Part shown: positions 1 through 64,000 of the stretch, one piece after another | How positions within the stretch are numbered: position 1 is the first letter of the stretch | Layout: the number at the start of each line of letters is the position of its first letter | Assembly: GCA_001804815.1 (NCBI GenBank) | Contig: MHBI01000065.1 | Location: 4,778-68,777, forward strand | DNA from: Lentisphaerae bacterium GWF2_50_93 | GTDB lineage: Bacteria; Verrucomicrobiota; Lentisphaeria; Victivallales; GWF2-50-93 | DNA length: 64,000 nt | Direction: 5' to 3' | The notes under the pieces: generated by a model | What the model was told of the DNA's origin: nothing | Seen by the model: only the letters and a program-made list of their open reading frames with translations | Database searches by the model: none | Position numbers and translations under genes: made by a program

Positions 1-10
1 GATAAAGACT

Positions 11-96
11 GCCAGCAGGTCGTAGATCCCGGCCGCGGAGTGCGTCGGGAGGTGCTGGCGGTCCGGCAAGACGGTACGCCGCCACCCTTGGCGGCA
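11..96. repeat. Intergenic palindromic repeat, family A (copy 1)
   Basis: An imperfect hairpin whose arms carry GGTGCTGGCGGTCC and GGTACGCCGCCACCC. It matches the hairpin at 2371-2424 but carries about 25-30 extra bases in the left arm (around 20-47). It lies downstream of glpK and has no T-run, so it is a repeat rather than a clear terminator. The family is defined only by the two copies in this window. Confidence 0.75.
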
Positions 97-120
97 GAAT
101 TGTATGATTTCACTTATTTT

Positions 121-148
121 TGTTTATGGCACTGTTGTGCCATAAACA
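121..148 (-). terminator. Perfect 12-bp hairpin just after glpK
   Basis: TGTTTATGGCAC and its exact complement enclose a 4-nt loop, five bases past the glpK stop codon. On the minus strand the hairpin is followed by an A-rich run rather than a U-tract, so it could be a processing or stabilising hairpin rather than an intrinsic terminator. Confidence 0.4.
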
Positions 149-152
149 GAAA

Positions 153-1634
153 TCATTTGAAGCTTCTTGCGGACTGGACCGCCTTTTTCCATTCGGCGAT
201 GCGGGTTTCGCGCTCGTAGCCGCCCATTTTCGGCCTGAAGATCTTGTCGGCCTTCCAGTTCTTTTCAATATCTCCCTTGTCATCCCAGTATCCGCAGTTC
301 AATCCTGCGAGATACGCAGCCCCGAGCGCGGTTGTTTCCGCGATGGCGGAGCGCACGACAGGAATTCCCAGGATGTCCGCCTGGAACTGCATCAGGAAAT
401 TGTTGGTGGAGGCGCCACCGTCGACCTTGAGTGAATTGATCTTGTGCCCGATGTCCTGTTCGAGGCACGCAATGAGGTCGTACGACTGGAATGCTATGCT
501 CTCAAGTGCGGCTCTCGCGAGATGTTCGGCGTTTGTTCCCCGGGTGACCCCGAAAATGCTTCCCCTGGCGTCAGGATCCCAGTATGGGGCGCCGAGTCCG
601 ACAAATGCCGGGACAAAATATACACCGCCGGTATCGGGAACTTTCATCGCGAGTTTTTCGGATTCGGCGGCCGTCCTTATGATCTTCAGCGAATCCCGCA
701 GCCATTTCACGACCGCGCCACCGGTGAAGACTGATCCTTCGAGGGCGTATTCAGTGTCCTTGCCGATGTCCCAGGCGACAGTCGTCAGAAGACGGTTGTC
801 TGAGAATTCAGGTTTCGTTCCGGTATTGACCAGCATGAAACATCCTGTCCCGTAGGTGTTCTTTGCAGAGCCCGTCCTAAAGCATGCCTGGCCGAAAAGC
901 GATGCCTGCTGGTCACCGGCCACCCCGCCAATGTCGATTGACTTTCCGAAAATATCCGCAAGTGTTTTTCCAAACAGGCAGGACGACGGTCTTATTTCAG
1001 GAAGGATTTTTTCCGGTATGCCGAAGATGTCCAGCAGTTCCCTGTCCCATTTTCCGGTTCTTATGTTGAGGAGCATTGTCCTGGATGCATTTGTAATGTC
1101 GGTGCGGTGTTCGCCTGTGAGCTTGAAGATCAGCCATGAATCAACGGTTCCAAAGCAGATATCGCCTTTCTCGGCCTTTTTCCGCAGTCCCGGAACCTTG
1201 TCCAGTATCCATTTTATCTTCGTGGCTGAAAAATATGCATCGAGGAGAAGCCCTGTCTTTTTCCTGATGACCTCGCCTTTCCCGGAAAGTTCCAGCGATT
1301 TGCAGATCTCGGAAGTCCGCCTGCACTGCCAGACTATCGCATTGTAGACCGGCCTTCCGCTTTTCCTGTCCCACAGGATCGTAGTCTCCCTCTGGTTGGT
1401 GATCCCTATGGCGGCTATCTGGCCTGATCCTACGCCGGCGGCCCTCATGGCCTTGAGAGCTACAGTTTTCTGCGAAGTCCATATCTCTTCGGGATTGTGC
1501 TCGACCCAGCCGGGCTTCGGGAAAATCTGGCCGAACTCCTGATGCGCTCGTCCAGCTATACCGCCTTTCCTGTCAAAGATTATCGCCCTTGAACTTGTCG
1601 TCCCCTGGTCCAGAGCCATGACATAGGTTTTCAT
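153..1634 (-). CDS. glpK: Glycerol kinase
   Basis: FGGY-family sugar kinase that phosphorylates glycerol to sn-glycerol 3-phosphate in the cytoplasm. The 493-residue product opens with the phosphate loop DQGTTSSR (residues 9-16). It keeps the substrate residues of the family at R82-E83, Y134 and D241, close to the E. coli positions R84-E85, Y136 and D246. The open frame extends 35 codons further upstream, but the ATG at 1634 starts exactly at the conserved N-terminus and is chosen. No glpF, glpD or glpR is adjacent, so the gene stands alone, divergent from the phosphatase at 1710. The 75-bp gap is AT-rich and probably holds both promoters. Length is normal for the family. Confidence 0.95.
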   Translation of the reverse strand: MKTYVMALDQGTTSSRAIIFDRKGGIAGRAHQEFGQIFPKPGWVEHNPEEIWTSQKTVALKAMRAAGVGSGQIAAIGITNQRETTILWDRKSGRPVYNAIVWQCRRTSEICKSLELSGKGEVIRKKTGLLLDAYFSATKIKWILDKVPGLRKKAEKGDICFGTVDSWLIFKLTGEHRTDITNASRTMLLNIRTGKWDRELLDIFGIPEKILPEIRPSSCLFGKTLADIFGKSIDIGGVAGDQQASLFGQACFRTGSAKNTYGTGCFMLVNTGTKPEFSDNRLLTTVAWDIGKDTEYALEGSVFTGGAVVKWLRDSLKIIRTAAESEKLAMKVPDTGGVYFVPAFVGLGAPYWDPDARGSIFGVTRGTNAEHLARAALESIAFQSYDLIACLEQDIGHKINSLKVDGGASTNNFLMQFQADILGIPVVRSAIAETTALGAAYLAGLNCGYWDDKGDIEKNWKADKIFRPKMGGYERETRIAEWKKAVQSARSFK

Positions 1635-1709
1635 GATAAAGCGCCTTTCAGAGATTTTCAAAATATACATTAATGCCATATTAAATAATAATTCAAAAGA
1701 ATATTTATT

Positions 1710-2336
1710 ATGGTCAAAGAATTCTACATTGTAAGACATGCCGAGTCCATGGAGAACATAGGCATAGAAAGCTCGGTGTTCGACCCGGGGCTCTCCCCGA
1801 AAGGGCTCTGGCAGAAGAACAAATGCGCCGAGTTCCTGAAGAAATACTGCGGTTCCCAGACAATCCTCCTCTCAAGCCCGTTCCTGCGCTGCGTCATGAC
1901 CTCCGAGGCGATCGCTTCTGCGATAGGGACGAAAATCACTTTGGAACCCGCCTTGCACGAATATTTTTCCAAGACTCTGTTCAATATTAAAAAAGTCAAA
2001 CTGCCGTCGCTCAGGAAGATCGCCTCCGGGCATCCCCTTGTCGCAGGCGGCTATTCCGATGATAAGTGGTGGCCGGATGCGAACGAGGACAAGGCGGCCC
2101 TTGAAATGAGGCTTACGATGTTCAGGAACAGGCTGCTTGGAGAAGAGTTCAATTCCGACGGGATCGTCTGTGTCGGACACTGGGCCTCGGTCGAAGCACT
2201 GGCCAAATCCCTTGTCCCTTCAATGGATGTTTCCACCGTTGCAAATGCCAGCGTGATCAGGATTGATTTCGACGGCAGGAAATGCCGTCTTGTATTCAAC
2301 AATGAGACTGTGTTCCTGAGTGAAAAATCAAGCTGA
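1710..2336 (+). CDS. Histidine phosphatase family protein
   Basis: Branch-1 histidine phosphatase (phosphoglycerate-mutase-like fold), 208 residues. The phosphoacceptor motif is R9-H10-A-E near the N-terminus. The conserved second arginine is R60 in SSPFLRC, and the second histidine is H157 in VGHWAS. No signal peptide is visible, so it should be cytoplasmic. The substrate cannot be inferred: the family includes sugar-phosphate phosphatases, SixA-type and cobalamin-pathway enzymes, and no neighbour points to one. It is divergent from glpK, so a role in glycerol or triose-phosphate metabolism is possible but only a guess. A strong hairpin with a T-run follows at 2371. Confidence 0.85.
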   Translation: MVKEFYIVRHAESMENIGIESSVFDPGLSPKGLWQKNKCAEFLKKYCGSQTILLSSPFLRCVMTSEAIASAIGTKITLEPALHEYFSKTLFNIKKVKLPSLRKIASGHPLVAGGYSDDKWWPDANEDKAALEMRLTMFRNRLLGEEFNSDGIVCVGHWASVEALAKSLVPSMDVSTVANASVIRIDFDGRKCRLVFNNETVFLSEKSS

Positions 2337-2370
2337 TTGCCGCCATCGGTGGAAAAGAAGAAGAATATCT

Positions 2371-2434
2371 GCCAGCAGGGGTGCTGGCGGTCCGGTAAGA
2401 TGGAACGCCGGCACCCCTGCCGGCATCTTTTTTT
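2371..2434 (+). terminator. Family A repeat acting as terminator
   Basis: A 23-bp stem with three mismatches or wobbles and an 8-nt loop, followed by TCTTTTTTT. It is the second copy of the repeat at 11-96 and sits 35 bp after the phosphatase stop, in the right place and orientation for an intrinsic terminator. The repeat family therefore seems to have been co-opted as a terminator here. Confidence 0.75.
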
Positions 2435-2505
2435 GCTTTCCATTTTATTTCGTCAAATGTCCTGCCACCAAGTTGGTGGCGTTCAATAAAAGCTAAGGTG
2501 AATTT

Positions 2506-3054
2506 ATGAATGTTGCTGTAAAAAACTTCAGGCTTGCCGGCTCTTCCATTTCTGTGGCCCTGTCCTGGAAGAAAAATCCTGATTTCCAAATCCATTCGAT
2601 CGATATTTCAATGGGTAAGGCGGTTTTCCCTTGTCCTGAGCTTGTCGAAGGGAAACCGCCAATTAATCGTCGGGTTGAAACCCGACATACCTGTGCTGAA
2701 GTCGATAAGTACTTTTCAGCAATTGATTCCTGGTTTAAGGGGGCAGCCAGGGATCTTCCAACAGATAATATTTTTCTGGAAAGGCTTTCGCCGTTCCAGA
2801 AAAATATCCTTTGCGAACTTCGCAGCAAGGTGCCCGCCGGAAAGACAATTTCATATGGCGGACTTGCGAAACTCGCAGGATATCAAGGCGCGGCGAGGGC
2901 GGTCGGAACTGTCATGAGCTCAAATCCCTTCCCCCTGGTATTCCCATGCCACCGCGTAATAAGAAGCGATGGATCAGTCGGCTGCTTCCAGGGAGGAGAG
3001 AAGGGAATTCCGCTCAAAAAGGCGCTCCTGGAGAACGAGGGAGTTATTAAGTAG
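2506..3054 (+). CDS. ogt: Methylated-DNA--protein-cysteine methyltransferase, with repeat DNA inside the coding frame
   Basis: Suicide repair enzyme that moves alkyl groups from O6-alkylguanine to its own cysteine. The C-terminal domain (about residues 94-182) is complete. It has the SYGGLA helix start, GAARAVGTVMSSNP for the DNA-binding helix-turn-helix, and the acceptor motif PCHRVI with C148. The poorly conserved N-terminal domain contains about 25 residues (38-62) encoded by a palindromic intergenic repeat that stays in frame (see the entry at 2617). The last codon and TAG stop also fall in another repeat (3049-3117). The catalytic half looks functional. The N-terminal half may be tolerated as a linker, or the start may lie downstream of the repeat. 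No ada-like regulator is adjacent. Confidence 0.85.
   Translation: MNVAVKNFRLAGSSISVALSWKKNPDFQIHSIDISMGKAVFPCPELVEGKPPINRRVETRHTCAEVDKYFSAIDSWFKGAARDLPTDNIFLERLSPFQKNILCELRSKVPAGKTISYGGLAKLAGYQGAARAVGTVMSSNPFPLVFPCHRVIRSDGSVGCFQGGEKGIPLKKALLENEGVIK
2617..2691 (+). repeat. Composite palindromic repeat translated inside ogt (family C)
   Basis: The family C element reads GGCGGTTTT...AAACCGCC, then AATTAATCG, then GTCGGGTT...AACCCGAC. Intergenic copies occur at 57677-57731 and 58603-58660. In this copy the first palindrome is split by a second palindromic module (core CCTGAGCTTGTCGAAGG) exactly at its centre. The composite keeps the ogt frame open and encodes about 25 residues, including CPELVEGK and NRRVETRHT. 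Confidence 0.85.
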
Positions 3055-3117
3055 GTACGTGCTTTAGCATGTACCATGAATTTAAGAATGGTACACCCTA
3101 AAGGGCGTACCTACTTC
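3049..3117. repeat. Family B inverted repeat (GTAGGTACG...CGTACCTAC)
   Basis: The outer arms AAGTAGGTACG and CGTACCTACTT are exact complements, and each arm carries a smaller inner inverted repeat (GTGCTTTAGCAT, CCCTAAAGGG). The ogt stop codon TAG is part of the left arm. Other copies lie at 8302, 30272, 32747 (half), 40147 (half) and 55001 (half). Confidence 0.9.
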
Positions 3118-3121
3118 AATC

Positions 3122-4012
3122 TCACAGCGCCCCGCGCCACGCGTAGGTGGTCAGGAGAGTCGTAATCTGGGCCACGATGGCGGCATGTGCCGCGCCTTTT
3201 GGAAGCTTTATTCCTGTTGAGGCGGCCACGACCTTGTAGTCGTCATAGAATGAACGCAGATTGGCCTTTGTGACCTTTTCGCTCGCTATCCAGTGGTCGA
3301 CTGCGTCGATGATCATGTCCTCGTACTTGTCGAGGATCTGGGTCATGTACAACCCGGCTTTCCTGCATTTTCCGTTCCCGACATTGCCGTTGGGAACTGT
3401 CCTGCGCGCGATTTCAATCAGATCGTTCGCCATGTTGTCGGCGGTGTCCTCCGAACCTGATTCGCAGAGGCGGATCCATGCTTCGGATACCCGCCACTGG
3501 GGGGGGTTCCCGTCCTTCCTCTGCAGGAGGATGGCGAAGTACTGGGATGGATCCTTCTTTTCATCGCCCTTGTTGTCATTCCAGGCTATGTTCTTGAGAA
3601 ACGTGTTGGAATAACGGCTGAAAGTGCTCTTCTTGTCGTTGGGGTCGATGACTATGTACTTCTCCTTTTCGTCGACATAGCCTATGACGGCCACCCAGTG
3701 GGCGAAATCCTGGCAGCAGAGGATGGCTGGAAGCCCCTTCTTCAAATGGGCGAGAAGTTTTCTTGTGAAGACATCGCCCTTTTCCTTGTCTGTTATCATA
3801 AGATATTTTGATGTTACGCCATATGCGTCGGCTGCCTTCTTGATCTTATGCTCGTTGATGCCTTCTTCGAATATCACGTAAGGCGAACCTGAAGCCTTGG
3901 CAAGTCCTCTCTGTGTAGCTTCGATCCCTAGGATGTAAAGACATGAAGACAGGCTGCACGGACCGCAATGGCCGGGCAGCTGTGATTCCATTATCTGAGG
4001 TGCGAATTTCAT
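3122..4012 (-). CDS. C39-like papain-fold cysteine peptidase
   Basis: A 296-residue protein with the bacteriocin-processing-peptidase-like (C39-like) arrangement. The nucleophile region is GHCGPCS at residues 14-20 (C16 or C19). The histidine is H105 in HWVAVIGY and the third catalytic residue is D123 in VIDPND. There is no signal peptide and no ABC or transmembrane domain, so it is not a classical C39 exporter peptidase. The C-terminal half (about 150-296) is helical and unrecognised. The gene is isolated between repeat DNA and the tRNA. It could be a cytoplasmic peptidase or a transglutaminase-like amidase. The substrate is unknown. Confidence 0.75.
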   Translation of the reverse strand: MKFAPQIMESQLPGHCGPCSLSSCLYILGIEATQRGLAKASGSPYVIFEEGINEHKIKKAADAYGVTSKYLMITDKEKGDVFTRKLLAHLKKGLPAILCCQDFAHWVAVIGYVDEKEKYIVIDPNDKKSTFSRYSNTFLKNIAWNDNKGDEKKDPSQYFAILLQRKDGNPPQWRVSEAWIRLCESGSEDTADNMANDLIEIARRTVPNGNVGNGKCRKAGLYMTQILDKYEDMIIDAVDHWIASEKVTKANLRSFYDDYKVVAASTGIKLPKGAAHAAIVAQITTLLTTYAWRGAL

Positions 4013-4041
4013 ATTATAAAAATTTCTCCTAAAATTTAATT

Positions 4042-4110
4042 ATGGTGCCCAGGGCGGGAGTCGCCATGTCATCCGACATGGCGCCCCGTCGGATGACTGG
4101 GCGAACCCGA
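4042..4110. repeat. Partial copy of the tRNA-Leu 3' end followed by a hairpin
   Basis: Positions 4042-4063 repeat exactly the last 21 nt of the tRNA gene (including CCA) plus one flanking base (4154-4175). The copy is then followed by a 9-bp stem, CGCCATGTC with its complement, around a 4-nt loop (4063-4084), and by GTCGGATGAC (4088-4097), the reverse complement of the hairpin centre. The copy has no anticodon arm and cannot be a functional tRNA. It may be an old attachment-site footprint or a tRNA-derived repeat. Confidence 0.75.
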
Positions 4111-4154
4111 TTTTTTGTAATTTATATCTTTTCCATTTCAAAAAACAATAACAT

Positions 4155-4238
4155 GGTGCCCAGGGCGGGAGTCGAACCCGCACGGGTAAAACCCGACAGA
4201 TTTTAAGTCTGTTGCGTCTGCCATTCCGCCACCAGGGC
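4155..4238 (-). tRNA. tRNA-Leu (UAA)
   Basis: A class II tRNA with encoded CCA (4155-4157). The T arm pairs GCGGG with CCCGC around TTCGACT. The anticodon stem ACAGA/TCTGT holds the loop CTTAAAA with anticodon TAA, followed by an extended variable arm (CGGGTTTTACCCG). The acceptor stem GCCCTGG/CCTGGGC pairs fully except for a U5-U68 mismatch. A T-rich tract follows on the minus strand (about 4138-4150) and could terminate transcription. Confidence 0.95.
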
Positions 4239-4448
4239 ATTACTTAAAACAGGCATGTAAAATACATTGAACAAATGAATTTTCCATGCTTTTTAGGCTA
4301 TATAATTTTATATAATTTACATCTATGTAAACCTCTTGAAATTGCATGATAGTTTTAAATAAAGGGCCTGTTTTGCAATAATATCGTAAAAAACGCTTCT
4401 TTTATTATTTTAAAAAATAATGAAAACTAATTATGGTTTGTTTTATGC

Positions 4449-4475
4449 TTGACATTATATGATATGTACTATAAA
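4449..4475 (+). promoter_or_regulatory. Putative sigma70 promoter of the pseudopilin gene
   Basis: A consensus -35 TTGACA (4449-4454) and TATAAA (4470-4475) are separated by 15 bp, shorter than the ideal 17. The region around it is very AT-rich (4241-4480). A strong ribosome-binding site, AGGGAGGGG, stands 6 nt before the ATG at 4496. Confidence 0.55.
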
Positions 4476-4495
4476 AACACAGGGAGGGGTATGCC

Positions 4496-5071
4496 ATGAA
4501 AAGGAAATTCACGTTGATAGAAGTTCTGGTCGTGATGGCGATCATAGCCATACTTGCATCGCTTCTCTTCCCGGTCATATCCAAGGTCAAGCTGAATGCG
4601 AGAATAACGGAGGCAAAGTCGCAGATGATACTCATGGAAAATGCCATAAGCAACTATGAGACCGCCTACTTGACCATGCCTTGGAGTGACGGCACTACTG
4701 ATTCCCCGTCCAGTACGCTCAATGACGCCGTCTGGCATGACTGGACATCAGCAGACCAGTGCAGGTATTACGACAAGCTCATGGAATTGCTTGCCTGCTC
4801 AAATACTCCTAATGCATACGGATTGAGGAATACCCGTGAGACGAGATTCCTGCAGCCGCCGCAGAAATTATCTGAAACAGGGATTGTTGATTTCTGGGGA
4901 AACCGTTTTGGAGTAGCCATGGACTTGAATTCAGACGGCAGGATTTCCGGCACGGGAACTCATCTCGATGGCCAGACAGGGAAGATCTTCATCTGGTCCT
5001 TCGGCCCGAACAGGACGAACGAATGGGGCGAAAAGACTCCGCCCAGGGACGATATCCCGTCCTGGAAATAA
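4496..5071 (+). CDS. Type II secretion pseudopilin / prepilin-like protein
   Basis: A 191-residue protein with a type IV prepilin N-terminus. A short basic leader, MKRK, is followed by FTLIEVLVVMAIIAILAS, with the conserved Glu5 of the mature protein and a 20-residue hydrophobic helix. The remainder is a globular GspG/GspH-like domain of about 160 residues. The residue before the cleavage site is Lys rather than Gly, a pattern I associate from memory with Lentisphaerota, where such single pseudopilins are very numerous. No assembly genes (gspD, E, F) are nearby. The gene is preceded by its own promoter and strong ribosome-binding site, so it is an orphan. It is probably exported and membrane-anchored; its ligand is unknown. 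Confidence 0.85.
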   Translation: MKRKFTLIEVLVVMAIIAILASLLFPVISKVKLNARITEAKSQMILMENAISNYETAYLTMPWSDGTTDSPSSTLNDAVWHDWTSADQCRYYDKLMELLACSNTPNAYGLRNTRETRFLQPPQKLSETGIVDFWGNRFGVAMDLNSDGRISGTGTHLDGQTGKIFIWSFGPNRTNEWGEKTPPRDDIPSWK

Positions 5072-5130
5072 ATTTTCTATTGCAGGTGGATAAGGCTCAA
5101 GTAAATGAAATAGACAAAGACAATAAAAGA

Positions 5131-5250
5131 ACAGCCCTTACGGGCTTGACTACCAACAAATTCACAATTCATCATGCAATTAGTTTGTAGTTAATGCCGT
5201 AAGGCATGTTCTCAAGGTAACACAGGCTTTCAGCCTGTAGTTGAAATGAA
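5131..5250. repeat. Family D repeat (ACAGCCCTTACGGGC ... TTTGTAGTTAA)
   Basis: The left part CAGCCCTTACGGGCTTGACTA and the right part TAGTTAATGCCGTAAGGC are imperfect complements around an AT-rich core. A related copy lies at 11932-12004 and a half copy at 61303-61330. Directly after it, ACAGGCTTTCAGCCTGTAG (5221-5239) is a separate short palindrome. Confidence 0.7.
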
Positions 5251-5308
5251 GAGAGAAAAGCAGAGAAAGAAATTGCAGGCTGAAATCCCGCATTACTTGA
5301 ATAGGCGG

Positions 5309-5902
5309 CTACATGCTCTTCACGAACTGCCGTATCCCCTGCAGCAGCATCTGGATGGCGACTGCGGTGAGCAGGAGTCCGACAAGGCGTTCGACAGCCG
5401 ACAGGCCTTTGTTTCCGAGAAGCTTGCTGAGAGTTCCCGACATCAGCAGGATCAGGCCTGAAGCAACACCGGCGATTGTGACGGCGATCAGCCATTCAAG
5501 CCATCTGGACGGTTCACGGCTGCTAAGAAGCATGACTGTCGCAATCGCGGAAGGTCCCGCGATATATGGAATGGCAAGGGGGACGACTAGTGGTTCGCCG
5601 CCTTCGTTTCTCCTGTCGAAAATGCTCTCCGAACTCTGGAATATCAGCTTGAGTGCAATTATGAAAAGGATGATCCCGCCCGCGATTGAAAGCGCCGGTT
5701 CGGAAAGCTGGAAAATGGAAAGGAAGGCGCGTCCGGCGAACAAAAAGAATATCAGGACTGCAAGGGCTATGAGCGATTCCCTGATGATGATCTTCTGCTG
5801 TTTCCTCTTGTCATAGTGTCCAATCGTGGAAATGAAGACCGGCACGTTCCCTATTGGGTCCATGACAAGGAAAAGCAGCAATGTGGCCGACAGCAGGGTC
5901 AT
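5309..5902 (-). CDS. MarC-family integral membrane protein
   Basis: A 197-residue membrane protein of the MarC/YhgN/YchE family. It has six predicted hydrophobic segments and the family signatures FLVMDPIGNVPVF near the N-terminus and PLAIPYIAGPSAIATVM in the middle. The function of the family is unsettled; despite its name it is not established as an antibiotic-resistance determinant. The ATG at 5902 has GGAG 11 nt upstream; the longer frame from 5932 would begin with TTG in repeat-like DNA and is rejected. The gene is single, bordered by repeats on both sides. Confidence 0.9.
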   Translation of the reverse strand: MTLLSATLLLFLVMDPIGNVPVFISTIGHYDKRKQQKIIIRESLIALAVLIFFLFAGRAFLSIFQLSEPALSIAGGIILFIIALKLIFQSSESIFDRRNEGGEPLVVPLAIPYIAGPSAIATVMLLSSREPSRWLEWLIAVTIAGVASGLILLMSGTLSKLLGNKGLSAVERLVGLLLTAVAIQMLLQGIRQFVKSM

Positions 5903-5990
5903 ATTAAACAAGCTCCAAGTTCCAAATCCCAAAATTCAAACGAATTAACTGTCCTGATCAAAAAAATACAGAAAACAGTTGTTATGGGAA

Positions 5991-6062
5991 TAAACCCCGT
6001 AGGAGTTCACAACTTCAGTTGTGTCTTTATATTAGAAAGATACACGCTGAAGCCGTGAACTC
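5991..6062. repeat. Family E repeat (GGAGTTCAC...GTGAACTCC)
   Basis: GTAGGAGTTCACAACTTCAG and CTGAAGCCGTGAACTCCAAC form a 60-bp inverted repeat. A half copy with GCCGTGGACTCCAACTGAAG lies at 28063-28085. Further on (6166-6200), GAACTTCGTGTCCTTCGTGG is another repeat-like string. Together they fill the 320-bp gap between marC and the beta-galactosidase gene. Confidence 0.75.
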
Positions 6063-6223
6063 CAACTTTAGCATCAGCTCAAAAGAGGCAAATTTTAAAT
6101 ACCTTCCAATAGGAAGAATAAACCATTCCGCTATTGAAAATTCAAATTTCCACACAAATTTAATTGCTTCGTGAACTTCGTGTCCTTCGTGGTGAAATTA
6201 GAACAACATAAGGATATAAATTT

Positions 6224-8287
6224 ATGAGCGAATATGAGTTGAAGCCCCTTGGAAATGCTGCTATCTCCCACCTGCGTCCTGCAAAAGTCGACCGGTTCTG
6301 GTTTGGCGCACCATATTATCCCGAACACTGGGACGAGGAAACCCGCGAGAAGGATCCGGAACGCATGCTGGCCGCCGGATTCAACATTGTCAGGCTTGCG
6401 GAATTCGCGTGGGACATCATGGAACCGAAGGAAGAGGAGTTCGATTTTTCATTTTTCGACGGGATGATTGAACGCCTCGGCAAAAAGGGCATCATGACGA
6501 TGCTCTGCACGCCTACGGCGGCACCGCCGCGCTGGCTCACCGTAGGATATCCCGACGCTGTGCGCGTCAACGACAATGGAGTTCCGATGTGCCATGGTTC
6601 GCGCCAGCACTGCTGCCACAGCAGCGCGACATTCCGGAAGTTCTCCTGGATAATCACCCAGAGGATGGCGGATCATTTCAAGGACAATCCCTATGTGGCA
6701 GGCTGGCAGACCGACAACGAGATCAACTGCCATTTTTCCGAATGCCACTGCGGAAGCTGCCAGAAGGAGTTCCAGAAATTCCTGAGCTGGAAATACAAGG
6801 GAGACATCTCCCTTCTCAACAAGGCATGGGGCACCGCGTTCTGGGCGCTGACATATACCGCATTCGAAGACATTGAAACTCCCAGGCGCAACAAGCCGAC
6901 CTATGTGAATCCTGCATGCGAACTCGACTACTACAGGTACGTGGCTTTCTCAGTCGCGCGCTTCCAGCATGAACAGGTCGAGATCCTGCGGAATTCGCAG
7001 CCGAAATGGTTCATCACGCACAACGGAATAATGAGGCTCGTCGACTACCGCGGACTTTTCACGAAGGATCTGGACTTCCTCGGATACGACAGGTATCCGA
7101 TGTTCGACTACAGCCATGAGAACCGGGATTCAGGCGGCGCCTACCAGCTCGATCATGTCAGGTCCCTTTCCGGCAACTTCATGATTCCGGAACACCAGGC
7201 CGGACCGGGCGGGCAGATGCCGTACTTCCACGACAATCCAGAACCGGGCGAGGTCAGGAACATGACCTACAGCGCGGTTGCACGGGGATGTGACAGCATG
7301 CTTTATTTCCGCTGGCGCACCTGCCGTTTTGGAGCAGAAGAGTACTGGTGCGGAATTCTCGACCATGACAATGTGCCCCGCCGCAGATACAGGGAATTCG
7401 TACAGATCGGCAATGAGATGAAGAAGGTCGGGAAGGAAATCCTCGGTACTAGCGTATTCGTGGACTGTGCGGTCGCAAGCGGGGATTTCGATTCGAACTA
7501 TGCGCATGGCACGTATCCTCTTGGGCTTCCAGACGCAGGGTGGATGGGCGGAGTCGCGCACAAGATGCTCTACAAATCCGGATACGCCGTCGGATGCGTG
7601 CATCCCGAGGACAAGCTTTCAGGATTGAAGCTCTACATCATTCCGAACTGGGAGCTGTTTGATCCTGAATGGGTTCCCAATCTTGAAAAGTTCGTGAAGG
7701 ACGGCGGCACTCTCGTGATCAGCGCGCGCACCGCAACCAAGGACATGAACAACAACGTGGTTCCGGAAACATTGCCCGGCTGCCTGCGCGAACTCGCCGG
7801 AATCTCCGTCGAGGAATATGGAAAGCTCAACATGCCTGAGCAGAGGCCGTTCTCGCTTAAGTTCAAGGACAGGAAGATCGGCAGCGAAATATGGTACGAG
7901 ATCTTGAACCTTGAAGATGCTTCAGCCATGGCGAAGTGGTCAGGGCGCCATCTTGATGGAAAGCCTGCAGTCTCCATACGCAGGCTGGGGAAGGGGAATG
8001 TGATCTATGCAGGCCTGTATCTCTCTGAGAAAATCCTGAAAGTGCTCATGCCGGAATTTGCGAAGATCGCAGATCTCAAGCCGGTCTGGCCTTCGGCTCC
8101 GAAAGGAGTTGAGACAGTCCTCAGGTACAATGGGAGGAAAAAAATCTGGTTCTTTGTAAACCATAATGATGGCAGAGTTTCCGTTAAGAAGACGCCCTCC
8201 GGTTTAAATCTGATCTCTGGCGCGAAAAATTCCGGAAAGACAATTGTCCTGGATCGGTATGATGTCGCGGTGATAAGGGAAGTCTGA
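6224..8287 (+). CDS. GH42 beta-galactosidase
   Basis: A 687-residue cytoplasmic enzyme expected to cleave terminal beta-galactosides. Domain order is the GH42 (beta/alpha)8 barrel (about 25-395, starting GAPYYPEHWDEE), a flavodoxin-like trimerisation domain (about 400-610) and a small beta domain. The acid/base is E166 in WQTDNEIN and the nucleophile is probably E323 in MIPEHQAG. A cluster CHFSECHCGSC (about 169-179) gives the Cys residues that bind structural zinc in many GH42 enzymes. There is no signal peptide, so the substrate must be imported. No transporter or regulator is adjacent. Arabinogalactan- or galactan-derived oligosaccharides are as likely as lactose. Confidence 0.92.
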   Translation: MSEYELKPLGNAAISHLRPAKVDRFWFGAPYYPEHWDEETREKDPERMLAAGFNIVRLAEFAWDIMEPKEEEFDFSFFDGMIERLGKKGIMTMLCTPTAAPPRWLTVGYPDAVRVNDNGVPMCHGSRQHCCHSSATFRKFSWIITQRMADHFKDNPYVAGWQTDNEINCHFSECHCGSCQKEFQKFLSWKYKGDISLLNKAWGTAFWALTYTAFEDIETPRRNKPTYVNPACELDYYRYVAFSVARFQHEQVEILRNSQPKWFITHNGIMRLVDYRGLFTKDLDFLGYDRYPMFDYSHENRDSGGAYQLDHVRSLSGNFMIPEHQAGPGGQMPYFHDNPEPGEVRNMTYSAVARGCDSMLYFRWRTCRFGAEEYWCGILDHDNVPRRRYREFVQIGNEMKKVGKEILGTSVFVDCAVASGDFDSNYAHGTYPLGLPDAGWMGGVAHKMLYKSGYAVGCVHPEDKLSGLKLYIIPNWELFDPEWVPNLEKFVKDGGTLVISARTATKDMNNNVVPETLPGCLRELAGISVEEYGKLNMPEQRPFSLKFKDRKIGSEIWYEILNLEDASAMAKWSGRHLDGKPAVSIRRLGKGNVIYAGLYLSEKILKVLMPEFAKIADLKPVWPSAPKGVETVLRYNGRKKIWFFVNHNDGRVSVKKTPSGLNLISGAKNSGKTIVLDRYDVAVIREV

Positions 8288-8301
8288 TCCGGACGAAGCT
8301 T

Positions 8302-8371
8302 AGGTAGGGATGGGCTTTAGCCTGTCCCATTCTTAATTTAAGATGGTACATGCTGAAGCACGTACCTACTT
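8302..8371. repeat. Family B inverted repeat
   Basis: TAGGTAGGGATGGGCTTTAG through GCACGTACCTACTTA, the same architecture as 3049-3117. It lies between the convergent ends of the beta-galactosidase and corA genes and may serve as a bidirectional hairpin. Confidence 0.85.
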
Positions 8372-8384
8372 AACACGCAAATTT

Positions 8385-9470
8385 TTATTTCCAGTATTTT
8401 TCCAGATGCTTTATAGCGAAGTATATGACTCCGCCCATCGCGATCATTATTGATACGAAAAGGAAATAGGCCAGAGGCCAGTTCGTGAAGCCCACCATGC
8501 TGGAGAACTCGGACATTCCTCCGACGCCTGCGAAGAAGCTCGGAATCGCTACGGCTATGACCAGGGCGTTCAAGTGTTTCATCAGGACGTTCAGCCTGTT
8601 GCTGAGGCTCGAAAGATATATGTCTATCATGCCAGCCGAAATATCCCTGATCGCCTCGATGGAGTCGATGACGTGGATGACGTTCTCATACAAGTCGCGC
8701 AGATAGATGTTGGTGCTTTCCTTTATAAGGGCCGACCCGCATCTTTCAAGGCCGCTTATCGTATCCCTCGTGGGCCAGAGTATCTTCCTGAGGAAGATCA
8801 TCTCCCTCTTGAGATGGTGGATTTTCCTGAGCGTGTGAGGTGTTGGATTGACAAGAAGCTCATCTTCGATCTCCTCTATCTTCTCGCCTATTTTCTCAAG
8901 GATCAGGAAGTAGTTGTCAAGAAGCGCGTCGAGCAGTACGTATGCGAGATAATCGGAACCCATTTTCCTGACGCGTCCACGCCCGGAGCGGATCCTTTCC
9001 CTTATGACGTCGAACACGTCGCCCTCGGTCTCCTGGAAGGTGATGACGCAGTCGCCGCCCATTATCAGGCTTATCTGCTCGCTTTCGATCTCGTTCTTCT
9101 TCTCGTTGAAGGTGAGCATTTTCACGACTATGAAGATGTAGTTGTCGAAATCCTCGTACTTCGGACGCTGGCTGGTGTTGAGGATGTCCTCGAGGATCAG
9201 CGGATGCATGTCGAAGTGGTGGCCGATCTTTTCAATTATCGAGACGTCATGCAGGCCGTCGACGTTTATCCAGGTGTTGCTGGGCGTGTTCTTGAATGGA
9301 AAGCAGTCTTCGACTTCCTGCGCCTCCTTTTCGACAAGGTTGTTCTCGTCAAAATCCATGATGCGGATCCTGACTTTCTTGGAGACTTTCTCGCCGGTAT
9401 AGGCGACAGTTCCCGGGGGCAGGCCTTTTCGGGAGGAGAGTCCTTTGAGAAAATCGAACATTTCAAACAT
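8385..9470 (-). CDS. corA: CorA-family Mg2+/divalent cation channel with GMS in place of GMN
   Basis: A 361-residue member of the CorA family, pentameric channels for Mg2+, Co2+ or Ni2+ in the inner membrane. The N-terminal alpha/beta domain (about 30-250) and long stalk helix are followed by two transmembrane helices (about 298-316 and 331-353) at the extreme C-terminus. The family signature GMN at the pore mouth reads G-M-S here (318-320, within AGVGGMSEF). The rest of the loop is also non-canonical. Transport may be altered, or this may be a natural subfamily. Single gene, convergent with the beta-galactosidase. Confidence 0.88.
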   Translation of the reverse strand: MFEMFDFLKGLSSRKGLPPGTVAYTGEKVSKKVRIRIMDFDENNLVEKEAQEVEDCFPFKNTPSNTWINVDGLHDVSIIEKIGHHFDMHPLILEDILNTSQRPKYEDFDNYIFIVVKMLTFNEKKNEIESEQISLIMGGDCVITFQETEGDVFDVIRERIRSGRGRVRKMGSDYLAYVLLDALLDNYFLILEKIGEKIEEIEDELLVNPTPHTLRKIHHLKREMIFLRKILWPTRDTISGLERCGSALIKESTNIYLRDLYENVIHVIDSIEAIRDISAGMIDIYLSSLSNRLNVLMKHLNALVIAVAIPSFFAGVGGMSEFSSMVGFTNWPLAYFLFVSIMIAMGGVIYFAIKHLEKYWK

Positions 9471-9611
9471 TTTTAATTCCTTTTCATCTCAGAATCGGTT
9501 GAATAATAAAGCCTAACACGTTAAAAACAAGCACTAAAAATTAAAACTTCGCTGTTATTATGCTGAAAGTCTTGTACCTTAGAAGCTTTTGTTAATTAAC
9601 ATGGTGTGTTA

Positions 9612-11765
9612 ATGAGTCAGTTATTTCTTGGAATTGATATAGGTTCGACGACCCTGAAGGCGGTTCTCCTAAGTGAAAAAGGCAAGGTCCGGCACTCCCT
9701 CTACGAGCGCACGAAACCTCTGAGCGACAATGACAGGATCACATGCAGCGGGAAATGCAATGTCTGCGGCGCCTGCAACCTCGGATCCCTCAAGAAATCC
9801 ATAGGGCTTTTCCTCGCCGAGGCGGGCACTTCAATGGGCGAGATCGCCTGTACGGTCGTGACCGGAAGCCAGATCTTCGAGGACACCCAGCGCTTCATAA
9901 AATATGATTTCCATGTCAGCGAAGTCTCGGCCCATGTAGCCGGAGCCCGCCAGTATTATCCCGACTGCAGGGCGGTGCTCGATGTCGGCGGACAGGACAG
10001 CAAGGCCATGCTTTTCAGCGAGGACATGAACCTGTGGACTTCGAAGATGAGCGGCATCTGCGCCGCCGGAACCGGCGCATTCCTCGACAGCGTCGCATTG
10101 AAGCTCAATATTCCCGTCGAACTGATGTCCGACAAGGTGAACTACGATTCGGATCTGGAGTTCTCGTCCGTATGCGCGGTTCTCAGCGCGACTTCGATCA
10201 ACAAGTTCAAGAACAGATATCCGATTGGCGACATAATAGCCGGAGCATGCCGTGCCCAGGCGAGGACGATCATGTCTGGCGTCGGCGAGATTTTCCTCAA
10301 CTACAAGGGCGACATTCTTTTCCAGGGCGGCGTCGCGGCCAACAGGGCCGTCGGGTACTACCTCAAGGAGATCACCGGAAACAATATCGTGATACCTGAA
10401 TTCCACAGGGTCATGGGTGCTCTCGGGGCCGCATGCCTCGCCAGCGAGCATGCGAAGCTCAAGGGCACTCTCTCAAAGGTCAAGCTGGAATTCGACCGCT
10501 CCAAGCTGAAGTCCGTCCCCCTCAGGGCCTCCATCACGAGGAAGGAGTTCTTCTCCAAGAAGGGCGCCCCGATGGTATGGAGGAATCTCTTCTTCCCCAC
10601 CGAAATATTGAACGCGATGGGATTCAGGATACTCACGCTTGAAACATATGCTGCCATGCACGCAAGAAACCAGAAGAAGATCCGCAAATCGTTCGACAAT
10701 GCCGCATATAAGGGGTTTTCAGCTGAAACATGTTCTTTCCTCCGGGTGCTCCAGGGGATAGATCTCCCCAAACCCGTCTTCGCCGTATCCACCACCGAAC
10801 CCTGCCAGCAGGGCGAGAGGATATTCCACGATCTCACAAGGACCTACGGGCTCGAGGACAAGTTCTATTCCCTGCATACCCCCGCCGATTCCGACGACAG
10901 GACAATAGACCATGTCGCAGGCGGACTCGAGGAGTCCGTCTACCTCATGGAAAAAGCGACCGGCGTAAAAATGGACATGTGCCGTCTTTCCGAGGCCTGC
11001 GTGTATTCCAACGAGGCCGCGGAGATTTCACGGAAATGCAACATGCTCAGGATGCAGAGCCCCCCGCTCATCCGTGGAAGCGAAGCCGTATATTTCTCCA
11101 CAATATTCTCACAGCTCTGGGGAAGGAAGGAGCTCGTCGACCTCCAATCCCTCTTCCTCGAGGAGCTTGAGAAGCAGAGGGATGAGTTCAAGGACGTTGT
11201 CGGCATCGATGACACCCACAGGATTCTCTGGCTCCATCTGCCTCCGTTCTACAACAGCAGGCTGCTGGATTTCATTGAGATCACCTGCAATGCGCCGATA
11301 GTGTTCGAGGAAGTCAATTTCGTAGGATGGGATCCCCTGGATCCTGCCGATCCCTACCGTTCGCTTGCAAGGAAGCTCCTTACCGTAGGATTCCTCGATC
11401 CCAAGCTGCGCGTCAAGAACATAGGGCAGGGCAGCAAGTTCGGCAAGTTCAACGGCTGCATACTTTACAGCCACGGGTTCGGACGCTGTTCGATGGCCGA
11501 CAGCTGTTTCGTGAAGCATCTCCGCGAGGAGCTCACAAGCTTGAAGGTTCCCCTGCTCGTGCTCGACGGGGACTGCATCGACTCAACGATCGATCCCTGC
11601 AGCACCTATACAAAGGTCAGCGCCTATGTTGAAGCCCTCAACGATAAGAAATATGGCAACATATTCGGAGCCTGCGACGGCAAGCCCGCTCTCCAGAACA
11701 AGTTGAAGAAGTCCCGCAGCATCATTCCTTTTGAATCGGGTAAAACCAAGATAATCGCGGGATGA
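9612..11765 (+). CDS. BadF/BadG-type 2-hydroxyacyl-CoA dehydratase activase fused to an HgdB-like domain
   Basis: A 717-residue fusion. Residues 1-270 form an ASKHA ATPase: phosphate loop GIDIGSTTLKAV (7-18), second loop DVGGQDSKAM (124-133), and the two cysteines that hold the inter-subunit [4Fe-4S] cluster at C150 (GICAAGTGAF) and C188. The C-terminal part (about 320-717) resembles the dehydratase subunit HgdB family. Known members inject one electron by ATP hydrolysis into a dehydratase or benzoyl-CoA reductase. Stand-alone fusions like this have no established substrate. An extra Cys motif, C45-x3-C49-x2-C52-x2-C55, sits inside the ATPase fold and could hold a second cluster. The ATG at 9612 is preferred over the upstream GTG. 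No ribosome-binding site is evident. Oxygen sensitivity of this family implies an anaerobe. Confidence 0.85.
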   Translation: MSQLFLGIDIGSTTLKAVLLSEKGKVRHSLYERTKPLSDNDRITCSGKCNVCGACNLGSLKKSIGLFLAEAGTSMGEIACTVVTGSQIFEDTQRFIKYDFHVSEVSAHVAGARQYYPDCRAVLDVGGQDSKAMLFSEDMNLWTSKMSGICAAGTGAFLDSVALKLNIPVELMSDKVNYDSDLEFSSVCAVLSATSINKFKNRYPIGDIIAGACRAQARTIMSGVGEIFLNYKGDILFQGGVAANRAVGYYLKEITGNNIVIPEFHRVMGALGAACLASEHAKLKGTLSKVKLEFDRSKLKSVPLRASITRKEFFSKKGAPMVWRNLFFPTEILNAMGFRILTLETYAAMHARNQKKIRKSFDNAAYKGFSAETCSFLRVLQGIDLPKPVFAVSTTEPCQQGERIFHDLTRTYGLEDKFYSLHTPADSDDRTIDHVAGGLEESVYLMEKATGVKMDMCRLSEACVYSNEAAEISRKCNMLRMQSPPLIRGSEAVYFSTIFSQLWGRKELVDLQSLFLEELEKQRDEFKDVVGIDDTHRILWLHLPPFYNSRLLDFIEITCNAPIVFEEVNFVGWDPLDPADPYRSLARKLLTVGFLDPKLRVKNIGQGSKFGKFNGCILYSHGFGRCSMADSCFVKHLREELTSLKVPLLVLDGDCIDSTIDPCSTYTKVSAYVEALNDKKYGNIFGACDGKPALQNKLKKSRSIIPFESGKTKIIAG

Positions 11766-11846
11766 GGATGAACTGGTGAATCGGCGAACCGGAGTACCGG
11801 AGATGGGGGATGCTGGTAACTTGATGCTGGATACTGGCTAATTCTA

Positions 11847-12004
11847 AAGGATCGCTGGCGTCCCGCCGGCAATTGACTTCATGTTTATAGAAATTGCAGA
11901 CAGGAATGCCTGCATTACTCAAAACAGCCCTTGCGGAAAAAAGGTTAACTGCCAACAAATCCCATTTTTTTAATTCGTAGTCAAGCCCGCAAGGACTGTT
12001 CTTT
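11847..12004. repeat. Intergenic repeats including a family D copy
   Basis: The 250-bp gap between convergent genes holds GCAGACAGGAATGCCTGCATTAC (a 20-bp-class palindrome at about 11897-11919) and a family D copy, ACAGCCCTTGCGG ... GTCAAGCCCGCAAGGACTG (11932-12000). No coding capacity is seen. Confidence 0.65.
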
Positions 12005-12021
12005 AATACTCCAATGAATAA

Positions 12022-13176
12022 TTAACCTTGATCCTTGAAGGTGTCTTTGTGGTTGAAAACTATTTTTAAAATATCCATTGCGGCGTTTGGTCTTCCAATC
12101 TTTGCAGCGGCCTTGCGCATTTCGCTGAGCTTGCCAGGATTTTTCAGGAGTTCGGCAAGTTTGAATTCAAGGACTGCAGCGTTGTGGGCTTTCACGGCCG
12201 CACCGTTTTCCAGAAGATAATCCGCGTTGCGTTCCTCCTGTCCGGGAATCGGGGATATGACGATCATTGGAAGCCCCATCGCAAGGCATTCCGACGTGGT
12301 GAGACCGCCTGGCTTGCTGATCGCAAGATCGCTGGCGGCCATGTTCTTTTCTATTGTCGTCGTGAATCCTGTCGGCCTGATCTTGCCGGGGAAGGCCTTT
12401 TCCAGTTTTTTTAGGTCTTCCAGGAGCTCCTTGTTCTTTCCTGCAAGAGCGAACATCTGGAAATCACAGTCGATCTTCAAAAGTTTTTCGGCGATTAGAT
12501 GGATTCCTCCGACCCCCATTCCTCCCGACATCAGGATTATCGTGGTCTTGTCAGGGCTGACACCGAGTTCCTTGGCGCATTCAGCCCTCGAATGCTTCCT
12601 GCCGAAGACCGGCATGATGGGGATTCCTGTGACATGTATGTTCTCCGGGCTGATACCCTTGTCCTTCATCCTCCACGCGACTTCGGAGCTCGCGGCGAAA
12701 TATCCGGACATGTGCGGATGCACCCAGAGGGAATGTATGTCGAAATCGGTGACGACTACCCAGACAGGCTTGTTGAATCTCTTCTTCTCTATTTTCCTTG
12801 AAAGAAGTTCGGCTGGAAGGAAGTGGGTGCAGATCACGATGTCAGGATTGATTTCATCTATCTTGTCGAAGAGATCCCTCGTATTCAGCTTCTGGACTGC
12901 GCATCGGATTTTCTTGAGGAGTGAATCCTCCTTCTCCTCCTTGTCGGACCTGTTGTAGAGGAAACCCCAGACAGCCGGGCTTCTCTCGACTACTTTGATG
13001 TATGACTCCGCATATATCTTCCTGAAAAGCCTTGGAACGAATTCCATGACGTCGAGGTGGATGGCATTGACGCCGGGGAAGTTTTCCTCGGTGTTTTTTT
13101 TCAGGGCCTCGGCCGCGCGGACGTGACCGGCTCCAGCAGAAACGCTAAGTATCAGGACCGTTTTCTCGTTCTTCAT
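12022..13176 (-). CDS. MGDG-synthase/UgtP-like glycosyltransferase (GT28)
   Basis: A 384-residue GT-B enzyme of the monogalactosyldiacylglycerol synthase/processive diacylglycerol glucosyltransferase group. The N-terminal MGDG-synthase domain starts VLILSVSAGAGHVRAAEAL (6-24), with the acceptor-side histidines in CTHFLP. The C-terminal nucleotide-sugar domain has SGGMGVGG and the donor loop KPGGLTTSECLAMGLP. No signal peptide; a peripheral inner-membrane role in glycolipid synthesis is expected. It could add glucose or galactose; the sequence does not decide. The gene is isolated, with its ATG at 13176. Confidence 0.88.
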   Translation of the reverse strand: MKNEKTVLILSVSAGAGHVRAAEALKKNTEENFPGVNAIHLDVMEFVPRLFRKIYAESYIKVVERSPAVWGFLYNRSDKEEKEDSLLKKIRCAVQKLNTRDLFDKIDEINPDIVICTHFLPAELLSRKIEKKRFNKPVWVVVTDFDIHSLWVHPHMSGYFAASSEVAWRMKDKGISPENIHVTGIPIMPVFGRKHSRAECAKELGVSPDKTTIILMSGGMGVGGIHLIAEKLLKIDCDFQMFALAGKNKELLEDLKKLEKAFPGKIRPTGFTTTIEKNMAASDLAISKPGGLTTSECLAMGLPMIVISPIPGQEERNADYLLENGAAVKAHNAAVLEFKLAELLKNPGKLSEMRKAAAKIGRPNAAMDILKIVFNHKDTFKDQG

Positions 13177-13399
13177 GTTCCCCCCATTCCAATGCTTGCA
13201 GGTTTATCTGTTAAGGATATCAAATATAACACAAGTTGACGTGCGGGCAAAACTGGAAAGTGCCTGTACGCCCATATAAGTCCTGAAATAGCTCCTCAAA
13301 AACATATGCCGGTTTTTAGAGGGCCTTGAATTGAAATTTAATTTTTCATCTGTATATTTCGTAACGTATTAAAATTAAATCAATTACGAGGGGGCGGAA

Positions 13400-13630
13400 A
13401 TGAAGAAATTAATGGTGATGGCAGTTGTTCTGGGCGCGGCAGTTGTTTTCATGGCTGGCTGCGGAAAGAAGGAGGAGCCTGCTGCTTCCATTGACAGTCT
13501 CAAGGCGAAGACTGATGCAACTGTAAAAGAGGGCGTAGCCACTGCTGACAAGGCTGCTGCCGATGCCAAGGTTGCCGCTGACAAAGCCGCAGCTGATGCT
13601 AAAAAGGCGGCTGACGCAGCTAAGAAATAA
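13400..13630 (+). CDS. Small Ala/Lys/Asp-rich lipoprotein
   Basis: A 76-residue precursor with a signal peptide and lipobox FMAGC (acylated Cys21). The mature part is a low-complexity amphipathic helix with repeats of ADKAAADAK and AADKAAADAKK, likely a coiled coil, similar in style to Braun-type lipoproteins but without sequence identity that I can claim. The strong ribosome-binding site GAGGGGGCGG stands just before the ATG, and a perfect terminator follows. This suggests a highly expressed monocistronic gene. The role is probably in the periplasm or outer membrane; the exact function is unknown. Confidence 0.8.
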   Translation: MKKLMVMAVVLGAAVVFMAGCGKKEEPAASIDSLKAKTDATVKEGVATADKAAADAKVAADKAAADAKKAADAAKK

Positions 13631-13650
13631 GACATTTTATATTTAGAAAA

Positions 13651-13686
13651 GCACCCCGGCGGCTTTTCCCGCAGGGGTGCTTTTTT
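13651..13686 (+). terminator. Intrinsic terminator of the lipoprotein gene
   Basis: GCACCCC and GGGGTGC enclose a GC-rich loop and are followed by TTTTTTG, 20 bp after the lipoprotein stop codon. Confidence 0.92.
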
Positions 13687-13759
13687 GTTGGATTAAGACT
13701 TGAAATAATATTCTGTTGCAGATAATTTGAATCTGTATGCTAATTATTATGCCAATAAA

Positions 13760-14956
13760 ATGGGAGATGGTCACTTGCAGAAACCTATAAGTGGAAAAGA
13801 AGCCATTGTCGAGGCCGTAGGTCTTTCCAAGGAATTCCGTGATTTCTGGAACCGACCGAAGGCTAAGGCGGTCAATGACATAGACTTTGAGGTTTATGAG
13901 GGCGAGGTGCTTGGTCTTCTCGGTCCGAACGGATCCGGAAAATCGACCACTATAAAAATGCTGCTGGGACTTCTTTATCCCACATCTGGTTCGATCTCTG
14001 TTTTTGGTGAATCCCCGCGAAGCGTGCGTACAAAGATGCGCATAGGATACCTGCCGGAGGAGTCCTATCTCTACAAATATCTGACAGCTATGGAGACACT
14101 CGACTTTTTCGGCGCGCTTTTCAATCTTTCAGCCGTGGAACGCAGAAGCAGGAGCGAGCAGCTCCTGGAAATGGTCGGACTCAGCCACGTCAGGAACCGT
14201 CCGGTCGGCGAATTCTCCAAGGGAATGGCCCGCAGGATAGGGCTTGCACAGGCCATGATAAACGATCCCGACCTGCTTATCCTGGACGAACCTACTTCAG
14301 GCCTGGATCCTATTGGCTGCAAGGAGATCAAGGACCTTATAATCTTCCTTCAGAAACGCGGAAAAACCGTGATAGTCAGCAGTCATCTCCTGAGCGATGT
14401 CGAAGACATAAGCAACAGGGTGCTGATCCTCTACGGTGGAAACATAAGGGCCGCCGGCACCCTCAACGAGCTTCTTACAATATCCACTTCCAGCCGCATA
14501 ACGACTCCTCTTCTTGAACCCGGAATCACCGAGAAGCTTATAAAGATACTTAGGGAGAACCTCAAGGGCGAGAATTTCGTGATAGACCACCCAAGACGCA
14601 GCCTCGAGGATTTCTTCCTTGATGTTGTCAACAGGGCGAGGACTGAAAGTGTTAAGACATACGGCGCCGAAGGTGGCGGAGAGATAGCAGGATACCTGAA
14701 GTCCGAGCAGAAGCCGCAGGACATCCTGAAGGGACTTGCAGACCGCAAGGAGGCCAAGGTGGAGGCTCCTGTTGTCAGGAAGGAAGTTCCAGAGGAGGAG
14801 GCTGAGGTGGAGTCAAAGGAGAAGCTGGACAAGCTTGTCGCCCACGAACAGGAAAAGAAGAAGGAACCGGCAGAAGTCAAATCCGCAGAAGATCTCGATG
14901 AGGCGAACAAAAAACTCTCCCATCTTGTGTCAAGAAAAGATGACAGACATAATTAA
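13760..14956 (+). CDS. ABC-2 type transporter ATP-binding protein with charged C-terminal tail
   Basis: The ATPase of an ABC-2 system. Numbered from the ATG at 13760, the 398-residue product has Walker A GPNGSGKST (55-63), signature FSKGMARR in place of LSGGQ (152-159), Walker B LLILDEP (173-179) and the H-loop SSH (207-209). The SKGM variant is usual in GldA/CcmA-type ABC-2 exporters. Beyond the ATPase domain, a tail of about 85 residues is rich in Glu and Lys and probably disordered or coiled-coil. A TTG at 13727 in the same frame is the alternative start; neither has a clear ribosome-binding site. The gene leads a cluster with the permease (15152) and a TPR-like protein (16609). Confidence 0.85.
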   Translation: MGDGHLQKPISGKEAIVEAVGLSKEFRDFWNRPKAKAVNDIDFEVYEGEVLGLLGPNGSGKSTTIKMLLGLLYPTSGSISVFGESPRSVRTKMRIGYLPEESYLYKYLTAMETLDFFGALFNLSAVERRSRSEQLLEMVGLSHVRNRPVGEFSKGMARRIGLAQAMINDPDLLILDEPTSGLDPIGCKEIKDLIIFLQKRGKTVIVSSHLLSDVEDISNRVLILYGGNIRAAGTLNELLTISTSSRITTPLLEPGITEKLIKILRENLKGENFVIDHPRRSLEDFFLDVVNRARTESVKTYGAEGGGEIAGYLKSEQKPQDILKGLADRKEAKVEAPVVRKEVPEEEAEVESKEKLDKLVAHEQEKKKEPAEVKSAEDLDEANKKLSHLVSRKDDRHN

Positions 14957-15100
14957 GGCGGGCTGTGCCCGTCCCAATACCGAAATCCGAAGCCCGAAAT
15001 CCGAAATAATGAAATAGAAAATTCAAATGTTCGAAATTTTAAAACTTATAATTTCTAGTTTGTTTCGAATTTCGATATTCGAATTTCGAAATTTTCATGC
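14957..15100. repeat. AT-rich repeat inserted within the ABC gene cluster
   Basis: The 195-bp gap between ATPase and permease carries the short direct repeats CGAAATCCGAAGCCCGAAAT (about 14980-15006). An inverted TTCGAATTTCGATATTCGAA series follows (about 15064-15090). It looks like a degenerate repeat insertion between genes that would otherwise be adjacent. Transcription may still read through, because no T-run terminator is present. Confidence 0.6.
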
Positions 15101-15151
15101 GCTTAAAGCTATAGAAGCGCAAAACAAGCATAATTCGTTTGGTGCTGAACG

Positions 15152-16612
15152 ATGATATCTTTATGGGCAATAATCAAGCTCACCTGCAGGGCGGCGATGA
15201 GATCGCACATCTTCCATCTCCTACTCTTTGTGCTGCTGCTTACGATCGCGATCCTTCCCAATACCGTCCTAGGTGACGGAACTGCGTCGGGATACATCCA
15301 GGTTTCGTTGAAATACTGCCTTGGCGCAATCGGGTTCATACTGTCGCTTTCGACGATATGGGTCAGCTGCTTCATTCTTTCCAACGACCTTGAGTCATAT
15401 CAGATACACATGGTGTTCACGAAACCCGTCTCCAGGATGAAGGTCTGGATCGGCAAATGGCTGGGCGTCGTCCTGATCCACGGCATCCTTCTTCTTGTTG
15501 CATCCGGCATAGTCTACGGCCTCATACTCTGGCAGTTCTACCGGAAACCTTTTACGGCTGAGGAAAAGGCGAGGATCAATAATGAAGTCCTCGTCGGCAG
15601 AAGGGTGTTCCTACCCGACATGCCGGACGTCGATGCGAAGGTCAAGGACGAATACAGGAAGAGGGTTGATTATTTGAAATCGGCCCAGGCCGAGAATTTC
15701 CAGAACCTGTCGAATGCTGAAAAGAAGAAGATGCTCCGCGAACTCCGCAAGCAGATCATCGCCCAGCTCGGAGAAGTCAAGCCCGGCCAGACCAGTTCCA
15801 GGTACTGGGACTACAAGGGCGTTCCAAAGGATCTCAAATCCCCACTCTATTTCAGATACAGGATCTATGTCGGTAAGATATCCTCCAAGGACCAGAGGGA
15901 GACCGAAGGCTTATGGAGCATCAGGATACTTGTTCCCGAAAACGACATAAAGGACAGGAAGCCAGGAGAGGAAGTCAAGATGAGGGAGGTTTTCATCCCC
16001 AAGTCGCAGTATCCTGAAAGGGAGATGTGCGGTGTTTTCCATGAAATGGCGCTGATGCCGGCCGTAGTCGACAAGGATGGGACCGTGACGATTGCATTCA
16101 CGAATTTCGACAGGGAGCAGAAGCCTGTTTATTTCCAGGGCGCGGACGGGCCCAAGCTGCTTATAAGCGCAGGTTCGTTCTGGGATAATTATCTCAGGGC
16201 TGTCTTCGTGATTTTCCTCAGGATACTTTTCCTGGCCGGACTTGCCTGTACCGCCGGCGGACTCCTGTCAATGCCTACCGCCGTATTTGTCGTATTGTCA
16301 TATCTCCTTATTGGAATATGCGCCTCCTATATCATCAATATTGAGACGGAATTCGGCGAAGATGACGAACTGACCCAGTATGAAGCATGGCATGAGACTG
16401 CGGCCAGGGTTTTGAGCCATACAATCCTATGGGGGATAATACCAATGCAGAAGTTTGAAGTCTCCGATTCCGTGGCGAATGGCGAGTTAATTGAATACTC
16501 CATGATTGCAAGGACAGTATTCGATTTTTTCATATTGAGGGGAGTTCCAATTTTCCTTCTGGGGATATTATTGTATAGACGGAGAGAACTGGGGACAATC
16601 ATAAGAAAATGA
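15152..16612 (+). CDS. ABC-2 type permease with large extracytoplasmic domain
   Basis: A 486-residue membrane protein. N-terminal hydrophobic helices (about 20-40, 48-78 and 105-135) are followed by a soluble domain of about 230 residues, starting near 140. A C-terminal membrane part (about 350-480) has several helices. The layout, with a soluble domain between the first and later helices, is that of ABC-2 permeases such as GldF/NosY relatives. A single permease gene suggests a homodimer. The stop overlaps the next start by 4 bp (ATGA), indicating translational coupling with the TPR-like protein. The substrate is unknown; drug, lipid or polysaccharide efflux are all compatible. Confidence 0.75.
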   Translation: MISLWAIIKLTCRAAMRSHIFHLLLFVLLLTIAILPNTVLGDGTASGYIQVSLKYCLGAIGFILSLSTIWVSCFILSNDLESYQIHMVFTKPVSRMKVWIGKWLGVVLIHGILLLVASGIVYGLILWQFYRKPFTAEEKARINNEVLVGRRVFLPDMPDVDAKVKDEYRKRVDYLKSAQAENFQNLSNAEKKKMLRELRKQIIAQLGEVKPGQTSSRYWDYKGVPKDLKSPLYFRYRIYVGKISSKDQRETEGLWSIRILVPENDIKDRKPGEEVKMREVFIPKSQYPEREMCGVFHEMALMPAVVDKDGTVTIAFTNFDREQKPVYFQGADGPKLLISAGSFWDNYLRAVFVIFLRILFLAGLACTAGGLLSMPTAVFVVLSYLLIGICASYIINIETEFGEDDELTQYEAWHETAARVLSHTILWGIIPMQKFEVSDSVANGELIEYSMIARTVFDFFILRGVPIFLLGILLYRRRELGTIIRK

Positions 16613-18225
16613 GCACAGTCAGAAGAATTATTGCGCCGCTTGTCGTGTTCCTGTTCATAACAGGGATATTTGTCGTGTGCACGAATTACGTGCAGAGGCA
16701 GATAAACGGCATAAAGGTCGCCGAAAAGCTGACCGACACTGATCCGGTGGAGAATGCTCCGCCGATCGTGGCTTTTACTACTGTTGCACTTGGAAGTTTC
16801 AGGGGTATCGTGGCGGATCTTCTCTGGCTCAGGACAATCGCGCTGCAGGACAAGGGGCAGTACTTCGAAATGGTGCAGCTCGCCTCGTGGATCACCAAGC
16901 TTCAGCCGCGCTTCACGGGAGCCACCGCATATCTTGCGTGGAACATGGCCTACAATATTTCGGTGACTTTCTCGTCGCCTGAGGACAGATGGCGCTGGGT
17001 GAGGAGGGGGATAGAGCTTATCAGGGACGAGGCCCTCAACTACAATCCCGCAGATCCGGTCCTGTACAAGGAACTTGGCTGGATCTACCAGCATAAACTT
17101 GGAAATATCATGGACGACGCAAACCTTTATTACAAGAACCAGATGGCCACGGAACTAATGGACGTCTTCGGAGGGCCTGAGCCTGACTGGGAGTATCTGG
17201 CGGCAATGCCCGACAATGAGGACCAGTTCAAAAAGCACTTCAATGAAAAGTCGCCCGTATGGAAGGCACTGCAGGACTCCGGGATAAATACGCTCGACGC
17301 TCTGGAAAGAAGTTTCAGGGAGGAGAAGAAGCTGCCTGGGAAATTCACCGATAAGTTGAAGGATGGCGTGGATGCCAGGTTTGTTGAAAGCTACCTGAGG
17401 AGCAGATGGCTCAAGAGCAAGTTCAAGCTTGATCCTAAAAAGGTCATTCAGATCAACAACAAATATGGAAAACTCGACTGGCGTCTTCCTGAAGCACATG
17501 CCATATACTGGGCCACCCTGGGCATAGAGCATCAGCTTACTAAAGAACCGGATGTCAGCTGCGAACGCATGATCTCCCAGTCCCTGGCCGACTCATTCAA
17601 GGCCGGACGCCTGCTTGTTTTTGACAAGAACAACTTCAAGAGCCTTCTTCTTGCTCCGAATTTCAACATAGTCGATGCTGTAAAAAAGGAATTCGAGGAT
17701 GTCTATGAGCGTCAGAAGTCCAAGTCTTTCCTGGCAGCCAAGGAGAATTTCATGGTGGATGCGATCGTCAGCATGTACAATTTCGGGAAATACAAGAAGG
17801 CTGAAGAGTATCTCCTAGTGCTGCGGAAGGAATATCCGGGCAATCCCAGATACAGGAAGAGTCTCGAGGAATTCGCGATCAAGGAGTGGATGGAGGATGC
17901 GAAGGACGGCTCCATGAAACAGGTCATGGGGATAATCGACGGTCTTTTGTTCCAAAGCATGTATTACCTTGCTTATGGGGATGCTGAAACCGCTGTGGCG
18001 CATGAAAAGATGGCTCAGAACATATATTCCTATTACAGGCAGTCGCAGAGCGCAAGCTTGAACAGGGTGGGGCTCGCACCATATCAGGAAATAAAGGCGA
18101 AGATAATAGGCAGCTGTCTCACTAATTTTCCAAAACAGATTTCCGACAGCCTCCGCGCCGCCCTTGAGGAGCAGAAAGTGCTCAACAAGGAAGACAAGGG
18201 CATTTCAAAGGAGAAAAAGGATTGA
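16609..18225 (+). CDS. Membrane-anchored helical-repeat (TPR-like) protein of the ABC cluster
   Basis: A 538-residue protein with one N-terminal transmembrane helix (about 8-27) and a long alpha-helical periplasmic or extracytoplasmic region. Stretches such as YLAWNMAYNISVTF, LYKELGWIYQHKLGN and KKAEEYLLVLRKEYPGNPRY have the Trp/Leu/Ala/Tyr pattern of TPR helices. I do not recognise a named family. The ATG overlaps the permease stop codon, so it is very likely a partner of the ABC-2 complex, perhaps a scaffold on the outer face. No enzyme motif is visible. Confidence 0.7.
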   Translation: MSTVRRIIAPLVVFLFITGIFVVCTNYVQRQINGIKVAEKLTDTDPVENAPPIVAFTTVALGSFRGIVADLLWLRTIALQDKGQYFEMVQLASWITKLQPRFTGATAYLAWNMAYNISVTFSSPEDRWRWVRRGIELIRDEALNYNPADPVLYKELGWIYQHKLGNIMDDANLYYKNQMATELMDVFGGPEPDWEYLAAMPDNEDQFKKHFNEKSPVWKALQDSGINTLDALERSFREEKKLPGKFTDKLKDGVDARFVESYLRSRWLKSKFKLDPKKVIQINNKYGKLDWRLPEAHAIYWATLGIEHQLTKEPDVSCERMISQSLADSFKAGRLLVFDKNNFKSLLLAPNFNIVDAVKKEFEDVYERQKSKSFLAAKENFMVDAIVSMYNFGKYKKAEEYLLVLRKEYPGNPRYRKSLEEFAIKEWMEDAKDGSMKQVMGIIDGLLFQSMYYLAYGDAETAVAHEKMAQNIYSYYRQSQSASLNRVGLAPYQEIKAKIIGSCLTNFPKQISDSLRAALEEQKVLNKEDKGISKEKKD

Positions 18226-18302
18226 ACCGCCCGGATTTGAAGGTGGATTGAAAAATCCATGCCACTGAAAAAGAGCGAATTTGTATTTTGTTTTTAGTAC
18301 GG

Positions 18303-18330
18303 ATTCAGTAAACGACATCGTTTACTGAAT
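18303..18330. repeat. Perfect 12-bp stem hairpin between convergent genes
   Basis: ATTCAGTAAACG and its exact complement enclose ACAT. There is no T-run on either side. The hairpin sits between the TPR-like gene and kinase 1, where a bidirectional terminator or a mobile repeat would be expected. The rest of the 240-bp gap shows nothing coding. Confidence 0.6.
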
Positions 18331-18466
18331 ACGTGCCATCTTCGTCGCGTATCACAACACGCTGCCACCTAAATACTTGCGGTTTTTCGTTCAATGCAGG
18401 TGCGAACCATAAACAGCACAATCTTTGACAGATAATCTCGTGCGGAAGGATTTCCGCCGAGAGTAT

Positions 18467-19516
18467 CTAGGCCGACTTCTTGTATTCCATGAAAAGCTCC
18501 GAGCCCAGCTCCTTGTACGACTGATACCTCTGGGACGGGTCACGCTTGATCATCTTGTTCAAAATCCTGATTATTTCCGGATTGGTCTTGTCTGGAAGTT
18601 TTCCCATGGAATTGTTCATCCTGAGAGACAGCACATGCTTTTCAACAAGGTGCTTGATGTCTTCGGACGAGTAGAAGGTCTGGCCTGAAATCATATGGAA
18701 CATGAGCATTCCAAGGCTGTAGATCTCGCTGTACTGCGATTCCGGAGCCCCTACTATCCTCTCGGGCGGAATATAATGAGGGGAACCGAGTATCTGGTCG
18801 GCCTTGCTGCCGTTGATGGCTTCCTGTACAGGTATTGCAAGCCCATAATCGATCATCTTCACGTTTCCTCTCCGGTCTATGAGTACGTTCTGCGGTTTCA
18901 GATCCCTGAAAAGATATCCGCTGTCGTAGATATGCTGTTCGGCAGATAGTATCTGGAGGGACCAGAGAAGAATCTGGCTGTCAGGGCGTTTCACAGGAGA
19001 TTCAATTATCTGATCGAGCCTAATTCCTTCGATGAACTCATATACGGCATAATATTCATTCAGCCATACCCCGTATTCATATACTTTGGTCAGGTGGGGA
19101 TGGTTCCCGAACTTGCTGCCTGTCCTTGCCTCTGTAATGAGGGACTCGATGAGGAAATTGTCGCTTTTCATCTTCCTGGGCAGTATTTTCACTGCATATT
19201 CAAGTTCGGAATCATGCCTGTCGAAAGCATGGTATACGCTTCCCATGCCTCCTCCGCCAAGAGGTTCATAGAGCCAGTAGTCCTTCAGGAGGAACGGGAT
19301 GAAATTTGAATTCGAGCAGTCTGTACATTTTGAAATGCTCAGCGGGATGTTCTTGTCCAGATGAACCCTTGAACCGCAATTGCTGCAGATTATGAAACCG
19401 TCTTCGAGATATCCGAGTTCCGGCTTCGCCATGATCAGCTGGGTTTTCTCCCTATGCAGATCCAGCATCCCGGTATCCAGGTTTCCATTCTCATGCTTGA
19501 ACAGATTGAAGTTCAT
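18467..19516 (-). CDS. Ser/Thr protein kinase with N-terminal zinc ribbon (kinase 1)
   Basis: A 349-residue cytoplasmic Hanks-type kinase. A zinc ribbon formed by C44, C47, C64 and C67 runs straight into the kinase domain. The Gly loop is GGGGMGSVY (87-95), the ATP lysine K110, the C-helix Glu E129, the catalytic loop FRDLKPQN (D205), and the metal motif D223-Y-G instead of DFG. The activation segment ends in PPERI. No transmembrane helix or sensor domain follows, unlike typical PASTA kinases. It is closely paralogous to the protein at 39133. No phosphatase or FHA protein is adjacent. The zinc ribbon could sense metal or redox state or bind a partner. Confidence 0.9.
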   Translation of the reverse strand: MNFNLFKHENGNLDTGMLDLHREKTQLIMAKPELGYLEDGFIICSNCGSRVHLDKNIPLSISKCTDCSNSNFIPFLLKDYWLYEPLGGGGMGSVYHAFDRHDSELEYAVKILPRKMKSDNFLIESLITEARTGSKFGNHPHLTKVYEYGVWLNEYYAVYEFIEGIRLDQIIESPVKRPDSQILLWSLQILSAEQHIYDSGYLFRDLKPQNVLIDRRGNVKMIDYGLAIPVQEAINGSKADQILGSPHYIPPERIVGAPESQYSEIYSLGMLMFHMISGQTFYSSEDIKHLVEKHVLSLRMNNSMGKLPDKTNPEIIRILNKMIKRDPSQRYQSYKELGSELFMEYKKSA

Positions 19517-19777
19517 TTTTCCCTCGTTCTCGGTAACCCAGACCCTAAAATTTCATTTCTCCCTGGACAAAATTATAAGCAAATTACATGCCAAGGTTAA
19601 ATAAACTGCAGGACGCCCCTCTTTTGAGCGATAAATGTTCTTTTTAGCTTAAGGTCTTAATTCACAAGGCTATCTATATGAAGGTGTCACGGTACACTCA
19701 TTGTTGAAAAATTTCAAATACCATATGAATATTTGAATTTCCACATATTCCTGTTATTTTTGAATCTGTGTATCAAG

Positions 19778-19791
19778 GGAACCTAGGTTCC
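19778..19791. promoter_or_regulatory. Perfect 14-bp palindrome, possible operator
   Basis: GGAACCTAGGTTCC lies 39 bp before the ATG at 19831, in the 314-bp divergent region between kinase 1 and the coupled cluster. Its position and symmetry fit a dimeric repressor site. No regulator gene is adjacent, so the assignment is tentative. The rest of the region is AT-rich with no coding capacity. Confidence 0.4.
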
Positions 19792-19830
19792 ATCAATGAT
19801 TAAAATCACTAAACTCCGAGGTAGCCACGA

Positions 19831-20319
19831 ATGAACCGCGATGAAGTCAAAAAAATAGTATATGAAAATCTCCAGCAGGGTCTTTCCCTTTCCGACATCC
19901 AGAAGGTGCTTCATGACAAAGGGGAAATAATCACTTTCCTTGATTTGAGGCTTCTGGCTTCCGAACTTGAGAACCTGGACTGGAAAAAACTGGCCGGAGA
20001 AAAGGACGTTCCTCCTCCTGAGACTAAAAAGAAGGAAGAAACTGCAGATAAGGCTGATAAAACCGAGCCTGAAGGTGAAGAAGATGTGATCTCAGGTGAC
20101 AAAGGGGAATGGTCCGGAGGTACAAAAATCGAAATCAGCAAGATCACGCGTCCCGGGGTTGCATTGAGCGGAAGCGCCACGTTCGCGTCCGGTGTCAAGG
20201 CAGATTGGTTTGTCGACCAGATGGGCAGGCTTGGACTTGAAAAAGCTACCGGCAAACCGACTCCGGAAGACGTCAAGGGATTCCAGGAAGAACTTCAGAA
20301 ACAGCTGCAGGGTATGTGA
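19831..20319 (+). CDS. Conserved hypothetical protein with disordered middle
   Basis: A 162-residue protein I cannot name. Residues 1-55 form a helical domain (VKKIVYENLQQGLSLSDIQKVL), compatible with a helix-turn-helix-like fold. Residues 56-95 are Glu/Lys/Pro-rich and likely disordered. Residues 100-162 contain a small beta element (GVALSGSATFASGVKADWFVDQMGR) with the pattern of a substrate-recognition or partner-binding segment. It overlaps the next gene by 4 bp, so the two products are probably made in fixed proportion. No membrane helix or signal peptide is present. Confidence 0.65.
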   Translation: MNRDEVKKIVYENLQQGLSLSDIQKVLHDKGEIITFLDLRLLASELENLDWKKLAGEKDVPPPETKKKEETADKADKTEPEGEEDVISGDKGEWSGGTKIEISKITRPGVALSGSATFASGVKADWFVDQMGRLGLEKATGKPTPEDVKGFQEELQKQLQGM

Positions 20320-21293
20320 AAATAAAATTTTCAGGCGAAAATTTTGTGACGGATAAAAAATTCATTGAATCCATATCCGAAAATGATATCAAGGGGCTGG
20401 CGGAAGCCGACTCCAAGGGTTTCCTGATGGCTCCGGGTGAAGATGCTGAAAGCTACAGGAAGCGGCTTCTTGTGATGGACGAATCCTATTCCGAGGTCGA
20501 AAAGGAACTCTGTTCTTCCGACAGTTATAATATTTTCGGGGAGTTCACGATTGACACCAGTAAGCGCATCAGTCCGGAAATATTGGGTGAGGCTGCGGAG
20601 CTCACTCAGAGATATTATGGTTTCAACATAGACTGGGTTCCGGGTTTCTTTCTTTCGAAGAGCCTGGGTGTCCTCTGGGGTGGATGCGCCATTTCGTTCC
20701 CGGATCAGAATCAGCTGTCGATCTTCATAATCCGTGCGAATTTCGCAAAAAAGAAACGTTGGCTATTCTACCGCAGGGACGAACTTCTGGCCCATGAGCT
20801 CTGCCATGTGGCGAGAGTCCCAGTGCGTGACAGGACCTTCGAGGAGCTTTTCGCATACAGGCTCTCCCCGAGCCCCCTGAGGCGGTACATGGGGAACTGT
20901 TTCCGCCATGACTATGACGCCATCCTTTTCATACTTCCTGTCTTCCTGTTGCTGGGAATGCAGATATTGAGGTTGTTCTTCGGCCTTGACCAGAAAATTC
21001 CGATATGGCCGTTCTGGATCCTTGCAGGGATATATCCGCTTTTCCTGATGCTCCGCAACCATTTCAACCGGTATATTTTTTTCAGTGCCAAGACGAACCT
21101 CGAAAAAGCCGGCATGCCCGAACCTCTCCCCATACTTTTCAGATCCAACGGAGATGAGCTGAAAAAAATATCATCTTTGAAGGATTCAAACGAGCTCAGG
21201 AAATGGTTGGACGAAAAAGCTGGAGATGAACTGCGCTGGAAAGTGATCAAGTTTAGGTTCTTCCCCAAAAATGAAACAAGGAGCGTCTCTTGA
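20316..21293 (+). CDS. Membrane protein with HExxH metallopeptidase motif
   Basis: A 325-residue protein starting with GTG overlapping the previous TGA. The soluble N-terminal part carries H160-E161-L-C-H164 with a downstream E176/E177 in FEELFAY. This spacing fits a small gluzincin-type zinc peptidase. Two hydrophobic helices follow (about 203-222 and 230-246), then a short cytoplasmic tail. I recall similar HELCH...FEE.FAY proteins in chlamydiae and other PVC bacteria, annotated only as hypothetical. It sits between an unknown protein and a dehydrogenase with overlaps on both sides, so it may process a partner encoded nearby. Activity is inferred from the motif only. Confidence 0.7.
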   Translation: MKIKFSGENFVTDKKFIESISENDIKGLAEADSKGFLMAPGEDAESYRKRLLVMDESYSEVEKELCSSDSYNIFGEFTIDTSKRISPEILGEAAELTQRYYGFNIDWVPGFFLSKSLGVLWGGCAISFPDQNQLSIFIIRANFAKKKRWLFYRRDELLAHELCHVARVPVRDRTFEELFAYRLSPSPLRRYMGNCFRHDYDAILFILPVFLLLGMQILRLFFGLDQKIPIWPFWILAGIYPLFLMLRNHFNRYIFFSAKTNLEKAGMPEPLPILFRSNGDELKKISSLKDSNELRKWLDEKAGDELRWKVIKFRFFPKNETRSVS

Positions 21294-22351
21294 AAAAATA
21301 TAAGATTGCAGTTATTGCAGGTGACGGCATAGGTCCGGAAGTTATTGCTGAAGGCACAAAAGTACTTAAAAAGATTGGCGAACTGGACGGCTCGTTCACT
21401 TTCGAGTTTGATCATTTTCCATGGGGCTGTGCATACTATCTGAAAAACGGCAGGATGATGGATGATGACGGCATGGAGAAACTAAGGAAATATGACGCGA
21501 TCTATCTTGGAGCCGTCGGAACTCCAGGTGTCCCTGACCATGTTTCCGTAAGAGATTTGCTGTTGAAGATCCGAAGAGGCTTTGACCAGTATGTCAATCT
21601 TCGTCCTGTCCGCCTTCTGGAAGGAGCCTCCTGCCCGTTGAAAAATGTCAAACGGGAAGATATCAACATGATCGTCGTACGGGAAAACAGCGAAGGCGAA
21701 TATGCCGGTGCAGGGGAATGGTTCTTCGAGGGCAAACCGGAGGAATTAGTCCTTCAGACGGGTGTCTTTTCACGGAAAGGCACTGAAAGGATCATTCGTT
21801 ATGCTTTTGAAATTGCCCGTAAGGAGAAAAAGACATTGACAAGCATCAGCAAGGGAAACGCCCTCAATTACTCAATGGTATTCTGGGATCAGATATTCAA
21901 GGAACTGAGCAAAGACTATCCTGACGTCAAAACCTCTTCCGTACTGGTTGATGCTGCAGCCATGTTCTTCGTAAGACAGCCGCACAAGTTCCAGGTCGTA
22001 GTCACATCAAATTTGTTCGGAGATATACTCACGGATCTTGGCGCTGCCATCGCGGGTGGCATGGGACTGGCTGCGGGAGCGAATATCAATCCTGAAAGGA
22101 CCTTCCCTTCCATGTTCGAACCTGTCCATGGTTCAGCACCCGACATCGCTGGAAAAGGGATCGCGAGTCCACTGGCAGCTATCTGGTCTGCAAGCCAGAT
22201 GCTCGATTTCCTAGGACATGAGGCCTGGGGCAAAAAGGTGCTTGATGCTGTCCAGAAGACTCTGGTTGAAGCAAAGACACTCACTCCAGACGCAGGCGGA
22301 AAAGCAGAAACCTCGGAAGTCGGCGATGCGGTTGCGAACGCACTGAAGTAA
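21290..22351 (+). CDS. Tartrate/D-malate dehydrogenase-like NAD-dependent decarboxylating dehydrogenase
   Basis: A 353-residue member of the isocitrate/isopropylmalate dehydrogenase family. It opens with IAVIAGDGIGPEV. The substrate arginines are in LRPVRLL, the metal aspartates in NLFGDILTDLGAA, and the NAD site follows in EPVHGSAPDIAGKG. The pattern VREN(S/T)EGEYAG with a W-containing insert is that of tartrate dehydrogenase/D-malate dehydrogenase (TtuC/DmlA) rather than LeuB. Start is TTG, overlapping the previous stop (TTGA), so translation is coupled. Oxidation of D-malate or tartrate to pyruvate-level products is expected. Coupling to the HExxH protein is odd and unexplained. Confidence 0.85.
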   Translation: MKKYKIAVIAGDGIGPEVIAEGTKVLKKIGELDGSFTFEFDHFPWGCAYYLKNGRMMDDDGMEKLRKYDAIYLGAVGTPGVPDHVSVRDLLLKIRRGFDQYVNLRPVRLLEGASCPLKNVKREDINMIVVRENSEGEYAGAGEWFFEGKPEELVLQTGVFSRKGTERIIRYAFEIARKEKKTLTSISKGNALNYSMVFWDQIFKELSKDYPDVKTSSVLVDAAAMFFVRQPHKFQVVVTSNLFGDILTDLGAAIAGGMGLAAGANINPERTFPSMFEPVHGSAPDIAGKGIASPLAAIWSASQMLDFLGHEAWGKKVLDAVQKTLVEAKTLTPDAGGKAETSEVGDAVANALK

Positions 22352-22382
22352 TAATACCCTATAGAGACTAGCAGGAGGCTTT

Positions 22383-23150
22383 ATGGCAAAGCTCAAGGAT
22401 ATAGTTGGATTCCTCGACGGACTCTTCCTGACCAACCCGAACCTCAAGGACGACTCCAACAACGGTCTGCAGATCCAGGGCAGTATCGAAGTCAAAAAGA
22501 CGGTGTTCGGCGTCGATGCATGCAATGCGCTCTTTGAAAAGGCGATTGAGAAAAAGGCTGATTTCATATTCGTACACCATGGACTTAGCTGGAACGACAA
22601 TTTAAGGCGGCTCATCGGCCCAAATGCCAGAAGGATCGCACCGCTTTTCAAGAATGACATCTCCCTCTATGCCGCTCACCTACCGCTTGACATGCATCCT
22701 GATATCGGGCACAACGTCCTGATCGCGAGAATGCTGAAGCTCCAGAACTGCAGGAACTTTGCGAAATTCGCTGGCGGCGAACTCGGAATAGCCGGGGATC
22801 TCGAGGAGGAGACAAGCACTGCAAAACTTTCGTCCATCCTTGATAAAGAATTGGACACCAAATGTTATGTCATCGGCAATGCCTCGAAGCCTGTGAGGAA
22901 AATTGCGATAATCTCCGGCGGAGGCTGCAGGCCGGAAGGAATTACCGAGGCTGCAAGGCAGGGAATAGACTGCTTCATATCCGGCGAGGGGAACCATACT
23001 TCATATCATTTCATCAGGGAAGAGAACATCAGCGTCATTGTCGCAGGACATTATGCCACTGAAAAACCCGGAGTGCTCGCGGTGATGGACAAGATCAAGG
23101 AGAAATTCGGCATCGGCTGCGAGTTCGTAGATATTCCTACTGGATTGTAA
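22383..23150 (+). CDS. Nif3-like dinuclear metal-centre protein
   Basis: A 255-residue NIF3/YbgI family protein, hexameric ring proteins with two metals per subunit. Conserved metal ligands are in FVHHGLSW (H-H), AHLPLDMHPD, and near the C-terminus SGGGCR and GHYATE. The biochemical role of the family is unresolved; the name GTP cyclohydrolase 1 type 2 is historical. It is 31 bp after the dehydrogenase gene and probably cotranscribed, with ribosome-binding site AGCAGGAGG before the ATG. Its 3' end overlaps the convergent 2-hydroxyacid dehydrogenase gene by 14 bp. Confidence 0.9.
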   Translation: MAKLKDIVGFLDGLFLTNPNLKDDSNNGLQIQGSIEVKKTVFGVDACNALFEKAIEKKADFIFVHHGLSWNDNLRRLIGPNARRIAPLFKNDISLYAAHLPLDMHPDIGHNVLIARMLKLQNCRNFAKFAGGELGIAGDLEEETSTAKLSSILDKELDTKCYVIGNASKPVRKIAIISGGGCRPEGITEAARQGIDCFISGEGNHTSYHFIREENISVIVAGHYATEKPGVLAVMDKIKEKFGIGCEFVDIPTGL

Positions 23151-24150
23151 TTGGTGTCAGGAATTTTCCGGTTTTGAGGTATGATGCAAGGTTTTCGGCG
23201 GTCCTAAGCGACTTGCGTTCTACGGATTCCGCGGTGTTGAACGCATTGTGTGGAGTGAGTATTGCCCTGGAATCCTTCATGAGCTTTAACACTGCTGAAA
23301 CGCTTTTCCGGGCTTCAGGTTTTAGTTTGGAAGCATTTTTTCCGTCCCTGAGAACAGAAGCAAGATCCTTTTCAAAGTCATAGACGTCAAGGCCGATACC
23401 TCCGAAAATGCCTTTTTCCAGTAGTTTCAACAGATCGCCTGAAGGAGCCACTTCACCGCGTCCGACATTTATGAATATTGAACCGCTGGGCATGGACTTG
23501 AGAGTTTTATAGTCGAGCATTCCACGTGTGATGTCTGTCAGCGGCAATGCGCAGACAGCGATATCCGCATTTTCCAGCCCTTCCTTGAGAGAGACGTAGT
23601 GCAGTCCATATTTCCTTTTCATCTCAGGTTTCGGCTTTAAGTCGACACCTAGGATTTTCATCTGGAGCCCATGGGCGATGTCGACGAGTTCGGTGCCGAT
23701 TTTACCGACGCCGATTACGGTTATCCTGCGGTTGCGGATTTCGCAGCCGGTGAGGCCGTCACGGTAGAACGTCTCAAAGGACTTTCTCTGGAGCGTAAGG
23801 TTGCGGAGGAGGGCGGTCCACATCATGAGGGCCTGTTCCGCAACCGCGCGTGCTGCATATTCCGGGAGATATGCGGCTGAAATCCCAGTTCTGGCCTTCC
23901 TTAAATAATCAGATACATGGTCATATCCTGTTGAACGGGTGATGATTGCGTCCAGCTTGTCCCGCCATTCGAGCGGGAATTTCGACTGTGTCCTGGTGCT
24001 GATTATTTTCGCTGGAGGGGATTTGTGGCCGCTTTCCTGGATGGTCTTCCAGGTGAAAAGGTATTTATGTCCTTTGGGCAGGACTTCCCTGAGGATATTT
24101 TCCTCCTCTTCGAATGCCTCGTAGAAAACCGCGGAATAATTATTCTTCAT
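23137..24150 (-). CDS. D-isomer-specific 2-hydroxyacid dehydrogenase
   Basis: A 337-residue NAD-dependent dehydrogenase of the D-2-hydroxyacid family (D-lactate, glycerate or phosphoglycerate type). The Rossmann signature is VIGVGKIGTELVDIA. The catalytic Arg is in NVGRGEV, Glu in the FGGIGLDVYD region, and His in TPHNAFNT. The N-terminal part is less like SerA, and no ACT domain is present, so a D-lactate or related dehydrogenase is more likely. Cytoplasmic. The ATG lies 3 bp after the stop of the upstream gene at 24153, so the two are cotranscribed, although their functions have no obvious link. Confidence 0.88.
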   Translation of the reverse strand: MKNNYSAVFYEAFEEEENILREVLPKGHKYLFTWKTIQESGHKSPPAKIISTRTQSKFPLEWRDKLDAIITRSTGYDHVSDYLRKARTGISAAYLPEYAARAVAEQALMMWTALLRNLTLQRKSFETFYRDGLTGCEIRNRRITVIGVGKIGTELVDIAHGLQMKILGVDLKPKPEMKRKYGLHYVSLKEGLENADIAVCALPLTDITRGMLDYKTLKSMPSGSIFINVGRGEVAPSGDLLKLLEKGIFGGIGLDVYDFEKDLASVLRDGKNASKLKPEARKSVSAVLKLMKDSRAILTPHNAFNTAESVERKSLRTAENLASYLKTGKFLTPITIQ

Positions 24151-24152
24151 GT

Positions 24153-25118
24153 TTATTTCTCCAACCGGGGTGCCTGTGCCATCATGACAATAAACGGATA
24201 TCTCCAGTATGTAAAGCGTTCGAAGGTTTTTGTGTCTGGAAAGAAACGCAGGTAGTTTTCAATTCTTTCCCCTGGATCGGAGCCGAACCGGAAGTCAAGC
24301 CCTTGGACTGAGAGAAGGGCATATTTGAAAAGATGCTGGTTTGCGAGTTTGAAGTCCTGCGGTTCGGCGGGAATTCCATATGAGGAGTTTTCAAGGCGTT
24401 CTTCAATCTGCTCCGGCCATATCCCCTGCCTTAATGACTTGTCCTTTAGGAGATCTGCAAAACTTCTCCCATGCCAGGACTTCCCGAACCTGATATCGAC
24501 AGTATCGACACTCCCATTCTTTCTGAATTCGCAGAGGATGTGCAAGGGTTCACCTTTTTCGTTGAAAATCGAAATTGTCTGCGCTTCAAAATCCTCCTGG
24601 TAAGCCATCTCGCAAAGCAGTCTTGTCAATTCATGCGTGTTCCCATATCCTTTCAGGAGTATTTCGGCCGGGGAACCGGCCTGATGTTTGAAGTCTTCGC
24701 CGGGCTTGAGCTTTACTGAACGCTGGAGGAGCTTGAACATGTCGTCAACAGAAGGTGGAAGATTCTTGAATTCCTTTATGAGCATGTTTTTTATGATGAA
24801 CGCGGATTCCCATCTGAGGAAGTCAGCCTTGTCGGGAAGCGTGCTGAAATAGGAGCCGTCAAGCTTCATCCCGCCAGCAAGTTTGAGATAGTCTGAGCGT
24901 ATCTTGACGGAGGCGGCTCTGCGTTGGAGGATTTTTCCGGCGGAAGCAATGGCGTTTTCCATGTCTCCTTTTTCAACCGCAGTCATCCATGCCTGTACAT
25001 CGATAGAAGACGGGTATGGAGTGGTAGGAGGAAGGAGTTTCAATAAAAGAAGCACCAGCGCTACTGTAATGAATACTGCTGCAAGCGAAAGAAAATATCC
25101 TTTAATGTTATTTTTCAT
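24153..25118 (-). CDS. Membrane-anchored protein, possibly a degenerate transglutaminase-like domain
   Basis: A 321-residue protein with one N-terminal transmembrane helix (about 8-27) and an exported soluble domain. The region GYGNTHELTRLLCEMA ... HILCEFRKNGSVDTVDIRFG (about 159-216) follows the order of a transglutaminase-like core (Gly-x-Gly-x-Cys helix, then His strand, then Asp strand). The position of the catalytic Cys is Asn/Thr, so it would be inactive. This reading is weak and rests on spacing alone. It lies 15 bp after the glycosyltransferase gene at 25134, so the two probably act together in cell-surface glycan synthesis. Confidence 0.55.
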   Translation of the reverse strand: MKNNIKGYFLSLAAVFITVALVLLLLKLLPPTTPYPSSIDVQAWMTAVEKGDMENAIASAGKILQRRAASVKIRSDYLKLAGGMKLDGSYFSTLPDKADFLRWESAFIIKNMLIKEFKNLPPSVDDMFKLLQRSVKLKPGEDFKHQAGSPAEILLKGYGNTHELTRLLCEMAYQEDFEAQTISIFNEKGEPLHILCEFRKNGSVDTVDIRFGKSWHGRSFADLLKDKSLRQGIWPEQIEERLENSSYGIPAEPQDFKLANQHLFKYALLSVQGLDFRFGSDPGERIENYLRFFPDTKTFERFTYWRYPFIVMMAQAPRLEK

Positions 25119-25133
25119 TTATTCCTCATGGGT

Positions 25134-26540
25134 TTATTTCCGGCTTCTTTTGTTTGCAGCCATCAAGCCCCGGACAGATAAGGCGATAGCAATATAGACG
25201 ACGAGTAAAAACATGAAAAAAGAGCAGTTGTTTACTGCGGACGTGATGTTGTATGAGAGGAATTCATGGCGTGCCTGGAAAAATGACCTCAAGTGCCTGA
25301 GCTGGAACTGGAATGAATAAAGAAGCGCTATGAAGAATATGAGGATGAACAGGACATAGGCATGCTTCCTGTTGAAACGCGCCGAAAGTTCCTCGATGGA
25401 AGAGAAAACTTCTGCGACCAGAGGTGAAAGAAGTGGTACTGCAAAAAGCATGTGCCTGTAGTTGAGATCAAGGCCTCCAGTGCATAGCGTGTATGAGAAT
25501 ATGCTCACGGAGGCAATGAGAAAACCCGAAAGGAAAAGAATATGCTCGGGACCAGGCGTTTTCTTCAAGGCATGATAAGTGAATGGCAGAAGGAAGATGA
25601 TGACAAGGAAGATCGAGCCGCCGAAAAGAGTGACATATTTTGGCGAATAGAACAGAAGGGTTCTGGCATTGGTGAGGAAATCCGTGCCGAAGAAGATTGC
25701 GCCGGCATCGTGGTAGAAGACATATGTGCTGTGATGAAATTGCGCAAGCGAGAACGGGCTGCCAAAATTCATGTAGTTATAGGACATCAGGAGGGTGGCA
25801 GGAATCATCCCTGAAACCAGGAAGGCCGTAAAATGCCTGATGTTCAGGAAATTCCTGCGGCATTTATAGATGTAGAATATAAACAGGGGCAGGAAAAGGA
25901 AAATGGTCATGTATTCGCTGATCACTGCGTACGCCAGAAGGAAGGTTGAAGTGCAGAGGATATATATTTTTTTGTCCCTGGCATAGGATATGGCCAGAAG
26001 AAAAGACAAGGTCACAAGAAGAGAGGTGAAGATGTGGGAATACAGCAAAGTGCCATATCTGAGGAAAATTGTACCGGTGCAGAAGCCTGCTGCAACAAGA
26101 ATAGATACATGGAGTTTGTAAGACAATTGCCTTAAAAGAAAAAATATGACGAGGAAGAGGGCTGTGCAGCAAAAGGCTGGAGCAAGCTGAAGCAGGCAGA
26201 TGCGCTGGTCCTCCGAGTAGTCTGTCTTTAAAAAAGCGAAATCATCGAAGTTGATCATCTGCATGGAGTTTTTGACGGGGGATAGTGCATGATTGAACAG
26301 ATAGAGGAAGAATGCAAATCCCGGTGCGCGATCAGAATAATACTTTCCCGAGGAGATGGCGGAATCATGTCTTGCGAACCTGACGTTGTCTTCAAGTTCG
26401 AAGCTACCGCGTTCGACCATTGAATTGACGAGCGCAAAATGGCTGCCGTCATTCGTGCATGTGAGCCCTGAATTCAGGCTGTAGAAGAAAATCATGAGGA
26501 GATATACTGTAATCAGGCAATAGAAAAGATTCCTGTTCAT
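25134..26540 (-). CDS. Polytopic membrane glycosyltransferase (GT-C like)
   Basis: A 468-residue integral membrane protein with about ten hydrophobic segments. The first luminal loop contains TNDGSHFALVNSMVERGSFE and SGKYYSDRAPGF. This is the style of GT-C mannosyl- or arabinosyl-like transferases that use polyprenyl-phosphate sugars, with acidic residues in loop 1 as the likely metal or catalytic site. I cannot place it in a numbered family. It heads a three-gene run with the transmembrane protein at 24153 and the dehydrogenase at 23137. It could modify exported proteins or surface polymers. Confidence 0.65.
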   Translation of the reverse strand: MNRNLFYCLITVYLLMIFFYSLNSGLTCTNDGSHFALVNSMVERGSFELEDNVRFARHDSAISSGKYYSDRAPGFAFFLYLFNHALSPVKNSMQMINFDDFAFLKTDYSEDQRICLLQLAPAFCCTALFLVIFFLLRQLSYKLHVSILVAAGFCTGTIFLRYGTLLYSHIFTSLLVTLSFLLAISYARDKKIYILCTSTFLLAYAVISEYMTIFLFLPLFIFYIYKCRRNFLNIRHFTAFLVSGMIPATLLMSYNYMNFGSPFSLAQFHHSTYVFYHDAGAIFFGTDFLTNARTLLFYSPKYVTLFGGSIFLVIIFLLPFTYHALKKTPGPEHILFLSGFLIASVSIFSYTLCTGGLDLNYRHMLFAVPLLSPLVAEVFSSIEELSARFNRKHAYVLFILIFFIALLYSFQFQLRHLRSFFQARHEFLSYNITSAVNNCSFFMFLLVVYIAIALSVRGLMAANKRSRK

Positions 26541-26650
26541 TGATAGTCTTCCTTATGGAGCTATTAAGACTCCGTTATCCGTGGAAGAACCGAAGCCGGA
26601 AAATCTATTTCCATTGCCTTGTTCCGGCCAAGTGAAAAAGAGAATTCCTG

Positions 26651-27070
26651 TTATTTGTCGGCAGGAGGAAGTGCAGGCACAGTCTTTTTTTCAGGAACAG
26701 CCAGGGTTTCAGGTTTCTTTGCTGGTTCAGGAGTTTTTTCGGCAAGAGGCGCCTTTTCAGCCTTTGCAGGAGCAGTCGCGACGGCTTTTGCATCCTTGGC
26801 GGTTTCGAGTTCCTCGACGATGCTTTTCGGGGCTTTCCTGTGGCCTGTCATTATTGCAAGAGCGAGCGTGATTGCGAGGAAAAGAGAAGCGAAGACAACT
26901 GTCATTTTCGCAAGATGGCTGCCTGTCTGGGCCCCGAACACAGATTCGCCGAGTCCGCCAAATGCGCTTCCGAATCCACTGTCCTTCGACTGCTGTACGA
27001 GAATGAGACAAATAAGAAGAAGCGCAATCAAGACGTCTGCTACTGTGAGAACTGCAATTAAAATATCCAT
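26651..27070 (-). CDS. secG: Preprotein translocase subunit SecG with Ala/Pro/Lys-rich tail
   Basis: SecG stabilises the SecYEG channel. The ATG at 27070 follows AGAGG and starts a 139-residue product. It has two transmembrane helices (about 4-24 and 52-72) flanking the conserved loop LVQQSKDSGFGSAFGG. Beyond residue 80 a tail of about 60 residues is rich in Ala, Lys, Pro and Glu and probably unstructured, longer than in E. coli SecG. It follows tpiA, an order known from many bacteria. The longer frame from 27094 is not needed. Confidence 0.9.
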   Translation of the reverse strand: MDILIAVLTVADVLIALLLICLILVQQSKDSGFGSAFGGLGESVFGAQTGSHLAKMTVVFASLFLAITLALAIMTGHRKAPKSIVEELETAKDAKAVATAPAKAEKAPLAEKTPEPAKKPETLAVPEKKTVPALPPADK

Positions 27071-27156
27071 GGGGACCTCTGATTTATTAGGCACATAGGC
27101 GCATAGGCTCTAAGGCACTGAGTTTTATGTTTCCGATTTTCTATCTTATCTGGATT

Positions 27157-27924
27157 TCAGCCGATTGAATTCTTTATTAATGAGGCAAATCCCTCTGCAT
27201 CAAGACTTGCGCCGCCTACCAATGCCCCGTCAATATCAGGTTTCGCCATAAGTTCCTTGGCATTGTCTGCCTTGACCGAACCGCCGTACTGGACAATTAC
27301 CTTGTCCGCGGTAGCCTGTCCAAATGTGTCTGTCAGGAGTTTCCTTATGAGGGCATGTACTTCCTGCGCCTGGTCGGGTGAAGCGGTCTTGCCGGTGCCG
27401 ATCGCCCATACGGGCTCATAGGCGATGGTAGTCTTGAGCATGTCGTCAGCTGTCAGACCTGCAAGGCTTCCCTTGAACTGGGTTGTGATGACATTGGCCA
27501 TCTTGCCGGCTTCGCGTTCCTGGAGGGTCTCACCTATGCAGACAATCGGGAGAAGGCCCGCGCCGAGCGCGAATTTCGCCTTCTTGCTGACAAGCTCATT
27601 GGTTTCGCCGTAATACTGGCGGCGTTCGCTGTGTCCGATAATGACGTATTTTACTCCGAGGTCAAGAAGCATTGCCGCAGATATTTCGCCGGTGTACGCG
27701 CCTGAAGCCTTGTCTGAGAGGTTCTGTGCTCCGAGTGATACTCCGGATCCCTTCAGAAGAGGAGATATCCTGTCAAGGGTTGTGAACGGAGGGCACACAG
27801 CCATGGTAATCTTGTCGGAAAGGCCTTCGACCTTCTTTACTAAAGCGGATACAAGCTGTACAGCCTCGGTGGCCGTCTTGTTCATCTTCCAGTTTCCTGC
27901 AATGAAAAGCTTTCTCTTTTTCAT
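27157..27924 (-). CDS. tpiA: Triosephosphate isomerase
   Basis: Interconverts glyceraldehyde 3-phosphate and dihydroxyacetone phosphate. The 255-residue protein has the substrate lysine in GNWKMNK, the electrophile His in IIGHSERRQYYGE, the catalytic Glu in AYEPVWAIGTG, and the phosphate loop YGGSVK. Length is standard. It lies between pgk upstream (256 bp with a terminator) and secG downstream (86 bp). The ATG at 27924 has GAGGAAAATTTATC before it, an acceptable ribosome-binding site. Confidence 0.97.
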   Translation of the reverse strand: MKKRKLFIAGNWKMNKTATEAVQLVSALVKKVEGLSDKITMAVCPPFTTLDRISPLLKGSGVSLGAQNLSDKASGAYTGEISAAMLLDLGVKYVIIGHSERRQYYGETNELVSKKAKFALGAGLLPIVCIGETLQEREAGKMANVITTQFKGSLAGLTADDMLKTTIAYEPVWAIGTGKTASPDQAQEVHALIRKLLTDTFGQATADKVIVQYGGSVKADNAKELMAKPDIDGALVGGASLDAEGFASLIKNSIG

Positions 27925-28051
27925 GATAAATTTTCCTCGTAGACTCGTAAAATTTATAAGTTAATTATTCGTTGTTTCAAATAAAAATTTCGAAAAGCCA
28001 ATCAATATAGGCCGTGTAGGCGAAATTTCGAGCGGAATTGAAAAAATAATC

Positions 28052-28100
28052 ATTCCCACTCTAAAGCCGTGGACTCCAACTGAAGAAATCTCAACTCCCC
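28052..28100. repeat. Half copy of family E repeat
   Basis: TCTAAAGCCGTGGACTCCAACTGAAG resembles the right arm at 6035-6066. It lies in the 256-bp gap between pgk and tpiA, which otherwise contains only the pgk terminator. Confidence 0.5.
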
Positions 28101-28117
28101 CATTTTATAGTTGGGTA

Positions 28118-28151
28118 TAAAAAAAGGCTTCAGGCCGGAGCCTGAAGCCTT
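28118..28151 (-). terminator. Intrinsic terminator of pgk
   Basis: On the minus strand AAGGCTTCAGGC pairs with GCCTGAAGCCTT around a 4-nt loop, followed by TTTTTTTAT. It is 29 bp past the pgk stop, so tpiA-secG must have its own promoter or rely on read-through. Confidence 0.92.
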
Positions 28152-28179
28152 GTAATAATTTTTCACGGAAAAATTATAA

Positions 28180-29403
28180 TTACATGTCGTTGAGAGCTAC
28201 GACTCCAGGCAGCTGTTTGCCTTCGAGGAACTCAAGGGAAGCGCCTCCACCTGTGGAGATGTGCGACATCTTGCCTGCGAGACCGCTCTGGTTGACAGCT
28301 GAGACTGAGTCGCCACCGCCGATCACGCTTATTGCTCCCTTGTCGCTGGCATCGGCGACTGCTTTGCATATTGCCATTGTGCCTTTTGCAAAGTTTGGCA
28401 TTTCGAAACAGCCCATAGGTCCGTTCCAGACAATTGTCTTGGCCTTCATGATTTCTGCGGTGTAGGATGCAACTGTCTTCGGTCCGATATCGAGGGCCAT
28501 CCAGCCTTCGGCAATATCATTTCCAACGGTTTTTATCTGTGCGGCATTGTCGAATTTGTCGGCTGAAAGGTTGTCAATCGGAAGCAGGAAAGTTACGTTT
28601 TTCTTTTTCGCTTCGGCAAGAATCTGTTTTGCAGTGTCGATTAGTTCGTCTTCGCATAGGGATTTTCCAATATTATGTCCCTGCGCCTTGAGGAACGTAT
28701 AGGCCATTCCGCCTCCGATGAGAATCGCATCGCATTTTGAAATAAGGGACGTCAGTACTTCAAGTTTTCCGGAGATCTTTGCGCCGCCGATAATGGCGAC
28801 GAACGGGCGTTTCGGGTTTTCAACGGTCTGTCCGAGATACTGGATTTCCTTCTCCATCAGGAATCCTGCAACTGATATTGGAATGTACTTGCAGATCTTT
28901 GCCGTTGAGCCATGGGAGCGGTGCGCCGTGCCGAAAGCGTCGTTGACATATACATCACCGAGTTTCGCGAGCTCTTTTGCGAAATCCGCAGTCTTTGCCT
29001 TGTCCTCGTCGGTCTTCGCCTTCATGTCCTCTTCAATATGGAATCGGGTGTTCTCGCAGATCATGAGTTCGCCGGGCTTCAAGGCTTTTGCTGCGGCTAC
29101 GGCTTTCTCTCCGATGCAGTCGTCTACGAACTGGACGGGTTTGCCAATGAGCTTGGAAAGGACGTCGACAGTCGGCTTGAGGCTGAATTCAGGCTTGACT
29201 TCGCCGTCGGGACGTCCGAGATGGCTGAGAAGGACCAGTGATGCTCCCTTGTCAAGAACATATTTGATCGTCGGAACTGCAGCTCTGATTCTTGTGTCAT
29301 CCTTTATCTTTCCTTCCTTAACAGGAACATTGAAGTCGACGCGCATCACTACCCGCTTGCCTTTAAGTTCGACGTCGCGCACGGTTTTCTTGTTGAGTCC
29401 CAT
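28180..29403 (-). CDS. pgk: Phosphoglycerate kinase
   Basis: ATP-generating step of glycolysis. The 407-residue protein starts at the ATG at 29403, preceded by the excellent ribosome-binding site AAGGAGGT; a GTG one codon upstream is less likely. The substrate Arg/Asp motif is in RVDFNVP (22-28). The mobile hinge LSHLGRP is present, and the nucleotide site has GGAKISGK and GGGDS near the C-terminus. Cytoplasmic, normal length. A promoter is visible upstream and a strong terminator follows, so it can be expressed alone. Confidence 0.98.
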   Translation of the reverse strand: MGLNKKTVRDVELKGKRVVMRVDFNVPVKEGKIKDDTRIRAAVPTIKYVLDKGASLVLLSHLGRPDGEVKPEFSLKPTVDVLSKLIGKPVQFVDDCIGEKAVAAAKALKPGELMICENTRFHIEEDMKAKTDEDKAKTADFAKELAKLGDVYVNDAFGTAHRSHGSTAKICKYIPISVAGFLMEKEIQYLGQTVENPKRPFVAIIGGAKISGKLEVLTSLISKCDAILIGGGMAYTFLKAQGHNIGKSLCEDELIDTAKQILAEAKKKNVTFLLPIDNLSADKFDNAAQIKTVGNDIAEGWMALDIGPKTVASYTAEIMKAKTIVWNGPMGCFEMPNFAKGTMAICKAVADASDKGAISVIGGGDSVSAVNQSGLAGKMSHISTGGGASLEFLEGKQLPGVVALNDM

Positions 29404-29455
29404 CACAAACCTCCTTCGTTATGAAAATATCCAGTTTAATATTTTTTTGCTCCCT

Positions 29456-29504
29456 TTAATATTGTTACTTGCGAAAATTTTTCAAATTAACCTTTAAAAA
29501 GGTT
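29456..29504 (-). promoter_or_regulatory. pgk promoter and adjacent palindrome
   Basis: On the minus strand TTGAAA (29480-29485) and TATTAA (29456-29461) are 18 bp apart, 53 bp before the pgk start. Just upstream of the -35 box is AACCTTT-AA-AAAGGTT (29489-29504), a perfect palindrome that could be an activator or repressor site. Confidence 0.55.
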
Positions 29505-29576
29505 CCCTTAATTGTTTTTTGTGAACTCAGGAGTATTTTCTAGCTTTTCATAACAGACAGGAGATATTTCAGGCAA

Positions 29577-30209
29577 ATGTTCAAGGATTCACTATATTTC
29601 ATTAAAAAGAAGAGAATACTTCTTTCTCGATTCCTAGTCGTCCTTATTACGGCTATTTTTATTTTTACCGATCATTCGTGGAAGGATGAATTCTATCATT
29701 TCATAATCTTCCAGTCCATCGGCGGGTTCCTTGTAGCTTTCTGCATACTTGGACGCTTGTGGTCGGCCTTGTACATCGCAGGCAACAAGACGAAGAACCT
29801 CATCTCCGAGGGCCCTTATTCAATGGTACGGAACCCACTCTATTTTTTCAGCTTCTTTGGTGCAGTCGGACTTGGCCTGACCACTGAGAATCTCCTGATA
29901 CTTTTCCTGATCGTGGTCCTTTTCATCATTTATTACCCGTTCGTCATCATTGGAGAGGAGAAGAGGCTTATCGAGGTCCATGGCGAAGAGTTCCTGGACT
30001 ACATGAAGCATGTCCCGAGATTCATTCCGAATCCTTTCAAGCTCAAGGAGCCTGAATTCTACAACGTCAATGTGAAGAAGTACAAGATTGCCTTTGTCGA
30101 TGCCATGGGTTTCTTCTCGATATACATCTGCGTCCAGATCGTGAACATCCTGCACGCCGCAAAAGTGATTCCAGCATACTTCTCTATCCCCAAATGCTTC
30201 TTCTCATAA
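29577..30209 (+). CDS. Isoprenylcysteine carboxylmethyltransferase-family membrane methyltransferase
   Basis: A 210-residue integral membrane protein. The SAM-binding C-terminal signature of the ICMT/phospholipid methyltransferase family is visible: GPYSMVRNPLYFFSF (about 81-95) and EEKRLIEVHGEEFLDYMKHVPRFIPN (start about 123). Four to five hydrophobic segments surround it. Bacterial members methylate lipids, isoprenoids or unknown small molecules; protein prenylation does not occur in most bacteria. It is the only plus-strand gene between pgk and gapA and has no partner from which to infer a substrate. Confidence 0.85.
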   Translation: MFKDSLYFIKKKRILLSRFLVVLITAIFIFTDHSWKDEFYHFIIFQSIGGFLVAFCILGRLWSALYIAGNKTKNLISEGPYSMVRNPLYFFSFFGAVGLGLTTENLLILFLIVVLFIIYYPFVIIGEEKRLIEVHGEEFLDYMKHVPRFIPNPFKLKEPEFYNVNVKKYKIAFVDAMGFFSIYICVQIVNILHAAKVIPAYFSIPKCFFS

Positions 30210-30271
30210 GTAGCTCGGGCATTTCTCCCCAAGTTTCCATTTTCATGAGTCAATTGCTGAATTGGCAATTA

Positions 30272-30362
30272 AAGTAGGGACGGCCTTTAGGCTGTCCCAT
30301 GTATTTGGATTTCTATGTTCATAAAGCCCAAGAATGGTACATCCTGAAGGACGTACCTACTT
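30272..30362. repeat. Family B inverted repeat with longer centre
   Basis: AGTAGGGACGGCCTTTAGGCTGTCCC and ATGGTACATCCTGAAGGACGTACCTACT flank a 30-bp centre. It lies between the methyltransferase and the convergent gapA. Confidence 0.88.
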
Positions 30363-30369
30363 TCAAGAC

Positions 30370-30405
30370 AAAAAAACGGCAGGAATTTCTTCCTGCCGTT
30401 CAATT
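30370..30405 (-). terminator. Bidirectional intrinsic terminator (gapA)
   Basis: ACGGCAGGAA and TTCCTGCCGT enclose 4 nt, with A/T runs on both sides. On the minus strand the stem is followed by TTTTTTTGTC, 24 bp after the gapA stop codon. It can also serve the methyltransferase gene on the plus strand. Confidence 0.92.
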
Positions 30406-30423
30406 TTTATCTCGCCTGGATTA

Positions 30424-31500
<1,077 letters not shown>

Positions 31501-31560
31501 TTAAGCTATTGGTTCTGATGAAATAAAATCCGTCCTTAAAGTGAGACGGACAGAACCGTA

Positions 31561-31588
31561 ATTATATACGCAGGCAGTTGTTTTTCAA
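31561..31588 (-). promoter_or_regulatory. gapA sigma70 promoter
   Basis: On the minus strand TTGAAA (31583-31588) and the perfect -10 TATAAT (31561-31566) have a 16-bp spacer. The 70-nt leader contains GTCCGTCTC and GGACGGA, which can pair into a hairpin. Confidence 0.75.
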
Positions 31589-31639
31589 AGGTTTCTTATA
31601 AAATTTTCAGGATGAAATTTTTATAGTCGGCCCCGGGTA

Positions 31640-31668
31640 TTGAAATTAAGGAAGATTTTTGATATTAT
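31640..31668 (+). promoter_or_regulatory. sigma70 promoter of the parvulin-like gene
   Basis: TTGAAA (31640-31645) and TATTAT (31663-31668) are spaced by exactly 17 bp, 33 bp before the ATG. The ribosome-binding site AAGGAGG follows at 31689. Confidence 0.75.
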
Positions 31669-31701
31669 TGTTGGAGTCAATAACTGGAAGGAGGCCTTGA
31701 A

Positions 31702-32742
31702 ATGAGCTTTTTGAAACCTGCCATTGGAATAATAATTGCCGTTTTACTGTTTTGTCCGGTTTATGCCCAGCAGAAGAAAAATCCCCAGGTACAGCCAGCG
31801 GCGCCAGTCGAACCTAAGAAACCGGTCTACACGGGAAAGGACATCCCCCAGGGGCCTCTTGAAAACCTGATGGTGAAGGTTGGAGCAGGAGGCGTAACAA
31901 AAGGCGACTATGACTTTTTCATGCTGAAGACTGCGAACAAGGCCGGAAAGACAGTAAGCGCGCTTTCAGGCGATGAAAAGAAACAGGCGCTGTTCAGCGC
32001 AATAGACGAAGAGCTTCTTTTCCAGGCGGCTCTTGCTGAAGGAGTCCTCAAGGATGAATATACGTGCTGGATGATACTCGGGACTTACAAGTCGAACAAT
32101 ACGACCGCAAAAATCGATCCCAGGACTTTCAGCGACGATGAGCTGGAAAAATTCTACAAGGCAAATCCCGGAAAATTCACAAGGCCCGCCTCTGTGAACG
32201 CGAAAGGGCTCAAGTTCATGACCGAATCCGTCCAGGAGGTGCAGAAAGTGCTGAAGCAGGTTACTACGAATCCCGACAGCGCTAAAAACTGGATCGTTCT
32301 GGGATGGATAGAGGAGGGCAGGATGGCGGCCGGTCTTCCCCAGCAAATAACTGATCCCATCACAAAACTCAAGAAAGGACAGCTTTCGGGAATTGTGAAT
32401 GACAAGATTTCAGGCTGGAAATTCATATTCCTGGCAACTGACAGGAAAGAACCTGAACTTATCCCGTTTGCCGAGGCGAAGGGTAAGGTGAAATTCGAGC
32501 TCATAGGAGCGAAGCAGGAGGAGATGAAGAAGAAGCTTGCTGCAGACCAAGGCAAGGGGCAGAAAGGCCTTTCCGAAGACGAGATACTGCTCAATTCCGC
32601 AATACAGGCCGGCGCGCAGCGTGAACTCCAGGTCAGAAGATACATTGTCGAGTGGTATCTTTCGAAGAAGGCTGCAAAACGTGAGCAGGCGCTTCCGGAT
32701 CTGAAGAAGAAATACAAGATTGAAATCCTGAAGAGCGAGTGA
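31702..32742 (+). CDS. Periplasmic SurA/PpiC-like (parvulin-type) foldase
   Basis: A 346-residue secreted protein with signal peptide (about 1-23, ending VYA). A helical chaperone part (about 60-150) has the SurA/PpiD pattern VTKGDYDFFM ... FYKANPGKFTRPASVNAKGLKF. It is followed by a parvulin-like core with LGWIEEGRMAAGLPQQI and ISGWKFIFLATDRKEPELIPFAEAKGKV. The core is shorter than a full parvulin domain and lacks some conserved His/Asp residues. It may therefore act as a chaperone without isomerase activity. The gene is preceded by a good promoter and ribosome-binding site and stands alone. Confidence 0.75.
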   Translation: MSFLKPAIGIIIAVLLFCPVYAQQKKNPQVQPAAPVEPKKPVYTGKDIPQGPLENLMVKVGAGGVTKGDYDFFMLKTANKAGKTVSALSGDEKKQALFSAIDEELLFQAALAEGVLKDEYTCWMILGTYKSNNTTAKIDPRTFSDDELEKFYKANPGKFTRPASVNAKGLKFMTESVQEVQKVLKQVTTNPDSAKNWIVLGWIEEGRMAAGLPQQITDPITKLKKGQLSGIVNDKISGWKFIFLATDRKEPELIPFAEAKGKVKFELIGAKQEEMKKKLAADQGKGQKGLSEDEILLNSAIQAGAQRELQVRRYIVEWYLSKKAAKREQALPDLKKKYKIEILKSE

Positions 32743-32746
32743 ATTT

Positions 32747-32780
32747 GGTAGGTGCGCCCTTTAGGGTGTACCATGAATTT
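32747..32780. repeat. Half copy of family B repeat
   Basis: GGTAGGTGCGCCCTTTAGGGTGTACCATG, one arm only, directly after the foldase stop codon. A second small palindrome, CGACTGCCGGTCGTCAGCCGTAGG-like, follows around 32815-32842. Confidence 0.7.
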
Positions 32781-32843
32781 TAATAGAGAAATACTGCTTG
32801 GATATTCTGATTCGACCTACGGCTGACGACCGGCAGTCGTAGG

Positions 32844-34826
32844 TTATTTCTCTTCTACTTCCTGATGCGTTTCATACATGGTGAGCTCTTCACCGGTCCT
32901 GACGAGTCTTGCGCTGTTGAAGAGGACTATTGTCGTGCTGACCGTATGCAGGGCTGCCGCTATGATGGGAGGCAGCATTCCGAATACCGACAGGCTTATT
33001 CCGCCGACAATGAAGACAAATCCTATTAGGAGGTTCTGTTTTATGATTTTCCCCGACTGCCGGGAGAGGACTATCAGGAGAGGAATACGACGCAGGTCGT
33101 TTGTCATCAGTGCGATTGACGCGCTGTTGATCGCGATGTCGCTGCCGATCGCGCCCATGGCTATACCAAGATCGCCTGCGGCGAGGGCGGGGGCGTCGTT
33201 TATTCCGTCGCCGACAACCGCGACAGTATAGTTATGCTTGATTTCCTTGACGTATGCGACCTTGTCGTCAGGCAGGCATTCCGACCTGACGCTTTCTATG
33301 CCAAGTTCCTTGGAAACCAAGTCTGCAACCTCTTTCCTGTCGCCGGTGACCATGGCACAGTGCTTGATACCGTCTTCCTTAAGCGACTTGATGGCGTCTG
33401 CGGCTTCTTTCCTGACAGTATCCCGGAATCCTATCCAGCCGAGGGCCTTGCCCTGTGAAGCGACATATACTACGCTCATGGCGCTTCCTCCATCGGCATC
33501 CGGAGTTTCAAGGGAGGAAATGTTGATACTATGTGACTTGAGCCATTCAGCTCTTCCAATCATGGATTTCTTGCCGTCAAGCAAGCCTTCTACTCCTTTG
33601 CCATGTACTTCGCTGAATTTATCAACTTCAGTTATTTTAAGCTTGGCTTCCTTTGCAAGATTCTGGAGGGCTATCGCCGTAGGATGGTTGCTGTGGCTCT
33701 CGATGGACGCTGCGATCTGGAGGAGATCCGCAGGTTGGATGCCTTCAGCAGGAGCAAGTCTCACGACGGAAAGCGTGCCTTCGGTAAGAGTACCTGTCTT
33801 GTCGAAAATAACGGCCCTGACCTTCGCCGCAAGCTCAAGATATGAGACATTCTTAATGAGAATTCCGAGCCTGGCGGCAGCCGCAAGCGCTGCAACAACA
33901 GCTGAAGGCGCGGCGAGAACGAGGGCGCATGGACATGAGGCCACAAGGACGGAAATCACATTCGTCATATTGCCGCCTGAGAACCACCATGTTAGACCTG
34001 CAATCATCAGGATCGTGGGAGTATAATATCCGGCATATTGATCGATGACCCTGACTATTGGAGGCTTGGTGGTTTCCGCTGCAAGGATCATATCCTTGAC
34101 CTTGCCAAGAGTGGTATCCTTGCCGACTTTTGTAACATTGATATCAATGACACCTGTCAGATTCTGGGTACCGGCGAAGACATCATTGCCTTCCTCTTTA
34201 TCTATAGGGAATGATTCACCGGTGATTGAAGCCTGGTTGACCGTGCTTGAGCCTTTGACGATGGATCCGTCAACAGGGAAGTTTTCTCCGGGGCGAATCC
34301 TGATGATGTCTCCGATGGTAAGCGAGAGGACGTCAACGTCCGATTCCTGCCCATCGCTTATCTTTCTGGCGGAGCGAGGTGTCAGTTTGATGAGTTCCTC
34401 GATGGATCTCTGGGCACCGTGGGCAGTCCTGGATTCAATGATGATCGCGATCAGCAGGAAGAAGCAGATTATTCCTGCGGTCCTGAAATCTCCGCCTGCG
34501 AGGGCCGCAAGTACTGCAAGGGCCACCAGCTCGTTCATGTAGACCTTGCCTTTTGCAAGATCCTTGAATGCGACTATGAAGATAGGAAGGGCGAGTATCA
34601 CCGCGCCGAATATGGCGCTGAGTTCCGATGTGAAGGCCTGATCGGGCTGCATCCAGCGCAGGATATAGGAATTCAATACGAAAAAACCCCCGACGAGGGC
34701 AATGCTGAGTCTCCCGAGGCTGCGGCTGTGTCCTGCACCTCCGGCCTCATGATCATGCTCGTGATCGCAGCCGCAGATTTCGCTGTGGGCGTCAAATACC
34801 TTTTTTTCAGCTGTCAGTTCAGCCAT
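32844..34826 (-). CDS. P1B-type heavy-metal translocating ATPase
   Basis: A 660-residue metal pump. An N-terminal His/Cys cluster (CGCDHEHDHEAGGAGH, 18-33) replaces a usual HMA domain. Actuator motif TGES lies at 202-205, the membrane metal motif C298-P-C300, the phosphorylated D342 in DKTGTLTEG, and the hinge GDGINDAP near 540. The last transmembrane helix reads LHTVSTTIVLFNSARL instead of the D-x-G...N pattern of Zn/Cd pumps or the YN/MxxS pattern of Cu pumps, so the ion cannot be assigned. It is the last gene of an operon with three SPFH genes, 3 bp after the HflK-like gene. Probable efflux in the cytoplasmic membrane. Confidence 0.9.
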   Translation of the reverse strand: MAELTAEKKVFDAHSEICGCDHEHDHEAGGAGHSRSLGRLSIALVGGFFVLNSYILRWMQPDQAFTSELSAIFGAVILALPIFIVAFKDLAKGKVYMNELVALAVLAALAGGDFRTAGIICFFLLIAIIIESRTAHGAQRSIEELIKLTPRSARKISDGQESDVDVLSLTIGDIIRIRPGENFPVDGSIVKGSSTVNQASITGESFPIDKEEGNDVFAGTQNLTGVIDINVTKVGKDTTLGKVKDMILAAETTKPPIVRVIDQYAGYYTPTILMIAGLTWWFSGGNMTNVISVLVASCPCALVLAAPSAVVAALAAAARLGILIKNVSYLELAAKVRAVIFDKTGTLTEGTLSVVRLAPAEGIQPADLLQIAASIESHSNHPTAIALQNLAKEAKLKITEVDKFSEVHGKGVEGLLDGKKSMIGRAEWLKSHSINISSLETPDADGGSAMSVVYVASQGKALGWIGFRDTVRKEAADAIKSLKEDGIKHCAMVTGDRKEVADLVSKELGIESVRSECLPDDKVAYVKEIKHNYTVAVVGDGINDAPALAAGDLGIAMGAIGSDIAINSASIALMTNDLRRIPLLIVLSRQSGKIIKQNLLIGFVFIVGGISLSVFGMLPPIIAAALHTVSTTIVLFNSARLVRTGEELTMYETHQEVEEK

Positions 34827-34829
34827 ACG

Positions 34830-35987
34830 TCATTTATCCTTCTCTTTATCCTTGTCGTCCTTCTTCTGGTATCTCGGCTCGGGATTGAGCATGATCCTCA
34901 CCTCGTGCGACCCGTTGCTGTCTTCCGGAATGATATATTTCTCCTTCACATTCTCAAGCATGCCTGAAATCGTGTCGGTATAGAGCGCTATGAGGGTGGA
35001 ACGGGGGCTCTTCTTATATTCCTCGAGGATCTTCTTGAAATAGATCTGTTCGGCTTCGATGTCGGTGACTATCTGTATCTTGTAGACTTCTGCATCGGCG
35101 ATAATCCTCGAAGCATCGGAAACGGTTTCCCCTTCAATGGTCACGGCATAGGCCTTTGCATTCTCCTTTTCCGTTGCGCACTGCAGTTCGGCATCAATGA
35201 CCTCCTGAAAGGCGGCGACAGTGTTCAGAGGGGCGGTAATGCTCTTGGGAATGAGATTCTCCACTTTTAAGCCAATATCCCAGTCAGTTATATCCTTCTC
35301 GAAAAGTCTTCTGACTTCCGCAGTGTAATCGGTGGAATGTTTGTAGAGGGCTGCGTCGACCTGCTGGGTGGCTGTCGCCTTTATAACTGCATTTTCAAGA
35401 AGTGCCTGGATAAGAGTTCTCGGACCTCTTGTGCCGATGATTTTATGGTTGACGGGATTGACGAGCATCTCATCCATCCTGAGCGGTTCGGAAGGGCAGA
35501 GGCATTTCAGGTAATATTTCATTGGATCGATGACTGAATATACAAGTTCCCATTCCGTATGGATAATGTTGGCATCACCGGTAATAAGATATCCGTCCTT
35601 TCCAGCTGAAAGAGTCGGCCCTGCCTGCTGCTGCTGCTCTCCCTTGATGGCCTTCACATCGGCCTTATGCCAAAAGGAAGTTAGAGTCAGGGTCTGCTTG
35701 CTGATCGGTATTCTTATGATTTTGCTGACAGGATATGGGAACGACCAGTAGTATCCGGCATCATGTTTTTCCACGACTTTGCCGAATCGTTCAACAATTA
35801 CGTTCTCCTGCGGTTTGACCTCATAGTAGCCCCCGAACGTGAAATACCAGATTATAAGGAAAGCTATCAGGCAGGAAAGAAGGATGAACGCGATGTGGAG
35901 GCTTCTTGTAAGCGCATCGATACCGGCCTTGTAGTGCCCGTTGCCCTCGGCACCATTCACTTCAGGTTTATTTTTGTGTTCGGACAT
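34830..35987 (-). CDS. SPFH/band-7 protein, HflK-like
   Basis: A 385-residue membrane protein with one N-terminal transmembrane helix (about 30-50). A band-7 domain starts GGYYEVKPQENVIVERFGKVVEKHDAGYYWSFPYP. A long helical coiled-coil region (about 245-340) is followed by a charged tail (KKDDKDKEKDK). HflK partners HflC as a cage around FtsH in E. coli. The insert around 105-130 is Gln-rich (GEQQQQ). It is third in the operon, 20 bp after the HflC-like gene and 3 bp before the metal ATPase gene. No ftsH is adjacent, so the partner protease, if any, is encoded elsewhere. Confidence 0.85.
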   Translation of the reverse strand: MSEHKNKPEVNGAEGNGHYKAGIDALTRSLHIAFILLSCLIAFLIIWYFTFGGYYEVKPQENVIVERFGKVVEKHDAGYYWSFPYPVSKIIRIPISKQTLTLTSFWHKADVKAIKGEQQQQAGPTLSAGKDGYLITGDANIIHTEWELVYSVIDPMKYYLKCLCPSEPLRMDEMLVNPVNHKIIGTRGPRTLIQALLENAVIKATATQQVDAALYKHSTDYTAEVRRLFEKDITDWDIGLKVENLIPKSITAPLNTVAAFQEVIDAELQCATEKENAKAYAVTIEGETVSDASRIIADAEVYKIQIVTDIEAEQIYFKKILEEYKKSPRSTLIALYTDTISGMLENVKEKYIIPEDSNGSHEVRIMLNPEPRYQKKDDKDKEKDK

Positions 35988-36007
35988 CTTGTTTCACCTT
36001 GAAAACA

Positions 36008-36973
36008 TCATTTAGTTTTTTTAGCCTCTTTATCGGAACTCAGATTCTGGTCAAGCTTCAGAAGGTCGAACGGAGCATAGTCCGTATTCAGGATGAGCGT
36101 CGTCTTGTTGGGTATGATCTTGCGCAGGGATTCGAGTTTCCTGAGGAAGGCGGCGAGTTCAGGCTCCTCTTTGAAAATTGAGTAGTAGGAAGCGGCCTTC
36201 GCATCGCCTTCGGCCTTGATCTGTTTGGCCTGGGCCTCGGCTTCGGCAAGTTTCAACTTGCGGTTGTTGTCCGCCTGGATCCTGATATTAGTCGCCTCGC
36301 TTTTTCCGTCAGCCCTGAACTGTTCAGCTACGACATTTCGTTCCGCTTTCATCCTGTTGAAGACATTTTCAGTGTTCTTGTCAGGAAGGTTGAGCACCTT
36401 GATTCCTACGAATTCCACCTGGATGCCATACTTGTCGAGAACTATGGGGGAAATTCCCTTTTTCATTTCAGTCTCTATTTCGTCAATCTTCATCTTCTTG
36501 GGATTTGTATTCACCAGCTCCTCGAATTTGAATTTTCCGAGAACGGCGTTTTTGACGGTCCTCATCTGGCTGTTGATCTTGTCTTCCGCCTGTGATATGT
36601 CGGGGATTGCAAGGCTCTTGAACAGCTTTTCGGCGTCGACAATCTTGTATACGACGAAAATACCTGCGACGATCGGCTGTCCGTCGGCTGTGTAGGTCTC
36701 CTCGATCTTCCCAGTGCTTCCATCGAAGCAGTGGTAGCGGTTGTCGAACCTGTGTACTTTCTGGAAGGGATATGGCCAGCAGAAATGAAGGCCGGCTTCC
36801 TTGACACCGGAGATCTTTCCGAGGGTTGTTATGACCACCGATTCTGTGGATTTCACCTGGAATGTGAATATTGCAAAAAGGAATATTACAGAAACTATCA
36901 GGCCGAGAAGCAGCGTCGGCCAGTGCTGCAATATCTTCAACTTATCTTTTCCGCTCATTTTCTTTTCCTCCAT
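36008..36973 (-). CDS. SPFH/band-7 protein, HflC-like
   Basis: A 321-residue protein with one N-terminal transmembrane helix (about 20-40). An HflC-like band-7 domain follows: VKSTESVVITTLGKISGVKEAGLHFCWPYPFQKV. The characteristic helix FNRMKAERNVVAEQFRADG...EATNIRIQADNNRKLKLAEAEAQAKQIKAEGDA is present. This Ala/Glu-rich helix forms the cage wall in HflKC. Its ATG overlaps the stop of the upstream gene (TAATG), so translation is coupled. Second gene of the four-gene operon. Confidence 0.88.
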   Translation of the reverse strand: MEEKKMSGKDKLKILQHWPTLLLGLIVSVIFLFAIFTFQVKSTESVVITTLGKISGVKEAGLHFCWPYPFQKVHRFDNRYHCFDGSTGKIEETYTADGQPIVAGIFVVYKIVDAEKLFKSLAIPDISQAEDKINSQMRTVKNAVLGKFKFEELVNTNPKKMKIDEIETEMKKGISPIVLDKYGIQVEFVGIKVLNLPDKNTENVFNRMKAERNVVAEQFRADGKSEATNIRIQADNNRKLKLAEAEAQAKQIKAEGDAKAASYYSIFKEEPELAAFLRKLESLRKIIPNKTTLILNTDYAPFDLLKLDQNLSSDKEAKKTK

Positions 36974-38904
36974 TATTTCTTATTGAGTTCATCGGACAGG
37001 TCGCCAAGATCGGCATCTATGATGTCCATGCGCGCCTTTTCCTCGAAATTGAATATGTAGACATTGTTGGTGTCGGTGTCGCCGACAACTATCTTCCTGA
37101 CTTCGCCGCAGTCCTTTTCGAAGAAGTCGAGGTAGGTCCTGAGCTTGTACATTTCAGGCATGATCCTGTAGGCTTCGAGCTGTTTCTTGAACCTCATCAT
37201 CTCCGCTTCCGAAAGCCTTATGGCATTGTCTCTCTCGGTCTCTGCCTCCTTCACGATCTTCGAGGCTTCAGCCATGGCGTATGGAAGAGTCTTGTTCTCA
37301 TAGGCTCTTGCATTCAATATTGATGCTTCCTTCTCCTGGCGTGCGCTGGCGACCTCTTCAAATGACGGTGCGACTTTGTCAAATGGGGGATGGACCCCGA
37401 GGAGGTTCACGGAAACAATTTCTACGCCAATGTTCATCTGGTTTGCAGAGTCCTGTATGTTTTTGAACAGGTCAGTGACCGCCTTCCCGCGTTCAATGGA
37501 CATCAGTTTGAGAAGATCCACGCTCGCGAGATATTTGCTGATTTCCCTTTCCGCGATCGATTTGACGAACACGGGTATGTCGCAGTTCCTGAACGCGAAA
37601 TCATAAACCTTGTCTTCCTGGGCACGATATTGTATCGTGAATATGGTTGATAAAAACGATACTGGCGTCTCCTTGTCGTTTGGCTTCTTCTCCGAGGCGA
37701 CTATGTATCTCTCCTCTTTTCCGGAATGCTGCACCGTCCAGAGAACAACTTCAGGACTTATTTCTTCACCTTTTTCGTTCTTCATGTCGGCGCCAATGAT
37801 TATCTCCTGTATCTTGTTGACCGGAATCCTCGTCATTTTTCCGAACGGCCAGGGGAGTTTGAAGTGGACGCCTTCGGGCAACGGCTGCAGATCGACTATC
37901 TTGCCGAAGTTCTCCCGGACCCCGACCTCTCCCGGAGCCACCTCCGAGACGCATGTGAAGATCCATAGAGTGGAAAGCCATGCGATTATCAGAGGTATCA
38001 TCGACTTTTCAAAGAATCCGTAGATCCATGTCCTGGATACCTTGAAACCGAACTGGTAGTCAAGTGTGTCTGAAATATTCCTAAGTAGTCCGCCTGGTTC
38101 CGTGAAAAGCGCCAGTATGCGGCTTTCAAAAATAGGCCTTTCCTCGATAATCGACCTTGGACGGTAGAACTCGACGATGAAATTGAAGAGAAGCTCAGCG
38201 CCCAGCACGGTGGAGATGATGAATATAATCTTCTTTATGATGCGGTTCCAGAGGGGAAGGTCGTATTTGAACATGAATATCGCGAATGTCGCCAGTATTC
38301 CGAGGATTGCTGCAAGTACAAGCCAGCTGCCAAGGGGCCTGAGCCAGCGGAAGTTCTTCTCCCTTGACTGCCCTATGAAGAATATGCCTGTGAAGATGAA
38401 GAAAACTGATGCAAGACCGGTCATGAATGCCGCAAGAGATGGATTTACGGGGACCGGTATCTCGACCCTGGTCCTCCAGTGGCTCCAGAAGAACAGCAGG
38501 ATGACCGTTATCAGGATGAAATTCAGGGCAGCCACAATATACGGGGAGAACTTTATGAAATTGGAAAGGGTTCTTGAAGCTGAGAACAGCACGTCTTCAC
38601 CGGACTCAAGGGCTTTCTTCTCCTTCCTCTTCTCGAGAAGTATCCTGTCTTCCTCCTCTTGCGCCGACTTGGAACCCAGATAGCCGAGTATGCAGGCGTT
38701 GAAGGCCAGGATGGTTGAGATGAGATAGGGTATGACAAGGAGTGAGAATGAATCCACGCCCACGATATTCTTCACGATGCCGAACCAGAAAATCAGTATG
38801 CAGGAAACTAAGGCGCCAATGCCTGTAAGCATCGACAGGTTCTGCATCTGCCTGGATTCGTCCATTTTAAGCTGGATTTCTTTTTCAAATTTCATTTTCA
38901 GCAT
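36973..38904 (-). CDS. Large SPFH/band-7 protein with polytopic N-terminal membrane domain
   Basis: A 643-residue protein. The first about 300 residues carry seven or eight hydrophobic segments, interrupted by a charged loop (EEEDRILLEKRKEKKALE). They are followed by a band-7 domain beginning VSEVAPGEVGVRENFGKIVDLQPLPEGVHFKLPWPFGKM and a long helix with ASARQEKEASILNARAYENKTLPYAMAEASKIVKEAETERDNA. This is an HflK-like half fused to an unrelated polytopic module, about twice the size of standard HflK. It is the first gene of the operon. The membrane part is unrecognised and may sense, transport or anchor. An alternative start at 38895 is three codons later. Confidence 0.82.
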   Translation of the reverse strand: MLKMKFEKEIQLKMDESRQMQNLSMLTGIGALVSCILIFWFGIVKNIVGVDSFSLLVIPYLISTILAFNACILGYLGSKSAQEEEDRILLEKRKEKKALESGEDVLFSASRTLSNFIKFSPYIVAALNFILITVILLFFWSHWRTRVEIPVPVNPSLAAFMTGLASVFFIFTGIFFIGQSREKNFRWLRPLGSWLVLAAILGILATFAIFMFKYDLPLWNRIIKKIIFIISTVLGAELLFNFIVEFYRPRSIIEERPIFESRILALFTEPGGLLRNISDTLDYQFGFKVSRTWIYGFFEKSMIPLIIAWLSTLWIFTCVSEVAPGEVGVRENFGKIVDLQPLPEGVHFKLPWPFGKMTRIPVNKIQEIIIGADMKNEKGEEISPEVVLWTVQHSGKEERYIVASEKKPNDKETPVSFLSTIFTIQYRAQEDKVYDFAFRNCDIPVFVKSIAEREISKYLASVDLLKLMSIERGKAVTDLFKNIQDSANQMNIGVEIVSVNLLGVHPPFDKVAPSFEEVASARQEKEASILNARAYENKTLPYAMAEASKIVKEAETERDNAIRLSEAEMMRFKKQLEAYRIMPEMYKLRTYLDFFEKDCGEVRKIVVGDTDTNNVYIFNFEEKARMDIIDADLGDLSDELNKK

Positions 38905-39132
38905 TTATTTCTGGATTAATCTTAAAAATGGCATGGATATGCTATTTTATATACTTAACTTGTAGTACGATAATTTTACCTTATTAAAACAGTAATATAG
39001 CGACTTTAAAAATGGTTTCAAACTGAAAATCAAAATTCGGTGTCAGTATTTAATCATCATTTGACACGCAGGTTGTAAATAAGTTCCAGAGATAATATAC
39101 TACTGGGTTAATTATATCAAGGACAGGGATTT

Positions 39133-40152
39133 ATGTGGAAAATTTTCGGGGGTGTTAAAAAGGAGAAGGAGCTCTACGAGGGAAAGGATGACGTCAAGCC
39201 ATCCGTTGAACTCCTCAACGGCAACTGCCTGGAATGCAGTTCCTGCCATACAATGATCAGCCTTCTGAATTTTCCGCCTCTCACCTTATCAAAATGCACC
39301 CAGTGCGATGCCACTATTTTCATCCCCTACAATATTAAGGATTTCTGGCTGTACCGCCCCCTCGGCGGAGGCGGAATGGGCAGTGTCTACAAGGCTGTGC
39401 ACCATGATTATCCTGAAATGGAGTTCGCGGTGAAAGTCCTTCCAAGGGACAACAAGGAGAATCCACACCTGATCGAGATGCTCATACATGAGGCTTCGGT
39501 CGGCAAGGCTTTTGGACAGCATCCCCATCTCACCTTTGTAGCCGATTTCGGACATTACAAGGATGAATACTTCAGCGCCATGCAGTTCTGCCCAGGACAG
39601 AGGCTCGATCAGATCATTGATTCACAGGAGCTGATACCCCAGAAGATGGTGCTTCTCTGGGCCCTCCAGATACTTTCCGCCGAACAGAGGATGTATGACT
39701 GCGGATATCTCTACAGGGATTTGAAGCCCCAGAACATAATAATCGACAAGGAAGGCAATGCACACCTGATCGATTACGGCCTGTGCATCGGGATTGAAGA
39801 CGCCCATAACAAGGATGCTGAAACCGTCGATGGTTCCCCTCTCTACATGCCTCCGGAGAGGATTGTAGGAATGCCTGAAAATATGACAAGCGAGATATAC
39901 AGCCTTGGGATGGTAATGTTCCATGCGCTGACAAAGAGCACCTATTATACTGCCACAGGCGCATATGAGGTTGCAAGAAAACATGTTTCGAGCCTCAGGA
40001 TGGCGAATGTCTCATCACGTCTTCCCATCACTGTCAGCCCAAAGATCGCCTCAATCCTCGACAAGATGGTTGCACGGCTCCCGTCCGAACGCTACCAGAC
40101 ATACAAGGAAACGGCGGTCGTCATCAAGGATGTCTACAATTCCCTAAAGTAG
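39133..40152 (+). CDS. Ser/Thr protein kinase with N-terminal zinc ribbon (kinase 2)
   Basis: A 339-residue cytoplasmic kinase clearly paralogous to kinase 1 at 18467. The zinc ribbon C35/C38 ... C55/C58 is followed without linker by LGGGGMGSVYKA (77-88), K101, the catalytic loop YRDLKPQN (D196) and D214-Y-G in place of DFG. The substitution His to Tyr in HRD and Phe to Tyr in DFG is shared in kind by both paralogues. The gene is divergent from the SPFH/ATPase operon across a 228-bp AT-rich region, so a regulatory link is possible. The TAG stop is supplied by a family B repeat. Confidence 0.9.
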   Translation: MWKIFGGVKKEKELYEGKDDVKPSVELLNGNCLECSSCHTMISLLNFPPLTLSKCTQCDATIFIPYNIKDFWLYRPLGGGGMGSVYKAVHHDYPEMEFAVKVLPRDNKENPHLIEMLIHEASVGKAFGQHPHLTFVADFGHYKDEYFSAMQFCPGQRLDQIIDSQELIPQKMVLLWALQILSAEQRMYDCGYLYRDLKPQNIIIDKEGNAHLIDYGLCIGIEDAHNKDAETVDGSPLYMPPERIVGMPENMTSEIYSLGMVMFHALTKSTYYTATGAYEVARKHVSSLRMANVSSRLPITVSPKIASILDKMVARLPSERYQTYKETAVVIKDVYNSLK

Positions 40153-40185
40153 GTACGGGCTTTAGCCTGTACCATTCTTAAATTC
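40147..40185. repeat. Half copy of family B repeat at the kinase 2 stop
   Basis: AAAGTAGGTACGGGCTTTAGCCTGTACC begins inside the last codons of kinase 2 and provides its TAG, exactly as the copy at 3049 does for ogt. Confidence 0.85.
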
Positions 40186-40243
40186 ATATGAGCGCTGGCT
40201 TCTCGGGGTCTTGTAGGATTTTGATTTGCGCGTCCAATGTCGC

Positions 40244-40580
40244 TTACTTCAGCAGTTCGCCCGATTTCCGCCACTGTCCAGCTTCATCCCTCAGATTGTA
40301 CTTTTCTGCGAGTTTCGCAAGTTTCTCATACCATTGGATTCACATTTGTCCAGGATGTATCCTGCGAGAAACTGCTTGCCTCCCACACCCCATTTCCGGG
40401 TGGCGCCCTGTGGAATCACATTGTCTCCTGCCTTGTCGAGCTTTTTAACCGGAGATTGAAGAATGCTGAAAGAAACTCTGAGGTCGTTTCGATGATCATC
40501 CCATGAAAATCGGTGATTGAAAGCCGGAATTTCATGGTAGATGGAGTTTGCCTGAATACTGTTCCGTATCTTACAGGATG
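40244..40580 (-). pseudogene. Frameshifted, 5'-truncated gene remnant downstream of ribD
   Basis: The minus strand is open without a start codon from just after ribD. It encodes about 80 residues with ordinary composition, for example HEIPAFNHRFSWDDHRNDLR and DNVIPQGATRKWGVGGKQFL. Around 40325 the reading shifts by one base and continues as WYEKLAKLAEKYNLRDEAGQ ... SGELLK with a stop at 40244. I do not recognise the family. The absence of a start and the internal frameshift mark it as a decayed fragment, unless the shift is an assembly error. Confidence 0.6.
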
Positions 40581-40582
40581 TA

Positions 40583-41602
40583 TTATTCTTTCATATATCC
40601 GCTTATGCATATATCCTCGTCTATTGTTTTCAATGAAACATTTTTCAGCTGGAACGCTTTTGACAGCGAATCAGGATCTGTTCCTCCAACCACCGGACGG
40701 CTGTTCCTGCCTCCTAGGATCTTCGGAGCGATATGGAATTCAACTTTGTCTATTATTCCGGCATTCAGCATTTCCGCGGCGAGTTCTCCTCCTCCTTCTA
40801 CAAGAATTGAAGTGACGTTTTCTTTTCCAAGTCTTTTAAGTTCTGAAATCCATTCCTGACGGTTCTTCGGGGAGATGACTTCCGGTTCAGTTCCGGGAGG
40901 AAGAAGATTTTTCAGTTTTTCAGGTGTCAGGTGTCTGGATATGATTATCCGTCTCGGCTGTTTGGCGGTCCGGAATTCGCGGATTGTCAGCGATGGCTTG
41001 TCTGTCCTTGCAGTTTCGCCACCGACCATGACAGCATCCGCCCATTGCCTTAATTTCTGGACTCTTGCCCTCGCCTTGGGACCTGTCACCCATTTCGAAT
41101 CGCCTTTCGAGGTGGCGATCTTTCCGTCGAGAGTCATTGCCATTTTCAGGAGAACAAAAGGCCTGCCGGTGGTTATCCAGTGGAAAAAGGCGTCATTAAG
41201 CTCACGGCATTCTTTCTCCATAATATTAGCAGTAACTTCGATCCCAGCCTTCTGTAGTACCTTCAATCCTTTGCCGGCATGTTTCGGATTCGGATCAAAA
41301 CAGCCGACTACGACCTTTCTTATTCCAGAAGATATAATTGCGTCAGTGCATGGAGGAGTCCTTCCGAAAGTGCAGCACGGCTCAAGAGTCACGTATAGCG
41401 TAGCATTCCTGGCGTTCCGGCCGGCATCATTCAGTGCATTTACTTCGGCGTGCGCTTCTCCGGCGCGCCTGTGAAATCCTTTTCCGACGGCCTTTCCATT
41501 TTTGACGACAACGGCGCCGACCATCGGATTCGGTGAAGTTCCGCCCCATCCCCGTTTCGCGAGCGTAAGGGCGAGAGACATGAATTTTATGTCGGACTGC
41601 AT
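40583..41602 (-). CDS. ribD: Bifunctional riboflavin biosynthesis protein RibD (deaminase/reductase)
   Basis: Second and third steps of riboflavin synthesis. The N-terminal zinc deaminase domain (1-145) has AHAEVNAL and LEPCCTFGRTPPC with the zinc ligands. The C-terminal DHFR-like reductase (150-339) has the start of its domain at RPFVLLKMAMTLDGKIA, then VGGETARTDKPSLT and LVEGGGELAAEML. Length 339 is a little shorter than E. coli RibD. It is last in the FMN-riboswitch operon, after ribBA, ribH, nusB, ftsY and a peptidase. Riboflavin synthase (ribE) is missing from the window. Confidence 0.95.
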   Translation of the reverse strand: MQSDIKFMSLALTLAKRGWGGTSPNPMVGAVVVKNGKAVGKGFHRRAGEAHAEVNALNDAGRNARNATLYVTLEPCCTFGRTPPCTDAIISSGIRKVVVGCFDPNPKHAGKGLKVLQKAGIEVTANIMEKECRELNDAFFHWITTGRPFVLLKMAMTLDGKIATSKGDSKWVTGPKARARVQKLRQWADAVMVGGETARTDKPSLTIREFRTAKQPRRIIISRHLTPEKLKNLLPPGTEPEVISPKNRQEWISELKRLGKENVTSILVEGGGELAAEMLNAGIIDKVEFHIAPKILGGRNSRPVVGGTDPDSLSKAFQLKNVSLKTIDEDICISGYMKE

Positions 41603-41617
41603 CTGGTTACCAGAATT

Positions 41618-43003
41618 TTATTTTTTCCTAGGATCAAATGAATAAAGGCCTGTGGTGATCGTCCATGCGTCATCCATCGGCATCACCTTGCGTTCATGCT
41701 TTGCCCCCCAGGAATCCGTGTAGAGGATTTCGCTCTTCTCCTTATTATATCCGAAGATTATGCGCATATGCCCGCCTCCAGCCTGCGGAAGCCCTTCCTC
41801 CTTGACGATTCCCAGTATGACGCTCCACATGAGGGGAATCCCCGCGTCGACATGCTTCATGATATCTGTCTGGAAACCTTTGTACCCTGATTTGTCCTTT
41901 TCACATTTTGCTTCCTTCAGCATTGCCGGTTCGGAGCCCATGGCATGATATATAGCCCCGATGTCAATGACGCGTCCATACCCGATTTCCCTTTTGCCGG
42001 CCTTTTTTGACAGCTTGTTGTAGTCGTTGACCATCTTCATGAAATCCTGGAGCTTGAAATCCACATGGGTCCTTATCATTACTCCGAACTTGCCTTGGAC
42101 TTTTTTAAGCATGTCGATCATTTCATCCGGACTCGTGCCGCGTGAGGAGGACGAGCTTGCAAGTTGTGCCAGGACGTTCTGATCGGCATCTGTCCCATAG
42201 TATTTGAGGATGCGTTCCGCCGTCGCAACCGCGCAATATCCCTTCTGCCCCTGGTCGACCATGGGAATATTTTCAATGTAGATGAAACCCTTGTCATCCT
42301 TCTTGACGTTCTGCTTGATGTCCATGGCCGATGCGACATCAGCCTTTTTCGGAGTCGATGTCATTTTCCTGGGATCATTCTTCGGATCGAACTTTGAAAT
42401 GGTCAGCTTGATGTATTCCGCCCTGAATCTAATCTTCTTGTCCCTCATAAAGGGATCTTCAACATCCTGCGCCTTGATCTTTTCGCTGGCGCTCCATTTC
42501 ATTTCAACGGCCAGGCTGTTGTTCTTCACCCAGACTTTCCTCTCGATGTACATTCCCATCGTGAGTCTTTCCCTCTGCGATGACACACCCTTGTCGCCGG
42601 CCCATGCTTCGATTTTTTTCAGGTCCTCATCAACCATGCCCATGAAAATATCTTCGGATTTCTTCCCCTTGTCATCGGTTATTTCCCCGGAATCCCCGCG
42701 GTTGAAGAGGGAGATTTCTATCTGGCTCACCTTGCCGCCTTCAAAACGGATTATCGTCTCCCAGGACTTCATTCCGAGAAAGGTCATCGGCGGACTGTTG
42801 CCGTAGCCGGGATATCTCACTCCTTCCTTCTTGTCGGAAAGCCATCTGAAATACATTTGATTGCTCGGATCAAGGAAATTATCAGAAGTCCTATTCCAGA
42901 GCTTTTCATCATCTACGAAAGTCTCCAGCCTGGCAAAATCAGCGGAAAAGGAATTCAGTCCGGCAAGCATCATCGTCAGAAGAATGAGAATTTTCGTTTT
43001 CAT
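41618..43003 (-). CDS. Secreted C39-like cysteine peptidase
   Basis: A 461-residue precursor with a signal peptide (about 1-20, ending SFS-AD). An N-terminal beta-rich domain (20-235) is not recognised. The peptidase domain has GYCAVATAERILKYYG with the nucleophile Cys near 257, GGGHMRIIFGYN with the His near 412, and YTDSWG with the third catalytic residue. This is the C39-like/papain-like layout of secreted PVC proteins. It interrupts the rib operon between ftsY and ribD with short gaps (15 and 20 bp) and is therefore cotranscribed. Its link to riboflavin is unclear. Probably periplasmic. Confidence 0.8.
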   Translation of the reverse strand: MKTKILILLTMMLAGLNSFSADFARLETFVDDEKLWNRTSDNFLDPSNQMYFRWLSDKKEGVRYPGYGNSPPMTFLGMKSWETIIRFEGGKVSQIEISLFNRGDSGEITDDKGKKSEDIFMGMVDEDLKKIEAWAGDKGVSSQRERLTMGMYIERKVWVKNNSLAVEMKWSASEKIKAQDVEDPFMRDKKIRFRAEYIKLTISKFDPKNDPRKMTSTPKKADVASAMDIKQNVKKDDKGFIYIENIPMVDQGQKGYCAVATAERILKYYGTDADQNVLAQLASSSSSRGTSPDEMIDMLKKVQGKFGVMIRTHVDFKLQDFMKMVNDYNKLSKKAGKREIGYGRVIDIGAIYHAMGSEPAMLKEAKCEKDKSGYKGFQTDIMKHVDAGIPLMWSVILGIVKEEGLPQAGGGHMRIIFGYNKEKSEILYTDSWGAKHERKVMPMDDAWTITTGLYSFDPRKK

Positions 43004-43023
43004 TACAACCCCCTAAAGTAACG

Positions 43024-43950
43024 TTAAGCGGTCTTTTTGGAGAAGAGCGCATTGGCGAACATTTCAGGATCGAACGGCTGAAGGTCCTCTGGCTGTTCTC
43101 CGAGGCCGGCAAATATCACCGGCAGGTGGAATTCCTCCTCTATCGCCACTACGATCCCGCCTTTTCCAGTGCCGTCGAGCTTTGTCAATATCAATCCCGT
43201 TACGCCTGATGTGCTCAGGAACTCCTTCGCCTGCACCAGGGCGTTGGCCCCCATGCTCGCATCAATTGTCAGCCATACATGGTGCGGAGCTTCCGGATAG
43301 ACCTTGCCTATGACTCGTGTCATCTTGGAGAGCTCGTCCATCAGACCTTTCCTAGTGTGCTGCCGTCCAGCAGTATCGAGTATCAGAAAATCATATTTCT
43401 TTGCCAGTCCCGACTGGACGGCATCAAACGCGACGGAGGATGGATCGGCGCCGGAGGTCGAGGAGATCACGTTGCACTTTGCCCTGTCACCCCATAGCTT
43501 GAGCTGCTCGACCGCAGCGGCCCGGAACGTGTCGCATGCGGCCAGAAGCACCGTTTTGCCGTCGTTTTTCCATAGATAGGCGAGTTTGCCGGCGCTGGTT
43601 GTCTTGCCGCTGCCGTTGACCCCGACTATTAGAATCACGTTCAATGAGTCAGTCTTATAAAAAGGATCCTTCCGGTTCTTGTTCAGGATCGCGGTAATGT
43701 CGGTGCGCGCGATTTCCATTATGTCGTCAGTGGTCTTTATGATGCCACGGGAATACCTGTCCTTGATGTCATTGACGATCTTCGTGCTGGCCGCAAGTCC
43801 GAAATCCGCGCCGATGAGGCCTTCCTTGAGCTTTTCATAGGTCTCGTCGTTCCATGCCGCGGTGCCCGTGAATATCCCGCCGAGTGAGCGGGATATCGAC
43901 GTTGCGGTCTTCTGGAGTCCGCGCTGGAAAACTGAAAAGATGGATTTCAT
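43024..43950 (-). CDS. ftsY: Signal recognition particle receptor FtsY
   Basis: SRP receptor GTPase that delivers ribosomes to SecYEG. The 308-residue protein holds only the NG domain: G1 GVNGSGKTTSAGKL, insertion-box region DTFRAAAVEQL, G3 LDTAGRQ, G4 TKLDGTGKGG and the terminal amphipathic QPFDPEMFANALF. The acidic A domain of E. coli FtsY is absent; such short forms are common. Its start directly abuts the nusB stop (43950/43951). Acts at the inner membrane. Confidence 0.95.
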   Translation of the reverse strand: MKSIFSVFQRGLQKTATSISRSLGGIFTGTAAWNDETYEKLKEGLIGADFGLAASTKIVNDIKDRYSRGIIKTTDDIMEIARTDITAILNKNRKDPFYKTDSLNVILIVGVNGSGKTTSAGKLAYLWKNDGKTVLLAACDTFRAAAVEQLKLWGDRAKCNVISSTSGADPSSVAFDAVQSGLAKKYDFLILDTAGRQHTRKGLMDELSKMTRVIGKVYPEAPHHVWLTIDASMGANALVQAKEFLSTSGVTGLILTKLDGTGKGGIVVAIEEEFHLPVIFAGLGEQPEDLQPFDPEMFANALFSKKTA

Positions 43951-44451
43951 TTATTTCGTTGCAGCCTCTCTTGCAGGTCTTTTAAGAGTGTCCTTTATCG
44001 CATTGAGTATGCCGTTTACGAACGAGCTTGATTCATCGCCCCCGAAGGACTTGGCGATCTCCACTGCCTCGTTGATGCTTACCACCGGAGGTATTTCCGG
44101 GCAGTTGAGCATTTCATAGGTGGCTATCCTCAGTATGTTCCTGTCCACTATCGCCATCCTGTCGATCTTCCATTTGGTTGCGAATTTCGCAATGACTTCG
44201 TCAGTCTCGGCTTTCTTTTCGATTGAACCTTTGATCAGCTTTTCCGCGAATTCCTTGCTTTTCCTGAAGATCCTGTTCTGCGGATATATTCCTGATTCAT
44301 CGAGCTGGGTCCAGAAATATTCCAGGTTCTTGCCGTCGAAATCCTCGTTCATGTCGAACTGGAAGAGGAACTGCATCGCGAATTCGCGTCCGAGCCGCCT
44401 GGGATCCGGATCCTTGCGGAAATTGTTGTTGTCTTTGTCTGGTAAATTCAT
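43951..44451 (-). CDS. nusB: Transcription antitermination protein NusB
   Basis: Binds boxA RNA with NusE in rRNA antitermination. The 166-residue protein is all-helical, with the family motifs RREFAMQFLFQFD-like start (RLGREFAMQFLFQFDMN), DRMAIVDRNILRIATYEML and PPVVSINEAVEIAKSFGGDESSSFVNGILNAI. It lies 15 bp after ribH, a common ribH-nusB order. Near 44179-44191 it contains the odd palindrome TGCGAATTTCGCA described in the findings. Confidence 0.95.
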   Translation of the reverse strand: MNLPDKDNNNFRKDPDPRRLGREFAMQFLFQFDMNEDFDGKNLEYFWTQLDESGIYPQNRIFRKSKEFAEKLIKGSIEKKAETDEVIAKFATKWKIDRMAIVDRNILRIATYEMLNCPEIPPVVSINEAVEIAKSFGGDESSSFVNGILNAIKDTLKRPAREAATK

Positions 44452-44466
44452 TTATCTCCGTATGTC

Positions 44467-44952
44467 TTATTTTCCGGGCATGGCCCGCATGAGGTTTGCC
44501 ATTTCAATTGCGGTCTTCGCGGCGTCGGAACCCTTGTTGCCGGCCTTTGTACCGCTTCTTTCAATTGCCTGCTCGATGTCGTTCGCATTGATCACTCCGT
44601 TTATCACGGGGACGCCGAACTCGAGCGCAAGCATCGCCGTACACTTCGAAACTTCCGAGCTTATGAGCGTGGCGTGAGGCGTCGCGCCCTGTATCACTAC
44701 GCCAAGAGCGATCACAGCGTCATATTTCTTGGTTGAGAGGAATCTCTTTACGACCGTCGGAATCTCATATGATCCCGGAACCCACGCGACATCGATGTCT
44801 TCAGTCCTGCCACCATGCCTGACAACTGCGTCAACAGCGCCCTCGAGCAGCTTGCTCACGAAGAATTCGTTGAACCTGGCGCACACGATGGCTATGCGGA
44901 GACCCTTGGCGTCAAGAGTCCCTTCATAAATGTTTTTGACCTGCTTGTTCAT
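44467..44952 (-). CDS. ribH: 6,7-dimethyl-8-ribityllumazine synthase
   Basis: Condenses the RibA/RibD pathway product with 3,4-dihydroxy-2-butanone 4-phosphate to lumazine. The 161-residue protein has CARFNEFFVSKLLEGAVDA, PGSYEIP, ALGVVIQGATPHA with the catalytic His, and FGVPVINGVI. Length is standard for capsid-forming RibH. Second gene of the FMN-controlled operon, 31 bp after ribBA. The ribosome-binding site AAAGGAGAAG precedes the ATG. Confidence 0.97.
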   Translation of the reverse strand: MNKQVKNIYEGTLDAKGLRIAIVCARFNEFFVSKLLEGAVDAVVRHGGRTEDIDVAWVPGSYEIPTVVKRFLSTKKYDAVIALGVVIQGATPHATLISSEVSKCTAMLALEFGVPVINGVINANDIEQAIERSGTKAGNKGSDAAKTAIEMANLMRAMPGK

Positions 44953-44983
44953 AAACTTCTCCTTTTAAAATTTTGTAAAAATT

Positions 44984-46180
44984 TTATATCAGGTGCCCCA
45001 TCTTCTTCTTCTTGGTCTTCAGATATCTTTCATTGTGCTTGTGAGGCTCGATGACAAGGGGTTTCCTTGCTTTTATTGAAATTCCATAACCTTTGATTCC
45101 GACGATCTTCTGGGGGTTGTTCGTAAGAAGAGTAATGCTTTTCACGCCAAGGTCAAGCAGGATCTGTGCACCGAGCCCATATTCGCGGAGGTCCGGAGGA
45201 AATCCAAGCTTCTCGTTGGCCTCGACTGTGTCGCAGCCTTCTTCCTGGAGTCGGTACGCATGGATCTTGTTCGCAAGCCCGATTCCGCGCCCTTCCTGCC
45301 GCATGTAGACGATGATGCCGGCTCCCTTTTCCGCTATCAGCTTCATCGCCGTCTCAAGCTGTTCCCCGCAGTCGCACCTCTGTGAATGGAAAACGTCGCC
45401 CGTCAGGCATTCGCTGTGGACGCGCACCAGGACATCGCTTTTTCCTTCGACATCGCCGTATACCAGGGCGAGATGCTCCATATTGTCGAGTGCCGAACGG
45501 TAGAGATGGAGTTTGAACATGCCGTGACGGGTCGGGAGATTTACGGACTGCTCCTTGAATATAAGCCTCTCATGCTTCCGCCTGTATGCAATAATGTCGG
45601 AAATAGTGCACCAGAGGAGCCTGTGTTTCTTCCTGAACTTATCAAGCTGTGGCAGACGCGCCATAGTTCCGTCCTCATTCATTATCTCGCAGATCACGCC
45701 GGCCGGATAAAGGCCTGCGAGTTTCGCAAGATCGACCGTCGCCTCAGTATGTCCTGCCCTCTGGAGGACTCCGCCTGGTCGTGCTATCAACGGGAAAACA
45801 TGGCCGGGAACAATAAAGTCAGCTCTCGACATGACAGGATCAATCAGCGCCTCTATGGTTTTTGACCGGTCAAATGCTGATATTCCGGTGGTCGTGCCTT
45901 CCTTTACGTCTACGCTTACAGTAAAAGCTGTATGGAACGGATCCTTGCTGGGAGCCATGATGTCAAGTTCAAGCTGCTTAGCCCTTTCATCAGTGACCGG
46001 CGCACAGATCAGACCTCGTCCGTGTGTCGCCATGAAATTTATTGCCTTAGGCGTTACTTTTGCCGCAGCAATTACAAGATCCCCCTCGTTTTCACGGTTC
46101 TCGTCGTCAGTAACAATAATCATGTCGCCTTTCCTGAAGGCCTTGACGACTTTTTCAATGCTATCGAATTTTGTTTTCAT
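44984..46180 (-). CDS. ribBA: Bifunctional 3,4-dihydroxy-2-butanone-4-phosphate synthase / GTP cyclohydrolase II
   Basis: Makes both entry metabolites of riboflavin synthesis. The 398-residue fusion has RibB (1-200) with [25 protein letters not shown] and [10 protein letters not shown]. RibA (205-398) has [11 protein letters not shown], the zinc site [12 protein letters not shown] and [14 protein letters not shown]. First gene of the operon behind the FMN riboswitch, with a 165-nt leader between aptamer-terminator and ATG. All key residues seem intact. Confidence 0.97.
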
Positions 46181-46216
46181 TTATCCACTTTAAGTTAATA
46201 TCAAGTTACAGTCAAA

Positions 46217-46262
46217 GAGAACGGCAACAGAGTGCCGTTGCTACAATAAATCCAAGCTGTAG
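46217..46262. repeat. Short palindromic repeat in the ribBA leader
   Basis: ACGGCAACAGAGTGCCGTTGC forms a hairpin between the riboswitch terminator and the ribBA start. It is outside the riboswitch and looks like another intergenic repeat. Its effect on ribBA expression is unknown. Confidence 0.5.
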
Positions 46263-46348
46263 CCGCATCACTCTGCTGACGCGTTTTTTTCTCAAAGAAT
46301 ACAACTCGGTATTATCTTTAACTTCATAGAAATCCAGTTCCCGTTGCC

Positions 46349-46536
46349 AAAAAAAAGCCCCGGAAAAGTCCAGGGCATGAAAATACAGGCGCGATGTCGC
46401 TGTCTTCTCTCATCCAGACTGAACTGTCGGTCATGGAGTTTCACCATGTCAGTCCCGTTTGTCACGGGAGTCGCGGACTATACCGCCGGTCAGGAATCAT
46501 CCTCCGCATGGAGGACTAACCTAGCCCCGAAGATCT
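46349..46536 (-). ncRNA. FMN riboswitch (RFN element) with terminator
   Basis: Aptamer at 46403-46536 on the minus strand. It has the closing helix TCTTCGGGG ... GAGAAGA, the conserved joints CCGGCGGTATAGTCCGCGA and GACCGACAGTTCAGTCTGGAT, and GGTGAAACTCCATG. It is followed at 46349-46376 by the terminator GCCCTGGA/TCCGGGGC and eight T residues. With FMN bound, transcription of ribBA-ribH-nusB-ftsY-peptidase-ribD should stop here. Its presence explains why nusB and ftsY appear under flavin control unless internal promoters exist. Confidence 0.97.
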
Positions 46537-46583
46537 GAAAAATACGTTTTAAAGAACATATAAATTGCGATTTTCGCAATTTA

Positions 46584-47684
46584 TCATATGATGAACTTTT
46601 CCGTGGCCTGGTCAAAAATATGCGCTTTTGACATCAGGACTGAAAGCTCGATATCATCGCCTACGGAAGTCTTCCTGTGGGCGTCGACTCGTGAAATGAA
46701 CGACTGTTCGCCGGTACTCAGGTAAAGGTAGGTTTCAGCGCCCATCGGCTCTATGACTTCGACCTTCGCCTTGATCTTTGAAGCGCCCGGTTTGCTTTCT
46801 GCTTCCGGTGAACCGACATCTTCAGGTCTTACACCGAATACAATTTTCTTGTCAACGAAAGCTTCAACGGTGTCTTTCCATTCATCAGGGAGCTTTATCA
46901 GCATGGCGCCTTCCTTGAAATAGAGCTTGCCTTCCTGTTTCACCATCACACCCTTGAAGAAATTCATTGGAGGTGTTCCGATAAAACCGGCCACGAAAAG
47001 ATTTGCCGGACGATCATAGACGTTGAGGGGTGTGTCGACCTGCTGGATGATTCCGTCCTTCATTACGACTATCCGGTCGGCCATTGTCATGGCTTCGATC
47101 TGATCATGCGTAACATATATCATCGTCGTTTCAAGCCTTGTGTGGAGCTTGCTGATTTCCGTGCGCATCTGCACGCGCATCTTGGCGTCGAGGTTGGAGA
47201 GCGGTTCGTCGAAGAGGAATGCTTCAGGCTTGCGGACGATCGCACGGCCTACTGCAACACGCTGTCTCTGTCCGCCGGAGAGGGCCTTCGGACGGCGGTG
47301 CAGGTATTCCTTGATTCCGAGAAGTTCCGCGGCCTCCTGGACTCGCTTGTCGATGTCGGCCTTCTTGAATTTGCGGAGCTTGAGACCGAACGCCATGTTT
47401 TCATAGACGGTCATGTGGGGATAGAGCGCATAGTTCTGGAAAACCATCGCGATATCGCGGTCCTTCGGAGGAACATCATTCACGACTCTCGTTCCAATGC
47501 TTACAGTTCCAGAGGAGATTTCCTCGAGTCCGGCAACCATTCGGAGAGTTGTCGATTTGCCACAGCCTGAAGGGCCTACCAGAACAACGAATTCCCTGTT
47601 CTTGATATAGAGATTTACATTGTCTACTGCTTTGACATTGCCGGGATAAATCTTGCATACATCTTTGAGTGTTACATCTGCCAT
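46584..47684 (-). CDS. Sugar ABC transporter ATP-binding protein (UgpC/MsiK type)
   Basis: A 366-residue MalK-like ATPase. Walker A is GPSGCGKST (38-46), the Q-loop MVFQNYALYPHMTVYENM, signature LSGGQRQRVAVGRA, Walker B FLFDEPLSNLDA. The C-terminal regulatory domain of MalK/UgpC type starts near 240 and includes FGVRPEDV. No permease or binding-protein gene is within reach, so it is probably a shared ATPase that energises several sugar transporters, as MsiK does. Ribosome-binding site GGGG lies close to the ATG. A short palindromic hairpin (46566-46578) follows the stop codon. Confidence 0.93.
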   Translation of the reverse strand: MADVTLKDVCKIYPGNVKAVDNVNLYIKNREFVVLVGPSGCGKSTTLRMVAGLEEISSGTVSIGTRVVNDVPPKDRDIAMVFQNYALYPHMTVYENMAFGLKLRKFKKADIDKRVQEAAELLGIKEYLHRRPKALSGGQRQRVAVGRAIVRKPEAFLFDEPLSNLDAKMRVQMRTEISKLHTRLETTMIYVTHDQIEAMTMADRIVVMKDGIIQQVDTPLNVYDRPANLFVAGFIGTPPMNFFKGVMVKQEGKLYFKEGAMLIKLPDEWKDTVEAFVDKKIVFGVRPEDVGSPEAESKPGASKIKAKVEVIEPMGAETYLYLSTGEQSFISRVDAHRKTSVGDDIELSVLMSKAHIFDQATEKFII

Positions 47685-47810
47685 GGTTCAGGCCCCGTTT
47701 TATTTGTTAATGTTTAATTATGAACAACAATTCCGATAAATTATACCCATACATGCCAAAATATCAATGGGATATGGAAAATTTGCCCGAAAATTATGGA
47801 TACTCGGGAA

Positions 47811-48080
47811 CCGCAGATGGACGCTGATAAACGCAGAACTTCAGTAGTTGTTGACAATCCTTTTTCTCTGTTAATTTATTTATTTCTTCATGGGTCATGA
47901 AATTTTCTGCCTTTTCTTGAAGTAATTTCAAAACTCTGGACGCGTCAAGCGCGTCCCTCCATTTTTTTACGCCCGTTTCGGGCGTGGAGGGTCATGCTTG
48001 CCATGACCGATTCTTGAGTTTTGAAATTGCCTCTCTCGCATAAATCATACTGTGTTTATCAGCGTTCATCTGCGGTTAAT
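47811..48080. repeat. Nested long inverted repeat (MITE-like), also forming the 3' end of pabBC
   Basis: The ends AACCGCAGATGGACGCTGAT (47811) and its near-complement (48050-48080) are inverted. Moving inward, ATTTCAAAACTC (about 47925) pairs with GAGTTTTGAAAT (about 48012), then CCCTCC with GGAGGG, then ACGCCCGTTTCGGGCGT at the centre (47970-47986). The element is about 270 bp, without an ORF. Its right end lies inside the last codons of the convergent-side gene pabBC. It accounts for almost the entire 380-bp gap after ugpC. Confidence 0.8.
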
Positions 48081-49841
48081 TGTTCCCTCCGCTCCGCCTC
48101 TGACCGAATTTCCAATAAGTATCGTCTCAGCCTTCTTCATGTCATCTACGGTAATTCTTGTCTCAGTCGCATGAAGTCTTCTGATTGTTTTTGCACGCCA
48201 GATCCCGGGCAACAGTCCGCAGGAGAGGGGGGGCGTGAGCCATCTGCCGCCTTTTAGAATGAAGATGCTGCTTATCGCCCCTTCGGCGATCTCTCCCTTT
48301 TCATTCTGGAAGATGACTTCGTCAAAACCTTCGGCATGGGCCTCCTTGAATTCATCATCGTAGAACTTCCTGTTCGTTGTCTTGTGATAAAGGAAGACAT
48401 CTTTGGCGTCAGTCTTGGTCTTTGAAAGCTTCAACCTGAGCAGTTCCTTGCCCCATCCAGTCTTTCCCAGGGATACATGCTCGGTTTCAGCCTTCCCATC
48501 TTCAGATATCAGGAGCCTGACTCTCGCATTATTTAATCTACTCTTTGATAAATATGACATGAGTCTGCTCATGGCTTTTTTTGTTTTCCCCTCATCCCAT
48601 TTCCTGCCGAAGTAAGACTGCGAATTCCACGCACGTTCCAAGTGTTCCTTCAGATAAATAAAGCCTTTCCCCCTTTTCCAGAGAATGGTTTCGAGGATCT
48701 TGAAATCCGGTTTTGCAAAATTCGCAAAACCGCTCTTAACCAGGCATTCGGTCCATTCCTTCCCAGGTTCTGAATCTGCAACGATCCCGCTGCCGATTCC
48801 CAGCTCGGTACGACTTCCTGAACATATTAGAGTCCTTATGGCGACATTCAGACAGAAATCGCCGTCTGGCATGAAACAGCCGATCGAGCCGGTGTATACT
48901 TTCCTCGGAGTCGTTTCAAGCTCGGATATTATCTCCATCGCACGGATTTTCGGCGCGCCGGTTATTGATGCCGGTGGAAATGTAGCCGCGAGGATTTTAG
49001 ATATGGATATGCCTGCCGACAGGCGTCCGCAGACACCGCTGACCATCTGGTGGACTGTCGGATATGTGTCGACATGGAACAGGGGGGCGGACTTGATTGA
49101 GCCGGTTTCACAGATCCGTCCGAGATCATTCCTGACCATGTCGACGATCATTATGTTCTCAGCCCGGTTTTTGACATCATTCGAAAGGTCTTTTGCTGTT
49201 TGTCTGTCCTCTTCATAGGTGAGTGCGCGGCTGGCTGTCCCCTTCATTGGAAGACTCCGTATTTTTCCGGAAACCGACTCCAGGAAAAGCTCGGGCGAAT
49301 TTGAGATGATCCTGAGTTTGCCAGTGTTGATGAATGCAGCATAGGGCACAGGATGCGAATGGAAAAGATTCATGAATAGAAGTTCAGGATCATCGACACC
49401 TTTTCCAGAAACCCTGAAAGTATAATTCACCTGATATGTGTCGCCGTCATAGATGTATTTCCTGATCTTCCTTACGTTTTTTAAATAAATATTTTTCCTC
49501 GTTTCCGGTGACAGCGCAATAGATGGCTGACGGGAGGTTAAATCATTTGGAGATTGGAATGGGGAAAAATATCTGTAGGCTGAAAACCAGAGAAGGGGAA
49601 GCTTCCCAGGTTCCCTGGTCTTGTTGGCGGGATCAAAGGCCTGGGCTGCTTCATACGAAATGAATCCGGCAACGAATAATCCTTTTCTCAGTGAGGCTTC
49701 AACCTGTTTAAGAGCAGGAACAACCTCTGAAGTTTTACAAGCGGAAAACGTCTCCACGGGATCCTTGAACAAACCCCATTCAATTTTACTTCCAGGCAAA
49801 CGGCATACCACCGTCCCCGCCATCTTTAAAACATCATCCAT
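48066..49841 (-). CDS. pabBC: Fused aminodeoxychorismate synthase component I and aminodeoxychorismate lyase
   Basis: Folate branch enzyme making p-aminobenzoate from chorismate. The 591-residue fusion has PabB (1-380) with the chorismate-binding signatures YQVNYTFRV, MKGTASRALTYEEDRQTAKDL, DMVRNDLGRI and PPASITGAPKIRAMEI. PabC (about 385-591) has the PLP lysine in LYHKTTNRKFYDDE and E-x-x-x-SSIFIL. The C-terminus normally continues past NSVRG; here it reads GGAEGTINRR and stops inside the 47811 repeat, so the last residues were replaced. No ribosome-binding site is seen, and the RAYT element's end lies immediately upstream. The PabA amidotransferase is not nearby. Confidence 0.88.
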   Translation of the reverse strand: MDDVLKMAGTVVCRLPGSKIEWGLFKDPVETFSACKTSEVVPALKQVEASLRKGLFVAGFISYEAAQAFDPANKTREPGKLPLLWFSAYRYFSPFQSPNDLTSRQPSIALSPETRKNIYLKNVRKIRKYIYDGDTYQVNYTFRVSGKGVDDPELLFMNLFHSHPVPYAAFINTGKLRIISNSPELFLESVSGKIRSLPMKGTASRALTYEEDRQTAKDLSNDVKNRAENIMIVDMVRNDLGRICETGSIKSAPLFHVDTYPTVHQMVSGVCGRLSAGISISKILAATFPPASITGAPKIRAMEIISELETTPRKVYTGSIGCFMPDGDFCLNVAIRTLICSGSRTELGIGSGIVADSEPGKEWTECLVKSGFANFAKPDFKILETILWKRGKGFIYLKEHLERAWNSQSYFGRKWDEGKTKKAMSRLMSYLSKSRLNNARVRLLISEDGKAETEHVSLGKTGWGKELLRLKLSKTKTDAKDVFLYHKTTNRKFYDDEFKEAHAEGFDEVIFQNEKGEIAEGAISSIFILKGGRWLTPPLSCGLLPGIWRAKTIRRLHATETRITVDDMKKAETILIGNSVRGGAEGTINRR

Positions 49842-49908
49842 TTTTTAATTCGGTGCCATTCTAGTTAAATCATTGTATGTAAAGAATATATGAATAAAGT
49901 ATTGCATT

Positions 49909-50595
49909 TTAAACTTTTCTTGGTCTACCACGCGGACGCGCTGATAATCTACCCGATTCAATCATTATATTTGCTGCAAATTCCTTGTCACCGATAATTG
50001 AAGCTCCAGATGAGAACAGCTCAGCATCTTCGGCAGGAGTCTTTGTTATAAAATTCCCGTAGAATATCCGTCTCTCATTGTCGCTCCCGCCAAGCTCAAG
50101 CCAATATGGATGCCTGTGGGCATCAACAATCGGATCTTCCCTGCCTTCCACATACGTAGCAGCGCTTGACCACCTGTAGTCAGTTGGTACTTTTATCCCT
50201 TCTATTCCAGCAGCAATCGGATTGCGTTCAATATACCTGCCAAGTCTCAGGAGGCATCCTTCCTTTTGAACGACAACACTCTTGAATCTTCCTTGCCAGA
50301 TCGTTCCGCGGCCAGTACCATGCTTCTTATGCCAGTAACGACTGTAAAGGGAGGATACCTTGCTTAAATAGCATGATAGCTCTCTCACGTTCAACGCTTC
50401 AACGGCCAGGTGAAAATGGTTTGACATGATCGCCCAGTGGTAGATGCTTATCCTAGTGTTGATTTTCTGGCTGACAAGCAATTCCAGGAATTTGTCGCGG
50501 TCTTCTTCAGATTCAAGAACCCAGCTGTTGTTGATCCCGCGGTTGATTACATGATAGACGCCACGCCCAAGCCGACATCGGGGAACTCTGCCCAT
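49909..50595 (-). CDS. REP-associated tyrosine transposase (TnpA-REP/RAYT)
   Basis: A 228-residue Y1 HUH single-strand transposase. Counting from the ATG at 50595 (which follows GGAGGT), the metal motif is H60-F-H62 in AIMSNHFHLAVE and the catalytic tyrosine Y121 in LGRYIERNP. The start WxxxNRG-like segment (VYHVINRGINNSWVL) and WQGRFKS are typical of the family. The C-terminus ends in the basic tail RPRGRPRKV, an AT-hook-like motif. An alternative ATG four codons upstream lacks a ribosome-binding site. The enzyme is a candidate for having spread one of the palindromic repeat families in this genome. Confidence 0.92.
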   Translation of the reverse strand: MGRVPRCRLGRGVYHVINRGINNSWVLESEEDRDKFLELLVSQKINTRISIYHWAIMSNHFHLAVEALNVRELSCYLSKVSSLYSRYWHKKHGTGRGTIWQGRFKSVVVQKEGCLLRLGRYIERNPIAAGIEGIKVPTDYRWSSAATYVEGREDPIVDAHRHPYWLELGGSDNERRIFYGNFITKTPAEDAELFSSGASIIGDKEFAANIMIESGRLSARPRGRPRKV

Positions 50596-50624
50596 TTCAA
50601 CCTCCATGATAGTAGGGAAAATGC

Positions 50625-50744
50625 ATTACTTTATTTGCAACATTCTTAATATCAAGCATTAAATTAGAATGGCACCGATTATTTATTACTTTATTTGCAA
50701 CATTCTTAATATCAAGCATTAAATTAGAATGGCACCGATTATTT
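50625..50744. repeat. Exact tandem duplication of a 60-bp unit
   Basis: Positions 50625-50684 and 50685-50744 are identical, starting ATTACTTTATTTGCAACATT. The unit is the right-end repeat of the RAYT element. It lies in the 354-bp gap before the beta-helix gene; the remainder of the gap (50745-50945) holds only GCCAAGCTTGTCG-type repeat debris and the ribosome-binding site GGAAGGGGAG. Confidence 0.95.
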
Positions 50745-50961
50745 ATTGAAGATTCATTGATGCCCTCCTGCCAAGCTTGTCGTAGGAGTAATTTACACGT
50801 GCATTAGGAATATACGAGACGCTTGATAATGCAAGAGTTGGGCAGGGCCGGATTAAAAGACAGAATGGTGTTTGCACCGCTGCCGTATGGGGTTTTCTTG
50901 AAATCCATTCAGCTTCCGCCTATATTGCCATCCGATAAAAATCAGGAAGGGGAGTTGAAAT

Positions 50962-52650
50962 ATGAAATTAATGAAACTTGTCGTGATGCAGGCGGTGGCA
51001 TTTCTTGCCTCCGCATCGTTCCTTGGAGCTGCGGATCTCTACGTGAAGGCCGGTTCCAGCGGAAACGGCACAAAGGATTCTCCGTTCGGAGATCTCTGGC
51101 AGGCGGTTGACAGCGCAAAACGGGGTGACATAATCCACGTTGCGGCGGGAACCTACAACGGAAAGGGCGGCAGCGGGAATTTCACGATAAAGACTCCGAA
51201 TCTTACTATTGTCGGCGGATACGACCAAAATTTCTCGGCGCGTGATCCTTTCAAGAATCTGACAATACTTGAGAGGGCAAAGGATTACAAGGGTGACTTC
51301 ACCGGACTCGGAGACGGGATCATCGAAGGCAAGCAGGGAGCCGACCATGGTGGACTCGTCGTAGACGGATTGGTCCTGAATTCCGCATCCAGGAATTCAT
51401 ATTACGACGATGGCAAGATCAACGCCAAGGATTCCTGGAACGGCGCCTTGTTCAAGACAAACGGAAAGAATATCAAGATCAGGAACTGCATCCTCATAAA
51501 TCCCTATGGTGAAGGCATAGCATGTACATGGCAGGGGACTGATAACGAAGTAAGCAACAATTTCATCCTTAATACATTCTATTGTGCAATTTCCATGCGG
51601 TCGGCCCAGCCTGAAAGCGTCATTAAGGTTACGAACAACACAATAGCGTTCTGCTGGTTCCAGCCGAGCAAGGGCGGAGGAATGTGCCTGTTTGTCGGCA
51701 GCAAGGGCAAGACCATAATGGAAAACAATATTTTTGCATTTGCCCAGACTGAAGACGGGGAGGCGGGATTTGCCGTCAGCAACACTTTTGGAAACGAGGA
51801 CACTGTGATGAAGAACAATGTATTCTTCCTGTGCCAGGGCGGGTATTACAAGTTCATGGATGCCGACAAGAAGAACCTACTTCTTTGGAAGCCTGAAGAG
51901 TTAAAGCAGCTGAACGCCAAGTGTGATGATTTCATGCTTGAGAAGGCTGAAGGCAATGCCGAGGTGGATCCGAAGATGATGCCCGACAAGGACTACTATG
52001 AGAAATTCTCGAATTTCGTGGCTTCAAAACCCGGAAAGCTGAACATGGATTTCATGAATGAATGGCGCAGGAGCGTAGGGCTGCCTCTTCAGGCGGAACC
52101 AGGTTCGCCGAGGAAAAACTGGGGGATGGAATATCCTTTGAAGAAAGTCGTTCCGGACCTGGTGTCGAAGCTTCCCGGAAAAGGTGTGCAGATAGCCGGA
52201 CCGTTCCAGGAATACAAGGGTGCGGCGGCGGAAGCTGGCAAGCCCGGGGAGCCTGCGGCCAAGGCCAATGCGAACGTGGAATACAAGGCTGTTGAGTTTG
52301 ATACGTTCAAGAAAGGCGCTCCGGAATCGAAGGCCTATGCCTCTGCACCGGTCTCATTCAAGGCTGGAATTGGCGAGAAGAAGACCAATTTCCTGCTCAA
52401 GGATGCGCCGAATTCCGATTATACCTGCGTTGAGCTTACCAAGCCCGGCGAATCATATCCTACGAGAAATTACGTGTATGGATATATCCTCAAGGGTACC
52501 GATGCCGACAAGGAATGGGAGAAGCTCAGCAAGAAAAAGAGCAATATAAACAAGGAAGGCGGCATTTCCGTAAAAGGAAAAGCTTCTTATATTGGCAACG
52601 AGAGCTATTCATATACTACTGCAATAATCATTGACGAAATAGTTAAATAA
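50962..52650 (+). CDS. Secreted right-handed beta-helix protein
   Basis: A 562-residue precursor with signal peptide (about 1-23, ending LGA-AD). The start LYVKAGSSGNGTKDSPFGDLWQAVDSAKRGDIIHVAAGTY is the DUF1565/pectate-lyase-3-like opening. It is followed by parallel beta-helix rungs (IKIRNCILINPYGEGIACTWQGTDNEVSNNFI, VTNNTIAFCWF, MENNIFAFAQ) to about residue 300. The last 200 residues are a different, Ala/Lys-rich linker plus a small C-terminal domain. No catalytic triad is recognisable, so binding or lyase activity are both possible. The protein should act outside the cytoplasm. A small secreted protein gene follows at 52813. Confidence 0.8.
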   Translation: MKLMKLVVMQAVAFLASASFLGAADLYVKAGSSGNGTKDSPFGDLWQAVDSAKRGDIIHVAAGTYNGKGGSGNFTIKTPNLTIVGGYDQNFSARDPFKNLTILERAKDYKGDFTGLGDGIIEGKQGADHGGLVVDGLVLNSASRNSYYDDGKINAKDSWNGALFKTNGKNIKIRNCILINPYGEGIACTWQGTDNEVSNNFILNTFYCAISMRSAQPESVIKVTNNTIAFCWFQPSKGGGMCLFVGSKGKTIMENNIFAFAQTEDGEAGFAVSNTFGNEDTVMKNNVFFLCQGGYYKFMDADKKNLLLWKPEELKQLNAKCDDFMLEKAEGNAEVDPKMMPDKDYYEKFSNFVASKPGKLNMDFMNEWRRSVGLPLQAEPGSPRKNWGMEYPLKKVVPDLVSKLPGKGVQIAGPFQEYKGAAAEAGKPGEPAAKANANVEYKAVEFDTFKKGAPESKAYASAPVSFKAGIGEKKTNFLLKDAPNSDYTCVELTKPGESYPTRNYVYGYILKGTDADKEWEKLSKKKSNINKEGGISVKGKASYIGNESYSYTTAIIIDEIVK

Positions 52651-52812
52651 TTGAGCCAGCTGTAGTTTGCGAGATTAAGGTTGGGATGGCCCGAGTTTAT
52701 CCCGATCCTGAAAGGCATCGGGAAGCCGTCCGGTTTAAGACGGCGCTTTCGGAGAAAACGCCCTACCTTCGCGAATTCCGCAATTGGCTCAAAAACAAAA
52801 GGGAGAGAAGAA

Positions 52813-53283
52813 ATGAAGTTGAAAATGCTGATGACCGCCGTGACGATGCTCGCTGTTACCGGAGTCTATGCCCAGTTTGGAATCGGGGATCTCATCAAGA
52901 AGGATGCAAAACCCGAGGCGAAGAAGGAAGATGCGAAGGTCGCAGGAGCCAGCACGGCTCTTCCTTTTGGTGTGAAGATTGGCGGACAACAGGCCGCAGC
53001 AAAAGGCGATGCGAGTTTCGCAACTGTTGAACAGGCAGTCGCCGACAATGCCGAACTTGAAGTGGCTGTCGACAAGCCGGAAATGGTCATCATCAATGTT
53101 TTTCCATCGGATGAGAAAGGCAATGCCAAGGAAGGCGCCGCCGCCATCATCATAATGTTCCAGAAGACCAACAAGGGAACGATTGACCAGACGATCGACA
53201 AGAAGAAGATCCCTGCCGGAACATACCTGATGAACATCGTTGCCGGAGACAAGACATCCAGGCTCGTTTTCAAGATAAAATAG
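52813..53283 (+). CDS. Small secreted protein of unknown function
   Basis: A 156-residue precursor with a signal peptide (1-20, ending VYA-QF). A Lys/Ala-rich segment (28-55) and a beta-rich domain follow, ending IPAGTYLMNIVAGDKTSRLVFKIK. The end pattern resembles a C-terminal beta-strand sorting tail, but no secretion machinery is visible and the match is weak. The ATG at 52813 is chosen over the longer frame from 52681 because GGGAGAG precedes it and a signal peptide follows directly. A strong terminator comes after. Probably periplasmic or cell-surface. Confidence 0.7.
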   Translation: MKLKMLMTAVTMLAVTGVYAQFGIGDLIKKDAKPEAKKEDAKVAGASTALPFGVKIGGQQAAAKGDASFATVEQAVADNAELEVAVDKPEMVIINVFPSDEKGNAKEGAAAIIIMFQKTNKGTIDQTIDKKKIPAGTYLMNIVAGDKTSRLVFKIK

Positions 53284-53298
53284 GTTTCGATATATGAA

Positions 53299-53332
53299 AA
53301 AGGCAGTCCAGTTTTTCTGGACTGCCTTTTTT
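53299..53332 (+). terminator. Intrinsic terminator
   Basis: AGGCAGTCCAG and CTGGACTGCCT with a T-rich loop are followed by TTTTTT, 15 bp after the gene at 52813. Confidence 0.92.
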
Positions 53333-53435
53333 AATCAGCCTGTAAGAAACCTTTCCTATGCTGAAGCGTGAATTTGAAAAGGTCATCGACACCGGTTAAA
53401 TTACGCTAAAGGGAATGTGAAACCCGGAGGTCATC

Positions 53436-55001
53436 ATGGCTGAAGACGGGAAAAATGAACAAATCCAGGCTGATGGGCAGAATGCATCTGTAGCCGATAT
53501 AGTGCTTTTTGTAAAGAACCTCTGCCTCACGTATTCCCAGCTCGCCTATTACCCGCCGACCCATCCCGTTACAATAAAACAGATGCAGGAGGCGTGGAAG
53601 GAACTCCAGCCGGTCTTTGAAAAGTTCGGTGATGTCAACATCTCCCTTACTGAAGGCAAGCTGCTTTTCTTTGGCATGCCAGTTGAAGAGAGAAATCCCG
53701 CAGTTTCAAAGTTCTCAAAGCATTTCGAGCAGCTACACATCCACAGCATAAAGTTCAAGAAAGGACTGACCAACGAGGAGTTCGTCACCTTCTTCACGTT
53801 CTTCTGCAAGGATCCCCAGGCTATTGCCGATGCCGGCGGCGTGGACGCGATCATAAGGGAGAAGAATCTGAATCACATCACTTTCAATACCGCCGTATAC
53901 AGGGTGATCAACGAGGACGAGAAAGTAGTGAACAAGTCCGCGGTATTCTCCAGCACGGCAAGCACGGAGATGGATTCGAAGACCGAGATGCTCAGATACT
54001 TCCTCAACAAGATGATGGAGAAGTCCGAGGACCAGAAGGAGCTCATGGACGAGATCAAGAACGATCCCGAGAAGATGGCGGGTCAGATCGTCAAGCTCAT
54101 TGAGCATCTTGGAACAGATGGTCAGTACGACAAGGATTCGATGGTTGAAGCTTTGCTGCACAACATCCAGATGGTGTCGGATACCATGTCGAAGAAGGAT
54201 TCTTCCGCCACGGAGGAGCATGAGACGATAGGTGGCGCGATGATGTCCCTTGAGAACGAGCTGAAACGGAAATCGAAGAACCTTTCATCCGGAGCTTCCG
54301 TGCGTTTCATAAAGAAGATTACGGATGTCATCTCGTCATACACGGACAAGGCGAAGGCCGACAAGGTCATCGGGGAATATCTGAGCCACGAGAAATCCCT
54401 CAAGGCGGCCGAACAGATGATGAAGGAGGTCTCCATAGGTTCAAGCGCGGACCAGCGCATCCTCGCCAGGCTCAAGGAGCTTGTCAAGGAGAAAGGCATG
54501 CAGGAGGACGAGCTCATAGCCCATCTCGAACAGAACATTGCCGCAAAGAAACCGAAGAGGCAGATAAGCAGGACCTTCCATCCGCTCGCGGAACGCATCG
54601 AGCATGAGCTTGACTCGGACTTCAAGGAAATGAAGGCCGACGACAAGAAAAAACTCCTGGATTACCTGAACAACGTGTATGTAAGGGAGACGAAGAAGCT
54701 TGAGGACAAGGCCGACGATCTCCAGCATGAGCTCGAAGACATACAGGAGGATGTCGAGGATGCTTTCGATGACACCAATATCGGATTCATACTTGTCGAC
54801 AGGAAACAGAATGTCTGTTCTCTCGAGCATGGCGACAAGCTGCCGTTCAGGCTTAAGCTCAATGAGCCTCTGCCTGCGGAGCTTCTGGGCCTTATTGAGA
54901 AGAACAGGGATTCGGAATCGTTCCAGATAGGCGACACCACTGTGATGCATGTCGGCAGGACTTCCGAGAACCACCTCAAGTCAATCCTGTTCCAGTTTTA
55001 A
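53436..55001 (+). CDS. Cytoplasmic coiled-coil protein with HD-GYP/HDOD-type N-terminal domain of unknown function
   Basis: A 521-residue soluble protein. The N-terminal 110 residues (YYPPTHPVTIKQMQEAWKEL ... NISLTEGKLLFFGMPVEERN ... IKFKKGLTNEEFVTFFTFF) match the pattern of a domain often found before HD-type phosphohydrolase or signalling modules, but no HD motif follows. The middle (170-420) is helical with coiled coils. Near the end, TNIGFILVDRKQNVCSLEHGDKLPFRL ... FQIGDTTVMHVGRTSENH looks like a degenerate PAS fold. A scaffold or sensor in signal transduction is likely. It is monocistronic, with AACCCGGAGG before the ATG. The name of the family is not known to me. Confidence 0.65.
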   Translation: MAEDGKNEQIQADGQNASVADIVLFVKNLCLTYSQLAYYPPTHPVTIKQMQEAWKELQPVFEKFGDVNISLTEGKLLFFGMPVEERNPAVSKFSKHFEQLHIHSIKFKKGLTNEEFVTFFTFFCKDPQAIADAGGVDAIIREKNLNHITFNTAVYRVINEDEKVVNKSAVFSSTASTEMDSKTEMLRYFLNKMMEKSEDQKELMDEIKNDPEKMAGQIVKLIEHLGTDGQYDKDSMVEALLHNIQMVSDTMSKKDSSATEEHETIGGAMMSLENELKRKSKNLSSGASVRFIKKITDVISSYTDKAKADKVIGEYLSHEKSLKAAEQMMKEVSIGSSADQRILARLKELVKEKGMQEDELIAHLEQNIAAKKPKRQISRTFHPLAERIEHELDSDFKEMKADDKKKLLDYLNNVYVRETKKLEDKADDLQHELEDIQEDVEDAFDDTNIGFILVDRKQNVCSLEHGDKLPFRLKLNEPLPAELLGLIEKNRDSESFQIGDTTVMHVGRTSENHLKSILFQF

Positions 55002-55030
55002 AGTAGGGACGGGCTTTAGCCCTGTCCCAG
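55001..55030. repeat. Half copy of family B repeat
   Basis: AAGTAGGGACGGGCTTTAGCCCTGTCCC starts at the last base of the TAA stop of the coiled-coil gene. The remaining gap to 55155 contains the palindromic string GGCGGTTTCCC...GCAAACCGCC (about 55105-55147), a decayed family C-like element. Confidence 0.8.
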
Positions 55031-55155
55031 AAGAACGCGCAAACATGCGCTACTACGAGCATAATCACTTTGTCTGAATCCAATTCTATGTCAGACAAGT
55101 TCGATTGGCGGTTTCCCAAAGTCATTCGTCATTGCAGGCAAACCGCCATACTGTC

Positions 55156-57594
55156 CTACCAGGATATCAGCAGTTCGCCGGTGATGCCTTTGAGATCCAG
55201 ATGCTTTCCGTTTTTATCATCCATGATTTCAAACTTCTGGAATTTTCCGACTAGGAACGGATATACAGGATCAAGGAGCATCTTGATGTTTTTCTCTGAG
55301 CCGGGCTCGTGATAGAACCTTACAGTTGCATTCTTTAGTCCTGACAATCTTATCCGGCGTTTCAAGCCATGATATTCAGCCGTTTGCTCTGCGCAGACGA
55401 CCCGTCCGGATTCTTCCTGCTCGATGAAGACCCTGCATTCCCTGTGCCAGCTCTTCGGCATGTTGTATGAGGCCGCTCCGTTTTCGACAATGGTCTCAGT
55501 GCCCGTGAATAGCGGAATCCCCTGCGGCATCCGCAATTTAATTCCGGCAGTCATGTCAGGCACAAACCCTGAGAAATAGAATCCGTTTGTATGGCGCGCT
55601 ATCATTGTTATTGGATCCCTGCCACCCCAGGAATATTTGCCATAGCCGATGTCATATCCGAAATCGTGCAGCATCATCCTTGGCAGGATTTCACAATAAA
55701 AGTTTTTTTCCGGATCCATCGGTGTCAGGAGATGTCCGCCAGAAGATGCTGTGCCAGATACCGTTCCCCTGAGCCACGAGATCCTTCCACCATTCCAGCC
55801 TTTTTCAGAACGCAACAGGGCTATGATTCTCGACTGGCTTCCCTGCGACGCTTTTGCAATTATTTTTGTGCTATTGTCATTCTTGTCGGCAAGGACTGTC
55901 TCAATCCCGCCTCCGGATACAATTGCATTATGGACAAAAACGTCTGGTATGGATCCTGTCTTGAAAGTATCCTGGACACCCTCGATTTTCATCTTGAATT
56001 CTCCCTCGAGAGACGGGCCGGCTTTCAGATTCAGCAGACTCCTGATCTCAGCGCAGGCGTTTGCTACCGGACCGTAGAGGATAACCTTCCCTCCGTTTTT
56101 TGCGAAGTTCGCAAGCGCGGCTGCGCATTTCGCAGAAACTGCGGCCGCAGGAGCGGCAAGGATCGATTCCTTGAACAGTTCCGGCTTCTTCCTTATCGCC
56201 TTCATGAAGTTTGTCGTGCTGATGACGGTATTGATAGGAAATCCCTGGTTGATGGCACCACAGATGAACCAGTCGCCAAAGAATATTTCATCAAGACGTT
56301 TTCCTTCTGCAACCATGTCATGGTATTCGTCGAATGGATATACCCAGACGACAGGGCTCGGCGCATCTGGGGCATGTCTGATCGCCTCAAGCAGGTGGGG
56401 AATGACTTCATTCGGCACCTGCTCCGGCATTTCCCCGTACGAATTGTCGACCGTCAGAAGTGATAGCCTGTCCGGATTAAATATTTTGCCGTCACCGTCG
56501 ATTCTCGACACTGCGAGTGGAAGATAGATGTCGTGAGACTCCCTGTTATAGCGGTCGAGCCAGGGGCTGTTCCTGAACCAGGGGTCATGCGTGTAGAACC
56601 TGTAGATATATGATTTGTCCGGTAGATCCGCGATATGGGACATCCAGCCGCCGATCTCGATTCCGAAGTCGCCGTTCAAAGCAGCCCAGGGTGAGTTCGG
56701 CGGTGGCTGGGGCTTGAACTCCTTATAGATTTCCCTAATCGGTACCGCGTCTGATGAGAGATCCGTGCCGGAAGGGAAATTGCTGCCCCTGGTCTGTACA
56801 GGATATTTGCATTCCTTTGTGAAATCCCGCCAGAAATTCAAAACCTTCTCACGGGTTTCCGGAGCTTTCTCAGGACTGAACTTGAATCCATCAAAAAGAG
56901 CCCCCCTGTATGCCCATGTCTCGAGACCGAACCCGAATCCGTTCGAAAGCCATATGGCGTCAAACCCCATATCATCCATAAAGCACTGTGACTGCTTTCC
57001 GAGATAAGTTCCCAGGCTGATTCCCTGAGGTATGCCTTTTGGGAAAGCTGCATAGGATTTGCTGTCGGCGTTCAAGGTTGCGTAACAGCAGACGAAGCTT
57101 TTCGCGCCCATAGTCTTGGCCATGCATATTTCCTCGTGTCTCTTGTATTTGAAATCGGACTTCGCGAATTCCGGACCAGGATCGAAGGTGGCTATCAGAT
57201 TTATCGGCTTGCCGGAGACTTTCTTTCCGTATGTTTTGATTTTTGAGATCAGGCTTTTCAACCAGCGGTAGGTGAATTCAGGGGGATTCTCGATGTAGGG
57301 CAGCGGTTTTCTGTGAATGCCAATCCCCTCCGGATCATTGGGGTCTGGGTCATGCCATCTCGGATTTGCGACACCAATGTATTTCGCCCATTCGAAGTTA
57401 TCGTCCAGATTGCCTGAATATTCGAGAATCTCGGAACCGTCAGACGCCCATAGAAGTATTGAGATGCCGTCCGCATCCTTGTAAAGAGGGCGCCATTGCT
57501 CGAAAAGGGTTTCAAGGACTTTGTCGACAGTTTTCTGACTTGCATCCCTGAAAGGCTTCAGGCTCATCTCGAGAGTGACTGCGGATATTTTCAT
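55156..57594 (-). CDS. Large protein of unknown function, probable carbohydrate-active enzyme
   Basis: An 812-residue protein with no signal peptide. The N-terminal part (1-470) looks like a TIM barrel, with motifs such as MSLKPFRDAS, FDPGPEFAKSDFKYKRHEEI, GFDAIWLSNGFGFGLETW and YPFDEYHDM. Acidic residues near barrel strand ends (for example D/E in WLSNGFG...E and FDEYHD) could be catalytic. The middle (470-560) resembles the class I glutamine-amidotransferase-like domain seen in GH42 (ILAAPAAAVSAKCAAALANFAKNGGKVILYGPVANA). The rest is beta-rich. I do not recognise a glycoside hydrolase family. The ATG at 57594 follows AAAGG. The IclR regulator gene lies 143 bp upstream on the same strand. 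Confidence 0.7.
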   Translation of the reverse strand: MKISAVTLEMSLKPFRDASQKTVDKVLETLFEQWRPLYKDADGISILLWASDGSEILEYSGNLDDNFEWAKYIGVANPRWHDPDPNDPEGIGIHRKPLPYIENPPEFTYRWLKSLISKIKTYGKKVSGKPINLIATFDPGPEFAKSDFKYKRHEEICMAKTMGAKSFVCCYATLNADSKSYAAFPKGIPQGISLGTYLGKQSQCFMDDMGFDAIWLSNGFGFGLETWAYRGALFDGFKFSPEKAPETREKVLNFWRDFTKECKYPVQTRGSNFPSGTDLSSDAVPIREIYKEFKPQPPPNSPWAALNGDFGIEIGGWMSHIADLPDKSYIYRFYTHDPWFRNSPWLDRYNRESHDIYLPLAVSRIDGDGKIFNPDRLSLLTVDNSYGEMPEQVPNEVIPHLLEAIRHAPDAPSPVVWVYPFDEYHDMVAEGKRLDEIFFGDWFICGAINQGFPINTVISTTNFMKAIRKKPELFKESILAAPAAAVSAKCAAALANFAKNGGKVILYGPVANACAEIRSLLNLKAGPSLEGEFKMKIEGVQDTFKTGSIPDVFVHNAIVSGGGIETVLADKNDNSTKIIAKASQGSQSRIIALLRSEKGWNGGRISWLRGTVSGTASSGGHLLTPMDPEKNFYCEILPRMMLHDFGYDIGYGKYSWGGRDPITMIARHTNGFYFSGFVPDMTAGIKLRMPQGIPLFTGTETIVENGAASYNMPKSWHRECRVFIEQEESGRVVCAEQTAEYHGLKRRIRLSGLKNATVRFYHEPGSEKNIKMLLDPVYPFLVGKFQKFEIMDDKNGKHLDLKGITGELLISW

Positions 57595-57676
57595 GGTATA
57601 AGAACCTTTCACATATACTTATTTAAAGAATAAATAGAAATACAATTTCTCATTCATTGGTACAGTTTTTTCTTAA

Positions 57677-57731
57677 AGTATGTCGGGTTTTAACCCGACG
57701 ATTAATTGGCGGTTTAAAAACCGCCTTACTT
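57677..57731. repeat. Family C palindromic repeat (intact copy)
   Basis: AAGTATGTCGGGTTTTAACCCGAC, spacer GATTAATT, then GGCGGTTTAAAAACCGCC and TTACTT. It lies in the 143-bp gap between the IclR gene and the enzyme gene at 55156. It shows the uninterrupted form of the element found inside ogt. Confidence 0.92.
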
Positions 57732-57737
57732 TTGGAG

Positions 57738-58469
57738 TTAAATTCCTTTTAATGTATCATTGATCTTTTTGGCTGAATTCAGCATCCGGGAAATTATCTG
57801 GGATTTGATTTCATCGGAAAATCTCGTCAAAGGAATGCTCCAGCCGATTGAAAGGACCGCCTTTCCGGAGGCGTCGAACGCGGGAGCGCCGTAAGCGGCG
57901 ACGCCACTGCCGTTCAGGTTGATCGCCTCGGCATATCCTTTCTCCTTGATGTCCTTCAATATTAACAGGAATTCCTTCTTGTCCTTTATGTCGGAATGAT
58001 TGCTGATGTAGTTCGAAAGGAATTCCTGGCTCTGGTATGAGAGCAGGGCCAGTCCGGAAGCTGTGACGTGTGGATTTGGAATTATCCGCCTGTTGGGCGG
58101 TGCAACGGAAAGTTCCTTTGTGGACTGTCGCCAGTATACACTCAAAACGACGCCTCTCTCCATTGTGATTGCAACGGTTGTTTCGTTGAACTCATCGAAG
58201 ATCTCATCGATATAAGGTTTTGCGAATTCCGCAATCTTGTCCGGAAGGTCTACCGCATTTCCGAGGAGTACGGCGGAGATTCCGATCTTGTAGCGACGGC
58301 TGTTCTCATCGAAGTCCAGATAGCCTGATTTCTGCATCGTCTTGAGGAGTTGCTGCGCAGTTGCTGGATTGATTCCGGTGAGTCTGGCAAGTTCACGGAC
58401 GCCCGTCCAGTCGCCCTGTGCGGCGACCGCGTTCAACAGCTTGAATGCTTTTTCTACTGAGTGTATCAT
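57738..58469 (-). CDS. IclR-family transcriptional regulator
   Basis: A 243-residue regulator. The winged helix (1-70) reads MIHSVEKAFKLLNAVAAQGDWTGVRELARLTGINPATAQQLLKTM with the recognition helix at about 34-48. The C-terminal ligand-binding domain (80-243) has PYIDEIFDEFNETTVAI and GSGVAAYGAPAFDASGKAV, the effector pocket of the family. The ATG at 58469 is chosen because the upstream codons read through the operator. The 31-bp palindrome lies directly in front, so autoregulation is expected. It probably controls the gene at 55156, downstream on the same strand. The effector is unknown. Confidence 0.93.
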   Translation of the reverse strand: MIHSVEKAFKLLNAVAAQGDWTGVRELARLTGINPATAQQLLKTMQKSGYLDFDENSRRYKIGISAVLLGNAVDLPDKIAEFAKPYIDEIFDEFNETTVAITMERGVVLSVYWRQSTKELSVAPPNRRIIPNPHVTASGLALLSYQSQEFLSNYISNHSDIKDKKEFLLILKDIKEKGYAEAINLNGSGVAAYGAPAFDASGKAVLSIGWSIPLTRFSDEIKSQIISRMLNSAKKINDTLKGI

Positions 58470-58474
58470 GCGTT

Positions 58475-58505
58475 TCGTATAACAAAACAATGTTTTATAA
58501 TACGA
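58475..58505. promoter_or_regulatory. 31-bp IclR-type operator
   Basis: TCGTATAACAAAACA and TCGTATTATAAAACA face each other around one A, with only two mismatches. It starts 5 bp upstream of the IclR start codon, and includes a TATAAT-like string on the plus strand (TTTATAATAC). This is the expected site for the IclR protein. Confidence 0.8.
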
Positions 58506-58602
58506 TACAAATATGATGAATTTAGGCAATGTCAAGCTCGAAACGCAAAATAAACGATGAAGGGATGAAAATGGTAACCTTTAAACTGGATGTTTTGCCT
58601 TA

Positions 58603-58660
58603 AAAGTAGGGCGGTTTTTAAACCGCCAACCAAGTGTCGGTTTAAAACCCGACATACTTT
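58603..58660. repeat. Family C palindromic repeat (intact copy)
   Basis: AAGTAGGGCGGTTTTTAAACCGCC, spacer AACCAAGT, then GTCGGTTTAAAACCCGACATACTTT. It lies in the 364-bp divergent region between the IclR regulator and the lipoprotein at 58834; the rest of that region is AT-rich with no other clear feature. Confidence 0.92.
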
Positions 58661-58833
58661 CAAGGATAAATAGCCTCATCTTATCCAGCTTAACGGTTAC
58701 GGAAAATGAATATGGAAAGATGGAAGCCGGGGCATGCACCTTGATTCTTCTTCATTTCCGGATTACTTTCATCATTTCAATTTTCATGGATTGTGATTTT
58801 AAACCGCAGCAGTTGAAACATTTGGAGATCCTT

Positions 58834-61275
58834 ATGCCTTCCAAAAGACTCTTCTTCCCTGGAGCCGTCCTGATATGCCTGATGATTATTGCATCAACCT
58901 CCTGCAGTACCCTCATGTCCCAGGATCCCATCAAAGGCAAGGTGTTTGAACTGCAGAATCCTGGATTCGAAGACGGACTTGAGGGCTGGACACTTGGAAG
59001 GGAGGACGCCGGCATATCAGTTGCCAATCCGGAAGCCGCCCGTACTGGGAAAGTGGGACTGAGGATAACTGACAAGTCGTCTAAGGAAGGATCGTCTTTG
59101 TATTCGAAGGCGTTTCCGGCCGTGCCGGATAAGGAATATCGGGCGCAATGCTACGCCCGCTGCGTCAAAGGCACCGGTGGCAGCGGAATGTACCTTCAAT
59201 TTCTTGATGAGAACGGGAAAGAAATAAACAGCGGCAATTCCGAGGTCACATCGCTTGCCGGAGTGCGCGACTGGACGAAATCGGAAGTGAGCGCCTATGC
59301 CCCGGACAAGACCGTATCGGTCCGCATCTGGTTCCATTCCTATGGCAGTGCAGTTGTGACCGAGGATATAGACGATGTTATCATCTATGAGGCTGAACCA
59401 TCAATATTCTCAAATCGCCCTTGGGAACCACAATATAAGATCCGTCCCGATGAAAAAGAGAAATTGACGGCTGCCGACATCATAGGTCCGGATGGCATCG
59501 TCTATCCCGATTTCCGATATGCAGGCGTGCGCGGCGGCATTCCGGATGTTGCGGTCGTGAAGGATCTTTCAGGGACCGTAAAGCCGAACATGGATATAGC
59601 AGATGCGATCATGCGCGCCGCATCCGAGCTTCCCGTGACAGGCGGGGCGATCCTGATACCCGCCGGCGAATATTTCCTCGGAGCTCCGGTTCAGATCGCC
59701 AGGAGCGGAGTTGTCATACGCGGTGCCGGGAGGGACAAGACAAAGCTCGTGTTCAATTACGCGGTACCGAAGAATTCAGTTCAATTCTATGGGATTGACG
59801 CGAATAAGCCGTTCGGCTATTTCGAGGTGCATGCGAATCCGGAAAATCTGCGCGGGATATACCTATATGAGGGAGATAAATCCGTAAAGTCCGTACTCTA
59901 TCATGCACATTGGGGTAACACATACTTATTGCGGGTATGGAACAAAGATGTTCTGAAAGTTACAGGAGCAGGCATTCATAAGCTTCGGGCAAAGGCCGAA
60001 TATGCAGATGGAACAACGTCTGAAAAGGAAATAGAGGCGACTGTATCCGAAACGCAGCCGTCGGAACGCGCGCCATCAATGCCTGGTGTAATCGAGTTCA
60101 CCGGTGAAAAGACAGGCGAGAAGATCAAGCTTTCAAAGGATGGGGGGAGAGGAGCAACTTCGCTAACCATAGAAGATGCCTCCTCTTTTGCTGTCGGAGA
60201 TGTCTTTGAGATTGAAGCGCCAGCCTCGCCGAGATGGAATGAAATGGTCAAGAACGCCTGCAAATGGGGATCCTACAGGGTGAACCAGTATCGGATTACC
60301 GGGATCGATGGAAAGACGCTTCAATTCGGACAACCGCTCAGGATAGATTTTCCCGTGGTCGACGGATCTTTTGTTGTCAAGATAATCCCCGTTGAGAAGT
60401 CCGGTATCGAGGACTGCACCATCGAGCAGACGGAGAACCTCTGGATAAACAGCGCGTCCCTCTCATACACCTGGGACTGCTGGGTGAAAAACGTGAAGAC
60501 GATAAAGTCAGGCAGGAACATAACCTACTTCATGAATTCCAAGCACGGCGAGATACGTGACTGCGTGTTCGAGGATGCGTGGTTCAAGGGTGGCGGCGGA
60601 ACGGCATATGCCGGCTTCGAACGCACATTCGACTGCCTCATGGAAAATGTGGAATCGACCAATCTGCGCCATGGGCCGAACCTGAACTGGGCTTGTGCCG
60701 GCAATGTGATCCGAAATTCCACTTTCCGGGGGAGTGATGCCCAATGGCATTGCGGTTGGTCCCATGAGAACCTATTCGAGAACTGCGTCATAACCCCCGA
60801 CGGCAAGGATGGTGATTATGGATTTGGCTTCTTCGCGACGCCTCCGGAAGACAACGCACACGGACCCATCGGTCCGCGCAACGTAGTCTACAACTGCGAT
60901 GCATCGTCACCTAAGGACGGCATGCAGATAAAAGGCATGAACGAGAACTGGATCATCATGTACAACCGTATCAGGATCGGTAAAGGGAGGGCAATGTTTT
61001 TCCGGATGGGGAGCTTCGATCATATTGTCAGGGGAAATGTCTTCTGCATCAAGGATGCCCAGAATCCTGTCGTCCTACTGAACGATCCGACCTGTGTCGG
61101 CAATGAATTCAGGGACAACAAGTTCTATGGGGCGACGTCACCCGCCATCGGCGGGCGAGCAAAACCCCTTGTGGATGTCGACAACCAGGTCTTCCCATAT
61201 GAGGAGGCCCCGCGCCCGACTCCTGCCGTCCCATCGATATTCGAATGGCAGCGGATGGCGTATCCGCTGAAATAG
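58834..61275 (+). CDS. Lipoprotein with carbohydrate-binding module and parallel beta-helix
   Basis: An 813-residue lipoprotein precursor. The start ATG at 58834 follows TTGGAG; the signal peptide ends in a lipobox STSC (Cys near 24). A CBM4/9-like jelly roll (about 35-165) begins LQNPGFEDGLEGWTLGRED and ends EDIDDVIIYE. A polysaccharide-lyase-like N-terminal beta-helix cap, with ITGGAILIPAGEYFLGAPVQIARSGVVIRGAGRDKTKL-type start, follows at about 245. An inserted Ig-like domain (about 345-410) interrupts it. The main beta-helix (430-770) has CTIEQTENLWINSASL, TNLRHGPNLNWACAGNVIRNS and GMNENWIIMYNRI. A pectinase or alginate/heparin-lyase-like enzyme is likely. It is divergent from the IclR gene. 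Confidence 0.8.
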   Translation: MPSKRLFFPGAVLICLMIIASTSCSTLMSQDPIKGKVFELQNPGFEDGLEGWTLGREDAGISVANPEAARTGKVGLRITDKSSKEGSSLYSKAFPAVPDKEYRAQCYARCVKGTGGSGMYLQFLDENGKEINSGNSEVTSLAGVRDWTKSEVSAYAPDKTVSVRIWFHSYGSAVVTEDIDDVIIYEAEPSIFSNRPWEPQYKIRPDEKEKLTAADIIGPDGIVYPDFRYAGVRGGIPDVAVVKDLSGTVKPNMDIADAIMRAASELPVTGGAILIPAGEYFLGAPVQIARSGVVIRGAGRDKTKLVFNYAVPKNSVQFYGIDANKPFGYFEVHANPENLRGIYLYEGDKSVKSVLYHAHWGNTYLLRVWNKDVLKVTGAGIHKLRAKAEYADGTTSEKEIEATVSETQPSERAPSMPGVIEFTGEKTGEKIKLSKDGGRGATSLTIEDASSFAVGDVFEIEAPASPRWNEMVKNACKWGSYRVNQYRITGIDGKTLQFGQPLRIDFPVVDGSFVVKIIPVEKSGIEDCTIEQTENLWINSASLSYTWDCWVKNVKTIKSGRNITYFMNSKHGEIRDCVFEDAWFKGGGGTAYAGFERTFDCLMENVESTNLRHGPNLNWACAGNVIRNSTFRGSDAQWHCGWSHENLFENCVITPDGKDGDYGFGFFATPPEDNAHGPIGPRNVVYNCDASSPKDGMQIKGMNENWIIMYNRIRIGKGRAMFFRMGSFDHIVRGNVFCIKDAQNPVVLLNDPTCVGNEFRDNKFYGATSPAIGGRAKPLVDVDNQVFPYEEAPRPTPAVPSIFEWQRMAYPLK

Positions 61276-61299
61276 AGACTGCTCGAAAAGGCATAAGGA

Positions 61300-61640
61300 A
61301 AGACCCCTTACGGGTTAACTACAAACAAAGAACAGTTGATTTGAGGCGAATCCGTTAGTAGCCTATCCTCCGTAGCTTTATGCGAAGTGGGACCAAACTG
61401 GTAAGAGCTGTTCCGGGAAACCTTTTCGAGCAGGCTCTAATCTGTCAAATACGGGGTCTGGCACGGATGACGCTAAGTTAAGCATTTCTGCCATCATGAA
61501 TAAACAAGCCGAAGTTTGAAATCGTGCGAAAGAAATGTCCTTATGTTGGTCCGCCGCGGCGGATTAGTTTGCGTCCTTGACTTGGCGGCATTCGGGTTTG
61601 ACCCCATATCCGGGTTCTTGACTTCATGCCGGTTCCAGAC
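61300..61640. repeat. Repeat-rich mosaic without genes
   Basis: This gap of over 400 bp carries a family D half copy (ACCCCTTACGGGTTAACTACAAAC, 61306-61329) and TCCTCCGTAGCTTTATGCGAAG (61367-61388), a string I recall as common in intergenic DNA of related bacteria. A GTCCGCCGCGGCGGA palindrome (61551-61565) and GGGTTTGACCCCATATCCGGG (61592-61612) follow. It looks like the border of acquired DNA. No gene is supported here. Confidence 0.6.
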
Positions 61641-61697
61641 TATCTTGCTTCGGCCTTGGGATTGAAATTCCTAACACCGCAACACTGGCACCGCGAC

Positions 61698-62852
61698 ATG
61701 AACGACAGCCGAAGCGCAACTCCGAACGTGAAGGGCGGCTTTGATGGGGACAACGCCGCACTGGTTCCGCCTGCACGTGACTGGGTTCCCCGGCGGCAAT
61801 TGCCGTTTTTGGGACTCATGGTGCTGACCGTATTTGCTGTTTTCTTCTGCTACCAGCTTGTCCAGCCATTTCTAACTGCTGTGTTGTGGGCGATCGCCTT
61901 TGCAATCCTGGCAAATCCATTTTACAGGTGGCTTCTGCGGATAATACGCATCCGTTCCCTGGCGTCCGGCATTGCCGTGGCAGCCGTGGCGCTCGTCATA
62001 GTGCTTCCCGCCGTCGCCCTGGCGCCAAAGCTTGCGGGAGACACCGCCTCAGCCGTGAACTCGGTCACGCAGTCTCTCGGATCCGGCCAATGGCGTGAAA
62101 AGCTGTCCCAGGTAAATGCCTTGTCGGCCGCCATCAACTGGATGGAGGCACACGTTGACTTCCGTGAATTATTCCACGAAATTGCTTACGTCCTGACTAC
62201 TGCCATGTCGACGGTGCTCAAAGGCTCGGTCGCGGGTATCGGACAGTTGATTGTGGGCGGATTCCTGCTGTTCTATTTGTTCCGCGACCAGGATGAAGCG
62301 CTGGCGGCGCTCAGGTCCCTGTTGCCCGTTGCTCCTGATGAAGCGGACATGCTGTTTTGCCGGTTCAGCGACACTGTATACGCCCTCATATATGGGAAAA
62401 TGCTGACTGCGGTGGTACAAGGGGCGCTGGGGGGGGTATCTTTCTGGATTTTCGGACTGCCTGCGCCCTGGTTCTGGGGACTCATGATGGGAATGCTTTC
62501 CTTTCTGCCTATGGTGGGCGCATCGTTAGTGTGGGGGCCTGCTGCGGTGATTCTGGCGCTTGATGGATATCTGGGAAAATCCATTCTGCTTGTAATGTGG
62601 GGTGTCCTTATAATCGCGCCCATCGAAAGCTTTCTTTATCCGATCCTGGTCGGTCGCCGGCTCAAACTGCATGATGCTCTAGTTTTCATAGCCTTGCTCG
62701 GGGGAATGTTTGCATTTGGACCGGTGGGACTGTTCATTGGACCGGCTATTCTGGCTTTGACACTTGGACTGATAAGTTTGTGGAAGGAACGCCTCTCCAC
62801 CGCACGAGTGCCGGTCGCAGAACCGATGAGGGGAGAGAGTACGGCCAGTTGA
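61698..62852 (+). CDS. AI-2E family transporter (PerM/YdiK-like)
   Basis: A 384-residue polytopic membrane protein of the AI-2E family, with about eight transmembrane helices. Signatures are LAPKLAGDTASAVNSV, the long helix in VNALSAAINWMEAHVDF, and the terminal GGMFAFGPVGLFIGPAILALTLGL. Members include TqsA-like exporters and Na+/H+ antiporters; the substrate is not predictable. The frame could begin at 61626; the ATG at 61698 is chosen because a long charged tail precedes the first helix. Base use is richer in G and C at third positions than the neighbours, and repeat DNA flanks both sides, so it may be acquired. No partner gene. Confidence 0.85.
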   Translation: MNDSRSATPNVKGGFDGDNAALVPPARDWVPRRQLPFLGLMVLTVFAVFFCYQLVQPFLTAVLWAIAFAILANPFYRWLLRIIRIRSLASGIAVAAVALVIVLPAVALAPKLAGDTASAVNSVTQSLGSGQWREKLSQVNALSAAINWMEAHVDFRELFHEIAYVLTTAMSTVLKGSVAGIGQLIVGGFLLFYLFRDQDEALAALRSLLPVAPDEADMLFCRFSDTVYALIYGKMLTAVVQGALGGVSFWIFGLPAPWFWGLMMGMLSFLPMVGASLVWGPAAVILALDGYLGKSILLVMWGVLIIAPIESFLYPILVGRRLKLHDALVFIALLGGMFAFGPVGLFIGPAILALTLGLISLWKERLSTARVPVAEPMRGESTAS

Positions 62853-63162
62853 CTGATCAATCCATAATTCCGATTTTGAGAGCAATTAAGGCACCAATCT
62901 CCCTGGGCACTTTTCCAGCAGAATTCAATGAACTCACTTTTTGCCAGTTCCGGATGCGGTTTCCGGAACCGGGAAACGGCCTGAAGCCCACCCTCCATAC
63001 TTGATTCTTTCCTGGATTTGGACTATTCTGCTGATATTATGAAATTAAAATTCCTATCAGCTCAGCATCGGCAAAATTCCTATCAGCCAGAACGATAAAT
63101 AACATATACATAGAACTCACCGAAATCCTTGGAAAAGCTGAAGGAGTCCTGCCATTCACAGC

Positions 63163-63468
63163 ATGAAGCAAATGACCTTGAGAGAAGAATTCCTAAGCGA
63201 AGAGGACTTGTCCATTGCCGAGATGGGCGATGATGAGCTTGAGGCGTATTGGAATTTCTGGCTTGAACTCGCCCAGGCGACAAATGATGAAGACAAGGAT
63301 TCATATTCGCACGGGGTGTTTGCAGGCTCGCCTGTCCCGGGCTCACAGCGGGGGGAAGAGGGCGGTCCGTCCTACCGCTGGAAAAGCTTAACTATCTTCT
63401 GCCTCTTCTTCACCGGTGTGCCGCCGTGCAGCACAAGTCCAGTCCTGCCGAACAGCCCTGCAAGATAA
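63163..63468 (+). CDS. Small acidic hypothetical protein (uncertain)
   Basis: The first about 55 residues are acidic and plausible for a real protein: EEDLSIAEMGDDELEAYWNFWLE and ATNDEDKDSYSHGVFAG. The remainder reads through the complement of the SNF2 fragment and has unusual composition. The open frame may therefore be a truncated gene ending near 63330, with an acquired tail. AAGGAG lies 16 nt before the ATG, too far to be ideal. No family is recognised. The 310 bp upstream hold two copies of AAAATTCCTATCAGC (63047 and 63073). Confidence 0.35.
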   Translation: MKQMTLREEFLSEEDLSIAEMGDDELEAYWNFWLELAQATNDEDKDSYSHGVFAGSPVPGSQRGEEGGPSYRWKSLTIFCLFFTGVPPCSTSPVLPNSPAR

Positions 63469-63510
63469 TGGAGGATGGGATCGGATATCTCCCCGAACTG
63501 GGCAGATTTG
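63375..63510 (-). pseudogene. Internal fragment of a SNF2/SWI2 helicase
   Basis: About 42 residues on the minus strand, FGEISDPILHYLAGLFGRTG then LVLHGGTPVKKRQKIVKLFQ. They correspond to the start of the second RecA-like domain of SNF2 ATPases, whose usual form is LHGGTPVKKRQ-LV--FQ. Both sides end abruptly: a stop follows LFQR, and the upstream codons lose similarity. No other SNF2 motif (DEAH, QxxGRxxR) is present nearby. This is a stranded gene fragment, not a functional gene. Confidence 0.65.
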
Positions 63511-63651
63511 TCTTCGGCGGCATCCCTTCCCATACTATCCGAAGAATCTTCACTCACTTCGACGAAGATGTGCCCCGTGGATGTCCGCACAGGAAGCATG
63601 GGCTTGATGACTGACAAAGCAACAGTGTACTATAATTTTTCCGGAATCAGC

Positions 63652-63686
63652 TTGACTTTTCATTAATGGTGCTATATTAGCACCAT
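63652..63686 (+). promoter_or_regulatory. Promoter and perfect 21-bp operator of the second IclR gene
   Basis: ATGGTGCTA-TAT-TAGCACCAT (63666-63686) is an exact palindrome. Its last two bases are the first two of the ATG start codon. TTGACT (63652) and TATATT (63673) give a promoter with 15-bp spacer whose expected start site is at or within 1-2 bases of the ATG, so the mRNA would be leaderless. A bound dimer would cover the -10 box and the start codon. Confidence 0.8.
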
Positions 63687-64000
63687 GAAGACGCAATATA
63701 ACAAGAGCATCACCGGTAGCATCGAGGTCCTCCAGGAAGTACTCAGCCAGCCAAAACCTGTCGGCAGCCGGGAGCTTTCAAGGATCCTCAAAGAGGAGCA
63801 TACCCGGGTAAGCAGAATCCTCGGAACTTTGTTCAAGGAAGGCTTTCTCAGCAAGACAGAAAAGAAGAAGTATTACGCCGGACCTGGAATACATGTCCTC
63901 GCAGCCCAGGCAATCCATAACTCCTCGCTTCTACGGATCGCGCTGCCAGAACTTAGGAAGCTGAAAGACGACAGGCATACCGTCGCCCTTGCCGTGCTCT
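63685..64000 (+). CDS. IclR-family transcriptional regulator (partial, runs off the window)
   Basis: The 105 codons present encode a winged helix with the pattern ITGSIEVLQEVLSQPKPVGSRELSRILKEEHTRVSRILGTLFKEGFLSKTEKKKYYAGP. They are followed by the start of the ligand domain (HVLAAQAIHNSSLLRIALPEL). The recognition helix is around residues 38-52. The gene begins at an ATG that overlaps a perfect operator. No ribosome-binding site is seen, in keeping with a leaderless mRNA. The target genes lie beyond the window or are autoregulatory only. Confidence 0.85.
   Translation, partial: MKTQYNKSITGSIEVLQEVLSQPKPVGSRELSRILKEEHTRVSRILGTLFKEGFLSKTEKKKYYAGPGIHVLAAQAIHNSSLLRIALPELRKLKDDRHTVALAVL

Follow-up and report, generated by a model that had tools for sequence, protein, structure and literature searches.

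The Pseudomonas aeruginosa cluster PA2434–PA2439 contains, by published annotation, HflK-family, HflC and HflC-family SPFH genes near the gene of the P1B ATPase HmtA. In the accessible text on this cluster, PA2436 intervenes between the SPFH genes and hmtA. PA2435 and PA2437–PA2439 are upregulated in a znuA mutant, and the PA2439 promoter is bound by Zur. Zinc depletion raises the proteins of the cluster, as stated in the accessible part of the source. The hmtA mRNA was not repressed by zinc in one study, and the accessible portion of a review excepts hmtA from Zur binding. In P. aeruginosa PA14, deletion of the SPFH trio (PaFlo5–PaFlo7) left growth in LB unimpaired, and the effects that did appear were no more than mild: reduced biofilm and a degree of attenuation in larvae.

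The literature treats these parts separately: HmtA as a lone zinc/copper pump with an import direction awaiting confirmation, PA2437–PA2439 (in the accessible text) as FtsH modulators, and PaFlo5–PaFlo7 as SPFH proteins without a clear function. The import claim is based, as far as the accessible text goes, on HmtA overexpression. We found no literature joining the SPFH trio and an HmtA-type ATPase as one system and, within the accessible texts, no reported contact between such an ATPase and SPFH proteins.

A scaffold for a P1B ATPase is described in Mycobacterium tuberculosis. According to the accessible parts of that work, PacL1 is needed for abundant CtpC, the two co-localise in membrane foci, and CtpC platforms form without the flotillin-like protein. 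SPFH genes with a conserved operon partner are known from the SPFH-NfeD operons (subfamilies SPFH1, SPFH2 and SPFH5). The word “ATPase” is absent from the main text of a 2009 SPFH survey of 497 genomes.

Gene content of the operon

The window is a stretch of 64,000 nucleotides from Lentisphaerae bacterium GWF2_50_93. It carries an operon of four minus-strand ORFs at 32844–38904, with intergene gaps of −1, 20 and 3 bp:

36973–38904, minus strand: gene A, polytopic SPFH protein, 643 aa (ORF; Pfam Band_7/SPFH)
36008–36973, minus strand: gene B, HflC-like SPFH protein, 321 aa, single N-terminal hydrophobic stretch (TIGR01932 above cut-off; HflC-side clade)
34830–35987, minus strand: gene C, HflK-like SPFH protein, 385 aa, single N-terminal hydrophobic stretch (own clade, HflK side)
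32844–34826, minus strand: gene D, P1B (heavy-metal) P-type ATPase, 660 aa (heavy-metal model above cut-off; SPFH-linked clade)
38905–39132, minus strand: intergenic region, expected site of the operon promoter, divergent to a Ser/Thr kinase gene at 39133

The original prediction had described four packed genes with these gaps, encoding a 643 aa polytopic SPFH protein, an HflC-like protein, an HflK-like protein and a metal pump with a His/Cys cluster. ORF coordinates, Pfam, NCBIfam and motifs all agreed with it. Pfam Band_7/SPFH was found in three of the four proteins (A, B and C). NCBIfam identified B as HflC (136.4 bits against a cut-off of 134.4), and both A and C matched its hflK model below the cut-off.

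D scored 568.8 bits against the heavy-metal P-type ATPase model (cut-off 346.25). Its motifs were a short His/Cys-rich N-terminus (ICGCDHEHDHE), CPC in TM6, DKTGT and a His in TM8; no HMA domain was found in it. In a quick LG+G4 tree, with a long-branch warning for the comparison sequences, 50 SPFH-linked ATPases formed one clade (SH-aLRT 100) apart from 22 other P-type ATPases, two of which (L186 and L228) score below the P1B cut-off. The clade includes the sampled Pseudomonas SPFH-linked ATPases and excludes ZntA and CopA.

The hmtA cluster appears to be the characterised relative of this operon. Its composition is the same by published description, and the link runs through annotation and through P. 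syringae (L135) and other Pseudomonas relatives, in which A-B-C-D stand in the same order. The contig scan by Pseudomonadota alignment kept 80 loci, none of them from P. aeruginosa. The prediction that no characterised system has such a composition was not supported: this cluster, which is induced by zinc depletion and has Zur at its PA2439 promoter, shows it by published description.

PacL1-CtpC resembles the window system in that, according to the accessible text, the P1B ATPase has a membrane scaffold of its own, and the two seem to share an operon. PacL1, however, is chaperone-like and belongs to the DUF1490 proteins, and its foci do not depend on flotillin; the putative scaffolds in the window are SPFH proteins. 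In the SPFH-NfeD operons the conserved partner of the SPFH gene is NfeD; here it is the ATPase.

An ABC transporter ATPase lay on the D side in 13 of 25 own-phylum loci (86 of 140 neighbouring ORFs scanned). It was left out of the system because it is not present in the window. A search of viral contigs with P0001 found no relative.

Domain layout of gene A

In the AlphaFold2 model of full-length A (pLDDT 86.4), residues 2–247 form a six-helix CDF/YiiP-like membrane module, followed by the SPFH anchor helix (293–316), an SPFH domain of the HflK lineage (319–505) and long helices (511–598). The module modelled alone reached pLDDT 91.3 and pTM 0.84. The predicted module matched the YiiP/ZnT zinc transporter fold with Z 17.4 and an rmsd of 2.6 Å over 188 residues, and residues 14–253 of the model matched the CDF/SLC30 transmembrane fold with Z up to 17.6. 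The best 25 structural matches were all CDF proteins, the first unrelated chain having Z 8.5. Foldseek with the module gave no E-value below 0.001, and hhalign against CDF gave a probability of 15%. Pfam Cation_efflux was absent both from the matches of the window module (three weak unrelated families, E up to 1) and from the best 25 of 68 families listed. The CDF likeness is structural only, a match of predicted fold without sequence support. The original prediction had noted an unrecognised module of 7–8 helices; the model has seven helices in all, counting the usual SPFH anchor, but the fold of the other six is recognisable.

CDF transporters have a tetrahedral Asp/His metal site on TM2 and TM5. 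Since its model shows the complete membrane fold of a CDF protein and its neighbour is a metal ATPase, A could itself be an active CDF-type transporter; the operon would then encode two pumps that move metal across the membrane one after the other. In TM2 and TM5 of A, which we take to be the metal-site helices, no Asp, Glu or His was conserved among 60 rows (mean 0.6 and 0.5, respectively), and these residues were entirely missing from TM2 in 34 and from TM5 in 33 of the 60. E237 in TM6 was the sole charged residue within the membrane helices conserved at 90% or more in both groups. These residue counts, and the lack of a Cation_efflux match for the window, make a second pump highly improbable. 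Compared with the CDF/SLC30 transporters YiiP, ZnT1, SLC30A10 and ZnT3, A shares the transmembrane fold, but its sequence does not match theirs, it lacks conserved metal ligands, and its module is followed by an SPFH domain.

The SPFH domain of HflK is periplasmic. In A, Lys and Arg numbered 925 in the predicted cytoplasmic loops against 117 in the periplasmic ones, in 60 of 60 rows; this charge bias suggests that its SPFH domain also lies on the periplasmic side. A resembles HflK in its SPFH domain, in its long helices and in its C-terminal strands (7vhq_E: Foldseek 1.3e-13; VIA Z 15.9).

Lineages of the SPFH proteins

A, B and C all have the SPFH fold and belong to the HflK/HflC lineage. In the SPFH tree they formed separate clades beside canonical HflK and HflC, A and C on the HflK side and B on the HflC side. 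The SH-aLRT values were 82 for A, 99 for C, 81 for B plus one lone paralogue, and 97 for canonical HflK. A simple hflK-hflC pair orthologous to canonical HflK/HflC does not fit, as there are three genes, each in its own clade. That three separate lineages are retained together suggests a defined hetero-oligomer.

Distribution and co-inheritance

Among the matches listed, A and D occurred together in 113 of 288 own-phylum genomes, A only in four and D only in none; at most four candidates per genome were scored here and at most three in the Pseudomonadota scan, so genomes without a match may include undercounted positives. The own-phylum count leaves out 11 D rows of at most 605 bits (the next row had 742), short matches to canonical HflK and second A fragments. 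Of the 124 D genes in the own-phylum matches listed, 111 had A on their own strand no more than 8 kb away, and clade-D ATPases were present in 23 family labels of the phylum, among those listed. The own-phylum loci L038–L097 were hand-picked for diversity. In Pseudomonadota, D was found in 11 of 398 genomes by a search with one Burkholderia protein at E ≤ 1e-110, which would miss more distant D; A adjoined D in 11 of 11, one being the centre genome, known beforehand. Identity between the window proteins and the Burkholderia or Rhizobium versions was about 37% for D and 21–31% for A, B and C.

Two of the four genomes with A only have a cut-off D visible at the contig end (G067, G245), and in the other two the contig stops before the expected start of D (G213, G185). 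Thirteen D genes have no A next to them: three are at contig breaks (G135, G053, G126), one begins at a contig end (G086, contig C55) and one has a C-terminal A fragment nearby (G249). The remaining eight of the 124 are at loci separate from A: six from genus g17, one from G197 and a second from G086 (contig C26). In g17, B-C-D without A stood at the four D loci fetched of the six (excluding G109 and G123), with A on another contig; A was alone at the two A loci fetched. In G197, A-B-C lay apart from D. The parts of the system are thus retained where the operon is broken.

The order and strand of A-B-C-D were kept across the window's phylum and in Pseudomonadota. Because the identical gene order recurs in both, the four-gene set is beyond chance. 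As the original prediction had it, a P1B ATPase is accompanied by SPFH proteins of three different types, and the synteny, far from being limited to one strain, spans two phyla.

The strict co-inheritance of A and D would also be accounted for if the SPFH trio were chaperone-like assembly or stability factors, clustering and protecting the ATPase without a cage or vestibule. PacL1 is a precedent in the accessible text, being needed for CtpC abundance and co-localising with CtpC in PacL platforms. Those platforms, however, use PacL1 rather than SPFH proteins and form without the flotillin-like protein, whereas here three HflK/C-type SPFH families are kept, and their joint retention would point to a defined hetero-oligomer. 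We consider this explanation rather unlikely.

FtsH linkage

In E. coli, HflK and HflC form a complex with FtsH that has the SPFH domain, long helices and C-terminal strands seen in A, and the charge pattern of A fits its periplasmic topology. It has two SPFH genes, whereas the window system has three, with HflK duplicated and six extra helices on A, and its linked enzyme is a protease, not a metal ATPase.

The SPFH trio could instead be an alternative HflK/C-type modulator of FtsH in metal starvation, the ATPase being merely co-regulated. This is the published view of PA2437–PA2439 in the accessible text; the SPFH domains are HflK/C-like, and the genome of the window has an FtsH gene at another locus. 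No FtsH gene was found at any of 158 system loci, so SPFH trios mainly accompanied by ftsH, the outcome named beforehand as contrary to the prediction, did not occur. The missing linkage is weak evidence, since E. coli hflKC likewise has no annotated ftsH within the surrounding 7.5 kb. Also against this reading are the single ATPase clade and the absence, among the matches listed, of any D-carrying genome without A (0 of 113). In PA14, loss of hflK-hflC raised pyocyanin, like an ftsH mutant, but loss of the trio gave no significant rise. We regard an FtsH modulator as quite improbable.

Upstream region

Promoter-like hexamers, matched by consensus, were at 39021–38994 and, just beyond the intergenic region, at 39139–39111. 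No Rfam element was found in 30000–41000. While the hmtA cluster has a Zur-bound promoter, the best Zur-like box before A in the window had 10 of 15 matches, no better than chance, since 94 of 100 shuffles scored as well. No conserved palindrome or Zur-like box was found upstream of A in the own phylum. A Zur-box-like palindrome preceded A in 46 of 52 loci (L133–L184), and only one of 28 Burkholderiales loci (L105–L132) reached 11 of 15 Zur-box matches.

A candidate metal-transport complex

We favour, with a probability of about 0.6, a dedicated metal-transport complex in which an HflK/HflC-type assembly of A, B and C scaffolds and encloses the HmtA-type P1B ATPase D in the inner membrane. The two HflK-lineage proteins (A and C) and the HflC-lineage protein (B) would assemble together, and their SPFH ring would hold D, which takes the role of FtsH in the classical HflK/C cage. 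The CDF-like module of A would be structural, as ring wall or docking site for D, and not a second pump. The cage may form a periplasmic vestibule that controls the metal reaching or leaving D. By analogy with Pseudomonas, the system may serve zinc, possibly copper, homeostasis under scarcity.

A bolder version is that an HflK/C-derived cage, with CDF-fold modules in its membrane ring, alters how the P1B ATPase works. Sealing a periplasmic vestibule over the pump, it might turn the pump into an importer, or the metal-filled vestibule might load exported metalloproteins. We found no description of such a caged P-type ATPase in the literature and think it unlikely. If true, the importer mode would explain the puzzling reports of import by HmtA.

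In the window, one SPFH protein carries a domain of predicted CDF fold and is encoded next to a metal ATPase, which brings three metal- or membrane-organising families into one operon. Because the same four-gene set is found in distant bacteria, the four proteins probably act as one unexplored metal-transport machine. If so, the SPFH trio would gain a client and the unusual biology of HmtA its missing subunits, and what SPFH cages enclose besides FtsH would become directly testable.

The four-gene operon

Genes A to D make up a conserved system of four parts, which has been described piecemeal in Pseudomonas. Re-deriving the genes in the window returned four minus-strand genes with intergenic gaps of -1, 20 and 3 bp, so that the coordinates, gaps and gene calls of the original prediction were correct:

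38904-36973, minus strand: gene A, polytopic SPFH protein, 643 aa
36973-36008, minus strand: gene B, HflC-like SPFH protein, 321 aa
35987-34830, minus strand: gene C, HflK-like SPFH protein, 385 aa
34826-32844, minus strand: gene D, P1B metal ATPase, 660 aa

The Pfam Band_7/SPFH domain was present in A, B and C. Against NCBIfam models, B scored above the HflC cut-off, D above that for heavy-metal P-type ATPases, and A and C matched the HflK model below its cut-off. D carried DKTGT and CPC motifs and a short His/Cys N-terminus, and no HMA domain was found in it by Pfam. Divergent from the operon was a Ser/Thr kinase-like gene (39133-40152, plus strand), and a locus from the same genus (L038) had an ORF of equal length at the matching position. 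A terminator-like scan listed a 12-pair hairpin on the plus strand (32814-32845), overlapping the last bases of the D stop codon.

Conservation within the phylum

Sixty loci, picked for diversity, were fetched from the organism's own phylum, including three canonical hflKC pairs and four other SPFH loci of its own genome. Among the remaining 53, 44 had A-B-C-D in order on a single strand, four had the order D-A-B-C and five were incomplete, due to contig ends or splits. Gene order was kept while the identity of A dropped to 17-20%. Some genomes (G046, G088, G132) had two or three copies of the system, each with its own ATPase. On the D side, 13 of 25 sampled loci of the phylum encoded an ABC transporter ATPase, a possible accessory of the system; in L042 (14149-16785) and L047 (1190-3812) it was adjoined by an ABC-2-like permease. 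This gene was absent beside D in the window.

We compared the positions of A and D across 288 genomes of the phylum, scoring at most four candidates per genome, so absences are less certain than presences. Both genes were found in 113 genomes, A only in four (all at contig ends) and D without A in none. For 111 of 124 D genes, an A was encoded on the same strand no more than 8 kb away. The D scores were bimodal (at least 742 or at most 605 bits), and therefore the score cut was not arbitrary. Because genome relatedness inflates any P value for such counts, the parts remaining in a genome after breakage of the operon are more telling. Genus g17 had B-C-D without A at all four fetched D loci and A alone at both fetched A loci, each of these genomes having an A on a different contig. 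In genome G197, A-B-C was separate from D.

Plasmids and Pseudomonadota

By tblastn, the four genes were also found on plasmids of Paraburkholderia, Burkholderia, Rhizobium and Klebsiella aerogenes. A scan of genome contigs confirmed 323 relatives of A; all of the best 80, which were kept, and six of seven plasmid loci had A-B-C-D in order on a single strand. A second A reading frame was present in L131, and L102 was a canonical hflKC locus. Since the contig and plasmid loci had been found via A, the reverse test, starting from D, matters. With at most three candidates scored per genome, under a threshold that would pass only close relatives of the Burkholderia query, D was found in 11 of 398 Pseudomonadota genomes, one being the centre genome, known beforehand. 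In all 11, A shared contig and strand with D, and 3.8-4.6 kb separated the two starts.

The plasmids of Burkholderia ubonensis (L101) and K. aerogenes (L103) carrying the set were typed as conjugative. Transposase genes were found near the set on both, and together these features indicate that it is probably mobile. On a Paraburkholderia sprentiae plasmid (L098), the set was near genes for a copper chaperone PCu(A)C, a DUF2946 protein and a metal ABC transporter.

Descent of the ATPase and the SPFH proteins

Both trees were quick searches, with warnings on long branches or odd composition. Among 72 P-type ATPases, the 50 linked to SPFH genes (37 from the own phylum, 13 from Pseudomonadota) formed a single clade with SH-aLRT 100. 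All 22 others, including E. coli ZntA and CopA and P1B-model matches from system-carrying genomes (two under the P1B cut-off), fell outside. In the tree of 92 SPFH proteins, the HflK side contained A (support 82, modest) and C (99) as two distinct clades and the HflC side contained the B clade (81, also modest); canonical HflK/HflC proteins lay outside all three. The trio is thus an HflK-HflK'-HflC' set. The B clade included one lone HflC-like paralogue from the own genome (L094, 7381-8325; contig G000:C97), ~52% identical to B, with no A, C or D beside it in the fetched 16 kb.

FtsH was encoded on another contig of the own genome, and tblastn with this protein detected no FtsH in the 158 loci holding the system or part of it. 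No ftsH is annotated in the 7.5-kb region around E. coli hflKC, so its absence at the system loci makes an FtsH role only somewhat less probable.

Membrane module and metal site

The AlphaFold2 model of A (61 sequences, pLDDT 86.4) had six long membrane helices (2-247), two short ones and an anchor helix (293-316); the SPFH domain came next, then further long helices and two strands. The best Foldseek match of the SPFH part was HflK, for which VIA gave Z 15.9. Folded alone (pLDDT 91.3, pTM 0.84), the predicted membrane module matched YiiP with Z 17.4 (rmsd 2.6 Å over 188 residues), ZnT1 with 15.5 and SLC30A10 with 15.1, in a comparison whose tool warns that top Z values of ~14 may occur for helical models with no clear relative. 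The top 25 structure matches were all CDF proteins, the first unrelated chain having Z 8.5. The first four Foldseek rows were CDF proteins too (E-values 0.12-0.27, probabilities 0.95-0.99), with none under E 0.001, and sequence methods did not detect the likeness. No Asp, Glu or His was conserved in helices 2 and 5, and the sole charged membrane-helix residue conserved in >90% of rows was E237, which lies in helix 6. The model therefore suggests a CDF-like fold in which the transport site is not conserved. This fold was read from the window's module, to which Pseudomonadota modules align at 11-17% identity.

Predicted cytoplasmic loops, which were also longer, held 925 Lys and Arg against 117 in predicted periplasmic loops, a bias found in 60 of 60 A sequences. 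Together with the six helices and the anchor, this assigns A a cytoplasmic N-terminus and a periplasmic SPFH domain, consistent with the topologies of CDF proteins and HflK.

The TM6 motif was CPC in 40 of the 50 linked ATPases, and a TM8 His occurred in 46, compared with two of the 22 others. The signatures of ZntA, CopA and CoaT differ from this combination. Four D proteins (L065, L067, L077, L085) had CPV, CPI or CPM in TM6 and Gln for the TM8 His, a joint change that suggests a different metal.

Possible zinc control

We scored palindromes against a Zur-like consensus. One such as CGTTATATCGTAACG, scoring at least 11/15, preceded A in 46 of 52 loci (L133-L184, of which 51 bear the name Pseudomonas and one is a MAG), a score reached in 0-12% of 60 shuffles of the region. 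In the window and 23 other loci of its phylum, no box was above chance except in L040 (4/100 shuffles). Support for zinc control is thus limited to Pseudomonas.

Published pieces of the system

In P. aeruginosa, deletion of znuA raised the SPFH genes PA2437, PA2438 and PA2439 and the nearby P1B ATPase gene hmtA (PA2435) 14.4-, 10.6-, 9.0- and 5.6-fold, with a weak putative Zur site noted (PMC4542158). Zur with Zn bound the PA2439 promoter, and hmtA mRNA was low and unrepressed (PMC8531726). Zn depletion raised the cluster proteins, significantly for PA2438 and PA2439 according to the text, and they were interpreted as HflC and HflK (PMC11761036); elsewhere PA2437-PA2439 are named FtsH modulators (PMC9431628). 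PMC8456098 calls HmtA a Cu/Zn importer. The import claim is based on overexpression and needs confirmation according to PMC10393844, which also excepts hmtA from Zur binding.

PaFlo5-PaFlo7, the PA14 counterparts of PA2437-PA2439, are in a single predicted operon, which reportedly occurs in only a few species; deletion of the three left growth in LB unchanged, reduced biofilm and gave some larval attenuation (PMC13086221). Of the ten further Pseudomonas reference genomes considered in that paper, which include P. nitroreducens, only those of P. knackmussii and P. syringae are reported to carry paFlo5-paFlo7, whereas we found a complete A-B-C-D set in P. nitroreducens 381H (L147). The words ATPase and HmtA are absent from the main text of PMC13086221, as is ATPase from that of PMC2636767, which defines 12 SPFH subfamilies. 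PacL platforms have been described (PMC9374683, PMC13043812), and the passages of PMC13220708 contained nothing on the four-gene system. Searches of the open-licence literature returned no paper that pairs HmtA with SPFH proteins, or HflK/HflC with P-type ATPases in Planctomycetes. On SPFH proteins with P-type ATPases or CDF proteins, on HflK/HflC with zinc and Zur, and on HmtA, the PA2439 operon and PaFlo5, no paper treating A-B-C-D as a single system came up, judged mostly from the listed records and otherwise from passages. As a whole, the system is not recognised in the searchable open-licence literature.

We infer that the four proteins form a complex, and likewise infer its metal and its direction of transport. 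We read the trio as a scaffold derived from HflK/C, with the metal pump D as its apparent client.
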